Part shown: in pieces, positions 1-40,654 of the stretch | How positions within the stretch are numbered: the first letter of the stretch is position 1 | How the letters are laid out: each line of letters begins with the position of its first letter | Source of the DNA: Campylobacterota bacterium | Lineage (GTDB): Bacteria; Campylobacterota_A; Desulfurellia; JAADFJ01 | Length of the DNA: 40,654 nt | Reading direction: 5' to 3' | NCBI GenBank assembly: GCA_013152955.1 | Contig: JAADFJ010000102.1 | Coordinates: forward strand, 1 to 40,654 | The notes under the pieces: generated by a model | Seen by the model: only the letters and a program-made list of their open reading frames with translations | Told to the model about the DNA's origin: nothing | Database searches by the model: none | Program-made: the position numbers and the translations under genes

Positions 1-209
1 GGAAGTTTGCCGGCATAAGACAGGCCGCTTGCCGCATCAACCATGGCGCCTTCCGCTATCCCGAAATCAAAAAATCGTTCCGGAAACTCTTTCTTAAACA
101 TAAACGATCTGGTAGATGAACCAAGGTCGGCATCCATAACTATCACATCCTTATTGATTTTTCCTATTTCAACAAGCCCTTCGCCGTATCCGTCTCTTGT
201 AGCCCTCAT
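1..209 (-). CDS. tktB: Transketolase C-terminal subunit (partial, runs off left edge)
   Basis: This is the pyrimidine-binding and C-terminal half of a two-gene transketolase, which with the neighbouring N-terminal subunit would move two-carbon ketol units in the non-oxidative pentose phosphate pathway. Only about 69 codons are inside the window. They begin MRATRDGYGEGLVEIGK and contain DADLGSSTRS and FGIAEGAMVDAASGL; the Glu of the GIAE motif is the family's cofactor-activating glutamate. The ATG shares one base with the TAA of the upstream subunit gene (TAATG) and follows a strong GAAGGAG ribosome site, so the two subunits are probably translationally coupled. The usual QN after GIAE is GA here. 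The rest of the gene lies outside the window. Confidence 0.88.
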   Translation of the reverse strand, partial: MRATRDGYGEGLVEIGKINKDVIVMDADLGSSTRSFMFKKEFPERFFDFGIAEGAMVDAASGLSYAGKL

Positions 210-1018
210 TATGATAGCTCCTTCATAGCCTGCTTATATTCAGCGTCATTAGGTGCCTTTCCATGAAAGCCGACATTGTTTTCCATAAACGAAACACCTT
301 TTCCCTTTACGGTATGCGCAACAATCCCGAGCGGTTTGCCGCAGGGATGCGTGTTTAATGCATCTAAAATCTGATCTAAATTGTGTCCGTCTATACTGAT
401 GGTCTCCAATCCGAAACTTTTTAGTTTTGCGGCAATGGGGTGCACATTCATAACCTCTCTGACCGGACCATCAATTTGAAGATCGTTGTTATCAATAATT
501 ATTACAAGGTTATCAAGCCCGAAGTGCGATGCTGCCATCATGCTCTCCCAAACACTTCCCTCCTGTATCTCGCCGTCTCCAAGAAGACAAAATACTCTTG
601 CCCTGTTACCGTCAAGCATAAGTGATAGAGCCATGCCTACAGCGTTTCCTATTCCATGTCCGAGCGATCCGGTAGATGCATCAACTCCGGCAAGCTTTTT
701 GCTATCCGGGTGTCCCTGAAGCGGACTCCCGAACCTCCTTAATCTGTTGAGAAGTTTACGATCAAAATACCCTCTCCGGGCAAGAGCTGCATACAAAATC
801 GGTGCGGCGTGACCTTTAGACAATACAAAACGGTCACGTTCAGGCAGATGAGGATTCTTTGCATCATATTTCATTACATCAAAAAAAAGAGCGGCTATAA
901 TATCAGCCGCAGACAATGAGCCTCCCGGATGACCCGAGTTGGCAGTATATATCATTTCTATCACATCTCTTCTTAATTCTTTAGCAGCTCTTTTTAATCT
1001 TTCCGTTTTGGCATTCAT
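209..1018 (-). CDS. tktA: Transketolase N-terminal (thiamine diphosphate-binding) subunit
   Basis: A 269-residue protein matching only the N-terminal third of classical transketolase. It holds the thiamine-diphosphate/Mg site: SGHPGGSLSAADI near residue 28, LSKGHAAPILYAAL near 66, GSLGHGIGNAVGMALS near 117 and GDGEIQEGSVWESMMAA near 147, with IIIDNNDLQIDG completing the metal site. The partner domains are encoded by the next gene, which overlaps by one base. The start ATG overlaps the TGA of cobA-hemD by four bases (ATGA), so all three genes are probably on one transcript. Split transketolases are common in archaea, Firmicutes and deltaproteobacterial-type lineages. No key residue seems to be missing. 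Confidence 0.93.
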   Translation of the reverse strand: MNAKTERLKRAAKELRRDVIEMIYTANSGHPGGSLSAADIIAALFFDVMKYDAKNPHLPERDRFVLSKGHAAPILYAALARRGYFDRKLLNRLRRFGSPLQGHPDSKKLAGVDASTGSLGHGIGNAVGMALSLMLDGNRARVFCLLGDGEIQEGSVWESMMAASHFGLDNLVIIIDNNDLQIDGPVREVMNVHPIAAKLKSFGLETISIDGHNLDQILDALNTHPCGKPLGIVAHTVKGKGVSFMENNVGFHGKAPNDAEYKQAMKELS

Positions 1019-2481
1019 TTTATATCATCCAGTATCTTTTTAATCATACTCTCCTCTGTTGCCTCCTCCGAGACCAGTATATTTTTAAACCCTAACCTCT
1101 TTGAAATTCTGCCGACATTTTTGCTTATTGCAACCGTCTTTGAGCTTTTTTTCACTAAAAATTGCTTATTCTCAAAAAAATTTGCCGTCTCCTTCGCTAT
1201 AAATCCGCTTGTCAGCATCAGATAATCGACATTTCCCCAGTTTTCAATCTTCTTTTCTATCAAACTGCTCCATTGAATTGAATTTTTTTCAGGTCTATAT
1301 AGATAAAGCAGTTTAACAGATGCCCCGGCTTCTCTCAATCGCAATGACATTGCCGGATTCATCATTTCAGAACCCGGTATTAAAATTCTTTTGCCTTTGA
1401 TTCCTTCGGCAAGCAGCCTATCTGTCAGGGCCTTCGCGCTAAAATCATCAGGTATGATGTCTGCTTTCAGATGATAATTGCCCAAGGCTGCAGCAGTTTT
1501 TTTTCCCACGCATGCAATACTTCCAATCCTATCGGCATAGATTCCGGATTGTTTTATATTATCAAAAAAGCAGCTCACACTTTTTGCACTTGTAAAGACA
1601 ATCAGATCATAATCAATCGAATCGATATCATAAGGCAGTCGGACGATATTTACAACAGGCAGATACAGGATATCCGCTCCCAACTCCTCCAGTTTATCTA
1701 CTGTGTCCAATCCCTCGGGCATCGGTCTGGTAACAACAATTTTTTTTGAGAAAAGCGGCTTTTTTTCAAACCAGCCGAAACGGTTTTTAGAACTTACCTC
1801 TTGCCCGCATACAAACAGAGCCGGTTCCGATATTTCATTTATATCTGTCAGATCAGCGATTTTCGACAATCTGCCAAAAACAGTACGATTTTGTGTTGTA
1901 CCGTTTTCGATTATCGCACAGGCATCGCTTTTCTGCCATCCGGCTTTAAACAATTTTTCGGTAAGCTCTTTCAAGCAATCAAGTGCAAGAAAAAAGATAA
2001 CTGTAGGAGAATCGGATTTTTTGGGACAGTTCGCCTTGCCGGTTGCTACTTTCTTGCCCACGGAAATCGTTACAGCATCGGTACAACTGGGCTTAGAAAC
2101 AAGGATACCGCTGTAGGTCGACGCCGCTAAGGCAGAAGTTACTCCCGGAATAATCTCTATTTCAAGATTGGTAAGCTTAGCAAACTTTTCCATTCTTCTG
2201 TTATGTTTGGAAAAAAAGATCGGATCACCAATGGTAAGCCACGCCACATCCCTGTTGCCGTTTAATTTTGACAATTCTGAAAAAATCGCTTCCTCATCGT
2301 TGCAGGCGGAGATATACCGCGCCTTTTTGTTGGCGTAAAAAAGCAGATTCGGGTTTATAAATCGGCCGTAAATCACTATATCGGCTCTCTTCAATACCCA
2401 AAGAGCTCTCTTTGTCACAAGACCGATAGCACCGGGGCCCGTTCCCACAAAAAAAAGTCTGGTTCTGTGCGGCAATGTCAA
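1015..2481 (-). CDS. cobA-hemD: Fused uroporphyrinogen-III C-methyltransferase / uroporphyrinogen-III synthase
   Basis: A 488-residue fusion for the branch point of tetrapyrrole synthesis. Residues 1 to about 240 are a SAM-dependent tetrapyrrole methylase: FFVGTGPGAIGLVTKRAL at the N terminus, then a GDP motif (LTIGDPIFFSKHN) and PGVTSALAA. Residues from about 245 resemble HemD, which closes and inverts ring D of hydroxymethylbilane: KKIVVTRPMPEG, IVFTSAKSV and LMLTSGF are typical. The methylase GDP segment lacks the FGRGGEE-like continuation usual in CobA, so the substrate of that half is less certain than the HemD assignment. The start is TTG at 2481; a second TTG at 2475 is better spaced from the GAGGG upstream. 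A 158-bp gap separates it from hisD, where I see no convincing promoter or terminator. Confidence 0.87.
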   Translation of the reverse strand: MTLPHRTRLFFVGTGPGAIGLVTKRALWVLKRADIVIYGRFINPNLLFYANKKARYISACNDEEAIFSELSKLNGNRDVAWLTIGDPIFFSKHNRRMEKFAKLTNLEIEIIPGVTSALAASTYSGILVSKPSCTDAVTISVGKKVATGKANCPKKSDSPTVIFFLALDCLKELTEKLFKAGWQKSDACAIIENGTTQNRTVFGRLSKIADLTDINEISEPALFVCGQEVSSKNRFGWFEKKPLFSKKIVVTRPMPEGLDTVDKLEELGADILYLPVVNIVRLPYDIDSIDYDLIVFTSAKSVSCFFDNIKQSGIYADRIGSIACVGKKTAAALGNYHLKADIIPDDFSAKALTDRLLAEGIKGKRILIPGSEMMNPAMSLRLREAGASVKLLYLYRPEKNSIQWSSLIEKKIENWGNVDYLMLTSGFIAKETANFFENKQFLVKKSSKTVAISKNVGRISKRLGFKNILVSEEATEESMIKKILDDIK

Positions 2482-2639
2482 AGCCCTCGCCTGCCTTGAT
2501 TACAGATTAGGTAAATTCTTTTGACACAAGCATGAAATACCTTAACGCATATATCAAGATATTCTACAGTCTTTATTGCAGAGAAATATGTCCTGTTTTT
2601 ACAATTTTTTTTGTTTCCATCATGTCCAGCTATCAAACT

Positions 2640-3890
2640 TCAGTCCTTTAGTCTTATCTTTAGACTGTTTGCATGATTAAACAATCCTTCATGCTCTGCA
2701 ATCTTTACGGCTATCGGAGCATCATCAAGATAGCCTTCCCTGCTGTAAGAAATTATGCTGCTTCGTTTAAGAAAGATTTCAGGTGATAACGGAGAGCTGA
2801 ATCTGCTTGCAGCACCCGTTGGTAAGGTATGATTAGGTCCTGCAACATAGTCACCTATTGCCGCGGGCGAATACCTGCCTATAAATATTGCCCCCGCATT
2901 TTTTATTCCGTACGCTATATTCCATCCGTTGTCGGAAAGTATCTCAAGATGCTCGGGTGCAACTTTATTGATAAGTTTAATAGCATCGGATTCATTCCTG
3001 CAAAGATAAATTCTACTTCCCGCAAGAGCATTTACGACTATCTCAACTCTTTGAGCAACCGCTGCCATTTCGTCAATCTTTTGCTTAATTGCCTCTGCCA
3101 ATTTTTTATCATTTACAATAACGGATGCTATCGCTCTGCTATCATGCTCGGCTTGAGCAATAACATCAGCTGCAGCATCCTCTATGTATCGACCATTATC
3201 AATATAGATCAGCACTTCGGAAGGACCTGCCACCGAATCAATCTTTACGCTTCCTGCTACCAATCGTTTTGCTTCTGCAACGAACCGATTTCCAGGCCCG
3301 GTTATGACATCAACCGAATCAACAGATTCTGTACCATATGCCATTGCCGCAATTGCATGCGCTCCGCCCATACGATAAATCTTATCAATCCCGGCAATTG
3401 ATGCGGCAAAAAGTATGGATGGATCTATATAGCCATCCGATGCGGGGGTCGCCGCAACAATTGATTCTACTCCCGCAGTCTTGGCAGGTATTGCGTTCAT
3501 AAGCAGTGTTGACGGATAAACCGCTTTTCCTCCCGGAACATATATGCCGACTTTGCTGACAGCTGTTACCTTTTCGCCAAGAATAGTACCTCGCTCGTCA
3601 ATATCAAACCAACTTTTTTGAAGCTGAAGCTGCGAGAACCTTTTTATTCTGTCGGCCGCATAGTTTAAAGCATTTTTAAGCTCTTCCGATATGCCATTGC
3701 CAATTTCAAAATCTGTTATCGCAAGTCCTTTTGACAAATCATAATTATCAAATTTTTTTATATACCCCGCAAGCGCCTCATCTCCGCCTGCTTTTATTTT
3801 TTCAATAATCCCGAAGGCAATCTCTTTTGCTTCGTTATCAATAGAAATTCCTGAATCATCCAGAAACTCATCACAAGTTGTGATCTGCAT
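2640..3890 (-). CDS. hisD: Histidinol dehydrogenase
   Basis: A 416-residue zinc- and NAD-dependent enzyme that performs the last two oxidations of histidine synthesis, L-histidinol to L-histidine. Family landmarks are in order: YVPGGKAVYPSTLLMNAIPA, ITGPGNRFVAEAKRL, IDSVAGPSEVLI, IAQAEHDSRA (Gln and His zinc ligands), PEHLEI, YSPAAIGDYVAGPNHTLPT and the C-terminal AEHEGLFNHA with another zinc histidine. I chose the ATG at 3890 over the adjacent GTG at 3893 because an AAGGAG sits seven bases before it. The 5' end overlaps coaBC, so it is co-transcribed with cofactor and cell-envelope genes. No other his gene is in the window, so it does not belong to a local his operon. Confidence 0.96.
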   Translation of the reverse strand: MQITTCDEFLDDSGISIDNEAKEIAFGIIEKIKAGGDEALAGYIKKFDNYDLSKGLAITDFEIGNGISEELKNALNYAADRIKRFSQLQLQKSWFDIDERGTILGEKVTAVSKVGIYVPGGKAVYPSTLLMNAIPAKTAGVESIVAATPASDGYIDPSILFAASIAGIDKIYRMGGAHAIAAMAYGTESVDSVDVITGPGNRFVAEAKRLVAGSVKIDSVAGPSEVLIYIDNGRYIEDAAADVIAQAEHDSRAIASVIVNDKKLAEAIKQKIDEMAAVAQRVEIVVNALAGSRIYLCRNESDAIKLINKVAPEHLEILSDNGWNIAYGIKNAGAIFIGRYSPAAIGDYVAGPNHTLPTGAASRFSSPLSPEIFLKRSSIISYSREGYLDDAPIAVKIAEHEGLFNHANSLKIRLKD

Positions 3891-5094
3891 CACACTGCTC
3901 CTTTAAAATTTTAAGCAATTTTTTAGCCGCCTTTTCCTTGCTCATAAACGGAAGCTTAACATCAATATTCTTGCCCAATATTGTAACAATGTTGTTATCG
4001 GAAGCAAATCCTGTTCCGGGAAGTGTAATATCGTTTGCCACAATGAGATCAAGATTTTTATCGGTTAACTTTTTCTTTGCATTAGCCATAAGATTGCCTG
4101 TTTCCGCCGCAAAACCGACTCTTACTATTTTATCCGAAAACAGTAAGGTTGATTTCAATATATCTTCTGTAGGCATAAGTTTAAGTAATAAAGGATTTCC
4201 ATCCTTTTTTATCTTTGTTCCCGAATATTCACTTCTAAAATCAGCAGGTGCGGCTGCGGAGATAAACACCACTTTTTTGCCGGTTGCCAATGCGGTTTTT
4301 ATCTCCCGATGAACGGCCTTTTTCATCTGACTTGTTGTTGCCACCGTAGTCGTTCTAAAGCATCCGGACAGCTGCACCTGCCCATGAATGAGTGATACCT
4401 CCGCACCCATCCGTTTTGCCATTTTGGCTATCGCAAACCCCATCTTTCCGCTTGATGGATTTGAAATAAATCGAACCGGATCAATATTTTCTCTGGTAGG
4501 ACCTGCAGTAACAACAATATAAAAATCATTGAGGATTTTCTCTTCGAGCGCTCCGTAAATTGCCTCTTTTATGGCCATACTGTTTGCAATATGACCGACG
4601 CCTTTCTGATTGCAGGCAAGATTGCCTTCTGTTGCCTCAACCGTAATCCAGTCATCCTGCCTCAGAATTTCAAGATTTCTTCTATTGGTTTTTCGCTGAT
4701 ACATTACACTGTTTGCAGTCGGTGCCGCAATTCTGGGACAGTCGGACGCCAAAGCGACTAGACTCACCGGATCATCTCCGGCACCTGATGCAAGTTTTGA
4801 AACAATATGATTAGTGGCAGGCAGCACTATAAAACAATCGGCCCAACTTCCAAGTGCAACATGCGTTATATCGGTTGCGCTTCCATGAATATGAATTCTG
4901 TCAAACAAATTTTTAAACACCGGATGCTCGGTCAGAACAACAATAGTTTGATATCCTATAAGCTCTATTGCGCTGTTGGTCATGGCAGCATAGACATCAA
5001 TTCCCTCATTTTTAAGCTCTCGTATAAGCTCAAACGCCTTATATGCTGCAATTCCGCCGGTTATTCCCATAACAACCTTTTTGCCTCTATACAT
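3871..5094 (-). CDS. coaBC: Bifunctional phosphopantothenoylcysteine decarboxylase / phosphopantothenate-cysteine ligase
   Basis: Coenzyme A synthesis, joining cysteine to 4'-phosphopantothenate and then decarboxylating it. About 407 residues. The N-terminal flavoprotein half has GITGGIAAYKAFELIREL, the catalytic-His segment ATDITHVALGSWAD, VLPATNHIVSKLASG and the cysteine loop GNLACNQKGVGH. The C-terminal ligase half has TAGPTRENIDPVRFISNPSS, AAAPADFR, TKIKKDG and VGFAAETGNL. The substrate loop normally written PxMNxxMW reads PTANSVMY, keeping Pro, Asn and Met. I chose the ATG at 5094 because GTGGAG sits six bases before it; an in-frame GTG at 5106 would add four residues. It overlaps kdsB upstream and hisD downstream. 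PanB and PanC, at the far end of the window, supply the pantothenate precursor. Confidence 0.95.
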   Translation of the reverse strand: MYRGKKVVMGITGGIAAYKAFELIRELKNEGIDVYAAMTNSAIELIGYQTIVVLTEHPVFKNLFDRIHIHGSATDITHVALGSWADCFIVLPATNHIVSKLASGAGDDPVSLVALASDCPRIAAPTANSVMYQRKTNRRNLEILRQDDWITVEATEGNLACNQKGVGHIANSMAIKEAIYGALEEKILNDFYIVVTAGPTRENIDPVRFISNPSSGKMGFAIAKMAKRMGAEVSLIHGQVQLSGCFRTTTVATTSQMKKAVHREIKTALATGKKVVFISAAAPADFRSEYSGTKIKKDGNPLLLKLMPTEDILKSTLLFSDKIVRVGFAAETGNLMANAKKKLTDKNLDLIVANDITLPGTGFASDNNIVTILGKNIDVKLPFMSKEKAAKKLLKILKEQCDADHNL

Positions 5095-5812
5095 TTTCGC
5101 CTCCACGCATCAATTTTTCCACCTTTTCTATATCAATTTTTCTGTCCACGCCGATAAGATTGAGATCCGTTTCTATGATATCAATTCTGAATCCTTTTTC
5201 TAAAACTCTCAGCTGCTCTAATTTTTCTATGCTCTCAAGAGCACCTTTTTTAAGTCTTCCATATTGTTTAAGAAATTTCTTTTTGTATCCATAAATTCCT
5301 ATATGCTGCCAAAACACCCCTGTTGATCCGGAATATGGTATTGGTGAGCGTGAAAAATAGAGTGCCTGCATTTTTTCATCAAAAACGACTTTTACAATAT
5401 CAGGGTCTGCTGCTTTTTCCTCTGTAATTCTTGCGGCTGCACTAACAACCGGATTCTCGGTTTTCTGCAGCCTTTCTGCAATAGCGTTGATAAGTTCAGG
5501 TTTAATCAACGGTTCATCAGCCTGAACATTGATAATGCTGTCCGCCTTTATCATATCGGCAACCGAAGCGATTCTGTCTGATCCGCTTTGAAAATCTCCC
5601 TCGGTAATCAGAACGTCAGCTCCAAATCCGTCTGCAGCCCTCCTAACCTCTTCCGAATCGGTAACAATAAACAGTTCGTCTGCTCCGGCTCTTTTGGCTG
5701 CTGTCCATGGCCACCAAATCATCGGTTTGCCCAATATCGGATAAACAACTTTTCCTCTGAATCTAACCGATTCCATTCTTGCCGGAATTAAAACTGCATA
5801 ATTACAGCGCAT
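5087..5812 (-). CDS. kdsB: 3-deoxy-manno-octulosonate cytidylyltransferase (CMP-Kdo synthetase)
   Basis: Activates Kdo with CTP for lipopolysaccharide inner-core assembly in the cytoplasm. The 241-residue protein has the nucleotidyltransferase start AVLIPARMESVRFRGK, GKPMIWWPW, VTDSEEV, GDFQSGSDRIA, VQADEPLI (the usual form is VQGDEPLI), FSRSPIPY and the C-terminal HIGIYGYKKKFL, LEQLRVLEKGFRI and GVD. I chose the ATG at 5812, preceded by AAGGATC, which overlaps the end of the heptose kinase gene by 11 bases. A longer reading frame extends upstream but adds about 29 residues unlike the family. Together with hldE1 it shows an outer membrane bearing Kdo- and heptose-containing lipopolysaccharide. 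Confidence 0.94.
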   Translation of the reverse strand: MRCNYAVLIPARMESVRFRGKVVYPILGKPMIWWPWTAAKRAGADELFIVTDSEEVRRAADGFGADVLITEGDFQSGSDRIASVADMIKADSIINVQADEPLIKPELINAIAERLQKTENPVVSAAARITEEKAADPDIVKVVFDEKMQALYFSRSPIPYSGSTGVFWQHIGIYGYKKKFLKQYGRLKKGALESIEKLEQLRVLEKGFRIDIIETDLNLIGVDRKIDIEKVEKLMRGGENV

Positions 5813-6746
5813 TATAAAGATCCTTGTATAAAATCTGATATGTTCCGGGGTGTGAAACTGATATTCCCCCGGCAATATTTGCCAATCTGCAAGCATCAAA
5901 AAATTGGACCCCGCTGGCTATAGCTGCTGTCATAACAGCTATAACGCTATCTCCCGCTCCCGTCACATCATACACATAACGTGCGGTTGCCTTGATGGTT
6001 TTAACAGATCCGTTTTCAAAAATTGTCATTCCGTCCTGCCCCTGAGTAATTACGAGCTTCCGAGTCTCGGTTTCCTCCAATATTTTATTGCCGGCATCTA
6101 TGAGGCTTTTTTTATCGGATATCACTATATTTGCCATCTGAGACGCCTCTTTCTGATTTGGAGTTAAAAATGCTGCTCCTCTGTAATACGAAAGATTCGT
6201 AACCTTCGGATCAACGGCAATAATCCGACGAGGAAACAACTTTTTTAATTGCGAAATCAATTTTTCCGTCACAACGCCTTTTCCGTAATCCGAAACAATA
6301 ATAGCGGCAATTCGGTCGAATTGTTTTAGTTTGTCTTCTAAAGTATCAATCAGGCTGTTCCCCTGCTCTCTTGTCTGCTCTCTGTCAAACCTTACAATCT
6401 GTTGATTTCCGGCTATCACTCTTGTTTTTGAAGTCGTTATATAATTGTCGTCTATAATTACAGCTCGGCAGTCAATATGCCGCTTTTGCATAAGTGAAAG
6501 CAGCCGTCCGCCCCATCTATCTTTCCCTATTATACCTGCAGCTATCGGATGCATTCCTATGCCTATAAGATTTGCCGCTACATTGCTTGCCCCTCCGGCT
6601 CGATAATATTCCTTTTCAATATTTACAACAGGAACCGGTGCCTCAGGACTTATGCGTGATGCATTTCCGATAATATAGTGATCAAGCATAAGATCACCTA
6701 TCACAAGGATTGATGCAGGTTTAATCTGCTGAAGAATCTCTTTCAA
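5802..6746 (-). CDS. hldE1: D-glycero-beta-D-manno-heptose-7-phosphate kinase (HldE kinase domain, stand-alone)
   Basis: A PfkB/ribokinase-fold kinase of 314 residues that puts the 1-phosphate on heptose-7-phosphate in ADP-heptose synthesis for the lipopolysaccharide inner core. Recognisable elements are ILVIGDLMLDHYIIG, the linker region SRISPEAPVPVVNIEKE, AGGASNVAANLIGIG, KTRVIAGNQQIVRFDREQ, IIVSDYGKGVV, VDPKVTNLSYYRGA, LTPNQKE and the catalytic GAGDSVIAVMTAAIA. The adenylyltransferase half of bifunctional HldE is absent here and must be encoded elsewhere. The start is TTG at 6746 after a weak AGG; no ATG fits the family start. It lies between a PilZ gene and kdsB, seven bases from the former. 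Confidence 0.92.
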   Translation of the reverse strand: MKEILQQIKPASILVIGDLMLDHYIIGNASRISPEAPVPVVNIEKEYYRAGGASNVAANLIGIGMHPIAAGIIGKDRWGGRLLSLMQKRHIDCRAVIIDDNYITTSKTRVIAGNQQIVRFDREQTREQGNSLIDTLEDKLKQFDRIAAIIVSDYGKGVVTEKLISQLKKLFPRRIIAVDPKVTNLSYYRGAAFLTPNQKEASQMANIVISDKKSLIDAGNKILEETETRKLVITQGQDGMTIFENGSVKTIKATARYVYDVTGAGDSVIAVMTAAIASGVQFFDACRLANIAGGISVSHPGTYQILYKDLYNAL

Positions 6747-6752
6747 TTTGAC

Positions 6753-7409
6753 CTAAACATTTATAAGTTTTCTCTGCTTTATCGATTCGTTAAAACAGTA
6801 TCTTATAATTTTATCTCTTGTGCTCTCTTTGATATTCACAAAACTACATCCGTATTCTGCCATTTGCCCCTCATTTGATATAGACTTTCTCGCCACCTTC
6901 ACCGGCATCGACATTTCCAAAGGCGGTATAAAAACTTTTATCATATCTCCCTTACCCATCTTAAGCTTTGATCTGACTAAAACTCCCCCGCCCGATATAT
7001 CAACAATTAAACATTTAATATCTTTATCATAGTATAGCAAATTCGTCGAAACATTAACATTAATTCTAAAAAATTCACGATCTTCGATACGAAAAATCTC
7101 ATCCGGAAAACTTACAATAAGCAGCTTGAAACCGTTTTCCACTACCCTGCCAATGTTTTTACTGTTGAAACCAAGGCGTTTTTTATTAATGAAATAACTG
7201 ATAAAAATAGGTGTAAATTTTTCTAACATGACGTATCTTCCCTTTTCATCGGTCGGCAGCGCAATTTTTATGACATCCGATACGTCTTCAACTCTGCTCA
7301 AATAAAATCCCCTGTAATACCCCTCCTTTACCTCAACCTTAATTTTGTCACCTATGGAAATATAACTTTTAAGATCGGTTTTGAATATGTCGCTTATTCC
7401 TTCTTTCAT
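6753..7409 (-). CDS. PilZ-domain c-di-GMP-binding protein (YcgR-like)
   Basis: A 218-residue cytoplasmic protein. Residues 1 to about 100 are a beta-rich domain resembling the YcgR N-terminal region (GDKIKVEVKEGYYRGFYLS). Residues from about 105 form a PilZ domain with both c-di-GMP-binding motifs: REFFRINV (RxxxR) and DISGGGVLV (D/N-x-S-x-x-G). PilZ proteins of this type bind cyclic di-GMP and often control motility or surface polysaccharide. The partner is unknown here; the gene sits between glnD and lipopolysaccharide-core genes, so co-regulation with surface functions is possible. Its ATG overlaps the glnD stop by four bases. An HD-GYP protein that could degrade the same second messenger is encoded at 20170-22641. 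Confidence 0.85.
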   Translation of the reverse strand: MKEGISDIFKTDLKSYISIGDKIKVEVKEGYYRGFYLSRVEDVSDVIKIALPTDEKGRYVMLEKFTPIFISYFINKKRLGFNSKNIGRVVENGFKLLIVSFPDEIFRIEDREFFRINVNVSTNLLYYDKDIKCLIVDISGGGVLVRSKLKMGKGDMIKVFIPPLEMSMPVKVARKSISNEGQMAEYGCSFVNIKESTRDKIIRYCFNESIKQRKLINV

Positions 7410-9895
7410 AAAATTCTCTTATCTATATTTTCAATTATCGTATCGAGTTGTCTTTTATCGAAAATTTTTCCTCCATAAGGACCTGTAATATAAAATGAAT
7501 CACTTGCCATATCGGAAACAGTTGATAATTTAAAAAGGATGATGGTGCATCCCGAGTCGCTCAAACTACAGCATATATCGTGAAGAAGCCCCATTCTATC
7601 TGCTGCTTTTATATCTATAACTGTGTAGAGATCCGAAGCAGACTGATCAATGGAAATTTTTGGTATGACCGGTTTTACGATCCTTGTATTTTTGATAAAA
7701 TTATACTGCTCTTTTTCTTTCAACATTTTTTCTATTGGTAAATTTTCTGCGGAATTGATAAGATTTCCAACTGATTTCCAATCTTTTTCTATAAAATTTT
7801 TCGGTGTAATCGTCATAAAAAGATCTACAATATCATTGCCTATAATATAGGTTGTTCCGGCTAATATGCTAATCTCCTTATAGAACAGAATGCCTGTTAT
7901 ATCAGACATAAGCCGCTTTCTATCGGTTTGCCAAACAAATAACTTCGTAAAACTGCGCTCAACTTTTACAGAATAACCGTTTTTTCTCGCATCATCAATA
8001 TATTTCAGTTCATTTTCTGCTATATCATTAAAAAATCGGTCGCTAAAATCTGCCAAATACGGCATACTTTCACCATAAAGACTCAGCAGATTTTTTTTAT
8101 TTTTAACCGATTTACGACTTTGCCATCCTTTTTTCTCAAAAAACTCTATTGTTGCGGCATACAGCTGATCAGCCAAAATCTCGTACCACTCATTCCATAG
8201 ATTGTCATTTACAGATGACATATCAACATAGGTAAGCAAAAGCAGCCATTTTAACGAGGTTTTATCTTTTACCTGTTCTGCAAACTCTTTGATAATTGCG
8301 GAATCTGAAATATCACGCTTTCTAATAATTTTACTCATCATAAGATGATTTTTTATTGTTCTTTCTCCTAAATCGGCAAGTCTGTCGGATATTCCAAGTC
8401 GTTTAGAAAGTGCTTTGAACATTTTTGCTCCGCGTTTACCATGTCCTGTTGTAATAAATTTAGATTTGCCGATATCGTGCAAAAGCAGAACTAATCGCAT
8501 AGTCAAAAGTTCTTCGTTATTTAAATTATCAACAACAGCTGTTAGCGTTCCAAAAAGTCTGTCGCTTATGTTTCTTTTTATTATTTCATCCATCTTTCTG
8601 ACAGCCATAATTGAATGAATATCAACGCTGTACTTATGAAACAAAAAATGCGGCATCAGCCCCCTTATCCCTTCAAATTCCGGAATATATTTTGATATAA
8701 CATCAAGTTTGTTCATTACCAACAGCTGCTGGGCAACCGGCATTTTCAGTGAAAGCGTTTTGGTAAAAAGTCTTATGGGCAGATTATTCCGATTCATCCG
8801 TTTTTTGTGAGATTCGATTACAAGAAACTGTCTGAGCCTCGCTCCTATATCAAGCTGGTATCGTACTAAAAACCAAAATACCACTACATCCAGGCAATTC
8901 GCTTTTGAAAGAAGTTCTAATCCATTAGAATCAGATTCAAGATAATGTCCGTCTATATAAAAGATGTCGTTAATCTTATTTTTCCGTTTTCCCTCACCTA
9001 TAATTCCCATAATAGTATCAAGACTGTTTTCTATAAATAAACTGTACTCAAAAAACTGCCTCATCAGTTCTACGCAAGCTTTATCCGATCTGCCGTAACC
9101 AAGCAGTTCTGCTATATCTTCCTGCAGGTCAAAACGCAGACAATTATCTTTTTGAGTTCGCATATTTACAGCATTTCTAAGCCGAAAAATAAAATCGATT
9201 GCATCCGCTAATCTTTTAGATAAGAGTGCATAATCTTCCTCGGTCATATCGCTTATCAATACCTTGATAGGAGTAATCTTATTTATCCAGCAGATTGTAT
9301 TATAGTCCCGTAACGTACCGACGCCTTCTTTGAGATCCGGCTCACTTATATAATTGTCCGGATATTTCAATCTTCGCTTCTTTACCTCATCACTTAGAGT
9401 TTGCATCAAATGCTTTTTGTTGCGGCATACAATGTAGTTCAAAACTTTTTTTGAATATCTTTCATAAAGTTTTTTGTCTCCTGCTATAAACCGAGAATCT
9501 ATAAGATTAACCATAACTGTTATATCTTTTGATTCTTCGATACATTCGGAAATTGTGCGCACACTGCTTCCTACGGACAAGCCTGCTCTCCAAAGCAGAT
9601 CGGATAATTTGTTGTTAAGTGCATACGCATGCTTCTTTTTTATTCGCGTCGAGAGAATCATAAAATCAACATCCGATCCATAGCAGAGCTCCCGCCTTCC
9701 GAATCCTCCCACTGAAATCAGAGTGAATCCCCTTTCATTCTCATTTGTTGAACTAAAAACAGTTCTCAGTTCATTTTCCATCGCAACAGAATAATTCTTT
9801 ACTGCATCTCTGCCTAATTTCTCCGCAGGGACATTAAAAAACCGCTTTCTAAGCTCTTTTAACGCTTCAATATTTATATCCTCTTGATTTTTCAT
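7406..9895 (-). CDS. glnD: [Protein-PII] uridylyltransferase / uridylyl-removing enzyme
   Basis: The nitrogen-status sensor that uridylylates and deuridylylates PII proteins in response to glutamine. The 829-residue length is typical. Domains in order: a nucleotidyltransferase site SVGGFGRRELCYGSDVDFMI (residues 62-80, metal-binding Asp75 and Asp77), an internal helical region, an HD phosphohydrolase domain (LLHDIGKS, His473-Asp474) for uridylyl removal, and two C-terminal ACT domains, at about 645-700 (TDRKRLMSDITGIL) and 750-829 (DRMGLLHDICCSLSD), that sense glutamine. All catalytic motifs are intact. The ATG has no ribosome site; a TATAAT box ends seven bases before it, suggesting a leaderless message. 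It is the first gene of the minus-strand run and diverges from dprA. Confidence 0.95.
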   Translation of the reverse strand: MKNQEDINIEALKELRKRFFNVPAEKLGRDAVKNYSVAMENELRTVFSSTNENERGFTLISVGGFGRRELCYGSDVDFMILSTRIKKKHAYALNNKLSDLLWRAGLSVGSSVRTISECIEESKDITVMVNLIDSRFIAGDKKLYERYSKKVLNYIVCRNKKHLMQTLSDEVKKRRLKYPDNYISEPDLKEGVGTLRDYNTICWINKITPIKVLISDMTEEDYALLSKRLADAIDFIFRLRNAVNMRTQKDNCLRFDLQEDIAELLGYGRSDKACVELMRQFFEYSLFIENSLDTIMGIIGEGKRKNKINDIFYIDGHYLESDSNGLELLSKANCLDVVVFWFLVRYQLDIGARLRQFLVIESHKKRMNRNNLPIRLFTKTLSLKMPVAQQLLVMNKLDVISKYIPEFEGIRGLMPHFLFHKYSVDIHSIMAVRKMDEIIKRNISDRLFGTLTAVVDNLNNEELLTMRLVLLLHDIGKSKFITTGHGKRGAKMFKALSKRLGISDRLADLGERTIKNHLMMSKIIRKRDISDSAIIKEFAEQVKDKTSLKWLLLLTYVDMSSVNDNLWNEWYEILADQLYAATIEFFEKKGWQSRKSVKNKKNLLSLYGESMPYLADFSDRFFNDIAENELKYIDDARKNGYSVKVERSFTKLFVWQTDRKRLMSDITGILFYKEISILAGTTYIIGNDIVDLFMTITPKNFIEKDWKSVGNLINSAENLPIEKMLKEKEQYNFIKNTRIVKPVIPKISIDQSASDLYTVIDIKAADRMGLLHDICCSLSDSGCTIILFKLSTVSDMASDSFYITGPYGGKIFDKRQLDTIIENIDKRIL

Positions 9896-9902
9896 AAAGT
9901 TT

Positions 9903-9910
9903 ATTATACT
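9903..9910. promoter_or_regulatory. Overlapping divergent -10 boxes for glnD and dprA
   Basis: The gap between the two divergent genes is only 26 bp. On the minus strand TATAAT occupies 9908-9903, exactly seven bases before the glnD ATG. On the plus strand TATACT occupies 9905-9910, 11 bases before the dprA ATG. The -35 candidates are weak. Neither gene has a Shine-Dalgarno sequence, so both messages may be leaderless or nearly so, and the two polymerases could not occupy this site together. Confidence 0.4.
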
Positions 9911-9921
9911 TACAAAACAAT

Positions 9922-11004
9922 ATGATTAAAGGATCGGAATTTTCCACAGATCTTCTTTATTTAGTATCAATGAGAAATAACTTCAGAGAGTTTATGACTT
10001 TTATAATTGATGCGGTCGGCAGTATATCGGTACTTCCTGAAGATTTAACAAAATTTGTTAACCGATTTGCTGCACGAATCGGTTTTAAAGAGGAGCAGCT
10101 CATTGAAGCAGAACGGTTACTCTGTAAATGGAAAAAGAGCGGCATTTCGGTAATCACATATTTTTCAGAGGAATACCCTGAGCTTCTCAAGCAGATCTCA
10201 GATCCGCCTATGCTGATTTACTGTAAAGGAGAATTGCCTGTCGATGTTTCAGTCAGCATTGTCGGAAGCCGCATAGCAACAAGCTACGGAGTAAAGGCGG
10301 CTTCCCAGATAGCAGACTTTCTTGCATCAAACCGGATAACTATAACAAGCGGTATGGCAAAGGGTATCGACAGCGCTGCGCATAGTGCCGCAATCAAAAA
10401 CGGAGGCAAAACAATCGCTGTTCTTGGAAGCGGGGTTGATATTATCTATCCTCCGGAAAACAAAAGACTTTATGATCAAATCATTGAGAATGGCGCCGTA
10501 ATTTCGGAGTTTGAACCGGGAAGCTATCCGTCAAGATGGAGCTTTCCTCAAAGAAATCGCATTATCTCCGGACTCTCAATTGCAACCATTGTAGTTGAAG
10601 CAACAAAAAGAAGCGGTGCCCTTATAACGGCCAGGCTTGCAGCGAAACAAGGCAGAACCGTAATGGCCGTACCTGGCTCCATATTCTCAGAAACAAGCAG
10701 AGGAACAAATGCTCTAATCAAAGACGGAGCTATTCCTTTCACAAACTACAGAACATTAGTAGACGAACTTGTCCTTGATGTTGTAAATATTCTCCATAGA
10801 TCACATGAAAAACATAAAAAGCTCAAACCCGATCTATCCGGAAATGAAAAAGCAGTTTACGACTGTTTGGATACGAAAAAAACCATTGATCAAATAACTG
10901 ATATTTTGTCGCTTGATTCGGCAGCAGTTTCTGCTATTTTGACAAAACTTGAAATTAGCAATCTGATCGCAAAACAAGGGAGTAGATTTGAAAGAAAACA
11001 GTAA
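9922..11004 (+). CDS. dprA: DNA-processing protein DprA
   Basis: DprA (Smf) loads RecA on incoming single-stranded DNA during natural transformation. The 360-residue protein has an N-terminal SAM/HhH-like region, then the Rossmann-like core with SIVGSRIATSYGVKAA, ITSGMAKGIDSAAHSAA, TIAVLGSGVDIIYPPEN, FPQRNRIISGLS, EATKRSGALITARLAA and VPGSIFSETSRGTNALI. A C-terminal winged-helix domain (from about residue 300) ends the protein. The start ATG lacks a ribosome site; an ATG 16 codons later is no better. It overlaps topA, a common dprA-topA pairing. DprA alone does not prove competence; the prepilin peptidase at 23688 is compatible with type IV pili. Confidence 0.95.
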   Translation: MIKGSEFSTDLLYLVSMRNNFREFMTFIIDAVGSISVLPEDLTKFVNRFAARIGFKEEQLIEAERLLCKWKKSGISVITYFSEEYPELLKQISDPPMLIYCKGELPVDVSVSIVGSRIATSYGVKAASQIADFLASNRITITSGMAKGIDSAAHSAAIKNGGKTIAVLGSGVDIIYPPENKRLYDQIIENGAVISEFEPGSYPSRWSFPQRNRIISGLSIATIVVEATKRSGALITARLAAKQGRTVMAVPGSIFSETSRGTNALIKDGAIPFTNYRTLVDELVLDVVNILHRSHEKHKKLKPDLSGNEKAVYDCLDTKKTIDQITDILSLDSAAVSAILTKLEISNLIAKQGSRFERKQ

Positions 11005-13030
11005 AGAACTGGTGATTGTAGAATCACCGACAAAAGCAAAAACCATAGGCAGTTTTCTGGGCAGAAAATTCAGATGCATAGCATCAAACGGCCATATAAG
11101 AGATCTTCCTAAATATCAATTCGGCGTGGATATATCAACATTTGAGCCGCACTATGTCGTACCGCGCCAAAAAACTAAAATAGCAAACCAAATAAAGAAA
11201 TTAGCTTCGGAGGCCGGTAATGTATATATTGCAACTGATGAAGACAGAGAGGGCGAAGCAATAGGGTGGCATATACTGGAAATTGCAAAGCCGAAGAGCT
11301 ACAAACGCATAAGTTTTCATGAAATAACTAAAACTGCAATAATGGATGCGTTTAAACACCCCAGAGAGATCAACAGTATGCTTGTTGAAGCACAGGAAGC
11401 AAGAAGAATACTGGACAGAGTTGTAGGATATCGTCTTAGTCCGCTTCTGTCAAAAAAGATAGCAAGAGGACTATCTGCAGGGCGCGTTCAATCGGTTACT
11501 CTTAAACTGATTGTTGACAGAGAGCGCGAGATTACCAAATTTATTCCCGTTATATACTTTATTCTAACTGCCGAGCTGACTATTAAAAAGACAGTTGTCG
11601 AAGCAAAACTTACCAAAGTTGAAGGCAAAAGACTCAAGTTGGGTATTACCGACCAAAAAGAAGCCGAAAGGATAAAGCAGGAATCAGAACAATTTGGATT
11701 CACCATTCAATCTGTTACAGAGAGGAAGATCTCAAAATCTCCAAATCCTCCGCTAACGACAAGCCGCCTGCAGCAGCTTGCAAACAATCGACTTGGGTAT
11801 AGTCCGTCGGTTACTATGAAAATTGCACAAAGCTTATATGAAGGTAAAAAAGTGAACGGGAAACAGGTAGGTCTTATAACTTATATGAGAACCGATTCGG
11901 TAAACATAGCACAAACCGCCGCTCTGGCAGCAAGGGAATTTATAAAAAAGAACTACGGAGAACAGTTTATTCCAAAAACAGCTCCCGTTTATAAAAATAG
12001 TTCCTCGGCTCAACTTGCACATGAAGCAATAAGACCTACGGATATACAAAAGATTCCTAAGTTGATGGAGCAATTTCTCGATGCCAGAGAACTTAAATTA
12101 TACACGCTCATATGGAACAGTTTTGCGGAATCCCAAATGACACATTCGGTAACAGACTCAATTAATATTTCTTTGAGCTCGGGTAAAACGCTTTGGAATG
12201 CGCATCTGAGTTCGCTCAAATTTCCCGGCTGGATGATTATAGAAGGAAAAGATTCTGAAAAGAAGCTTATTCAGATAGACAAAAACGATAAAGCAGCTCT
12301 GAAACAGCTTAAAATAGATAAAAAAGAAACGGAACCTCCGGCAAGATACAATGCAGCGTCACTTATAAAAACACTGGAAAAGGAAGGAATAGGCAGACCA
12401 TCAACATACGCCACAGTCGTATCAACGCTTCTATCCAGAAAATATATTAAAAAAGAAAAACGGACATTCATTCCTGAAGAAGTTTCCTACAAGGTTACCG
12501 ATCGTTTGGTGGAATATTTTCCTAAATTAATGGATCTAAAATTTACTGCACATTTTGAAACACTTTTAGATGAGGTGGCGCAGGGAAAAACTAAAAGGGT
12601 TGATCTGCTAAATGAATTCTGGGGACCGTTTTCACAACAGCTTGAAAAAGCAATGGACATGCCGTCGGAAAAACCGGAAGATATTCCAACCGACGAAAAA
12701 TGCCCTAAATGCGACAGTATTCTTGTAATTAAAACCGGAAGATTCGGCAAATTTTTGGCCTGCAGCGGATTTCCTAAATGCAAATACACAAAAAATTTAG
12801 ATACCGACAAAGTTAGCGGAAAATGTCCTAAATGCGGCAGTGAACTCGTAAAAAAGGCAGGCAGACATGGTGAATTTATAGCATGCTCAGGTTATCCGGA
12901 ATGCAAAGTTATTTTAAATGAGACAAGTAAAAAATGCGACAGCTGCGGACATAAGATTTATAAGATCGCCAAAGAAGACCATCTGCTCTGTATAAATGAA
13001 AATTGCCTTTCAAAAATCACGAATAACTGA
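10988..13030 (+). CDS. topA: DNA topoisomerase I
   Basis: A type IA topoisomerase of 680 residues that relaxes negative supercoils. Seen in order: the Toprim domain (LVIVESPTKAKTIGSFLG, then ATDEDREGEAIGWHI), the cleavage domain with active tyrosine Tyr299 in GLITYMRTDS, SAGRVQSVTLKLIVDRE, EGIGRPSTYATVVSTLL, and three C-terminal zinc ribbons starting CPKCDSIL, CPKCGSEL and CDSCGHKI. The first two have four cysteines each and the third is shortened. The start is TTG at 10988, preceded by GGGAG, and overlaps the end of dprA by 17 bases. No terminator is evident after the stop. Confidence 0.96.
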   Translation: MKENSKELVIVESPTKAKTIGSFLGRKFRCIASNGHIRDLPKYQFGVDISTFEPHYVVPRQKTKIANQIKKLASEAGNVYIATDEDREGEAIGWHILEIAKPKSYKRISFHEITKTAIMDAFKHPREINSMLVEAQEARRILDRVVGYRLSPLLSKKIARGLSAGRVQSVTLKLIVDREREITKFIPVIYFILTAELTIKKTVVEAKLTKVEGKRLKLGITDQKEAERIKQESEQFGFTIQSVTERKISKSPNPPLTTSRLQQLANNRLGYSPSVTMKIAQSLYEGKKVNGKQVGLITYMRTDSVNIAQTAALAAREFIKKNYGEQFIPKTAPVYKNSSSAQLAHEAIRPTDIQKIPKLMEQFLDARELKLYTLIWNSFAESQMTHSVTDSINISLSSGKTLWNAHLSSLKFPGWMIIEGKDSEKKLIQIDKNDKAALKQLKIDKKETEPPARYNAASLIKTLEKEGIGRPSTYATVVSTLLSRKYIKKEKRTFIPEEVSYKVTDRLVEYFPKLMDLKFTAHFETLLDEVAQGKTKRVDLLNEFWGPFSQQLEKAMDMPSEKPEDIPTDEKCPKCDSILVIKTGRFGKFLACSGFPKCKYTKNLDTDKVSGKCPKCGSELVKKAGRHGEFIACSGYPECKVILNETSKKCDSCGHKIYKIAKEDHLLCINENCLSKITNN

Positions 13031-13119
13031 TCTACGGAATATTATCAGGAAACAGCTCTATATACTAAAATGTTATTTTGAATATATTCATATAATTTGA
13101 TGCAAGACAAATTAAACAA

Positions 13120-13148
13120 TAGACAATGCGCAACATAGGCTATATATT
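13120..13148 (+). promoter_or_regulatory. Candidate sigma-70 promoter for ftsH
   Basis: In the 271-bp gap between topA and ftsH, TAGACA (13120-13125) and TATATT (13143-13148) are separated by 17 bases, about 155 bp upstream of the ftsH ATG. The surrounding sequence is very AT-rich, so chance matches are likely; a TTGACA just before ftsH has no matching -10 box. I see no gene in the gap. Confidence 0.35.
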
Positions 13149-13301
13149 ATAATAGATGTATCAGGAAATTTTATGGCGGTGCTGCCGATAACAAAAATTA
13201 GGTATAGACAAAATCGTGTAATGCAGGATAAACTGTTTTTAAAATTAAATTTAATCAAGGAAATGTTTGACATTTCAAAATTGTGAGGTAACAAAAGAAT
13301 C

Positions 13302-15098
13302 ATGAAGTATACGGGACGTAGCTTTATCATCTGGTTAGTTGTAGGTATTATGGTTATATTTCTTTTTAACGGTCTCAGTAAAAAGACCACCTACAAAACT
13401 GCAGAAATATCGTACAGCAGGCTTATCAAGCTGATAAAAAATAATCAGATACAGCAAGTTGTAATAAGCGGCCAGAAAATAAAGGGTGTAACAAAAGACG
13501 GGAAACGTTTTAACGGCATCGTTCCATCGGAGAACTCAATTTTAAAAAAGCTTTCAAATAAAGATATTCAGATAAATCTTAAGCCTGCCGGACAAGACAA
13601 ATGGTATTATTCGCTTGCTATTACATTTGTGCCATTCCTGCTTTTTATGATATTCTTTATATTTATGATAAACAAATCATCCAAAGGAGGCGGGCTCGGA
13701 GGAAACAACGTGCTTATGTTCGGCAAATCGCACGCCAGAGTAATTGCAAGCGACTCCAATAAAGTAACCTTTTCCGATGTAGCAGGCGTAGAGGAGGCAA
13801 AGGATGACCTCAAAGAAATAATAGAATTCCTTAAAGATCCTTCCAGATTCAATAAACTCGGAGGCAAAATTCCCAAAGGAGTTCTCCTTATCGGAGCTCC
13901 TGGAACCGGCAAAACACTTCTTGCCAAAGCGGTTGCGGGCGAGGCACAGGTCCCGTTTTTTATAGTGTCCGGATCTGAATTTGTAGAAATGTTCGTCGGA
14001 ATTGGCGCATCACGCGTCAGAGATCTGTTTGCCAAAGCCAAAAAGAGCGCGCCATGTATAATTTTTATTGATGAAATTGATGCCGTTGGACGCAGAAGGG
14101 GTACGGGAATCGGCGGCGGTCATGATGAAAGAGAACAGACGCTGAATCAGATGCTTGTTGAAATGGACGGCTTCACGGAAAATGAGGGAATTATAGTCAT
14201 GGCTGCAACTAATCGGCCTGATGTTTTGGACCCTGCTCTGCTTAGACCAGGTAGATTTGACAGAAGAATTGCAGTAGGACTGCCCGACATTAAAGGAAGA
14301 AAAGAGATTCTCGAGGTGCATTCCAAAAACATAAAAATATCCGGTAATGCCGATCTTTCAATAATCGCCAAGGGCACACCGGGCTTTTCAGGTGCAGATC
14401 TTCAAAATCTAATAAATGAAGCAGCTCTGCATGCTGCCAGTCTGAACAAAGAAAATGTCAAGATGGAAGACTTGGAATTTGCCAAAGAAAAGGTGATGAT
14501 GGGGCCTGAACGAAAAAGCATGGTGCTCAGTGAAGATGAAAAAAGATTGACGGCAATTCATGAATCCGGGCATACACTGATAGCAAAACTACTTCCGAAC
14601 GCCGATCCGGTTTACAAAGTAACAATAATACCGCGCGGAATGGCTATGGGATTGACCCAGCAAATTCCGGAGTTCGACAGGCATTCTTACAGCAAAGAAT
14701 ATCTTCAAAGCAGACTTATGGTGCTTCTGGGCGGAAGAGCAGCCGAAGAGGTTACGGGCAACTCAATAACAACAGGTGCGGCCAATGATATAAGTCAGGC
14801 TACAAAACTGGCCACAAGCATGGTTGCCGAATGGGGCATGAGCAAACTTGGACCAATACACTATTGCGAAGATGAGAAAAATCCATTCCTTGGACAGGAA
14901 CTTACACATACAAAAAGCATTAGCAACAAAACTGCTGAAAATATAGATGGAGAGATATCCTCTATCATAAACGATGCTTACGGGAAGGTTGTAAAACTAC
15001 TTAATGATAATCTGCATAAGCTTGAACAGTTAACCGATAACTTAAGCGAAAAGGAGACACTTACAGCATCCCAGATAGACGAAATCGTGAAAAAGTAG
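13302..15098 (+). CDS. ftsH: ATP-dependent zinc metalloprotease FtsH
   Basis: A membrane-anchored AAA+ protease that degrades misfolded membrane proteins and regulatory substrates. The 598 residues include TM1 (about 8-26), a small periplasmic domain, TM2 (about 104-127), a glycine-rich linker, Walker A GAPGTGKT (198-205), the pore loop [17 protein letters not shown], Walker [12 protein letters not shown], the second region of homology [20 protein letters not shown], and the zinc site HESGH (420-424). The start ATG follows GTGAGG. Four bases separate it from folP. An ftsH-folP neighbourhood is common in many bacteria. Confidence 0.97.
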
Positions 15099-15101
15099 TA
15101 A

Positions 15102-16280
15102 ATGAACTTCTTCCAGATAGACGATTACAACAAAATAAAAAAAATGATAGCGTATATTGGTACAGATACCGCCTCTATCAAACTTATGGCACCAAAGGCG
15201 AAAACATACGCGGTGCTGCTAAAAAAAATAAAAAGCAGAGATGCGAATATCATTAAACAGCTAATGCTCTCAGCTGGAGCAGACGCAGCATGCGCAAAAG
15301 GAGTTATAGACTGCAGTGTAAAATACTCCGATGTTCTTCTTTTCGGAACACTGAGGCAGCTTGAATATTTTACCAAAAGTGCAGAAGGGCAAACATCTAT
15401 TGTACGCAAGGCCTCATCCGAGATCAAACAGTTTATAAGTTCTATTGAAAATCCTCCTTCGCTGCGATCCATAAATCAAAAGATGCGAAGACCTGCGATA
15501 ATGGGTATTCTCAACGTAACACCGGATTCATTCTCCGATGGTGGAGAATTTTTTAAGCTTTCAACTGCGGTAGCTCACGCAAAAAAGATGATAGCCGACG
15601 AAGCTGATATTATCGATATAGGCGGAGAATCCACAAGGCCGGGTTCCTTGGAAGTCTCAGAAGCAGAACAGATAAAACGCGTCGTGCCTGTAATTGAAGC
15701 GATAAGAGCTGAATCCGACATACCTATATCAATTGATGCAAGAAAATGCAGCGTTATAGAAGCGGCAGTTAAAGCCGGAGCCGGTATAATAAACGATGTA
15801 AGCGCGGCAGGTGAAGAAAAAACAGCAGAATTTGCGGCGGAAAACGGAATACCTATTATCATTATGCACGCAAAAGGAACTCCTGAAAATATGCAGAAAG
15901 CTCCATATTACGATGATACAGTGACCGAGATTACCCAATATCTGCAGAACCGTGCAGCCTATCTTATTGATAAAGGTGTCAGACATGAAAATATTATTGT
16001 CGATCCGGGAATCGGGTTCGGAAAACGGCTTTCAGATAACCTAGCCATAATAAATAATCTCGAAAATCTGAAACAGCTTGGATTTTTAATTCTTATAGGC
16101 CTTTCCCGAAAAAGCTTTTTAGGCGAAATAACAGGAGACAATGTTAAAAATAGAGAGGCTCAAACACTGATAGCCAATTTTGCCGCCATTAGCCATGGAG
16201 CCGATATTATAAGAGTTCATAACGTCAAAGATCATATAAAGGCAAAAAAGCTGTATTTAGCTATAAATGATCTTGAGTAA
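15102..16280 (+). CDS. folP: Dihydropteroate synthase with N-terminal extension
   Basis: Joins p-aminobenzoate to hydroxymethyl-dihydropterin pyrophosphate in folate synthesis. The protein has 392 residues against about 270-290 in most FolP. The enzyme proper starts near residue 130 with IMGILNVTPDSFSDGGEF and continues with DIGGESTRPGS, SIDARK, IINDVSA, IIMHAKGTPENMQ, VDPGIGFGKRLSDN, LIGLSRKSFLG and IIRVHNV. The first roughly 125 residues form a separate alpha/beta segment with RDANIIKQLMLSAGADAACA and DVLLFGTLRQLEYFTKSAEG. I recall a similar extension in FolP of some anaerobes, but I do not know its role. The ATG comes three bases after the ftsH stop. A diverged repeat begins directly after its stop codon. 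Confidence 0.94.
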   Translation: MNFFQIDDYNKIKKMIAYIGTDTASIKLMAPKAKTYAVLLKKIKSRDANIIKQLMLSAGADAACAKGVIDCSVKYSDVLLFGTLRQLEYFTKSAEGQTSIVRKASSEIKQFISSIENPPSLRSINQKMRRPAIMGILNVTPDSFSDGGEFFKLSTAVAHAKKMIADEADIIDIGGESTRPGSLEVSEAEQIKRVVPVIEAIRAESDIPISIDARKCSVIEAAVKAGAGIINDVSAAGEEKTAEFAAENGIPIIIMHAKGTPENMQKAPYYDDTVTEITQYLQNRAAYLIDKGVRHENIIVDPGIGFGKRLSDNLAIINNLENLKQLGFLILIGLSRKSFLGEITGDNVKNREAQTLIANFAAISHGADIIRVHNVKDHIKAKKLYLAINDLE

Positions 16281-16468
16281 CCTCCATTAATCCATGAACA
16301 AGCATCTTGAGTTCCAAATTAATCTCTTCTGCGCTGCAAATTTCGGCAACTGTCCCGTTGTTATGTGCAATTTGCGTTTTGATGAGACCTGTTCATGCGC
16401 AACGCGCAGGCAGGCGGATTTGGATTCTCAATTTAAAACGCTTAGAATTAATAGAAGTGCTCTTAATT
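16281..16468 (-). repeat. Diverged, inverted copy of the intergenic palindromic repeat (copy A)
   Basis: This stretch fills the folP-recO gap. Read on the minus strand it aligns with the core of the panB-panC element: GTCTCATCAAAACGCAAATT, then TTGCCGAAATTTGCAGCGCA, then GGAACTCAAGATG, all with close counterparts at 40137-40235. It carries an extra GC-rich segment (CGCAACGCGCAGGCAGG) absent from the other copies. Its own two ends pair with each other (ATTAATCCATGAACAAG against the AAAACGCTTAGAATTAAT side), so it could fold into a long hairpin. The 20-bp terminal repeats of the intact element are missing. Its last bases reach the recO start codon. Confidence 0.75.
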
Positions 16469-17216
16469 GAAAACACATCTAATTCATGCAATAACACTCA
16501 ACTCTATAAAAATTGGCGAGGCCGACAGACTTCTTGACCTATTTAGTTATAATCATGGCAGACTTTTGTGTACCGCAAGAGGTGCCTCAAGAATAAAAAA
16601 CAGGTTTGGAGAAGCGGCTGAACCGATAAATGAATCAAAATTTTGGGTATCATCAAAAGAGGGTAGAATATCTGTTGTTGCAAAAGAGGCCAATATAGTC
16701 GATTCATTCAAAAATATTCATTCAGATTTTCTCAAACTCAATCTTGCATTTTTTATTTCCGAGATTGTAGGATATTTTTTTAAAAGAGGCGATCCAGCTC
16801 CTGAATTCTGGCTTTTTTTAAGAAAATTCTTAAAGTATATGGAAAACAACATAAATCCTATAATGTTTGCCTTCTTTTTTATAAAGATCTTAAGCTGCAG
16901 CGGATTGTTTGCGGATAAGATATGCTCTATCTGCGGATCTCCTTTAAACGATATATCCATTTGCGGAAAGAACGGATTTATGCACAAAAGATGTTCGGAT
17001 AAAATAGATTTGGATATAGCACCATCAATTTCAAATCCCATCTTTTATTTTAAATCGATAAAATTAGAGAAGGTTCAAAGCGTGCGCCTCTCGCCTGATG
17101 TAGAAAAAACGATCGTTGCTACAATGTATAAAATACTTCTTATGCATATAAGCAAACCTCTTAAAACAGCAAAATTCTGGGAAAGCTATATCAATAACTA
17201 TTGGAAGAGTGTCTGA
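16467..17216 (+). CDS. recO: DNA repair protein RecO
   Basis: RecO mediates RecA loading in the RecFOR recombinational repair pathway. The 249-residue protein has an N-terminal OB fold (ITLNSIKIGEADRLLDLFSY, then GRLLCTARGASRIKNRFG), a helical middle, and a zinc-finger region CSICGSPLNDISICGKNGFM followed by HKRC. The start is TTG at 16467, the only plausible in-frame start near the family N terminus. It lies at the very edge of repeat copy A and has only a weak ribosome site (AGAAG, 10 bases before). The RecO stop TGA is immediately followed by the miaA TTG. Confidence 0.88.
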   Translation: MKTHLIHAITLNSIKIGEADRLLDLFSYNHGRLLCTARGASRIKNRFGEAAEPINESKFWVSSKEGRISVVAKEANIVDSFKNIHSDFLKLNLAFFISEIVGYFFKRGDPAPEFWLFLRKFLKYMENNINPIMFAFFFIKILSCSGLFADKICSICGSPLNDISICGKNGFMHKRCSDKIDLDIAPSISNPIFYFKSIKLEKVQSVRLSPDVEKTIVATMYKILLMHISKPLKTAKFWESYINNYWKSV

Positions 17217-18119
17217 TTGAAAAAAAACAAAATTGTAGTTATTTATGGTCAAACTGCATCCGGAAAGAGCGATTTGGCGATAAAGATTGCCAAGCGATTT
17301 TCAGGAGAAATCATATCAGCTGATTCAGTTCAAATCTATAAAGGATTTGATATCGGGAGTGCAAAAATCCCTAAGAACAAAAGAACTGTAATTCATCATA
17401 TGCTGGATGTCAAAGAACCCGATCAAGAATACTCTGCGGCAGAATTTGCAAAGGAAGCGCTAAAGATTATAGACAAAATTCTGAATAGAAAAAATCTGCC
17501 GATTGTTGTCGGAGGAACAAATTTTTATATAAGAGCACTTATAAACGGAATAGATGGCGCCATTAAGATCCCCTGCTGGATAAATCAATTTGTAAAAACA
17601 GCATATAGAGAAAAGAAAGATAAGCTATACCGAATTGTCAGGTTGTGCGATCCGCAAAGAGCTGAAGAACTGTCGTCTAATGACACCTATCGACTTGAAA
17701 AAGCGCTCTCGGTTTATCTGACTTGCGGCAAATCGATAAAAACTTTCGAAAAGACGGCACCTCCTGTATTCAGTCCAATCAAAATCGGAATTCTTATTGA
17801 TAAAAAGGCATTAAAGGACGGCATAACCGAACGGGTTCGACAAATGTTCTCCTCAGGTCTCCTTGACGAAACAAGAACAATTATCAAAAAATACGGTACA
17901 GATATTAAACCGCTTTATTCAATTGGATATAGACAGGCTCTCTCGGTAATAAATGGAACTTTGAGCATAAGTGAAGCCATGGAGGAAACAATAAAAGAGA
18001 GTCTTCAATACGCAAAACGACAGGCAACATGGCTGAAAAAAGAGAAAAATATACTCTTTTTTAACACTCAGGACAATAAATTGTTCGATTATATTGAAAA
18101 CAGCTTGAAGGGTGAATAA
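17217..18119 (+). CDS. miaA: tRNA dimethylallyltransferase
   Basis: Adds a dimethylallyl group to A37 of tRNAs that read codons starting with U. The 300-residue length is usual. Motifs: the P-loop YGQTASGKSDLA (residues 10-21; most homologues have GPTASGKS), ISADSVQIYKGFDIGSAK, HHMLDVKEPDQEYSAAEF, VVGGTNFYIRALING, NDTYRLEKALSVY, SIGYRQAL and the C-terminal YAKRQATWLKKE. The start is TTG directly after the RecO stop. After the gene there is a 288-bp stretch with a repeat remnant and no recognisable gene. Confidence 0.95.
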   Translation: MKKNKIVVIYGQTASGKSDLAIKIAKRFSGEIISADSVQIYKGFDIGSAKIPKNKRTVIHHMLDVKEPDQEYSAAEFAKEALKIIDKILNRKNLPIVVGGTNFYIRALINGIDGAIKIPCWINQFVKTAYREKKDKLYRIVRLCDPQRAEELSSNDTYRLEKALSVYLTCGKSIKTFEKTAPPVFSPIKIGILIDKKALKDGITERVRQMFSSGLLDETRTIIKKYGTDIKPLYSIGYRQALSVINGTLSISEAMEETIKESLQYAKRQATWLKKEKNILFFNTQDNKLFDYIENSLKGE

Positions 18120-18224
18120 AGACGGCAAACAGGATTGCATCATATATCAGGATACGTCCAAAGCATATCAGCAGCAGAAAAAAATGAGAAAATACCATCT
18201 GTATAATTTCTTTCTATAGGTAAA

Positions 18225-18325
18225 GCAAACTTCTGAGGGACTAACGGGTTAATTCAAAGAAGCAAAACGCAAGTATACGGGAAACATCATAAAGCCCGCA
18301 GGAAAATCAAATAAAAGACAAGATC
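18225..18325 (+). repeat. Remnant of the intergenic element, left-arm type (copy F)
   Basis: GCAAACTTCTGAGGGACTAA, followed by CGGGTTAATTCAA, closely matches the left arm of the panB-panC element at 39974-40005, including the subterminal palindrome. Weaker similarity continues over AAAGCCCGCAGG. The left terminal repeat is not recognisable, although AATGAGA occurs about 40 bases upstream. The rest of the 288-bp gap between miaA and the XRE gene shows nothing I can assign except the hairpin at its right end. Confidence 0.6.
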
Positions 18326-18395
18326 ATTAACTCATCTTGCGCACTAAAGACAAGTCTCAACGATAAGATAAGAGGAAAGTTTTAGATGAAAAGCA

Positions 18396-18417
18396 GGTTC
18401 TTGAGAATTAAAGAACC
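18396..18417 (-). terminator. Hairpin spanning the stop codon of the XRE-cupin gene
   Basis: GGTTCTT (18396-18402) and AAGAACC (18411-18417) form a perfect 7-bp stem with an 8-base loop. On the minus strand the TAA stop of the regulator gene lies in the loop, and TGCTTTTC follows. This resembles a short intrinsic terminator, although the T run is interrupted. Confidence 0.45.
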
Positions 18418-18950
18418 GGAGGCGCAACCACCCAGATTGTCTCACAATCAATGTCTTGTGTATTTTTGTAGCTATGCGGCACAACCGCACGAAAATAGAA
18501 GCTGTCGCCTTCTTTCACTACATAGCTTTTGTCTGCCAGTTTAAGTACTAGCTCGCCCTTCAGCACATAGCCGAACTCTTCGCCTTCATGTCTGTGTACC
18601 CCATGAGTTTCCGAATGAGCAGGTATTACTTTGAATAATGGTTCCATCTGCTTTTCGGTAATTTTTTTTACCAAAAGCTCAGCTGAAACATTACTTTCCG
18701 GATAAAGAATTTTGACCCTTTCGTTTTTTTTCATTACAACAGGTTCGACATCTTTTGCATCACTCAAAATTGATCTTACATTCGTTTCAAGTGCGTTTGC
18801 AAGCTTTTGCAAAATCGTTATTGATGGAACGGCTTTTCCTGTTTCTATTTGAGACAAATATGCATCAGTGCACCCCACATTTTTGGCAAGTATTTTTAAA
18901 GTCATTCCTTTTCGTTTTCTTAACGTTTTAACCTTCTCAGACATTTTCAT
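18408..18950 (-). CDS. XRE-family transcriptional regulator with C-terminal cupin domain
   Basis: A 180-residue regulator. Residues about 5-60 form a helix-turn-helix of the Cro/cI (XRE) type: LRKRKGMTLKILAKNVGCTD, then YLSQIETGKAVPSITILQKL. Residues about 105-178 are a small cupin beta-barrel (HSETHGVHRHEGEEFGYVLK, then GDSFYFRAVVPHSY) whose histidines and glutamate could bind a metal or small effector. Such proteins often regulate nearby transport or catabolic genes. It lies downstream of the acetate-transporter-type gene on the same strand, separated by a terminator, and has its own promoter. The operator-like palindrome in the transporter promoter is a possible binding site. The ligand is unknown. 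The ATG at 18950 follows GGGGAG; an ATG two codons later is also possible. Confidence 0.9.
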   Translation of the reverse strand: MKMSEKVKTLRKRKGMTLKILAKNVGCTDAYLSQIETGKAVPSITILQKLANALETNVRSILSDAKDVEPVVMKKNERVKILYPESNVSAELLVKKITEKQMEPLFKVIPAHSETHGVHRHEGEEFGYVLKGELVLKLADKSYVVKEGDSFYFRAVVPHSYKNTQDIDCETIWVVAPPVL

Positions 18951-18982
18951 AGGTTTGCTCCCCGCTTAATTGGCTATAAACT

Positions 18983-19011
18983 ATAATAGAAAAGTTTTTC
19001 CCTAATATCAA
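18983..19011 (-). promoter_or_regulatory. Sigma-70 promoter of the XRE-cupin gene
   Basis: On the minus strand TTGATA (19011-19006) and TATTAT (18988-18983) are separated by 17 bases. Initiation near 18976 would give a leader of about 26 bases with a GGGGAG ribosome site before the ATG at 18950. Confidence 0.65.
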
Positions 19012-19025
19012 TAGGATTAAACAAA

Positions 19026-19053
19026 AAAAAGACGGATTTTACTCCGTCTTTTT
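19026..19053 (-). terminator. Intrinsic terminator after the acetate-transporter-type gene
   Basis: GACGGA (19031-19036) pairs with TCCGTC (19043-19048), extended by flanking A and T runs on either side. On the minus strand the stem is followed by eight T residues, which ends the transporter transcript. The A/T flanks make it usable in both directions. A second small hairpin (CCGCT/AGCGG) lies just upstream at about 19063-19076. Confidence 0.8.
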
Positions 19054-19093
19054 CTGTTTGGACCGCTATGAAGCGGCCTTTAATCGATTTATA

Positions 19094-19648
19094 TTATTTT
19101 GCAGCTTTAAGCTGCGCTTCAAGTCCCTGCCACATTATATACCATGCAACTGCCGCAACGAAAATTCCCAACCAGCCCCCTATGCGCGTAATAGCCGCTG
19201 CTCCGGAATAATGGCCGATCACCAAAAGTATGAAAGTCACTAAAAGCGAAACAAAAAGTGTTCCGAGATATGGCCCATGCTTAACCGCCACTATCGTCAT
19301 AATTGCAGTAAAGATTGTCCAAGCCAAAAGCGTTAGTCCGAGTGACGCACCAAAATCCGCTCCTGATATTGCTTTTAGATAAACTCCAGTATATACAAGA
19401 ACTGCCAATGCAATCCAGAAAGCTCCATATGAACAAAATGCAACAAGACCGAATGTATTACCTGTTTTCATCTCAAGAACACCTGCAATCAGCTGTGCCA
19501 AGCCGCCGTAAAACAGTGCCAATGGTAACATCGCGTGAATTCCGGCCGGAACAATGCCGGCGTTATGAACACTAAGTACAAAAGTTGTCAACGCAAATCC
19601 GCCTAACCCTAACGGTCCGGGATTAGCATAAGTTACCTTTTCAGACAT
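19094..19648 (-). CDS. Acetate/succinate transporter of the GPR1/FUN34/YaaH (SatP) family
   Basis: A 184-residue inner-membrane protein with six hydrophobic helices. The N-terminal signature reads [20 protein letters not shown], close to the family's NPAPLGL motif, followed by [20 protein letters not shown] and [11 protein letters not shown]. Family members move acetate and related small monocarboxylates or succinate across the membrane; the exact substrate cannot be read from sequence. The ATG follows a strong GAAGGAGG. It is a single-gene unit: own promoter with a palindromic spacer, a leader of about 160 bases, and a terminator behind it. Confidence 0.9.
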
Positions 19649-19810
19649 AAATCCTCCTTCGGTTTAAGAAAAAATTTTTGAATCAAAAATTATAGAATAA
19701 TAGCCCCCCAGCCCTTGTGAATAAGTCTATCACCTCCTTTTATTAACTTACCTTACCCACATAGGTAGTACGCAAGACAAGTTATTGATTTTGTAGCTAC
19801 CCAACACTAT
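19649..19810 (-). promoter_or_regulatory. Long transcribed leader of the YaaH-family gene
   Basis: About 160 bases separate the promoter from the start codon. On the minus strand the leader contains a possible stem pairing GGTAG(C)TAC with GTACTACC, then AAAGGAGGTGAT (19740-19729), a full complement of the usual 16S rRNA 3' end, with no ATG, GTG or TTG at a normal distance. Near the gene there is an AT-rich palindrome (AATTTTTG-ATT-CAAAAATT) followed by T residues, then the true ribosome site. I recognise no known riboswitch class. Confidence 0.4.
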
Positions 19811-19816
19811 GATTTC

Positions 19817-19844
19817 ATTCTACAAATAATTATTTGTTTGTCAA
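19817..19844 (-). promoter_or_regulatory. Promoter with palindromic operator for the YaaH-family gene
   Basis: On the minus strand TTGACA (19844-19839) and TAGAAT (19822-19817) are 16 bases apart. The spacer is almost exactly a perfect 16-bp palindrome, ACAAATAATTATTTGT (19822-19837). A repressor dimer bound there would block the polymerase. The XRE-cupin protein encoded next door is a candidate, by proximity only. Confidence 0.65.
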
Positions 19845-19874
19845 CTGTCCGAATTGTTGCTGAAGGCGTTTCTA

Positions 19875-20105
19875 TATAATACAGGATATTCGAATTGAAA
19901 GTCTGAATCGTCGACAAATTACATATGATAATTTTGGGCTATTGCCGAAATTTACAATACAGAAAAGGCTGATTTAAACCCAATCTAAAACGCTTAGAAT
20001 TAATAGAAGTGCCCTTAACTAACCGGTTAGCGCCTCAAATTTTAATTTCTAAATCTCACCCTTTATTTAACTTCCGCGGATCTGTTTATTGTGCAGCAGT
20101 CTCAT
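19875..20105 (+). repeat. Diverged copy of the intergenic element with intact right end (copy B)
   Basis: Aligned with the panB-panC element: TTGCCGAAATTTACAATACA, GAAGTGCCCTTAACTAACCG, TCAAATTTTAATTTCTAAAT and the right terminal repeat TTATTGTGCAGCAGTCTCAT at 20086-20105, followed by AATA. The subterminal palindrome CTAACCGGTTAG is perfect (20019-20030). The left half is much more diverged and no left terminal repeat is found. The segment AAAACGCTTAGAATTAATAG is shared exactly with copy A. It lies just upstream of the HD-GYP gene promoter. Confidence 0.8.
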
Positions 20106-20133
20106 AATAAGCATTCAACTTTAAGCCCTGCAC

Positions 20134-20161
20134 TTGATTCTGAACAATTTGTATGTAATAG
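20134..20161 (+). promoter_or_regulatory. Candidate promoter of the HD-GYP gene
   Basis: TTGATT (20134-20139) and TAATAG (20156-20161) are 16 bases apart, and the preferred ATG begins eight bases after the -10 box, so the message would be nearly leaderless. The -35 box begins 28 bases after the right terminal repeat of copy B. Confidence 0.4.
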
Positions 20162-20169
20162 TATCGCAA

Positions 20170-22641
20170 ATGAAATTTGATGGCATTTCAGAACTACTTC
20201 GTAATAAATTCACCCGATCCTTTATCCTGTCAGCTGCGCTTCTGCTTTTGTTCTATTTATTATTTATGTTTAGTATTGTGCATTCTTTCAAGATTAATGC
20301 CGCAAAAGAGGTACGGCGAGAGGAAGTTTGGCGATCAAAAATCGTCGCTCTGAGAATAAAGCATTATCTGTCTAACTCTAAAAACAGGTTAAATCATCTG
20401 ATTAGAATGACTACAGAAAACGGACTGTCAAACGAAAATTATATTATTGATGAGTTTAATCGTTTGAAAGGTTCCCGCTCTTACAACAAAATTTTCGTAC
20501 AGCTTGCAAACAATAGAATTGTTGAATACAAAAACGGCAAGTTTAGTTACAGTACCATCAAATACGCTCCTAAAGAAGGTGCACAGATTATTTATAAAAC
20601 CGAACTTACGAAAAATAAAACTATCGTGAAAGTTCCTTACAGTGTTATAAAAAAAACCGTATTTTTAAACGGCTTACGATTTTTTTCTATTATATATGAG
20701 GAGCCGTTAAAACAGATTGCAGAAAAATTTTTGAAAAATATGAGCGCCGATTCCGACATGAAAGGCTCTGCATTTATGACAGACATTTACGGGAAAATTG
20801 TTTTTACAAAAGGGAACGGCTTGCATCACAAAATTATTTATGATATATCGGATATCGGAGAATCTTTCAAACGACAACTGTCAAAATTTGTCAAGAAAGA
20901 CAAGCCGTTCAGCATCCTTTATAAATCAGATAAAACCAAAGAGCGCTACATAATCGGTTTTTATCCTATCCGAATTGACGGCAAACTATTTTATCTTGCC
21001 TTATCTGCACCGGAAAACGAAATCTATGAGAGAGTTGGGAGTACTGCAAAAAAACTAATTCCTATAGGCATTATTATATCGTTATTCGGTATCTTACTTA
21101 CTACCTTTTTCTTCATTCGCTTTGCAAAAATCAATAGGAAACTCGAGAGCAGTCAAAAATTTATCTCGAAATTATATGAAAGGCAACAGAAAAAAACCGT
21201 CTTCCTGGAGACTATCTCTTATAAAACCGTTTCCGCAATGGAAAGCATAACATACGACTCACAAAATAGCCTTATAAAAATAGATGAAATATTTGACGAA
21301 ATTTCCGAATTTATAGATTGCAGATTATATTTGTTTTATAAATATAAAAACCGCGTTCGAATGATTAGAGCTAATGGTAAAATCTTCAGTTGCGACTCCG
21401 ATCGAATTATAAGCAACTCAAGCTTTCTTAAATACAATCTAACATTTTATCAGCTGTGGCGCGGTCTGTTTATCGCAATTGACAGCCGCTATCGGGATCC
21501 TCTTTTTTTAGTTCAGATTGTCAACATATTAAGACTTTACGGTAGAGCATCAACGGCAATACGCCGCAATAACTCCTTTATGAGTCGTTTGATAAGAATG
21601 ATTGTACTGTCAATTGATGTGCGTGACAGCTACACATCCGGTCACTCAAAAAGAGTAGCCGCTTATAGCAAGAAGATAGCGTCGGCTCTTGGATATTCTG
21701 CTGAAAAATGCGATAAAATTGAATTGGCAGGACTTCTTCACGATTTAGGAAAAATCGCAATACCGGATATAATACTGATGAAACCGGGTTCATTAAGTGA
21801 TTACGAATATGGCATAATCAAATATCATCCTGTTGTTGCCTATAAACTGTTAAAAATTTTGCCTGAGTTTGCCGATATTGCACTCTGGATAAAATATCAT
21901 CATGAACGGGTTGACGGAAGAGGATATCCTAATAAAATAAGCAGCACTATTCCGGTCGAATCAAAAATATTGGCCGTTGCCGATGTTTTTGACGCCCTAA
22001 CATCCGAACGAACCTACAGAAACCGAATGTCCGTAGAACAAGCAATAAAAATTATCGGCTCTGCATCGGGATATCAGTTTGACAGTAAGATAGTCGCTAA
22101 AGCAATTTCTGTTCTGCCGAACACTTGGAAGGAGCAATTAAGTGATCCGAAAGTTTCGGCGTTTGTTGAAATTGAATGTTTTAGAAGAGAAATGTTTGGC
22201 ATTGATTGGGAAACAGGTTTGTACGGAAATACCAGATTGATCAAAAAGATTGAAACATTATATAAACAAAATAACACCTTCAGCGTTGCCGTTTTGATTT
22301 TATTCGATTATGATCTATATCGTCGAGATCATTCATTTAACCATGCTTTAAAGTCAATGAGCAACATGGCAAAGGTTGTTAAAGCACACTCAGACATTGC
22401 GGCACGTACCGGATATACGGAAATTTCACTGGTTTTCATCAATAAGTCTTACACGGATCTCATTTCCGCCATAGATGAGATCAGACACTCCTCAAAACTA
22501 AATTTTCATTACGGTATAGCAAATTCAAAAGAATATAAGAATGCGAACAGCCTGTTGCTGAACGCTCAGCAACAGGCCAAATTACTGTGCGCTAAAACCC
22601 TGATCAACTGGACGGAGAATAATAAATGTTCCCTTCAATAG
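20170..22641 (+). CDS. Membrane sensor with HD-GYP phosphodiesterase and degenerate GGDEF-like domain
   Basis: About 823 residues. A transmembrane helix (about 17-38) precedes a roughly 250-residue extracytoplasmic sensor region, then a second helix (PIGIIISLFGILLTTFFFIR). After a linker comes a complete HD-GYP domain: SGHSKRVAAYSKKIASALGY, LLHDLGKIAIPD (His524-Asp525), YHPVVAYKLL, and HHERVDGRGYP from residue 577. HD-GYP domains hydrolyse cyclic di-GMP. The last roughly 140 residues look like a worn GGDEF domain: DWETGLYGNTRLIKKIE matches the usual D-x-LTGLxNR opening, but the signature GGDEF loop reads RTGYTEI, so cyclase activity is unlikely. Start is uncertain: ATG at 20170 has no ribosome site, and an in-frame TTG at 20134 coincides with the -35 box. 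It overlaps tatB by 16 bases. Confidence 0.85.
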   Translation: MKFDGISELLRNKFTRSFILSAALLLLFYLLFMFSIVHSFKINAAKEVRREEVWRSKIVALRIKHYLSNSKNRLNHLIRMTTENGLSNENYIIDEFNRLKGSRSYNKIFVQLANNRIVEYKNGKFSYSTIKYAPKEGAQIIYKTELTKNKTIVKVPYSVIKKTVFLNGLRFFSIIYEEPLKQIAEKFLKNMSADSDMKGSAFMTDIYGKIVFTKGNGLHHKIIYDISDIGESFKRQLSKFVKKDKPFSILYKSDKTKERYIIGFYPIRIDGKLFYLALSAPENEIYERVGSTAKKLIPIGIIISLFGILLTTFFFIRFAKINRKLESSQKFISKLYERQQKKTVFLETISYKTVSAMESITYDSQNSLIKIDEIFDEISEFIDCRLYLFYKYKNRVRMIRANGKIFSCDSDRIISNSSFLKYNLTFYQLWRGLFIAIDSRYRDPLFLVQIVNILRLYGRASTAIRRNNSFMSRLIRMIVLSIDVRDSYTSGHSKRVAAYSKKIASALGYSAEKCDKIELAGLLHDLGKIAIPDIILMKPGSLSDYEYGIIKYHPVVAYKLLKILPEFADIALWIKYHHERVDGRGYPNKISSTIPVESKILAVADVFDALTSERTYRNRMSVEQAIKIIGSASGYQFDSKIVAKAISVLPNTWKEQLSDPKVSAFVEIECFRREMFGIDWETGLYGNTRLIKKIETLYKQNNTFSVAVLILFDYDLYRRDHSFNHALKSMSNMAKVVKAHSDIAARTGYTEISLVFINKSYTDLISAIDEIRHSSKLNFHYGIANSKEYKNANSLLLNAQQQAKLLCAKTLINWTENNKCSLQ

Positions 22642-22952
22642 GTACCGGAGAGCTGCTGATGATACTTTTGGTGGCTCTGGTAGTAATAGGACCCAAAAAG
22701 CTTCCCGCAGTAATAAAAACCATTGCAAAAGTCTATAAATATATAAGAAAAACTTCAGCAGAAATCACATCTTCCATCAATGAAGCTGCCAATGATACAA
22801 AAGAAACCATCAATGAACAGAAAGAATCGCTGTCCGATTACTTCGGGGAAATAGAAGATTTTGATGATATTGACATAACTGAGCCGAAATCTGAAAAAGG
22901 CGATGATGAACACCCGCAGAAAGAACAGCAATCTTCAAAAAAACAATTATGA
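22626..22952 (+). CDS. tatB: Sec-independent translocase subunit TatA/TatB
   Basis: A 108-residue single-span protein of the twin-arginine translocase, which exports folded proteins. It opens with MFPSIGTGELLMILLVALVV and IGPKKLP: a short transmembrane helix, the GP hinge and an amphipathic helix, followed by an acidic, polar tail. The Glu in the helix is shared with TatB and some TatA proteins, and the length suits TatB, so I favour TatB but cannot exclude a dual-function TatA. It overlaps the HD-GYP gene and shares an ATGA overlap with tatC. Confidence 0.88.
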   Translation: MFPSIGTGELLMILLVALVVIGPKKLPAVIKTIAKVYKYIRKTSAEITSSINEAANDTKETINEQKESLSDYFGEIEDFDDIDITEPKSEKGDDEHPQKEQQSSKKQL

Positions 22953-23698
22953 AAGATAAAGACAAAGAACTTACTTTCATCGAACATCTTGGCGAACTAA
23001 GAAAACGCATAATCTACATGATGACAGCAACATTTATAGCCGCTGCGATATGCTATCACTTTTCGCTTCAATTGCTTGAATTTGTGATAGCTCCGCTCCT
23101 AAGTGCCCTGCCGCCCAAAAGCCATATAATATTTACAGGACTCACGGAGGCATTTTGGGTCAGAATAGAAATAGCTCTTGTTGCTGCACTAATTTTTATC
23201 AGCCCTTTCAATTTTTACCAGCTTTGGGCATTTATTTCTCCAGGCCTGAAAAAACTCGAGAAACGTTTTGTGATTCCTTTTGTTCTCTCCTCTTCCATCC
23301 TGTTTGTTGCGGGTGCCGCATTTGCATATTTTGCGGTTTTCCCCATTGCATTTCGGTTTCTCATCAGCTACGGAGGCTCATCGCTTACGGCACTTCCATC
23401 TATCAAAGCATATCTGTCGCTTGTAATGAAACTGATCTTAGGATTTGGATTGGTTTTTGAATTGCCTGTTGCAACATTTTTTCTTGCAATTTTTGGAATA
23501 ATAGATCATAAATTTATGATAAAAAATTTTGCATATGCCATTCTTATAATATTTGTTGTTGCGGCCGTTCTAACTCCTCCCGATGTTTTTTCACAGTTTC
23601 TGATGGCTGTTCCTCTTATCATTTTATATTTAATAAGCATAGTAATAGCAAAGCTTGTAAACAAAAAAAAGCCTGAAGAAAAAGAAAATGATACTTAA
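22949..23698 (+). CDS. tatC: Sec-independent translocase protein TatC
   Basis: A 249-residue, six-span receptor subunit of the Tat system that binds twin-arginine signal peptides. The diagnostic N-terminal FIEHLGELRKRII, SPFNFYQLWAFISPGLKKLE after the second helix, FGLVFELPVATFFLA and LTPPDVFSQFLMAVPLIILY are all present. The ATG overlaps the tatB stop (ATGA), so the pair is translated together, and its 3' end overlaps the prepilin peptidase gene by 11 bases. Confidence 0.96.
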   Translation: MKDKDKELTFIEHLGELRKRIIYMMTATFIAAAICYHFSLQLLEFVIAPLLSALPPKSHIIFTGLTEAFWVRIEIALVAALIFISPFNFYQLWAFISPGLKKLEKRFVIPFVLSSSILFVAGAAFAYFAVFPIAFRFLISYGGSSLTALPSIKAYLSLVMKLILGFGLVFELPVATFFLAIFGIIDHKFMIKNFAYAILIIFVVAAVLTPPDVFSQFLMAVPLIILYLISIVIAKLVNKKKPEEKENDT

Positions 23699-24431
23699 TG
23701 CCATTTTTATTTTTATCTTCGGGCTCATTGTCGGAAGCTTTTTAAATGTTGTTATATACAGGGCACCAAAACATGAGTCTATTGTTACACCTGCGTCACA
23801 TTGCATGGTATGCGGAAGTAGCATAAAATGGTACGATAATATCCCCGTCATAAGTTTTTTGCTGCTTCGCGGCAGATGCAGAAAGTGCGGCGAAACCATC
23901 TCTGCTGTCTATCCTGCCGTTGAAATAGTCACCGCTTTGATTTTTCTGATTTTCTATCTTAAATTTTCATTAACACTGCTGCTGCTGAAATATATTCTGT
24001 TCGCAGCGTTCTTGACAACGCTTTCCGTAATTGATTTTTTTCACTATATCCTGCCGGATTTTCTTACATATCCCTTAATGATAATCGGCTTATTCTTTAC
24101 ATTTTTTTTGCCTCCCTATACGGCTTGGGCACTGGTCTCGGCCGCAGCAGCTTCGCTTTTTCTATTTATGTTGGGGCTAATCGTAGGAAAATCGGTTGGG
24201 AAGGAGGCATTGGGATTCGGTGATGTAAAACTAATTTTTGCCATATCGATTTTTCTGGGAATCAAAGGAGCTGTTTTTACCCTCTTTTTTGGATCAATAC
24301 TTGGAATCGCAGCTGCTATTCTTATCTTTAGAAAAAAGAAAATACCTTTTGGTCCGTTTCTTTCTATGGCTGCCATATGCTATCCATTTTTTGGTCAGCC
24401 GCTTTTTAACTTTTTACTGAGGCCATTATAA
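23688..24431 (+). CDS. pilD: Type IV prepilin peptidase / N-methyltransferase (A24 family)
   Basis: A 247-residue polytopic aspartic protease that cleaves and N-methylates type IV pilins or type II secretion pseudopilins. The bifunctional form is shown by the N-terminal methyltransferase domain with two CxxC pairs (HCMVCGSSIKWYDNIPVISF and GRCRKCGE). The two catalytic aspartates lie in VIDFFHYILPD and GFGDVKL. GLIVGSFLNVVIYRAP opens the protein as usual. It overlaps tatC. No pilin gene is in the window, so which secretion or pilus system it serves is unknown. Confidence 0.94.
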   Translation: MILNAIFIFIFGLIVGSFLNVVIYRAPKHESIVTPASHCMVCGSSIKWYDNIPVISFLLLRGRCRKCGETISAVYPAVEIVTALIFLIFYLKFSLTLLLLKYILFAAFLTTLSVIDFFHYILPDFLTYPLMIIGLFFTFFLPPYTAWALVSAAAASLFLFMLGLIVGKSVGKEALGFGDVKLIFAISIFLGIKGAVFTLFFGSILGIAAAILIFRKKKIPFGPFLSMAAICYPFFGQPLFNFLLRPL

Positions 24432-24441
24432 AAGTACTGCA

Positions 24442-25548
24442 ATGGAGTTAATTGACAGATATCTATATAAAAGTTATCTCTTTCCTTTTCTTCTAAGCCT
24501 GCTTGCCATATCAACGATTCTTGTTCTTGGAAATTTTGCAAAATATTTTTCTGTAATATTTGCACCTGGCGCCGATCCGGTCAGCATACTTAAATTGACT
24601 GCATATATTACGATTTTTACACTTTTTTATGCGGTTCCAATGTCTCATTTAACCGGAATGTTTCTGCTATTTTCATACCTGGCAGCCAATAATGAATTTA
24701 TCGTAATGAGGACGAGCGGTATAACATTTACCAGAATTATAAAACCTGTTCTCATTATATCGGTCGCTATTTTCATAATCGAGTTTATAATAAATTTTTA
24801 TGCCCTTCCTTACAGTAAAGGTAAATACAAAGCAACGTTGTTTGATATAACCAAGACAACAATTGCAGAATCTATTAAAGAAAAGATATTTTACAACAGA
24901 ATACCCAATCTTGTTATTTATGCAGATTATATCGATAGAAAAGGAGCATTGAGAAATCTTTTTGTAGAAAGAAAAAATAAGAAGACAAAGTCAATAATTT
25001 TTGCCGGTCACGGCAGACTGTTTTCACTAAAAAACTCACTGTTCTTTAAGATATATAGCGGAACCATTTTTAATCCGGACAAAGAAATTCTGGAGAATTT
25101 CTCATCCATGAATCTAAAAATAGAAAATTTTAAGCCTTTCCTGCAGACAGACATTGCCTCAAATCCAAGCTATATGAATCTTGGTAAACTTATCAGATAT
25201 CGTGCGACATCAAACAAAGAAAAGCTTCATTTCAAAATTTTTATAAATAAGCATATCGCATCCATATTATCGGTTTTTATTTTTAGCATAATTGGAATGT
25301 GCCTTGGAATTCACCTGCCCCGCTCGGGAAAATCGGGAGCATACGGTATAAGCCTGCTTCTTTTTGTCATCTATTACATTATCCTTATATTTTCGGGAAA
25401 AGCCGCAAATTCGCTTGGAATTGCTCAGCTGATGTGGCTTCCGGACATTATTTTCCTGATTATTGCAATGGTGCTTGCCAAAATTACATTTGAAGAAATT
25501 TCTTTAGAAGTTTTCCGAAAAAGACCGCAGAAAGTCCGGAAAAGATAG
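24442..25548 (+). CDS. LptF/LptG-family lipopolysaccharide export permease
   Basis: A 368-residue YjgP/YjgQ-type permease of the ABC exporter that lifts lipopolysaccharide from the inner membrane. The layout fits: an N-terminal helix (IDRYLYKSYLFPFLLSLLAI), further helices to about residue 120, with ANNEFIVMRTSGITFTRI as the family signature, a periplasmic beta-jellyroll (about 130-265), then three C-terminal helices. LptF and LptG are hard to tell apart and only one is here, so the partner must be elsewhere or the organism uses a homodimer. Its last 65 bases overlap the end of murJ on the opposite strand. Confidence 0.88.
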   Translation: MELIDRYLYKSYLFPFLLSLLAISTILVLGNFAKYFSVIFAPGADPVSILKLTAYITIFTLFYAVPMSHLTGMFLLFSYLAANNEFIVMRTSGITFTRIIKPVLIISVAIFIIEFIINFYALPYSKGKYKATLFDITKTTIAESIKEKIFYNRIPNLVIYADYIDRKGALRNLFVERKNKKTKSIIFAGHGRLFSLKNSLFFKIYSGTIFNPDKEILENFSSMNLKIENFKPFLQTDIASNPSYMNLGKLIRYRATSNKEKLHFKIFINKHIASILSVFIFSIIGMCLGIHLPRSGKSGAYGISLLLFVIYYIILIFSGKAANSLGIAQLMWLPDIIFLIIAMVLAKITFEEISLEVFRKRPQKVRKR

Positions 25549-26950
25549 CCGCAGATAAAGCAAGCTGAAATAGTTTATCTATAAACAACGCCGGATAAGG
25601 ATGATGAGTAAAAAGGATCAAAATAGCTACAATCGTAACAAAAAGCAGCATTCTGATAATCGGCAGCTTCAGTCTCACTCCGCGTTTAGTCAACTCTTTA
25701 ATCAGCATAATAAGATTAACCGTTGCACCTATGCTTGTACCTGCAGCAATACCTGCATAGCCGAATCTGATTGATAAAATAATTGCAAAAATTATTGTAA
25801 AGACAACACCGATTATGCTCAGTCTGCTCGGAGTTTTTGTGTCACCTTCCGCATAAAACAGCGGAGTAATTATTCGTATAACAGAATACGCAAAAAGACT
25901 GGGAGCATAAAAAATCAGTGCATAATAAACCTTTTGCGTATCTATAACGCTGAACGCTCCTCTTTCAAAAATAATTCCCGCTATAAGTTTTCCCGCTATC
26001 ATAATAAAAAATGAAATGAGAAAAAACAGTACAATAAACTTAGGCAGCAGATCTCCGGTTGATTCTCGTGCAACTTCACTGGATTTTGAAGATAAATACG
26101 GTATTAGAATCGTAGAAAAACTGATAGCTATAAGAGCAAGCGGAAGCTGAATGATTCTATTGGCATAAAACAGCGTCGAAATAGCTCCCTGCTTCAAAAA
26201 GCTTGCTATAATTGTATCGGCCCAGGTTGAAATCTGCATAGCTCCCGTTGCTATAAGTGCCGGAATCATTCTCCTGCCTATAAGTTTCAAATTGTCGTTA
26301 ATTTTAAAACTCAATAATAGAGGTATACGATAAATTAACGCTGCAGCTAAATGCATTGCAAGCTGAATTATACCTCCGGCTATTATTCCCCAGCATAAAA
26401 TAATAATCTGCAGATGAAAAATGTATGCTGCCAGAGCTGCCGAGATAATGGCAACATTGAGCATTATAGGGCTTGCCGCAGGAATTAAAAACCGTTTTTT
26501 AGCATTAAGCGATGCGGCTATCAATACCGAAAACCCAATAAAAAACAGATACGGAAAGCTGATTCGTATCATATCAAACGCAATTTTTGATCTTGCATGA
26601 TCACCTAAAATGCCTGGCGCCAGAACCGAAATCACGGCCCCGGGAAACAGAGCTCCGGCAGCGGAAATCAGCAATAAAAGCAAAATTCCTATACTGTTGA
26701 GCGATTTTGCAATTGATTCAAATTCTTTTTTGTCGGCTTTAGCGAGAATCGGCACGACGGACTGAGAAAGAGTGCCCTCTCCAAATAAGCGCCTTAAAAT
26801 ATTTGGCGCTCGAAGAGCAATAAAAAATAGATCGGTCGTACCCGTAGAACCAAAAATTGAGGCAATTATAAGATCTCTAAAAAACCCTGCTATTCTGCTT
26901 ATTAATGTAGGTACCGTTACAATGATGAACTGCTTGCTTAGCGATAGCAA
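25484..26950 (-). CDS. murJ: Lipid II flippase MurJ
   Basis: A 488-residue multispanning protein of the MATE-like MOP superfamily that flips lipid II for peptidoglycan synthesis. Family signatures: SRIAGFFRDLIIASIFGSTG, TDLFFIALRAPNILRRLFGE, GTLSQSVVPIL, and LIGRRMIPALIATGAMQIST with NRIIQLPLALIAISFSTILI further on. About 14 hydrophobic helices are visible. The start is TTG at 26950, 12 bases after the queC stop, with a weak ribosome site. Its 3' end runs convergently into the permease gene on the other strand. Confidence 0.95.
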   Translation of the reverse strand: MLSLSKQFIIVTVPTLISRIAGFFRDLIIASIFGSTGTTDLFFIALRAPNILRRLFGEGTLSQSVVPILAKADKKEFESIAKSLNSIGILLLLLISAAGALFPGAVISVLAPGILGDHARSKIAFDMIRISFPYLFFIGFSVLIAASLNAKKRFLIPAASPIMLNVAIISAALAAYIFHLQIIILCWGIIAGGIIQLAMHLAAALIYRIPLLLSFKINDNLKLIGRRMIPALIATGAMQISTWADTIIASFLKQGAISTLFYANRIIQLPLALIAISFSTILIPYLSSKSSEVARESTGDLLPKFIVLFFLISFFIMIAGKLIAGIIFERGAFSVIDTQKVYYALIFYAPSLFAYSVIRIITPLFYAEGDTKTPSRLSIIGVVFTIIFAIILSIRFGYAGIAAGTSIGATVNLIMLIKELTKRGVRLKLPIIRMLLFVTIVAILILFTHHPYPALFIDKLFQLALSAAIFSGLSAVFFGKLLKKFLQM

Positions 26951-26961
26951 TTTAGCAATCT

Positions 26962-27654
26962 CTACTGATTCTTCGACATCCTTACAAGATAATCATCTTT
27001 GATGCCCGCCTCGCTGAATGCCGCCGCTCTCAGCTTACAGCTGTCGCAATATCCGCAGGGAATAGGATCTCCATTATAGCATGAATAGCTGTATGCATAG
27101 TCTGCTTCATTTTTTTTGCCAAGCAGTATTATCTCCTTTTTTGACAGATGTATCAATGGCGCCAAAATTTTTATCTTATGCCCGATGCTGCCGGTTTTTG
27201 TACCCAGATTAATACTTTTTTCCATAGATGCTATAAAATCCGTCCTGCAATCGGGATAACCGCTGTAATCAAGCTGATTCCATCCGCCTATTATCGTTTT
27301 TATCCCCTCTTTTTCAGCCAAAGCCGCCGCAACAGAAAGAAAAATCCCGTTTCTAAACGGTACATAGGTTATTGGAATTTGTTCTCCTATGCGATTCATG
27401 GGGATATTGGGGATATTTATAGAAAGATCAGTCAGCGCAGATCCGCCTATCTGCGAAAGATCAATCTTAAAAACTACCTGCGAAACCGTACTGATATCCG
27501 ATTCATTCAAAACTTTTTTTGACATCTCTATTTCAAAGGAGTGCCGCTGACCATAATCAAAGGTTAATGCAATTATACCGTCAAACCGTTTCCTTATACA
27601 GTATAACAGAGTTGTTGAATCAAGACCTCCGGAGAAAAGCAGCAATGCATTCAT
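26962..27654 (-). CDS. queC: 7-cyano-7-deazaguanine synthase
   Basis: Converts 7-carboxy-7-deazaguanine to preQ0, with ATP and ammonia, on the way to the tRNA base queuosine. The 230-residue protein starts MNALLLFSGGLDSTTLLY with the PP-loop SGGLDS, then LTFDYGQRHSFEI, YVPFRNGIFLSVAAALAE, YPDCRTDFI, and the C-terminal zinc site CYNGDPIPCGYCDSC. I chose the ATG at 27654 from the family N terminus; an upstream in-frame ATG would add eight residues. No other queuosine gene is nearby; it precedes murJ on the same transcript. Confidence 0.95.
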   Translation of the reverse strand: MNALLLFSGGLDSTTLLYCIRKRFDGIIALTFDYGQRHSFEIEMSKKVLNESDISTVSQVVFKIDLSQIGGSALTDLSINIPNIPMNRIGEQIPITYVPFRNGIFLSVAAALAEKEGIKTIIGGWNQLDYSGYPDCRTDFIASMEKSINLGTKTGSIGHKIKILAPLIHLSKKEIILLGKKNEADYAYSYSCYNGDPIPCGYCDSCKLRAAAFSEAGIKDDYLVRMSKNQ

Positions 27655-27675
27655 AGCTTCTATTCTACACAAAAT

Positions 27676-27745
27676 CATAATTTCATCAACCTTGCCGGAT
27701 ATTTATTATGCAGCAATCTCAGTATCGTTCATGAACTAACGGAGA
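27676..27745 (+). repeat. Right-end remnant of the intergenic element (copy E)
   Basis: TTATTATGCAGCAATCTCAG (27703-27722) matches the right terminal repeat of the intact element at 17 of 20 positions, and the preceding ATTTCATCAACCTTGCCGGA aligns with the same region of copy B. GTTCATGAACTAACGGAG just after it resembles a motif in copies A and C. It lies about 60 bases upstream of the putative sigma-factor promoter. Confidence 0.55.
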
Positions 27746-27779
27746 TATCCATAAATAACTGCAAAGGAATAATATTATA

Positions 27780-27808
27780 TTGACATATTGAGTAAGATAG
27801 ACTAAAAG
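27780..27808 (+). promoter_or_regulatory. Possible promoter of the sigma-factor gene
   Basis: TTGACA (27780-27785) is followed 17 bases later by TAAAAG, a poor -10 box. The gene starts 11 bases after it with AAGGA in between, so the spacing leaves little room for a normal leader. Confidence 0.3.
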
Positions 27809-27818
27809 ATAAGGACTT

Positions 27819-28682
27819 ATGAAGGAAAAAATAACAAAAATCAATATGGATAAAGTTCATGATGAATTTTCGGAAACATTGTCTGTCTATTTCAAGCGTA
27901 TCAAGGAGATTGAACTAATATCCAGAGATAAAGAAATAGAGTTGGGCAAAAAAATACAACAGGGGGACAACGATGCGCTTAGAAAATTAGTAGAAGCAAA
28001 TCTTCGTTTTGTCGTAACTATTGCGCTTAAATATAAAAGATTTGGTCTGCCGCTGGTCGATTTAATAAGTGAAGGCAATATAGGACTTATTCAGGCAGCA
28101 AGACGTTTTGACCCGAACAAAAATGTCAAATTTATAAGCTATGCGGTATGGTGGATAAGACAATCAATCCTCCAGGCATTGGCAGAAAAAGGATTTTCAA
28201 CAAAAATCCCGCCCAAACAGATTACAAAATTGAGAAAAATCAATATGGAACGATCATCTTTTTTAAAAGAACATGGCAGAAGCGCATCAACGGAAGAACT
28301 TCAGGACTCTACAGGATTTTCCAAAAAAGATATCGGGATGCTGACCAATATTCAAAAATATGCATACTCCCTGGATGATAAAATTACACCGACATCTGAT
28401 GATAAATTTATAGACTTCATCAAAAGTGATCTGGAATCAGCTGAGGATCAGGCAATCATGAAATCGGCAATCTCCAATATGACAAAATCAATCAAACTCC
28501 TTCCGGAAAGAAGTCGGATGATTTTGACCAGAAGATACGGACTTGACGGAAAAAATCCCGCCACATTAAGAGAAATCGGTGAAAATCTAAAAATCAGCAA
28601 AGAACGCGTCAGACAGATTGAAAACGAAGCCATTAGCAAGCTGAAAAATATGATGTCGCTAAATGACAAAGAAATATTATAA
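27819..28682 (+). CDS. RNA polymerase sigma factor, sigma-70 group 2 (RpoD/RpoS-like)
   Basis: A 287-residue sigma factor without region 1.1. Region 1.2 (SVYFKRIKEIELISRDKEIE), region 2 (LVEANLRFVVTIALKYKRFG, LVDLISEGNIGLIQAARRFD, FISYAVWWIRQSILQAL, the last recognising the -10 box), region 3 (FSTKIPPKQITKLRKI) and region 4 (LPERSRMILTRRYGLDG, LREIGENLKISKERVRQIEN) are complete. The size and lack of 1.1 point to a group-2 or RpoS-type factor rather than the primary one. RpoH is less likely because I do not see its characteristic RpoH box. The downstream J-domain gene overlaps it by 20 bases. Which regulon it serves cannot be told. Confidence 0.88.
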   Translation: MKEKITKINMDKVHDEFSETLSVYFKRIKEIELISRDKEIELGKKIQQGDNDALRKLVEANLRFVVTIALKYKRFGLPLVDLISEGNIGLIQAARRFDPNKNVKFISYAVWWIRQSILQALAEKGFSTKIPPKQITKLRKINMERSSFLKEHGRSASTEELQDSTGFSKKDIGMLTNIQKYAYSLDDKITPTSDDKFIDFIKSDLESAEDQAIMKSAISNMTKSIKLLPERSRMILTRRYGLDGKNPATLREIGENLKISKERVRQIENEAISKLKNMMSLNDKEIL

Positions 28683-29247
28683 GATACTTGAAATTCCTGA
28701 TAATTCATCAAAAAGCGAAATTCACAGTGCATACATACGGCTTGCCAAAAAACATCACCCTGATGTCGGCGGTGATATAGAAAAGTTTTTAGTTATGCAA
28801 AATGCCTATAACAGTATTATTAAAAACTCAACTAAAATAAAAACAGATGAAGACAAAAAAATGGAAGTTGCCGCAGCACATAGCTTGTATAAGCGTAAAA
28901 TGTACACCAGAAGCAGTGCCATTCTCAGAAATTATCTGCTGAATAACAAAAATGATATAGCTGCCAATTTATTATATGCAAAAATAATGAAAGAATTCGG
29001 CAAGCTTCATGATGCTGAGGAGTATTTCAAAAGGGTTATAGATGAGGAACCGTACAACATTCACGCACTGCTGGAACTTGCCTCTATTTATAAAAATATA
29101 GGCCTTAAGAGCCGTGCAGCAGCTGTATTGCAAAAAGCAGTCAAATGGGATCAAAATAACAAAAAAGCATTAAAAATGCTTGATGAATTAAACGAGCGTC
29201 AAACTATTTCCCTGAAAACACTTTTCCGTAAGAAAAAGAAGGTGTAG
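28663..29247 (+). CDS. J-domain protein with TPR-like repeats
   Basis: A 194-residue protein. Residues 1 to about 55 form a J domain (YYKILEIPDNSSKSEIHSAY then KKHHPDVGG with the HPD motif), which would stimulate DnaK ATPase. Residues about 65-180 are helical with TPR-like repeats (DAEEYFKRVIDEEPYNIHAL, SRAAAVLQKAVKWDQNNKKA). There is no glycine-rich or zinc region, so it is not canonical DnaJ but a specialised co-chaperone that may bring a TPR-bound client to DnaK. Its ATG lies inside the sigma-factor gene, so translation is probably coupled. The client is unknown. Confidence 0.85.
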   Translation: MTKKYYKILEIPDNSSKSEIHSAYIRLAKKHHPDVGGDIEKFLVMQNAYNSIIKNSTKIKTDEDKKMEVAAAHSLYKRKMYTRSSAILRNYLLNNKNDIAANLLYAKIMKEFGKLHDAEEYFKRVIDEEPYNIHALLELASIYKNIGLKSRAAAVLQKAVKWDQNNKKALKMLDELNERQTISLKTLFRKKKKV

Positions 29248-29249
29248 AT

Positions 29250-29696
29250 TTGAATATAAAAAATATTTTCCATCTGCTCAAAACTCTGATGATACAATAT
29301 GGATCTGTAAAAAAAATCGCCCTTGGTTTCGCAACAGGAGTTTTTATATCTATTACACCTACCTTTGGATTTCATATGATTTTAGCAGCCATATTTTCAA
29401 CAATTTTCAAAATCAACAGAGCATCTGCTATTTTAGGAACCTGGTTCAATAATCCTTTAACCACACCTATAATTTATTACATAGACTACAAAATAGGCGC
29501 CCGTATTGTTGGTATCAATGGTGCTGCATTTTCGCTAAAACCTTTTACTATGGAGCATTATCTCTCGATAAGCTCAGCTATCTTTATTCCTACCTCTATT
29601 GGGAGCATTATATTGGGTATCCCTATAGCAGTTATCTGTTACCTGATTATAAAATTCTTTCTAAAAAAGCACTTCAATAAGTTGACAAGCATTTAA
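29250..29696 (+). CDS. DUF2062 membrane protein
   Basis: A 148-residue integral membrane protein of the DUF2062 family. Diagnostic segments: ALGFATGVFISITPTFGFHM, then ILGTWFNNPLTTPIIYY, and two C-terminal helices (GSIILGIPIAVICYLIIKFF). The family has no firmly established function that I can cite. The start is TTG at 29250, two bases after the J-domain gene stop, with GAAGGTG as ribosome site. It ends seven bases from the convergent pgsA gene with no visible terminator between them. Confidence 0.85.
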   Translation: MNIKNIFHLLKTLMIQYGSVKKIALGFATGVFISITPTFGFHMILAAIFSTIFKINRASAILGTWFNNPLTTPIIYYIDYKIGARIVGINGAAFSLKPFTMEHYLSISSAIFIPTSIGSIILGIPIAVICYLIIKFFLKKHFNKLTSI

Positions 29697-29703
29697 AAAA
29701 AGA

Positions 29704-30261
29704 TTAATCGCTTAATACGAAACCCCAGTTTATTCCTCTAATAACATAATGTATCATAGACAGAATAGTTAACAAAGCTGTGATAAAAAACAGTGTCATC
29801 AAGCCCGGGAACTGATACTTTATTCTAACAAGTGCAGCCACTATGGTTAATATCTGGAAAAATGTGTTAAGCTTACTTATATAAGACGGCGTTAATTTTT
29901 TCCATGAAGATTCATCTATCGGAATCCCCTTGATAAAACGTATAATGGCGATTAATGCTATACCTACTATAAGTATACCATCTCTGAGAATTACAATAAG
30001 TGCAATCCATACAGGCACACTGCCGCGCATATAAAGTGCAAGAAAAAGGGAATCGATCAAAAATTTATCGGCTAAGGGATCAAGCAGTTGACCTGCAACT
30101 GTTCTCTGATTGAGTATTCTTGCAAGCATTCCATCAATCACATCACTAGCGGCTGCAATTGACATCAAAATAAAAAACAGATAAAAATTGTTGCGCGATA
30201 GCGCTATCAGGATAAATGGCGCCAAAACGATTCTAACGGATGTAACTATATTCGGGATCAT
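29704..30261 (-). CDS. pgsA: CDP-diacylglycerol-glycerol-3-phosphate 3-phosphatidyltransferase
   Basis: The committed step of phosphatidylglycerol synthesis, in the inner membrane. The 185-residue protein has the CDP-alcohol phosphotransferase motif with all its metal aspartates: SDVIDGMLARILNQRTVAGQ followed by LLDPLADKFLID. It starts MIPNIVTSVRIVLAPFILIA, the usual PgsA opening, and shows several membrane helices. It is the last gene of a minus-strand operon with lepB and lepA, three bases after lepB. Confidence 0.93.
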   Translation of the reverse strand: MIPNIVTSVRIVLAPFILIALSRNNFYLFFILMSIAAASDVIDGMLARILNQRTVAGQLLDPLADKFLIDSLFLALYMRGSVPVWIALIVILRDGILIVGIALIAIIRFIKGIPIDESSWKKLTPSYISKLNTFFQILTIVAALVRIKYQFPGLMTLFFITALLTILSMIHYVIRGINWGFVLSD

Positions 30262-30264
30262 AAA

Positions 30265-30897
30265 TTAATGTACTGTTGTAAATATTCTTTTCCATCTGAC
30301 ATTGAACGGATCTCCGTTTCTGTCGGAAAAATATATAAATAGGGCCTTGCCTACCAGATTTTTTTCAGGCACATATCCCCAAAATCTGCTGTCGTATGAT
30401 TCATCTCTATTATCTCCCATAACAAAATAGCTCTTCTTCGGAACAATTATCGGACCCCAATTATCCCGCGAACCAAAACGGCCGGCAGGCATGTTGGGAG
30501 GATCTATCTGATCATCAGTATGCTGAACAAACGGTTCATTAACCAGCTTTCCATTACGATATAGCTTTTTATTTATCATTTGAAGCGTATCGCCTGGAAT
30601 TCCTATAATTCTTTTGATAAAATAGATTGATGGATTGACAGGATATCTAAACACCACAACATCATCATGTTTAGGTTCTCCGACGGGTATTATCTTTACA
30701 TGAATAATCGGCAATTTTATTCCATAAGCGAATTTCTCTACAAAAAGATGATCACCGATCAGCAACGTCGGTATCATAGAACCGGAAGGAATTTTGAACG
30801 CTTCAACAACAAATGTTCTTAAAAACAGAGCTATGATAAGCGCCCAAACAATTGATTTGATATTGCTAATCCATTTTTCCTTAGTCAATTTTTTCAT
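30265..30897 (-). CDS. lepB: Signal peptidase I
   Basis: Cleaves signal peptides from exported proteins on the outer face of the inner membrane. 210 residues: a short cytoplasmic start, one transmembrane helix (about 14-33), then box B IPSGSMIPTLLIGD with catalytic Ser40, box C HDDVVVFRYP, box D IYFIKRIIGIPGD with catalytic Lys94, and box E YFVMGDNRDESYDSRFWG. The ATG follows AAGGAG. It begins one base after the lepA stop, the common lepA-lepB pairing. Confidence 0.96.
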   Translation of the reverse strand: MKKLTKEKWISNIKSIVWALIIALFLRTFVVEAFKIPSGSMIPTLLIGDHLFVEKFAYGIKLPIIHVKIIPVGEPKHDDVVVFRYPVNPSIYFIKRIIGIPGDTLQMINKKLYRNGKLVNEPFVQHTDDQIDPPNMPAGRFGSRDNWGPIIVPKKSYFVMGDNRDESYDSRFWGYVPEKNLVGKALFIYFSDRNGDPFNVRWKRIFTTVH

Positions 30898-30898
30898 T

Positions 30899-32692
30899 TT
30901 ATCTCCTTAACAATGTAATAAATGCTTCGGTCGGTATTAAAACCTTTCCAAGCTTTTTCATTCGTTTTTTTCCTTCTTTCTGCTTCTCGAGTAGTTTTCT
31001 TTTGCGCGTTATATCGCCTCCATAGCATTTAGATGTCACATTTTTCCTCAAGGGAGCTATGCGCTCCTTGGCAATAATTTTACCGCCTATCGCCGCCTGA
31101 ATTGATACCTCAAAAAGCTGCCTTGGGATTAAGGCTCTCAGCTTTTCCAATATTTCCCGACCGCTGCTGTAAACTTTTTGTCTTACCGAAACAAAAGACA
31201 GAGAATCTGTTTTATTTCCATTTATCAGTATATCGACTTTTACCAAATCGCTCCGCTGCTCTTCGTGCTGCTCATAATCAAAACTTGCCATGCCCTTTGA
31301 CAACGATTTCAAGTTATCATAAAAATCGGTAATTATTTCAGAAAGAGGTACAGTATAAACAAGTTTTGCCTGCCTTTCGGTTATATACTCAATTTCTTTT
31401 TGTATGCCTCTTCGCTCATCAAGCAGTTTCATTATATTGCCTATGAAGCAAGAAGGTACAAGTATTGTAATTTTGACAATCGGTTCTTTTATAAATCTTA
31501 TTCTGGATCGGTCATCAAAATCGTTGGGGCTTACCGCATAACTTTCCGATTCATCAGTATAATAGATATGATATGCGACAGTTGGAGATGTAACAACTAT
31601 TGGTATACCGTGCTCTCTTTCAATTCGTTCTTTTGAAATATCAAGATGAAGCATGCCCAGAAATCCGCAGCGAAAACCGAAGCCCAGGCTGTTTGATGTT
31701 TCAGGCTCATAACTGATTGCCGCATCGTTTAGCTTTAATTTTTTAATCGCTTCCTTGAGCTTATCATAATTTTCGGGATTCTCAGGATAGATTCCGGCAA
31801 AAACAATCGGTTTTGCTTCGGAATATCCTACTATTTTTTTCTCTGTACGATTATTGAAATGTGTAAGCGTATCTCCCACTCTCGCAAGAGAAATATCCTT
31901 TATACCGCTTGCAACGTATCCTACCATTCCGGTGGAAAGCTCACCAATGGAAACCGGTTTCGGCTTAAAAACTCCTACTTCTGTTGCTGTCAATTCAGTT
32001 TTGGTACCCATCAAAAAAAGCTTGTCTTCCGATTTGATGCTTCCATCCATAATTCTCGTAACCATAACTACGCCTTTGTAATTATCATACCAGGAATCAA
32101 CAATAAGCGTTTTCAAGGGGGCTGTCTTATCACCGACAGGCGGAGGAATCTGTTTTATGATTGATTCTATTATCCGGTCAACGCCCTTTCCGGATTTAGC
32201 CGAAATCTCTATTGCTTCGGCTGCATCTATTCCGATCATAAAGCGTATCTGTTCCTTGCATCCTTCGACATCTGCACTCTGAAGATCTATCTTGTTTATC
32301 ACCGGTATCACTTTGCATCCTGCCTCGATCGCCATATACGCATTTGCAATTGTTTGGGCCTGCACCCCCTGCGTCGCATCGACTACAAGAAGAACTCCTT
32401 CACTTGCTCTCAGCGCTCTGGATACTTCGTAAGAAAAATCTACATGTCCGGGTGTATCAATCATATTGAGGTAATAATTTTCATTATTATACAGATATCT
32501 CATTAAAATAGTTTGCGACTTTATGGTTATTCCGCGCTCCCTTTCAAGTTCCATGCTGTCAAGAAGCTGCTCTTTCATATCACGCTTTTCTACAGTTCCG
32601 GTAAGCTCAATAAGCCTGTCCGCAAGCGTTGATTTTCCATGATCAATATGGGCAATAATTGAAAAATTTCTTATGCAGGATAGTTTGCTCAA
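30899..32692 (-). CDS. lepA: Elongation factor 4 (LepA)
   Basis: A ribosome-associated GTPase of 597 residues that assists translation under stress and 30S assembly. G domain: FSIIAHIDHGKSTLADRLIE, DTPGHVDFSYEVSRAL, NKIDL and SAKSGKG, then the EF-G-like domains (LGFGFRCGFLGMLHLDISKE) and the LepA-specific C-terminal domain (TRKRKLLEKQKEGKKRMKKL, IPTEAFITLLRR). The start is TTG at 32692, whose bases overlap the TGA of the upstream acetyltransferase gene. Confidence 0.96.
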   Translation of the reverse strand: MSKLSCIRNFSIIAHIDHGKSTLADRLIELTGTVEKRDMKEQLLDSMELERERGITIKSQTILMRYLYNNENYYLNMIDTPGHVDFSYEVSRALRASEGVLLVVDATQGVQAQTIANAYMAIEAGCKVIPVINKIDLQSADVEGCKEQIRFMIGIDAAEAIEISAKSGKGVDRIIESIIKQIPPPVGDKTAPLKTLIVDSWYDNYKGVVMVTRIMDGSIKSEDKLFLMGTKTELTATEVGVFKPKPVSIGELSTGMVGYVASGIKDISLARVGDTLTHFNNRTEKKIVGYSEAKPIVFAGIYPENPENYDKLKEAIKKLKLNDAAISYEPETSNSLGFGFRCGFLGMLHLDISKERIEREHGIPIVVTSPTVAYHIYYTDESESYAVSPNDFDDRSRIRFIKEPIVKITILVPSCFIGNIMKLLDERRGIQKEIEYITERQAKLVYTVPLSEIITDFYDNLKSLSKGMASFDYEQHEEQRSDLVKVDILINGNKTDSLSFVSVRQKVYSSGREILEKLRALIPRQLFEVSIQAAIGGKIIAKERIAPLRKNVTSKCYGGDITRKRKLLEKQKEGKKRMKKLGKVLIPTEAFITLLRR

Positions 32693-33153
32693 TACAGATC
32701 CCGAAGCATGGCTTTTTCATTACAGCAGGAAAGCAGCGGACATCTCGCACAATAATCCCATATTTTTTTGTCAGGAATTTCACTGAATTCAATTAGATAA
32801 AAACCTTGCTTTCTGAAAAAATCTACCTGATATGTTAATGCAAAAACCTGCTCCAAGCCTAATAATTTTCCATCATATATCAGACTTTTGATTAACTTTC
32901 CGCCAACTCCTGTCATTCTGGCACTCTGAACCACAGCAAGAGATCTTATTTCAGCCCATTTTCTGTTCCATATATACAGAGATGCACATCCAACCGTCTT
33001 ATTATCATTTTCTGCCAGCTTAAATGTTCTTATTTCTGAGGCTATTTCATCTTTTGTACGCACAAGAAGCAGATTTCTCTGAGCCTCCTGCTTTATAATG
33101 TCATAAATTTTATCAACATCATACAGGTTTGCATTTTTAATAGTTAAATTCAT
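32689..33153 (-). CDS. ArgA-type N-acetyltransferase (probable short N-acetylglutamate synthase)
   Basis: A 154-residue GNAT protein. The acetyl-CoA site is read in IRSLAVVQSARMTGVGGKLI. The C-terminal WDYCARCPLLSCCNEKAML has the cysteine pattern I associate with the short stand-alone ArgA-like acetyltransferases, which start arginine synthesis by acetylating glutamate. No other arg gene is present, so the substrate is an inference. I chose the ATG at 33153, which matches the usual N terminus (MNLTIKNANLYDVDKI); an in-frame TTG at 33189 would add 12 residues. It appears to head the operon with lepA, lepB and pgsA. Confidence 0.8.
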   Translation of the reverse strand: MNLTIKNANLYDVDKIYDIIKQEAQRNLLLVRTKDEIASEIRTFKLAENDNKTVGCASLYIWNRKWAEIRSLAVVQSARMTGVGGKLIKSLIYDGKLLGLEQVFALTYQVDFFRKQGFYLIEFSEIPDKKIWDYCARCPLLSCCNEKAMLRDLY

Positions 33154-33521
33154 AAACACTATTTCTAACCTCTTTTTAAAAAATTTCAACTAAGTCTGTT
33201 GGAACGGCCCCCTATTTTCATTACAATATCAGGCTATCTCAACTTTTCAAATCGCTCCTATGCTCTTGTTTCCAAACAAACTATTCATCATATCCTTATC
33301 AGCTAATTCTTCAATACAATATTCTGAGGATATAAAAAAACAGAAGTATTATTATAGATGATACTGCTGCACAACAAACGTATTCACGGCAGCCTTCCTC
33401 TTCTTCGAGATTTCTGAACATAAAATTGCCTCCTGTTGAAAATCTACTCTTTCTGCTATCTTCGAACTTCCTCATTTTATTATTTTTTCATATAGATTTT
33501 TAAATAGGGTGATTCGCTCTA
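33154..33521. other. Divergent intergenic region between the acetyltransferase gene and rpsF
   Basis: About 370 bp without a gene that I can support on either strand. It holds a solitary terminal repeat of the intergenic element (33358-33377) and otherwise AT-rich sequence. I found no convincing promoter for the minus-strand operon. Confidence 0.5.
33358..33377 (+). repeat. Solitary left terminal repeat of the intergenic element
   Basis: ATGATACTGCTGCACAACAA matches the left terminal repeat ATGAGACCGCTGCACAGTAA at 16 of 20 positions, and the reverse complement of copy B's right end at 18 of 20. No partner repeat or recognisable core follows before rpsF, so it is probably the relic of a decayed copy. 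Confidence 0.55.
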
Positions 33522-33550
33522 TTGACATATTCCGCTTTAATTATTATCAT
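33522..33550 (+). promoter_or_regulatory. Sigma-70 promoter of the rpsF operon
   Basis: TTGACA (33522-33527) and TATCAT (33545-33550) are 17 bases apart, the best consensus promoter in the window. Initiation near 33557 leaves a leader of about 60 bases before rpsF. Confidence 0.75.
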
Positions 33551-33573
33551 TTGCTGTTGAAAATAGTTTTTCG

Positions 33574-33595
33574 ATGGTTATAATGACCGTTCCAT
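33574..33595 (+). promoter_or_regulatory. Possible S6:S18-binding leader hairpin before rpsF
   Basis: Within the leader GGTTA (33576-33580) can pair with TGACC (33584-33588), flanked by ATG...CAT pairing, leaving a CCG on the 3' side. Known rpsF leaders that bind the S6:S18 dimer have a hairpin with an exposed CCG. The resemblance is partial and judged by eye. Confidence 0.3.
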
Positions 33596-33615
33596 ATATG
33601 AATAAAGAGGTGTGT

Positions 33616-33975
33616 ATGCGTTATTATGAAACGATGGTTGTGTTTAAGTATGATCTTCCCGAGAAAGTAATAGATGAAATAGCCTCGAAGATAGAATCAA
33701 CCATAAGAGAGGAATCAGGAGAAATTTTAAAGGCAGAGAATTGGAATAAAAAGACTCTCTCCTATAAAATAGATAAAGACGAATATGGGATTTATCGATT
33801 GTGGCATTATAAATCCGGCGAAGATGCACCGGACAGGCTTGACAAATATTTTAGAATAACAGACGGAATAATTCGTTTTCAAACCATTCTTATGTATAAA
33901 AAAGATATTGATCTGTATGAAGGCAAAGCTGAAGAACCGGAAAGCGAAAATACGGCGGAAACCGAAGAGACTTAA
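33616..33975 (+). CDS. rpsF: 30S ribosomal protein S6
   Basis: A 119-residue ribosomal protein that pairs with S18 on the platform of the small subunit. It opens MRYYETMVVFKYDLPEK and contains NWNKKTLSYKIDKDEYGIYR and the C-terminal DGIIRFQTILM, ending in an acidic tail (EEPESENTAETEET). I chose the ATG at 33616, preceded by AAAGAGG; an in-frame ATG at 33574 would add 14 residues unlike S6 and lies in the putative leader hairpin. First gene of the rpsF-ssb-rpsR-rplI-dnaB operon. Confidence 0.96.
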   Translation: MRYYETMVVFKYDLPEKVIDEIASKIESTIREESGEILKAENWNKKTLSYKIDKDEYGIYRLWHYKSGEDAPDRLDKYFRITDGIIRFQTILMYKKDIDLYEGKAEEPESENTAETEET

Positions 33976-33986
33976 AGGAGCAGTAT

Positions 33987-34388
33987 ATGGCTGATTATAA
34001 CAAGGTAATTCTCGTGGGTCGCCTGACAAGAGATCCGGAATTGAGATATTTGCCTTCCGGTATTGCTGTTGCAACGATAGGAATCGCTGTAAACAACAGT
34101 TATACAAATAAAGAAGGTAACAAGATTGAGGATACTATGTTTATTGATATTTCGGTCTTTGGAAAACAGGCTGAGAATGTGCATCAATATCTCAAAAAAG
34201 GCAGCAGTATTTTAGTTGATGGAAGACTTAGATATAGAACATGGGAGGCATCCGATGGTGGAAAACGCTCAAAACATGAAATAGTAGCGCAGCGTATTCA
34301 GTTTATGGGATCGCCTAAAGTTACCCCAAAACAGCAGGAAACGAACAGTCCCGACAATCCGATAGAAGAAGATGATATACCATTTTGA
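33987..34388 (+). CDS. ssb: Single-stranded DNA-binding protein
   Basis: A 133-residue OB-fold protein that coats single-stranded DNA in replication, repair and recombination. It opens ADYNKVILVGRLTRDPELRY, continues with FIDISVFGKQAENVHQYLKK and GSSILVDGRLRYRTWE, and ends with the acidic tip EEDDIPF that docks repair and replication partners. The linker is short. It follows rpsF after 11 bases with a GGAG ribosome site. Partners encoded in the same window include RecO, DprA and DnaB. Confidence 0.97.
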   Translation: MADYNKVILVGRLTRDPELRYLPSGIAVATIGIAVNNSYTNKEGNKIEDTMFIDISVFGKQAENVHQYLKKGSSILVDGRLRYRTWEASDGGKRSKHEIVAQRIQFMGSPKVTPKQQETNSPDNPIEEDDIPF

Positions 34389-34404
34389 TGAAGAAGGAGT
34401 ATAA

Positions 34405-34662
34405 ATGGCAAGAATAAAAAGTAGAGATGGCGGAAGAAGCAGATTTTTTGTAAGAAAAAGATTCTGCTATTTTTGCGTTAATCATGTGGACGAGATAGAT
34501 TATAAAGATGTATCCACATTAAAACATTATCTGACCGAACGATTTAAGATTATTCCAAGAAGAAATTCGGGCAACTGTGCAAAACATCAGAGGAAGCTCT
34601 CAACGGCGATAAAGCGCGCAAGAAATATGGCTTTGCTTCCATTTACAATTCATTCGCATTAG
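34405..34662 (+). CDS. rpsR: 30S ribosomal protein S18 (zinc-binding form)
   Basis: An 85-residue protein of the small-subunit platform, partner of S6. [18 protein letters not shown], the RNA-binding [20 protein letters not shown] and [12 protein letters not shown] identify it. A CxxC pair (CYFC) with a later CAKH suggests the zinc-containing form of S18. It has an AGAAGGAG ribosome site and lies 16 bases after ssb. Confidence 0.97.
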
Positions 34663-34671
34663 GATACCGTT

Positions 34672-35133
34672 ATGAAAATACTCTTGCTGGATGACATTGA
34701 TAAACTCGGAAGAATTGGTCAAATTAAGGAAGTTGCCAGAGGATATGCGAACAATTTCCTGATACCTAAGGGTCTTGCTATAGTGGCTACAAAAGCAAAT
34801 AAAAAGATTGTGGAACAGCAAAAGCTTGAAGCAGAAAAAAGATATAGTGCTCGGCTGAAAAATGCCGATAACAACAAGGCAAAACTTGAAGCGTTGAAAC
34901 TTGAAATTGAGAAAAAAGCAGGTTCCTCCGGCAAGCTTTTTGGTGCGGTTACAAGCAATGAAATAAAAGAACTCATAGCCAAAGAGGGATACGATATTGA
35001 TAAAAAACAAATTGTCATTGAAAAACCGATAAAATCTATCGGTGATTATACTATATATATCAATATTTATGGAGGCATTAAGGCAGCCTTGAAACTGACT
35101 GTCAAACAGGATAATGCCGAAAGGGAATCTTAA
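34672..35133 (+). CDS. rplI: 50S ribosomal protein L9
   Basis: A 153-residue two-domain protein bound to 23S rRNA near L1. The N-terminal domain reads MKILLLDDIDKLGRIGQIKE then VARGYANNFLIPKGLAIVAT, the L9 signature. A long connecting helix (about 45-78) and the C-terminal domain with GKLFGAVTSNEI follow. It overlaps the dnaB start by 20 bases, so translation of the helicase is probably coupled to it. Confidence 0.97.
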   Translation: MKILLLDDIDKLGRIGQIKEVARGYANNFLIPKGLAIVATKANKKIVEQQKLEAEKRYSARLKNADNNKAKLEALKLEIEKKAGSSGKLFGAVTSNEIKELIAKEGYDIDKKQIVIEKPIKSIGDYTIYINIYGGIKAALKLTVKQDNAERES

Positions 35134-36463
35134 GCAATTCTTACCATCCAATATTGAGGCAGAAAAATCACTTCTTGCCTCAATATTGATATCTCAGGAT
35201 GCACTTTATGATGCATTGTCAAAACTATCGCCGGATGATTTCTATCAGCCAAGCAATCGACTTATTTATGGAGCTATAGTAGATCTAAGCAAATCGGGCA
35301 AGGCCATAGATCTGGTGGTAATTTCAGAAGAACTTTCCAAAACCGGCAAAATTGATGAGATAGGAGGAGTCGGATATCTTGCCGAAGTTGCTGATTTTGT
35401 TCCTACTCCGTCAATTGCCGAAAGTTACATAGAGATTATCAAGGAAAAATCGTTATTAAGAAAGATAATAACCGCATCCAATGAACTGCTTTTAGACGGA
35501 TACAGCGGTAAATTTTCGGCAGAGGAGCTGTTGTCGGAGGCTGAACGGAAAATATTCAATATCGCCTCATACAAATTGAATGACGAGCTTATTCCTGTCG
35601 CCGGATATACAAACGATGTAGCCAATGAGTTGGAAAGATTGCACAAATCGAAAGGCAGCGACCTTTCAGGCATCTCTACCGGGTTCGATAAGCTTGATGA
35701 AATGACAAGCGGTTTTCAGAATGGTGATCTGATAATAATAGCAGGCAGACCGGGAATGGGGAAAACCAGCTTTGCACTCAATATAGCCCAATACGCTTCA
35801 CTTGATGCAGCTAAAAATGTGGCATTTTTTTCTCTTGAAATGTCAAGAAAACAGCTTGTCTTTCGACTTGTGTCATCAATAGGAAAAATTGACAGCTATT
35901 TGATCAGAACAGGAAGATTCAAAAATGATCAATGGACTACAATCACTGATGCACTTGACAGATTATCAGCGGCAAAATTGTATATTGATGACACTCCGTC
36001 AACTGCTACTATGCAGATTGCCGCAAAATGCAGAAAAGCAAAACTGCAGCATGGACTTGATCTCATAATTATCGACTATCTGCAGCTTATAAAAATGCGT
36101 GAAAAAGAGAGAAAAGATCTTGAAATCTCAGAAACCACAAGATCGCTTAAAATAATGGCAAAGGAACTTAATGTTCCGGTAATTCTTCTCTCTCAGTTAA
36201 ACAGAGCACCTGAAGCAAGAGACAACAAGCGCCCCAGAGCTTCAGATTTAAGAGAATCGGGAGCGATAGAGCAGGATGCGGATCTGATTCTTTTTGTATA
36301 CAGAGACAGTTTTTACAAAAGAGATAAAGAGAATGATGATAAAACAGCTGAAATCATAATAGGAAAACAGCGCAACGGACCCGTGGGTACGGTGAAATTG
36401 GTGTTCATTAACGAATATACAAGCTTTGAAAACAGATCGACGGAGGAATATTTTGAAGAGTAA
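35114..36463 (+). CDS. dnaB: Replicative DNA helicase
   Basis: The 449-residue hexameric helicase of the replication fork. The N-terminal domain begins NIEAEKSLLASILISQDALY, for primase and loader contacts. The RecA-like domain has Walker A AGRPGMGKTSFALNIA (about residue 210), FFSLEMSRKQLVFRLVS, Walker B LIIIDYLQLI, LSQLNRAPEARDNKRPRASD, LRESGAIEQDADLILFVYRD and KQRNGPVGTV. No intein is present. It starts inside rplI, and its end contains the ribosome site of the next gene. Confidence 0.97.
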   Translation: MPKGNLKQFLPSNIEAEKSLLASILISQDALYDALSKLSPDDFYQPSNRLIYGAIVDLSKSGKAIDLVVISEELSKTGKIDEIGGVGYLAEVADFVPTPSIAESYIEIIKEKSLLRKIITASNELLLDGYSGKFSAEELLSEAERKIFNIASYKLNDELIPVAGYTNDVANELERLHKSKGSDLSGISTGFDKLDEMTSGFQNGDLIIIAGRPGMGKTSFALNIAQYASLDAAKNVAFFSLEMSRKQLVFRLVSSIGKIDSYLIRTGRFKNDQWTTITDALDRLSAAKLYIDDTPSTATMQIAAKCRKAKLQHGLDLIIIDYLQLIKMREKERKDLEISETTRSLKIMAKELNVPVILLSQLNRAPEARDNKRPRASDLRESGAIEQDADLILFVYRDSFYKRDKENDDKTAEIIIGKQRNGPVGTVKLVFINEYTSFENRSTEEYFEE

Positions 36464-37244
36464 AATTTTTGCACAAGAGTGCTTTGTCCGATTCAGTAAA
36501 AATGGAAAAAGTGCATTTGGAATTTATAGAAAAGGACTCATAGGCATTCTCGATAAAAGCCCTTTTTGCAACGATTCGGCTGTAATCGGCGAGATCGCCC
36601 TCAGTGATGTTAAACTTCTCGCTCCTGCTGAACCGAGTAAAGTTGTAGCAATCGGACTTAATTACGCTTCTCATATCGGAGAACTTCATCCTGAAATAAC
36701 AGGTATTCCGTCTCCCAAACTTTTTATAAAACCGTCAACCGCAATTATAGGTCCCAATGATAAAATTATCTATCCGGATATGACCCATCATGTTGATTAT
36801 GAAGCCGAACTCGGTGTTGTGATAGGTAAAAAAACAAAAAATATCACTGTGCAGGAAGCAAAAGACAGCGTATTGGGATATTGCTGCCTGAACGATGTAA
36901 CTGCGAGAGACCTGCAAAAATCGGATGGACAATGGACGCGGGCTAAATCATTCGATACATTTTGCCCAATCGGCCCGGCAATAGCACGAAATATTGATCC
37001 TTTCGATCTTGAGATCAAGTGCTTCGTAAACGGAAAACTGCGTCAGTCAGGAAACAGTTCACTTATGATAAAAAATGTCTACGAACTGATAAGCTTTATT
37101 TCAAACATTATGACTCTTTTGCCGGGAGATATAATAGCAACCGGAACCCCAAAAGGAGTAGGAGAAATTAAACCTAGGGATGAAGTGACAATAAAGATTG
37201 ATAAAATAGGTGAACTGACAAATTATGTTGTCGGCAGCAGATAG
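36453..37244 (+). CDS. Fumarylacetoacetate hydrolase (FAH) family protein
   Basis: A 263-residue metal-dependent enzyme of the FAH fold. Substrate-loop and metal residues are in GLNYASHIGELHPE, KLFIKPSTAIIGPNDKI, HHVDYEAELGVVIGKKTKNI (the Glu pair), CCLNDVTARDLQKSDGQWTR and ATGTPKGVGEIKPRDEVTIK. Members include acylpyruvate hydrolases, oxaloacetate decarboxylases and homoprotocatechuate-pathway isomerases; sequence alone does not separate these. The start is TTG at 36453, six bases after a GGAGG that lies inside the dnaB coding region, so it is tied to the ribosomal-replication operon. Repeat copy C follows it. Confidence 0.88.
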   Translation: MKSKIFAQECFVRFSKNGKSAFGIYRKGLIGILDKSPFCNDSAVIGEIALSDVKLLAPAEPSKVVAIGLNYASHIGELHPEITGIPSPKLFIKPSTAIIGPNDKIIYPDMTHHVDYEAELGVVIGKKTKNITVQEAKDSVLGYCCLNDVTARDLQKSDGQWTRAKSFDTFCPIGPAIARNIDPFDLEIKCFVNGKLRQSGNSSLMIKNVYELISFISNIMTLLPGDIIATGTPKGVGEIKPRDEVTIKIDKIGELTNYVVGSR

Positions 37245-37275
37245 TATCGCTGCATAGTTTAATGCAAGCTTTTAT

Positions 37276-37430
37276 GGTGCTTTTATTAATTTCAGGTGTT
37301 TTGGTGAAAGTCCAAATCAACCTCATAAAGATACAAATTACAAACGACAGATGACTACTGCCGCGATTTACAACACAGATAATGTGGATTGGAGTTCAAG
37401 GCAATTGTTCATGAATTAATAGAGGTACAC
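37276..37430 (+). repeat. Diverged core copy of the intergenic palindromic repeat (copy C)
   Basis: In the 223-bp gap between the FAH-family gene and dapL. TTTTGGTGAAAGTCCAAATC, CCTCATAAAGATACAAATTA, TGCCGCGATTTACAACACAG and ATTGGAGTTCAAGG align in order with the core of the panB-panC element, in the same orientation. Its two ends pair with each other (CTTTTATTAATTTC against GAATTAATAGAGG), giving a long imperfect hairpin. No terminal repeats are left. I see no clear promoter for dapL here. Confidence 0.7.
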
Positions 37431-37467
37431 TTTAAATTTATAACGAAAACATTCAAGGAGCAATGAT

Positions 37468-38625
37468 ATGAATTTTACGGTTTCCAATCGATTAAAGAAA
37501 CTTCCGCCATATCTATTTGCGGAAATTGATGATGAAAAAAACAGACTTTTGAAGCAGGGAAGGAAGATTCTTGATCTCGGAATCGGGGACCCGGATTTGC
37601 CTACACCCGAACCGATTATTGACGCGGCTGCCGATGCGCTGCATAATAGCAAGAACCACTGTTATCCAAGCTATAAAGGTTCGTCAAAATTTAGAAAAAC
37701 GGTATCAGAGTGGTATAAAAACCGTTTTAATGTAGAATTAAATCCTGAGAATGAGATAATTTCCCTTATTGGCTCTAAGGAGGGCATAGGACATCTCCCG
37801 ATGGCATTTTTGAACACCGGTGATGTTGCGCTGATTCCGGATCCTTCATATCCGGTTTATTCCACCGGAACAATGTTTGCCGGCGGAGTCAGTTATAAAA
37901 TGCCACTGCTGGAAAAAAATAATTTTTTGCCCGATTTCGAAACTCTGTCTGCTGATATGCTGGAAAAAGCTAAATTGATCTATCTGAACTATCCAAACAA
38001 TCCCACCTCAGCTATTGCCGATTATTCATTCTATGAAAAAGCTATATTTTATGCCAAAAAATATAATATCATTATAGCATCGGATCAGGCGTATTCAGAA
38101 ATCTATTACAAGAAACCGCCCATAAGCATACTTAGTCTGCCTGGCGCTAAAGATGTTGTGATAGAACTTAATTCGTTGTCCAAAAGCTTTAATATGACCG
38201 GCTGGAGAATAGGAATGGCCGTCGGTAATAAAAAACTTGTCGAAGGACTTGGAAAAATAAAGACCAATCTGGATTCGGGAGCCTTTGGTGCGGTACAGGA
38301 TGCTGCATGCTATGCGCTGAATAACTATGAACAACTTAGCATCTCCATACGCAAAATTTATATTTCAAGAAGAGCAAAATTAGCAGAAGCCTTAAGAAAA
38401 GGAGGTTTTAATTTCAAACTTCCAGAGGCAACATTTTATTTTTGGATAAAAACACCGGATGGAAGGAGCTCAAAAGAGTTTGCAAAAGCGCTTCTTGTCG
38501 ATAAAGGAATTGTTGTAACTCCAGGAGTCGGATTTGGAGAATCGGGTGAGGGATATTTCAGAATAAGCATGACAGCGGATGAGAAAACCCTGAGTGAGGC
38601 TGCTAAAACTATTGCATCAATTTAA
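37468..38625 (+). CDS. dapL: LL-diaminopimelate aminotransferase
   Basis: A class I/II PLP aminotransferase of 385 residues that makes LL-diaminopimelate directly from tetrahydrodipicolinate, bypassing the acyl route, for lysine and peptidoglycan. ILDLGIGDPDLPTPEPIIDA, LIGSKEGIGHLPMAFLNTGD, YLNYPNNPTSAIAD, SDQAYSEIYY and the PLP-lysine segment LSKSFNMTGWRIGMAVGN (Lys239) fit the DapL group. A related aromatic or aspartate aminotransferase is less likely because of the SKEGIGH signature. The ATG follows AAGGAG. Its 3' end overlaps folK. Confidence 0.9.
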   Translation: MNFTVSNRLKKLPPYLFAEIDDEKNRLLKQGRKILDLGIGDPDLPTPEPIIDAAADALHNSKNHCYPSYKGSSKFRKTVSEWYKNRFNVELNPENEIISLIGSKEGIGHLPMAFLNTGDVALIPDPSYPVYSTGTMFAGGVSYKMPLLEKNNFLPDFETLSADMLEKAKLIYLNYPNNPTSAIADYSFYEKAIFYAKKYNIIIASDQAYSEIYYKKPPISILSLPGAKDVVIELNSLSKSFNMTGWRIGMAVGNKKLVEGLGKIKTNLDSGAFGAVQDAACYALNNYEQLSISIRKIYISRRAKLAEALRKGGFNFKLPEATFYFWIKTPDGRSSKEFAKALLVDKGIVVTPGVGFGESGEGYFRISMTADEKTLSEAAKTIASI

Positions 38626-39106
38626 AGTTCTTCTTGGTTTGGGAAGTAATCTGGGCAGCAAAAAAGAGAACATAGCGCAAGCAATTGATTGTATCGGTAA
38701 AACCTTATACATAAAGCGAGCATCAAGTCTTTATAAAACCGGGCCTACAGGATATATCGATCAACCGGACTTCTATAATCGGTGCATAACAGTCGAAACA
38801 GAGTTGCTTCCCTTTAGTCTCCTTGCTTTTCTCAAAAATACGGAAATTGGCTTAGGAAGAAAGCACTCAATCAGATGGGGGCCCAGATTAATAGATATTG
38901 ACATCTTACTTTTTGATATTAAACTAATATATAGCAGGCGTTTAGCTGTCCCTCATAAAGAGATGCTGAGGCGGAAATTTGCTATGCTGCCTGCATGTGA
39001 GATTGCGGGCGACTGGATATATCCTGGATTGCATAAAACAGTAAAGGCTCTCTACCGTGAAAGGAGAGAAGCTCTCGCGATTCAGAAAATTATAAAGGTT
39101 CGATAA
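38612..39106 (+). CDS. folK: 6-hydroxymethyl-7,8-dihydropterin pyrophosphokinase
   Basis: Makes the pterin pyrophosphate used by dihydropteroate synthase (folP is at 15102 in this window). About 164 residues: VLLGLGSNLGSKKENIAQAI, YKTGPTGYIDQPDFYNRCI, LKNTEIGLGRKHSIRWGPRL, and the metal-binding IDIDILLF, with VPHKEML near the end. The start is uncertain: TTG at 38612 fits the family N terminus; an in-frame GTG at 38594 would add six residues. Neither has a well-placed ribosome site, although GAGG lies 12 bases before the TTG. It overlaps the end of dapL. Confidence 0.9.
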   Translation: MHQFKVLLGLGSNLGSKKENIAQAIDCIGKTLYIKRASSLYKTGPTGYIDQPDFYNRCITVETELLPFSLLAFLKNTEIGLGRKHSIRWGPRLIDIDILLFDIKLIYSRRLAVPHKEMLRRKFAMLPACEIAGDWIYPGLHKTVKALYRERREALAIQKIIKVR

Positions 39107-39134
39107 AAACAGGTTTACCTGAGAGGAGGAAGCC

Positions 39135-39917
39135 ATGGAATTAACAGATCTTATAAAAAAGAAGCGGAATGGTGAAAAAATCGCTATGATCACCGCTTAT
39201 GATTTTACCCAGGCATCAATAGCAGGAGAAGCAGGAATTGATTTGATTCTTGTAGGCGATTCTTTGTCAATGGTGATAGACGGCAACGACTCGACCCTGC
39301 CGGTTTCAATGGAAATAATGCAGTATCACACCAATATTGCAGTAAAGGGCGCTAAGGGCGTTCCGGTAATTGCGGATATGCCGTTTTTATCATATCAGAC
39401 GAATCTTTCAGATGCCATAAAAAATGCAGGTAGTTTTCTTAAGTTGGGAGCAAAAGCGATCAAGATCGAAGGCAATCTTCCTGAATTGACAAAAAAACTT
39501 ACCTCAATAGGAATTCCCGTGATGGGTCATCTTGGACTTACACCGCAATCGGTTAATCAGTTGGGAGGATACCATCTTCAGGGAAAAGATGAAAAATCTG
39601 CAGAAAAGCTGCTTCTGGCTGCAAAGCAGCTTGAGGAAGCAGGAGCATTCTCAATTGTGCTTGAAGCTGTCCCATCACATGTAGCAAAACTTATAACCGA
39701 ATCAATATCAATTCCAACAATAGGGATAGGGGCCGGAGTCTATTGCGATGGGCAGGTTTTGGTATATCACGATCTTTTGGGATTATTTGACAAATTTAAG
39801 CCCAAGTTTGTAAAACGTTACGCAAATCTTAAACGGATAGCTGTAGATGCCATAAAGACCTATTCGATAGAGGTAAAAGCGGGAAAATTTCCTGACGATA
39901 AGCACAGCTGGAAATAA
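39135..39917 (+). CDS. panB: 3-methyl-2-oxobutanoate hydroxymethyltransferase
   Basis: First committed step of pantothenate synthesis: hydroxymethylation of ketoisovalerate. The 260-residue protein shows MITAYDFTQASIAGEAGIDL, LVGDSLSMVIDGNDSTLPVS, VIADMPFLSYQ, GAKAIKIEG, VMGHLGLTPQSVNQLGGY, IVLEAVPS (catalytic Glu) and PTIGIGAGVYCDGQVLVYHD. The ATG follows GAGAGGAGG. The mobile-element-like repeat begins at the last base of its stop codon and separates it from panC, its usual immediate neighbour. Confidence 0.97.
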   Translation: MELTDLIKKKRNGEKIAMITAYDFTQASIAGEAGIDLILVGDSLSMVIDGNDSTLPVSMEIMQYHTNIAVKGAKGVPVIADMPFLSYQTNLSDAIKNAGSFLKLGAKAIKIEGNLPELTKKLTSIGIPVMGHLGLTPQSVNQLGGYHLQGKDEKSAEKLLLAAKQLEEAGAFSIVLEAVPSHVAKLITESISIPTIGIGAGVYCDGQVLVYHDLLGLFDKFKPKFVKRYANLKRIAVDAIKTYSIEVKAGKFPDDKHSWK

Positions 39918-40343
39918 TGAGACCGCTGCACAGTAAGCACCTTCACAGCAATATCAGCTTTTTCACAGGCGAGGCAAACTTCTGCAGGATTAACCGGTTA
40001 ATTCAAGAAAGTTTAACAAAGCATAGAGATAAGCAGATATCGCCCACAGGGAAGGCTGATATCGGACAGTCTTCAAGAAATAAAATTCTACAGGACGCTT
40101 CTGCTAACTCTAAGCGTTTTGGATTGAGAGTCCAAATTTGTCTCATCAAGGCGCAAATTGCAGGTAATAACAGAGCTATTGCCGAAATTTGCAGCACAGA
40201 GGAGGCGGATTTGGGACTCAAGATGATCGTTTACGGATCAGCAGAAGTGCCCTTAACTAATCGGTTAGTCCATCAAATTTTAATTTCTAAATCTTGCTAT
40301 TTATTCGGCTTCTGCGGAGGCAATTATTGTGCAGCGGTCTCAT
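39917..40343 (+). mobile_element. MITE-like palindromic element between panB and panC (copy D)
   Basis: A 427-bp element with 20-bp terminal inverted repeats: ATGAGACCGCTGCACAGTAA at 39917-39936 and TTATTGTGCAGCGGTCTCAT at 40324-40343, with one mismatch between them. AATA flanks both ends (39913-39916 and 40344-40347), a possible target duplication. Inside, the perfect palindrome ATTAACCGGTTAAT (39989-40002) and its relative CTAATCGGTTAG (40257-40268) lie 72 and 75 nt from the respective ends. The centre can form a stem between GCAAATTGCAGGTAATA and TATTGCCGAAATTTGC. Short open frames cross it on both strands but are interrupted in the other copies. No transposase is encoded, so it would need one supplied elsewhere. 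Confidence 0.8.
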
Positions 40344-40346
40344 AAT

Positions 40347-40654
40347 ATGAAAATAGCAAAAACGGTACTGGAACTGCGTTCTCTTGTAAAAAACGGCAAA
40401 CGTCCGATAGGACTTGTTCCGACAATGGGTTCACTGCATAAAGGACATGCGGAACTTATTAAACAGGCTCGTTCTATATGCAAAACAGTTGTGGTATCGA
40501 TTTTTGTCAATCCTACACAGTTTGCACCTAATGAAGATCTGAACAGCTATCCGAGAGATTTTGTTCATGATCGAAATCTGTGTATTGATAATGAGGTGGA
40601 TCTGCTATTTTATCCGCCGACAGAAGAGATTTACCATGATAATTTTTCAACAAC
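40347..40654 (+). CDS. panC: Pantothenate synthetase (partial, runs off right edge)
   Basis: Condenses pantoate with beta-alanine to give pantothenate. About 102 codons are visible: MKIAKTVLELRSLVKNGKRP, then the ATP-binding PTMGSLHKGHAEL (variant HIGH motif), VVVSIFVNPTQFAPNEDLNS, YPRDF and VDLLFYPPTEEIY. The ATG starts four bases after the right terminal repeat of the MITE-like element, and its first base is the last base of the putative AATA duplication. No ribosome site is present except what the element's end supplies (GCGGAGGCAA about 25 bases upstream, too far). Translation might therefore depend on the inserted sequence. Confidence 0.95.
   Translation, partial: MKIAKTVLELRSLVKNGKRPIGLVPTMGSLHKGHAELIKQARSICKTVVVSIFVNPTQFAPNEDLNSYPRDFVHDRNLCIDNEVDLLFYPPTEEIYHDNFST

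Follow-up and report, generated by a model that had tools for sequence, protein, structure and literature searches.

A perfect palindrome in the promoter spacer of an AceTr/SatP-type transporter gene beside an XRE-cupin regulator gene: candidate operator or incidental symmetry?

Does a perfect palindrome in the spacer of a strong promoter-like sequence mark the operator of the regulator encoded next to it? The question is raised by a stretch of 40,654 nucleotides (the window; contig JAADFJ010000102.1 of assembly GCA_013152955.1, Campylobacterota bacterium, class Desulfurellia), whose features are collected in Table 1. A first-pass annotation had described a perfect 16-bp palindrome between the TTGACA and TAGAAT of an acetate-transporter-type gene, and had proposed an XRE-cupin protein encoded directly downstream as its cognate repressor. 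The symmetry is indeed exact (ACAAATAATTATTTGT), and the two hexamers form the top promoter-like match in the scanned region 17500-23500. The palindrome does lie in the spacer, but not wholly between the two hexamers: 15 of its bases belong to the spacer, and the remaining one is the T that opens the -10 hexamer. The transporter assignment is borne out, with 140.6 bits against NF038013 (cut-off 50), 155.3 bits against PF01184 (cut-off 25) and a match to the SatP/AceTr structures 5ys3 and 5zug at an E value of 1e-31; no notable difference from SatP/AceTr was seen, and acetate is the presumed substrate from the family name. The downstream gene is as described too. Its ORF begins 146 bp downstream of the transporter gene and has the domains of an XRE-cupin regulator, an N-terminal Cro/CI-type HTH (HTH_3, 48.4 bits; cut-off 23) and a C-terminal Cupin_2 domain (71.3 bits; cut-off 27.2). 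The best NCBIfam match of this regulator, to PuuR (NF007408), spans nearly the whole protein, yet at 86.3 bits it is far under the curated cut-off of 211, and the protein is not a PuuR equivalog by that measure.

Table 1. Features of the window around the transporter and regulator genes
Feature	Position	Strand	Basis
XRE-cupin transcription regulator gene (HTH_3 + Cupin_2)	18408..18950	-	profile matches
Promoter-like site TTGATA-17-TATTAT before regulator gene	18983..19011	-	10/12, consensus match only
Intrinsic-terminator-like hairpin between transporter and regulator genes	19024..19055	-	13 pairs, then T run
AceTr/SatP acetate-transporter gene (PF01184, NF038013)	19094..19648	-	profile matches
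Leader, about 165 nt up to start codon	19649..19816	-	holds AAAGGAGGTG and GGCTGGGGGGCTA
Leader block GGCTGGGGGGCTA	19713-19701		unchanged in 3/3 congeners
Leader block AAAGGAGGTG	19740-19731		unchanged in 3/3 congeners
Sigma-70-like promoter TTGACA-16-TAGAAT	19817..19844	-	11/12 consensus matches
-10 hexamer TAGAAT	19822-19817	-	
-35 hexamer TTGACA	19844-19839	-	
Perfect 16-bp palindrome ACAAATAATTATTTGT	19822..19837	no strand	sequence
Dispersed repeat, first copy	20017-20109	+	
Second perfect 16-bp palindrome ATCATAAATTTATGAT	23505-23520		inside ORF 22949-23698
Dispersed repeat, second copy	40243-40347		

How unusual is such a palindrome? By itself it is unremarkable, because 1.1 (order-1) to 1.55 (order-3 Markov) perfect 16-bp palindromes are expected per window and two are seen. 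The second one falls inside an ORF that we take to be tatC-like. The location of the first inside a promoter spacer is less ordinary than its existence. Random spacers of 68% A+T give a palindrome of at least 16 bp in a TTGACA-16-TAGAAT promoter at a frequency of 0.00065 (about 6.5 in 10,000), and shuffles of the spacer itself reach an equal one at about 0.002. Among 91 TTGACA-N15-18-TANNAT strings of the genome (92 rows, one of two overlapping matches being dropped), only the transporter promoter holds a palindrome of at least 14 bp, the runner-up having 12 bp, and about 0.06 spacer palindromes of this kind are expected by chance over all 91. Genome-wide, the 16-mer has one other copy at up to 2 mismatches, inside an ORF, and 20 places at up to 3 mismatches against 46 for the reversed control.

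Is the symmetry kept in relatives? The check that the first-pass annotation had named, conservation in related genomes, largely fails. Within the genus, which comprises the window's genome (G000) and two others (G001 and G002), the -35 is retained in all three and perfect symmetry is found in G000 only. The spacer of G002, AACAAATAATTATTTTG, has one extra T in one arm, which breaks the symmetry and shifts the spacing of the half-sites; the regulator of G002 is nevertheless 98% identical. In that of G001, AATAGATAATTATTTG, one arm differs at two positions and the other is unchanged, leaving 6/8 pairs with the core ATAATTAT and one full half-site retained. The G000-G001 spacer identity of 14/16 is not above that of the fourfold sites of the transporter gene (78/95; P 0.43). 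An earlier baseline had pooled the fourfold sites of both genes (identity 0.69, P 0.08), and it was replaced by the transporter alone because the two genes differ in divergence. Outside the genus, no counterpart of the palindrome was found in the spacers of 15 other transporter promoters by pairing count and by eye; with sites as picked by script there are at most 6/8 pairs, the G005 site being mis-picked and those of G005 and G021 being read by eye. Upstream of the regulator gene the best match to the palindrome has at least 4 mismatches in 23/23 regions, and 7 in the window's genome. An EM search for palindromic motifs in the regions upstream of 18 transporter and 23 regulator genes, most of the former extended a few codons into the gene, gave no shared operator and returned mostly ribosome-binding or start-codon patterns and terminator stems.

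The divergence of the two genes is a matter of its own. Between G000 and G001, fourfold differences number 17/95 in the transporter gene versus 34/68 in the adjacent regulator gene (18411-19648; L086, L087, L089, L090), and between G000 and G002 they are about equal (17/100 and 15/73). The unequal G000-G001 divergence may reflect an exchange of the promoter-transporter-terminator block between lineages.

What is well kept is the gene pair. In a sample of 25 genomes of the class, a close regulator orthologue (E 1e-67 or better) is found in 23 and an intact transporter gene in 18, plus one contig-end fragment (G018). In all 18 the regulator gene lies 95-151 bp 3' of the intact transporter gene on the same strand; judged by neighbourhood alone, the regulator gene stands beside a putative metabolic or uptake target. 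Five genomes (G013, G014 and G022-G024) have the regulator and no detected transporter; therefore the regulator probably has a role beyond the transporter. In G013 and G014 it comes directly after the gene, presumably deacetylase-like, that elsewhere precedes the transporter gene. When 80 AceTr loci from genome contigs were searched with up to 4 kb of flank per side, a regulator relative (E 1e-6) was present in three and absent from 77; the three are an uncultured Hippea MAG (L005), a MAG labelled Campylobacterales (L006) and Desulfurella acetivorans (L007), with regulators identical to those of G002, G001 and G003, respectively. The cupin domain keeps an intact histidine/glutamate pattern HxH...E...H, which we take to be its ligand pattern and most of which is invariant in the 10 regulators aligned of 23 available. 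The presumed recognition helix, TDAYxSQIETGK, is invariant except for x in the same number, and a true operator should therefore be shared.

Reading the gene pair as a transporter and its local XRE-cupin regulator is well supported, and arrangements of this kind are known (PMC7901475). Most known XRE-cupin proteins act locally, repressing an uptake or processing gene next to their own, and have palindromic sites. Pseudomonas ErfA, PsdR, PauR and others resemble the present case in having an XRE HTH and a cupin beside a gene for small-molecule uptake or processing. They differ in that palindromic promoter sites are reported for them, whereas here the palindrome is a candidate and not conserved, and in that the neighbour here is an acetate transporter of Desulfurella/Hippea-like bacteria. 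According to PMC12724383, the class binds palindromes of 15-25 bp near promoters, and DbuR of Pseudomonas putida is likewise an XRE-cupin repressor beside a transporter-containing operon, with a footprint over a 20-bp A+T-rich near-palindrome and the predicted -10. The gene dbuR is divergent from its target, while the regulator gene here shares the strand of the transporter gene and follows it, with a terminator-like hairpin in between. XRE motifs are also the topic of PMC12565409. The operator-like position ascribed to the palindrome by the first-pass annotation is typical of XRE-cupin repressor sites described in PMC7901475 and PMC12724383.

Do other promoters of the class carry a related site elsewhere? 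All three genomes of genus g7 (G019, G020, G021) have ACAAATAATTAAATGT, with 2 mismatches, just past the transporter -10, and genus g5 (G016, G017) has ACAAATCATTAAATGT, with 3 mismatches, at the transporter promoter near the transcription start. By eye these sites are imperfect, with 6/8 and 5/8 pairs. The g7 genomes have only 2-5 sites each at up to 2 mismatches, and simulated 130-nt promoters reach 2 mismatches with a probability of 0.0013-0.0016 per genome. Because the g5 and g7 sites seem to share a common origin, they were counted as one event, whose chance over the five non-window genera with an intact transporter gene is about 0.007 for a site found post hoc. Their position fits the placement from -20 to +10 reported for XRE-cupin sites in PMC12724383, and the g7 site is a result that favours an operator. 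Near the putative target promoter, a palindromic site of 15-25 bp is perfect in the window only, broken in both congeners, and represented in g7 by a related sequence.

Outside the window's genus the transporter -35 is preceded by a block, TTAATTTTnnCTTGAC. In the 5 of 25 genomes searched it also precedes other sequences, presumably pilin-like, small heat-shock-like, MraZ-like, solute-binding and rRNA-leader-like; it was therefore rejected as the real operator and is read as a general strong-promoter (UP-like) feature. By eye, TTAATTTT followed by CTTGAC within 1-4 nt is seen at 15/15 non-window transporter promoters (L123-L137) and at the G018 fragment, and at 0/3 in the window's genus; it has 13 matches in 5 genomes versus 3 for the reversed control, and several of the matches precede other genes that are presumably strong. 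The window also holds, upstream of the transporter promoter, a copy of a dispersed repeat of about 92-110 nt, which has 54 places in G000, 58 in G002 and 1 in G001, some copies giving several places. Alignment of this copy with 15 others shows a near-invariant core AACTAACCGGTTAGTnCCTCAAATTTTAATTTCTAAATCTCACCC...TTATTGTGCAGnGGTCTCATAAT. At its other side one copy (L190) seems to bear an inverted end, and the repeat may therefore be a MITE that has spread in two of the three congeners.

Downstream, a terminator-like hairpin and a promoter-like site of its own stand between the regulator gene and the transporter gene, which are therefore probably transcribed as separate units. In family f3 (L101-L105, L107, L111) the presumed regulator -35, TTGACA, lies within the transporter terminator hairpin (for example GGGGCTTGACAAAAAGCCCC, then a T run), and terminator and next promoter therefore seem to overlap. 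In the leader there is a near-repeat, TGGGTAGCTA/TGGGGGGCTA, along with a 13-bp hairpin region that is predicted in G000 and G002 and missing from G001.

Then what is the palindrome? As a control site it is no more than an ordinary candidate. The likeliest reading, though we put it at even odds, is that its perfect symmetry is private to the window's genome, incidental as a full-length element and not kept by selection. This is argued because the symmetry is broken in both congeners with the spacer conserved no better than silent sites of the transporter gene, because the 15 other promoters lack a spacer counterpart despite the invariant presumed recognition helix, and because the sole other genomic site at up to 2 mismatches is within an ORF and chance alone should yield palindromes of this size in the window. 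Against incidental symmetry stand the rarity of the placement by chance (0.0006-0.002), the adjacent XRE-cupin gene, the half-site in G001 and the g7 site. A serious rival to it, though one that we hold less likely than not, takes the palindrome as the operator to which the neighbouring XRE-cupin protein binds: seated between -35 and -10 as a dimer, the protein would block RNA polymerase until released by a cupin ligand such as acetate, an acyl compound or a metal complex. The pair conserved in 18/18 genomes, the placement in the spacer and the related sites at the transporter in g7 and, at 3 mismatches, in g5 speak for such an operator, as do the habits of known XRE-cupin repressors (PMC7901475, PMC12724383); the lost symmetry, the 1-nt insertion in G002 beside a nearly unchanged regulator, the lack of a similar site before the regulator gene (0/23), the 15 promoters without a spacer counterpart and the regulators retained without a detected transporter speak against it. 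Of the first-pass proposal, the transporter identity, the adjacent XRE-cupin gene with its cupin pattern and the site position stand, as does the conservation of the pair, while conservation of the palindrome and a close copy before the regulator gene are not supported.

Two further possibilities move control to another protein or another part of the transcript. MarR, TetR, Fur-type and many other regulator families use A+T-rich dyads, and the palindrome could be the operator of one of these while the XRE-cupin protein works elsewhere. The lack of any trace of the palindrome at the XRE-cupin gene agrees with this, but a second well-matching promoter site is missing from the genome, where even 3 mismatches give fewer places than the reversed control, and we find the idea improbable. 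Alternatively, the regulatory part might be the conserved leader blocks, acting as RNA, and not the promoter. Between G000 and G001, AAAGGAGGTG and GGCTGGGGGGCTA are identical at 10/10 and 13/13 positions versus 10/18 for the stretch between them. However, the leader folds no better than shuffles (z 0.35), an Rfam scan of it found no family near threshold, and by eye it is not common to genomes outside the window's genus. A riboswitch or other known RNA was rejected on the first two grounds, and leader control of any kind seems very improbable.

Returning to incidental symmetry, the relatives give no support to the exact palindrome as a symmetric operator under selection, and a degenerate operator may overlap it. 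In this reading the AceTr/SatP-type transporter gene would be driven by its own strong sigma-70 promoter, and the regulator gene would be transcribed separately, after the terminator. The regulator most likely controls uptake of acetate or a related carboxylate; it would sense a carboxylate via its cupin domain and act on the transporter gene, presumably with a degenerate or different site as its main contact. An extension of this, unlikely as a whole, is that a class-wide repressor of acetate uptake reads a degenerate ACAAATnATTAnnTGT-type site that shifts between promoter positions, in the spacer in the window's genus and near the transcription start in g5 and g7.

If this last reading were true, an AceTr transporter and an XRE-cupin regulator would be linked for the first time in the literature searched, in which neither the exact 16-mer nor a connection of XRE-cupin proteins with AceTr/SatP acetate transporters was found. 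Titles-level results for Desulfurella and Hippea gave nothing on control of acetate uptake, and none of six acetate-transport terms occurs in PMC5317093. The palindrome serves mainly as a caution: unless relatives can be compared, a perfect dyad in the A+T-rich spacer of a single genome counts as weak evidence. The conserved transporter/XRE-cupin pair is a clear candidate for the control of acetate uptake in the acetate-using sulfur reducers of the Desulfurella/Hippea group.
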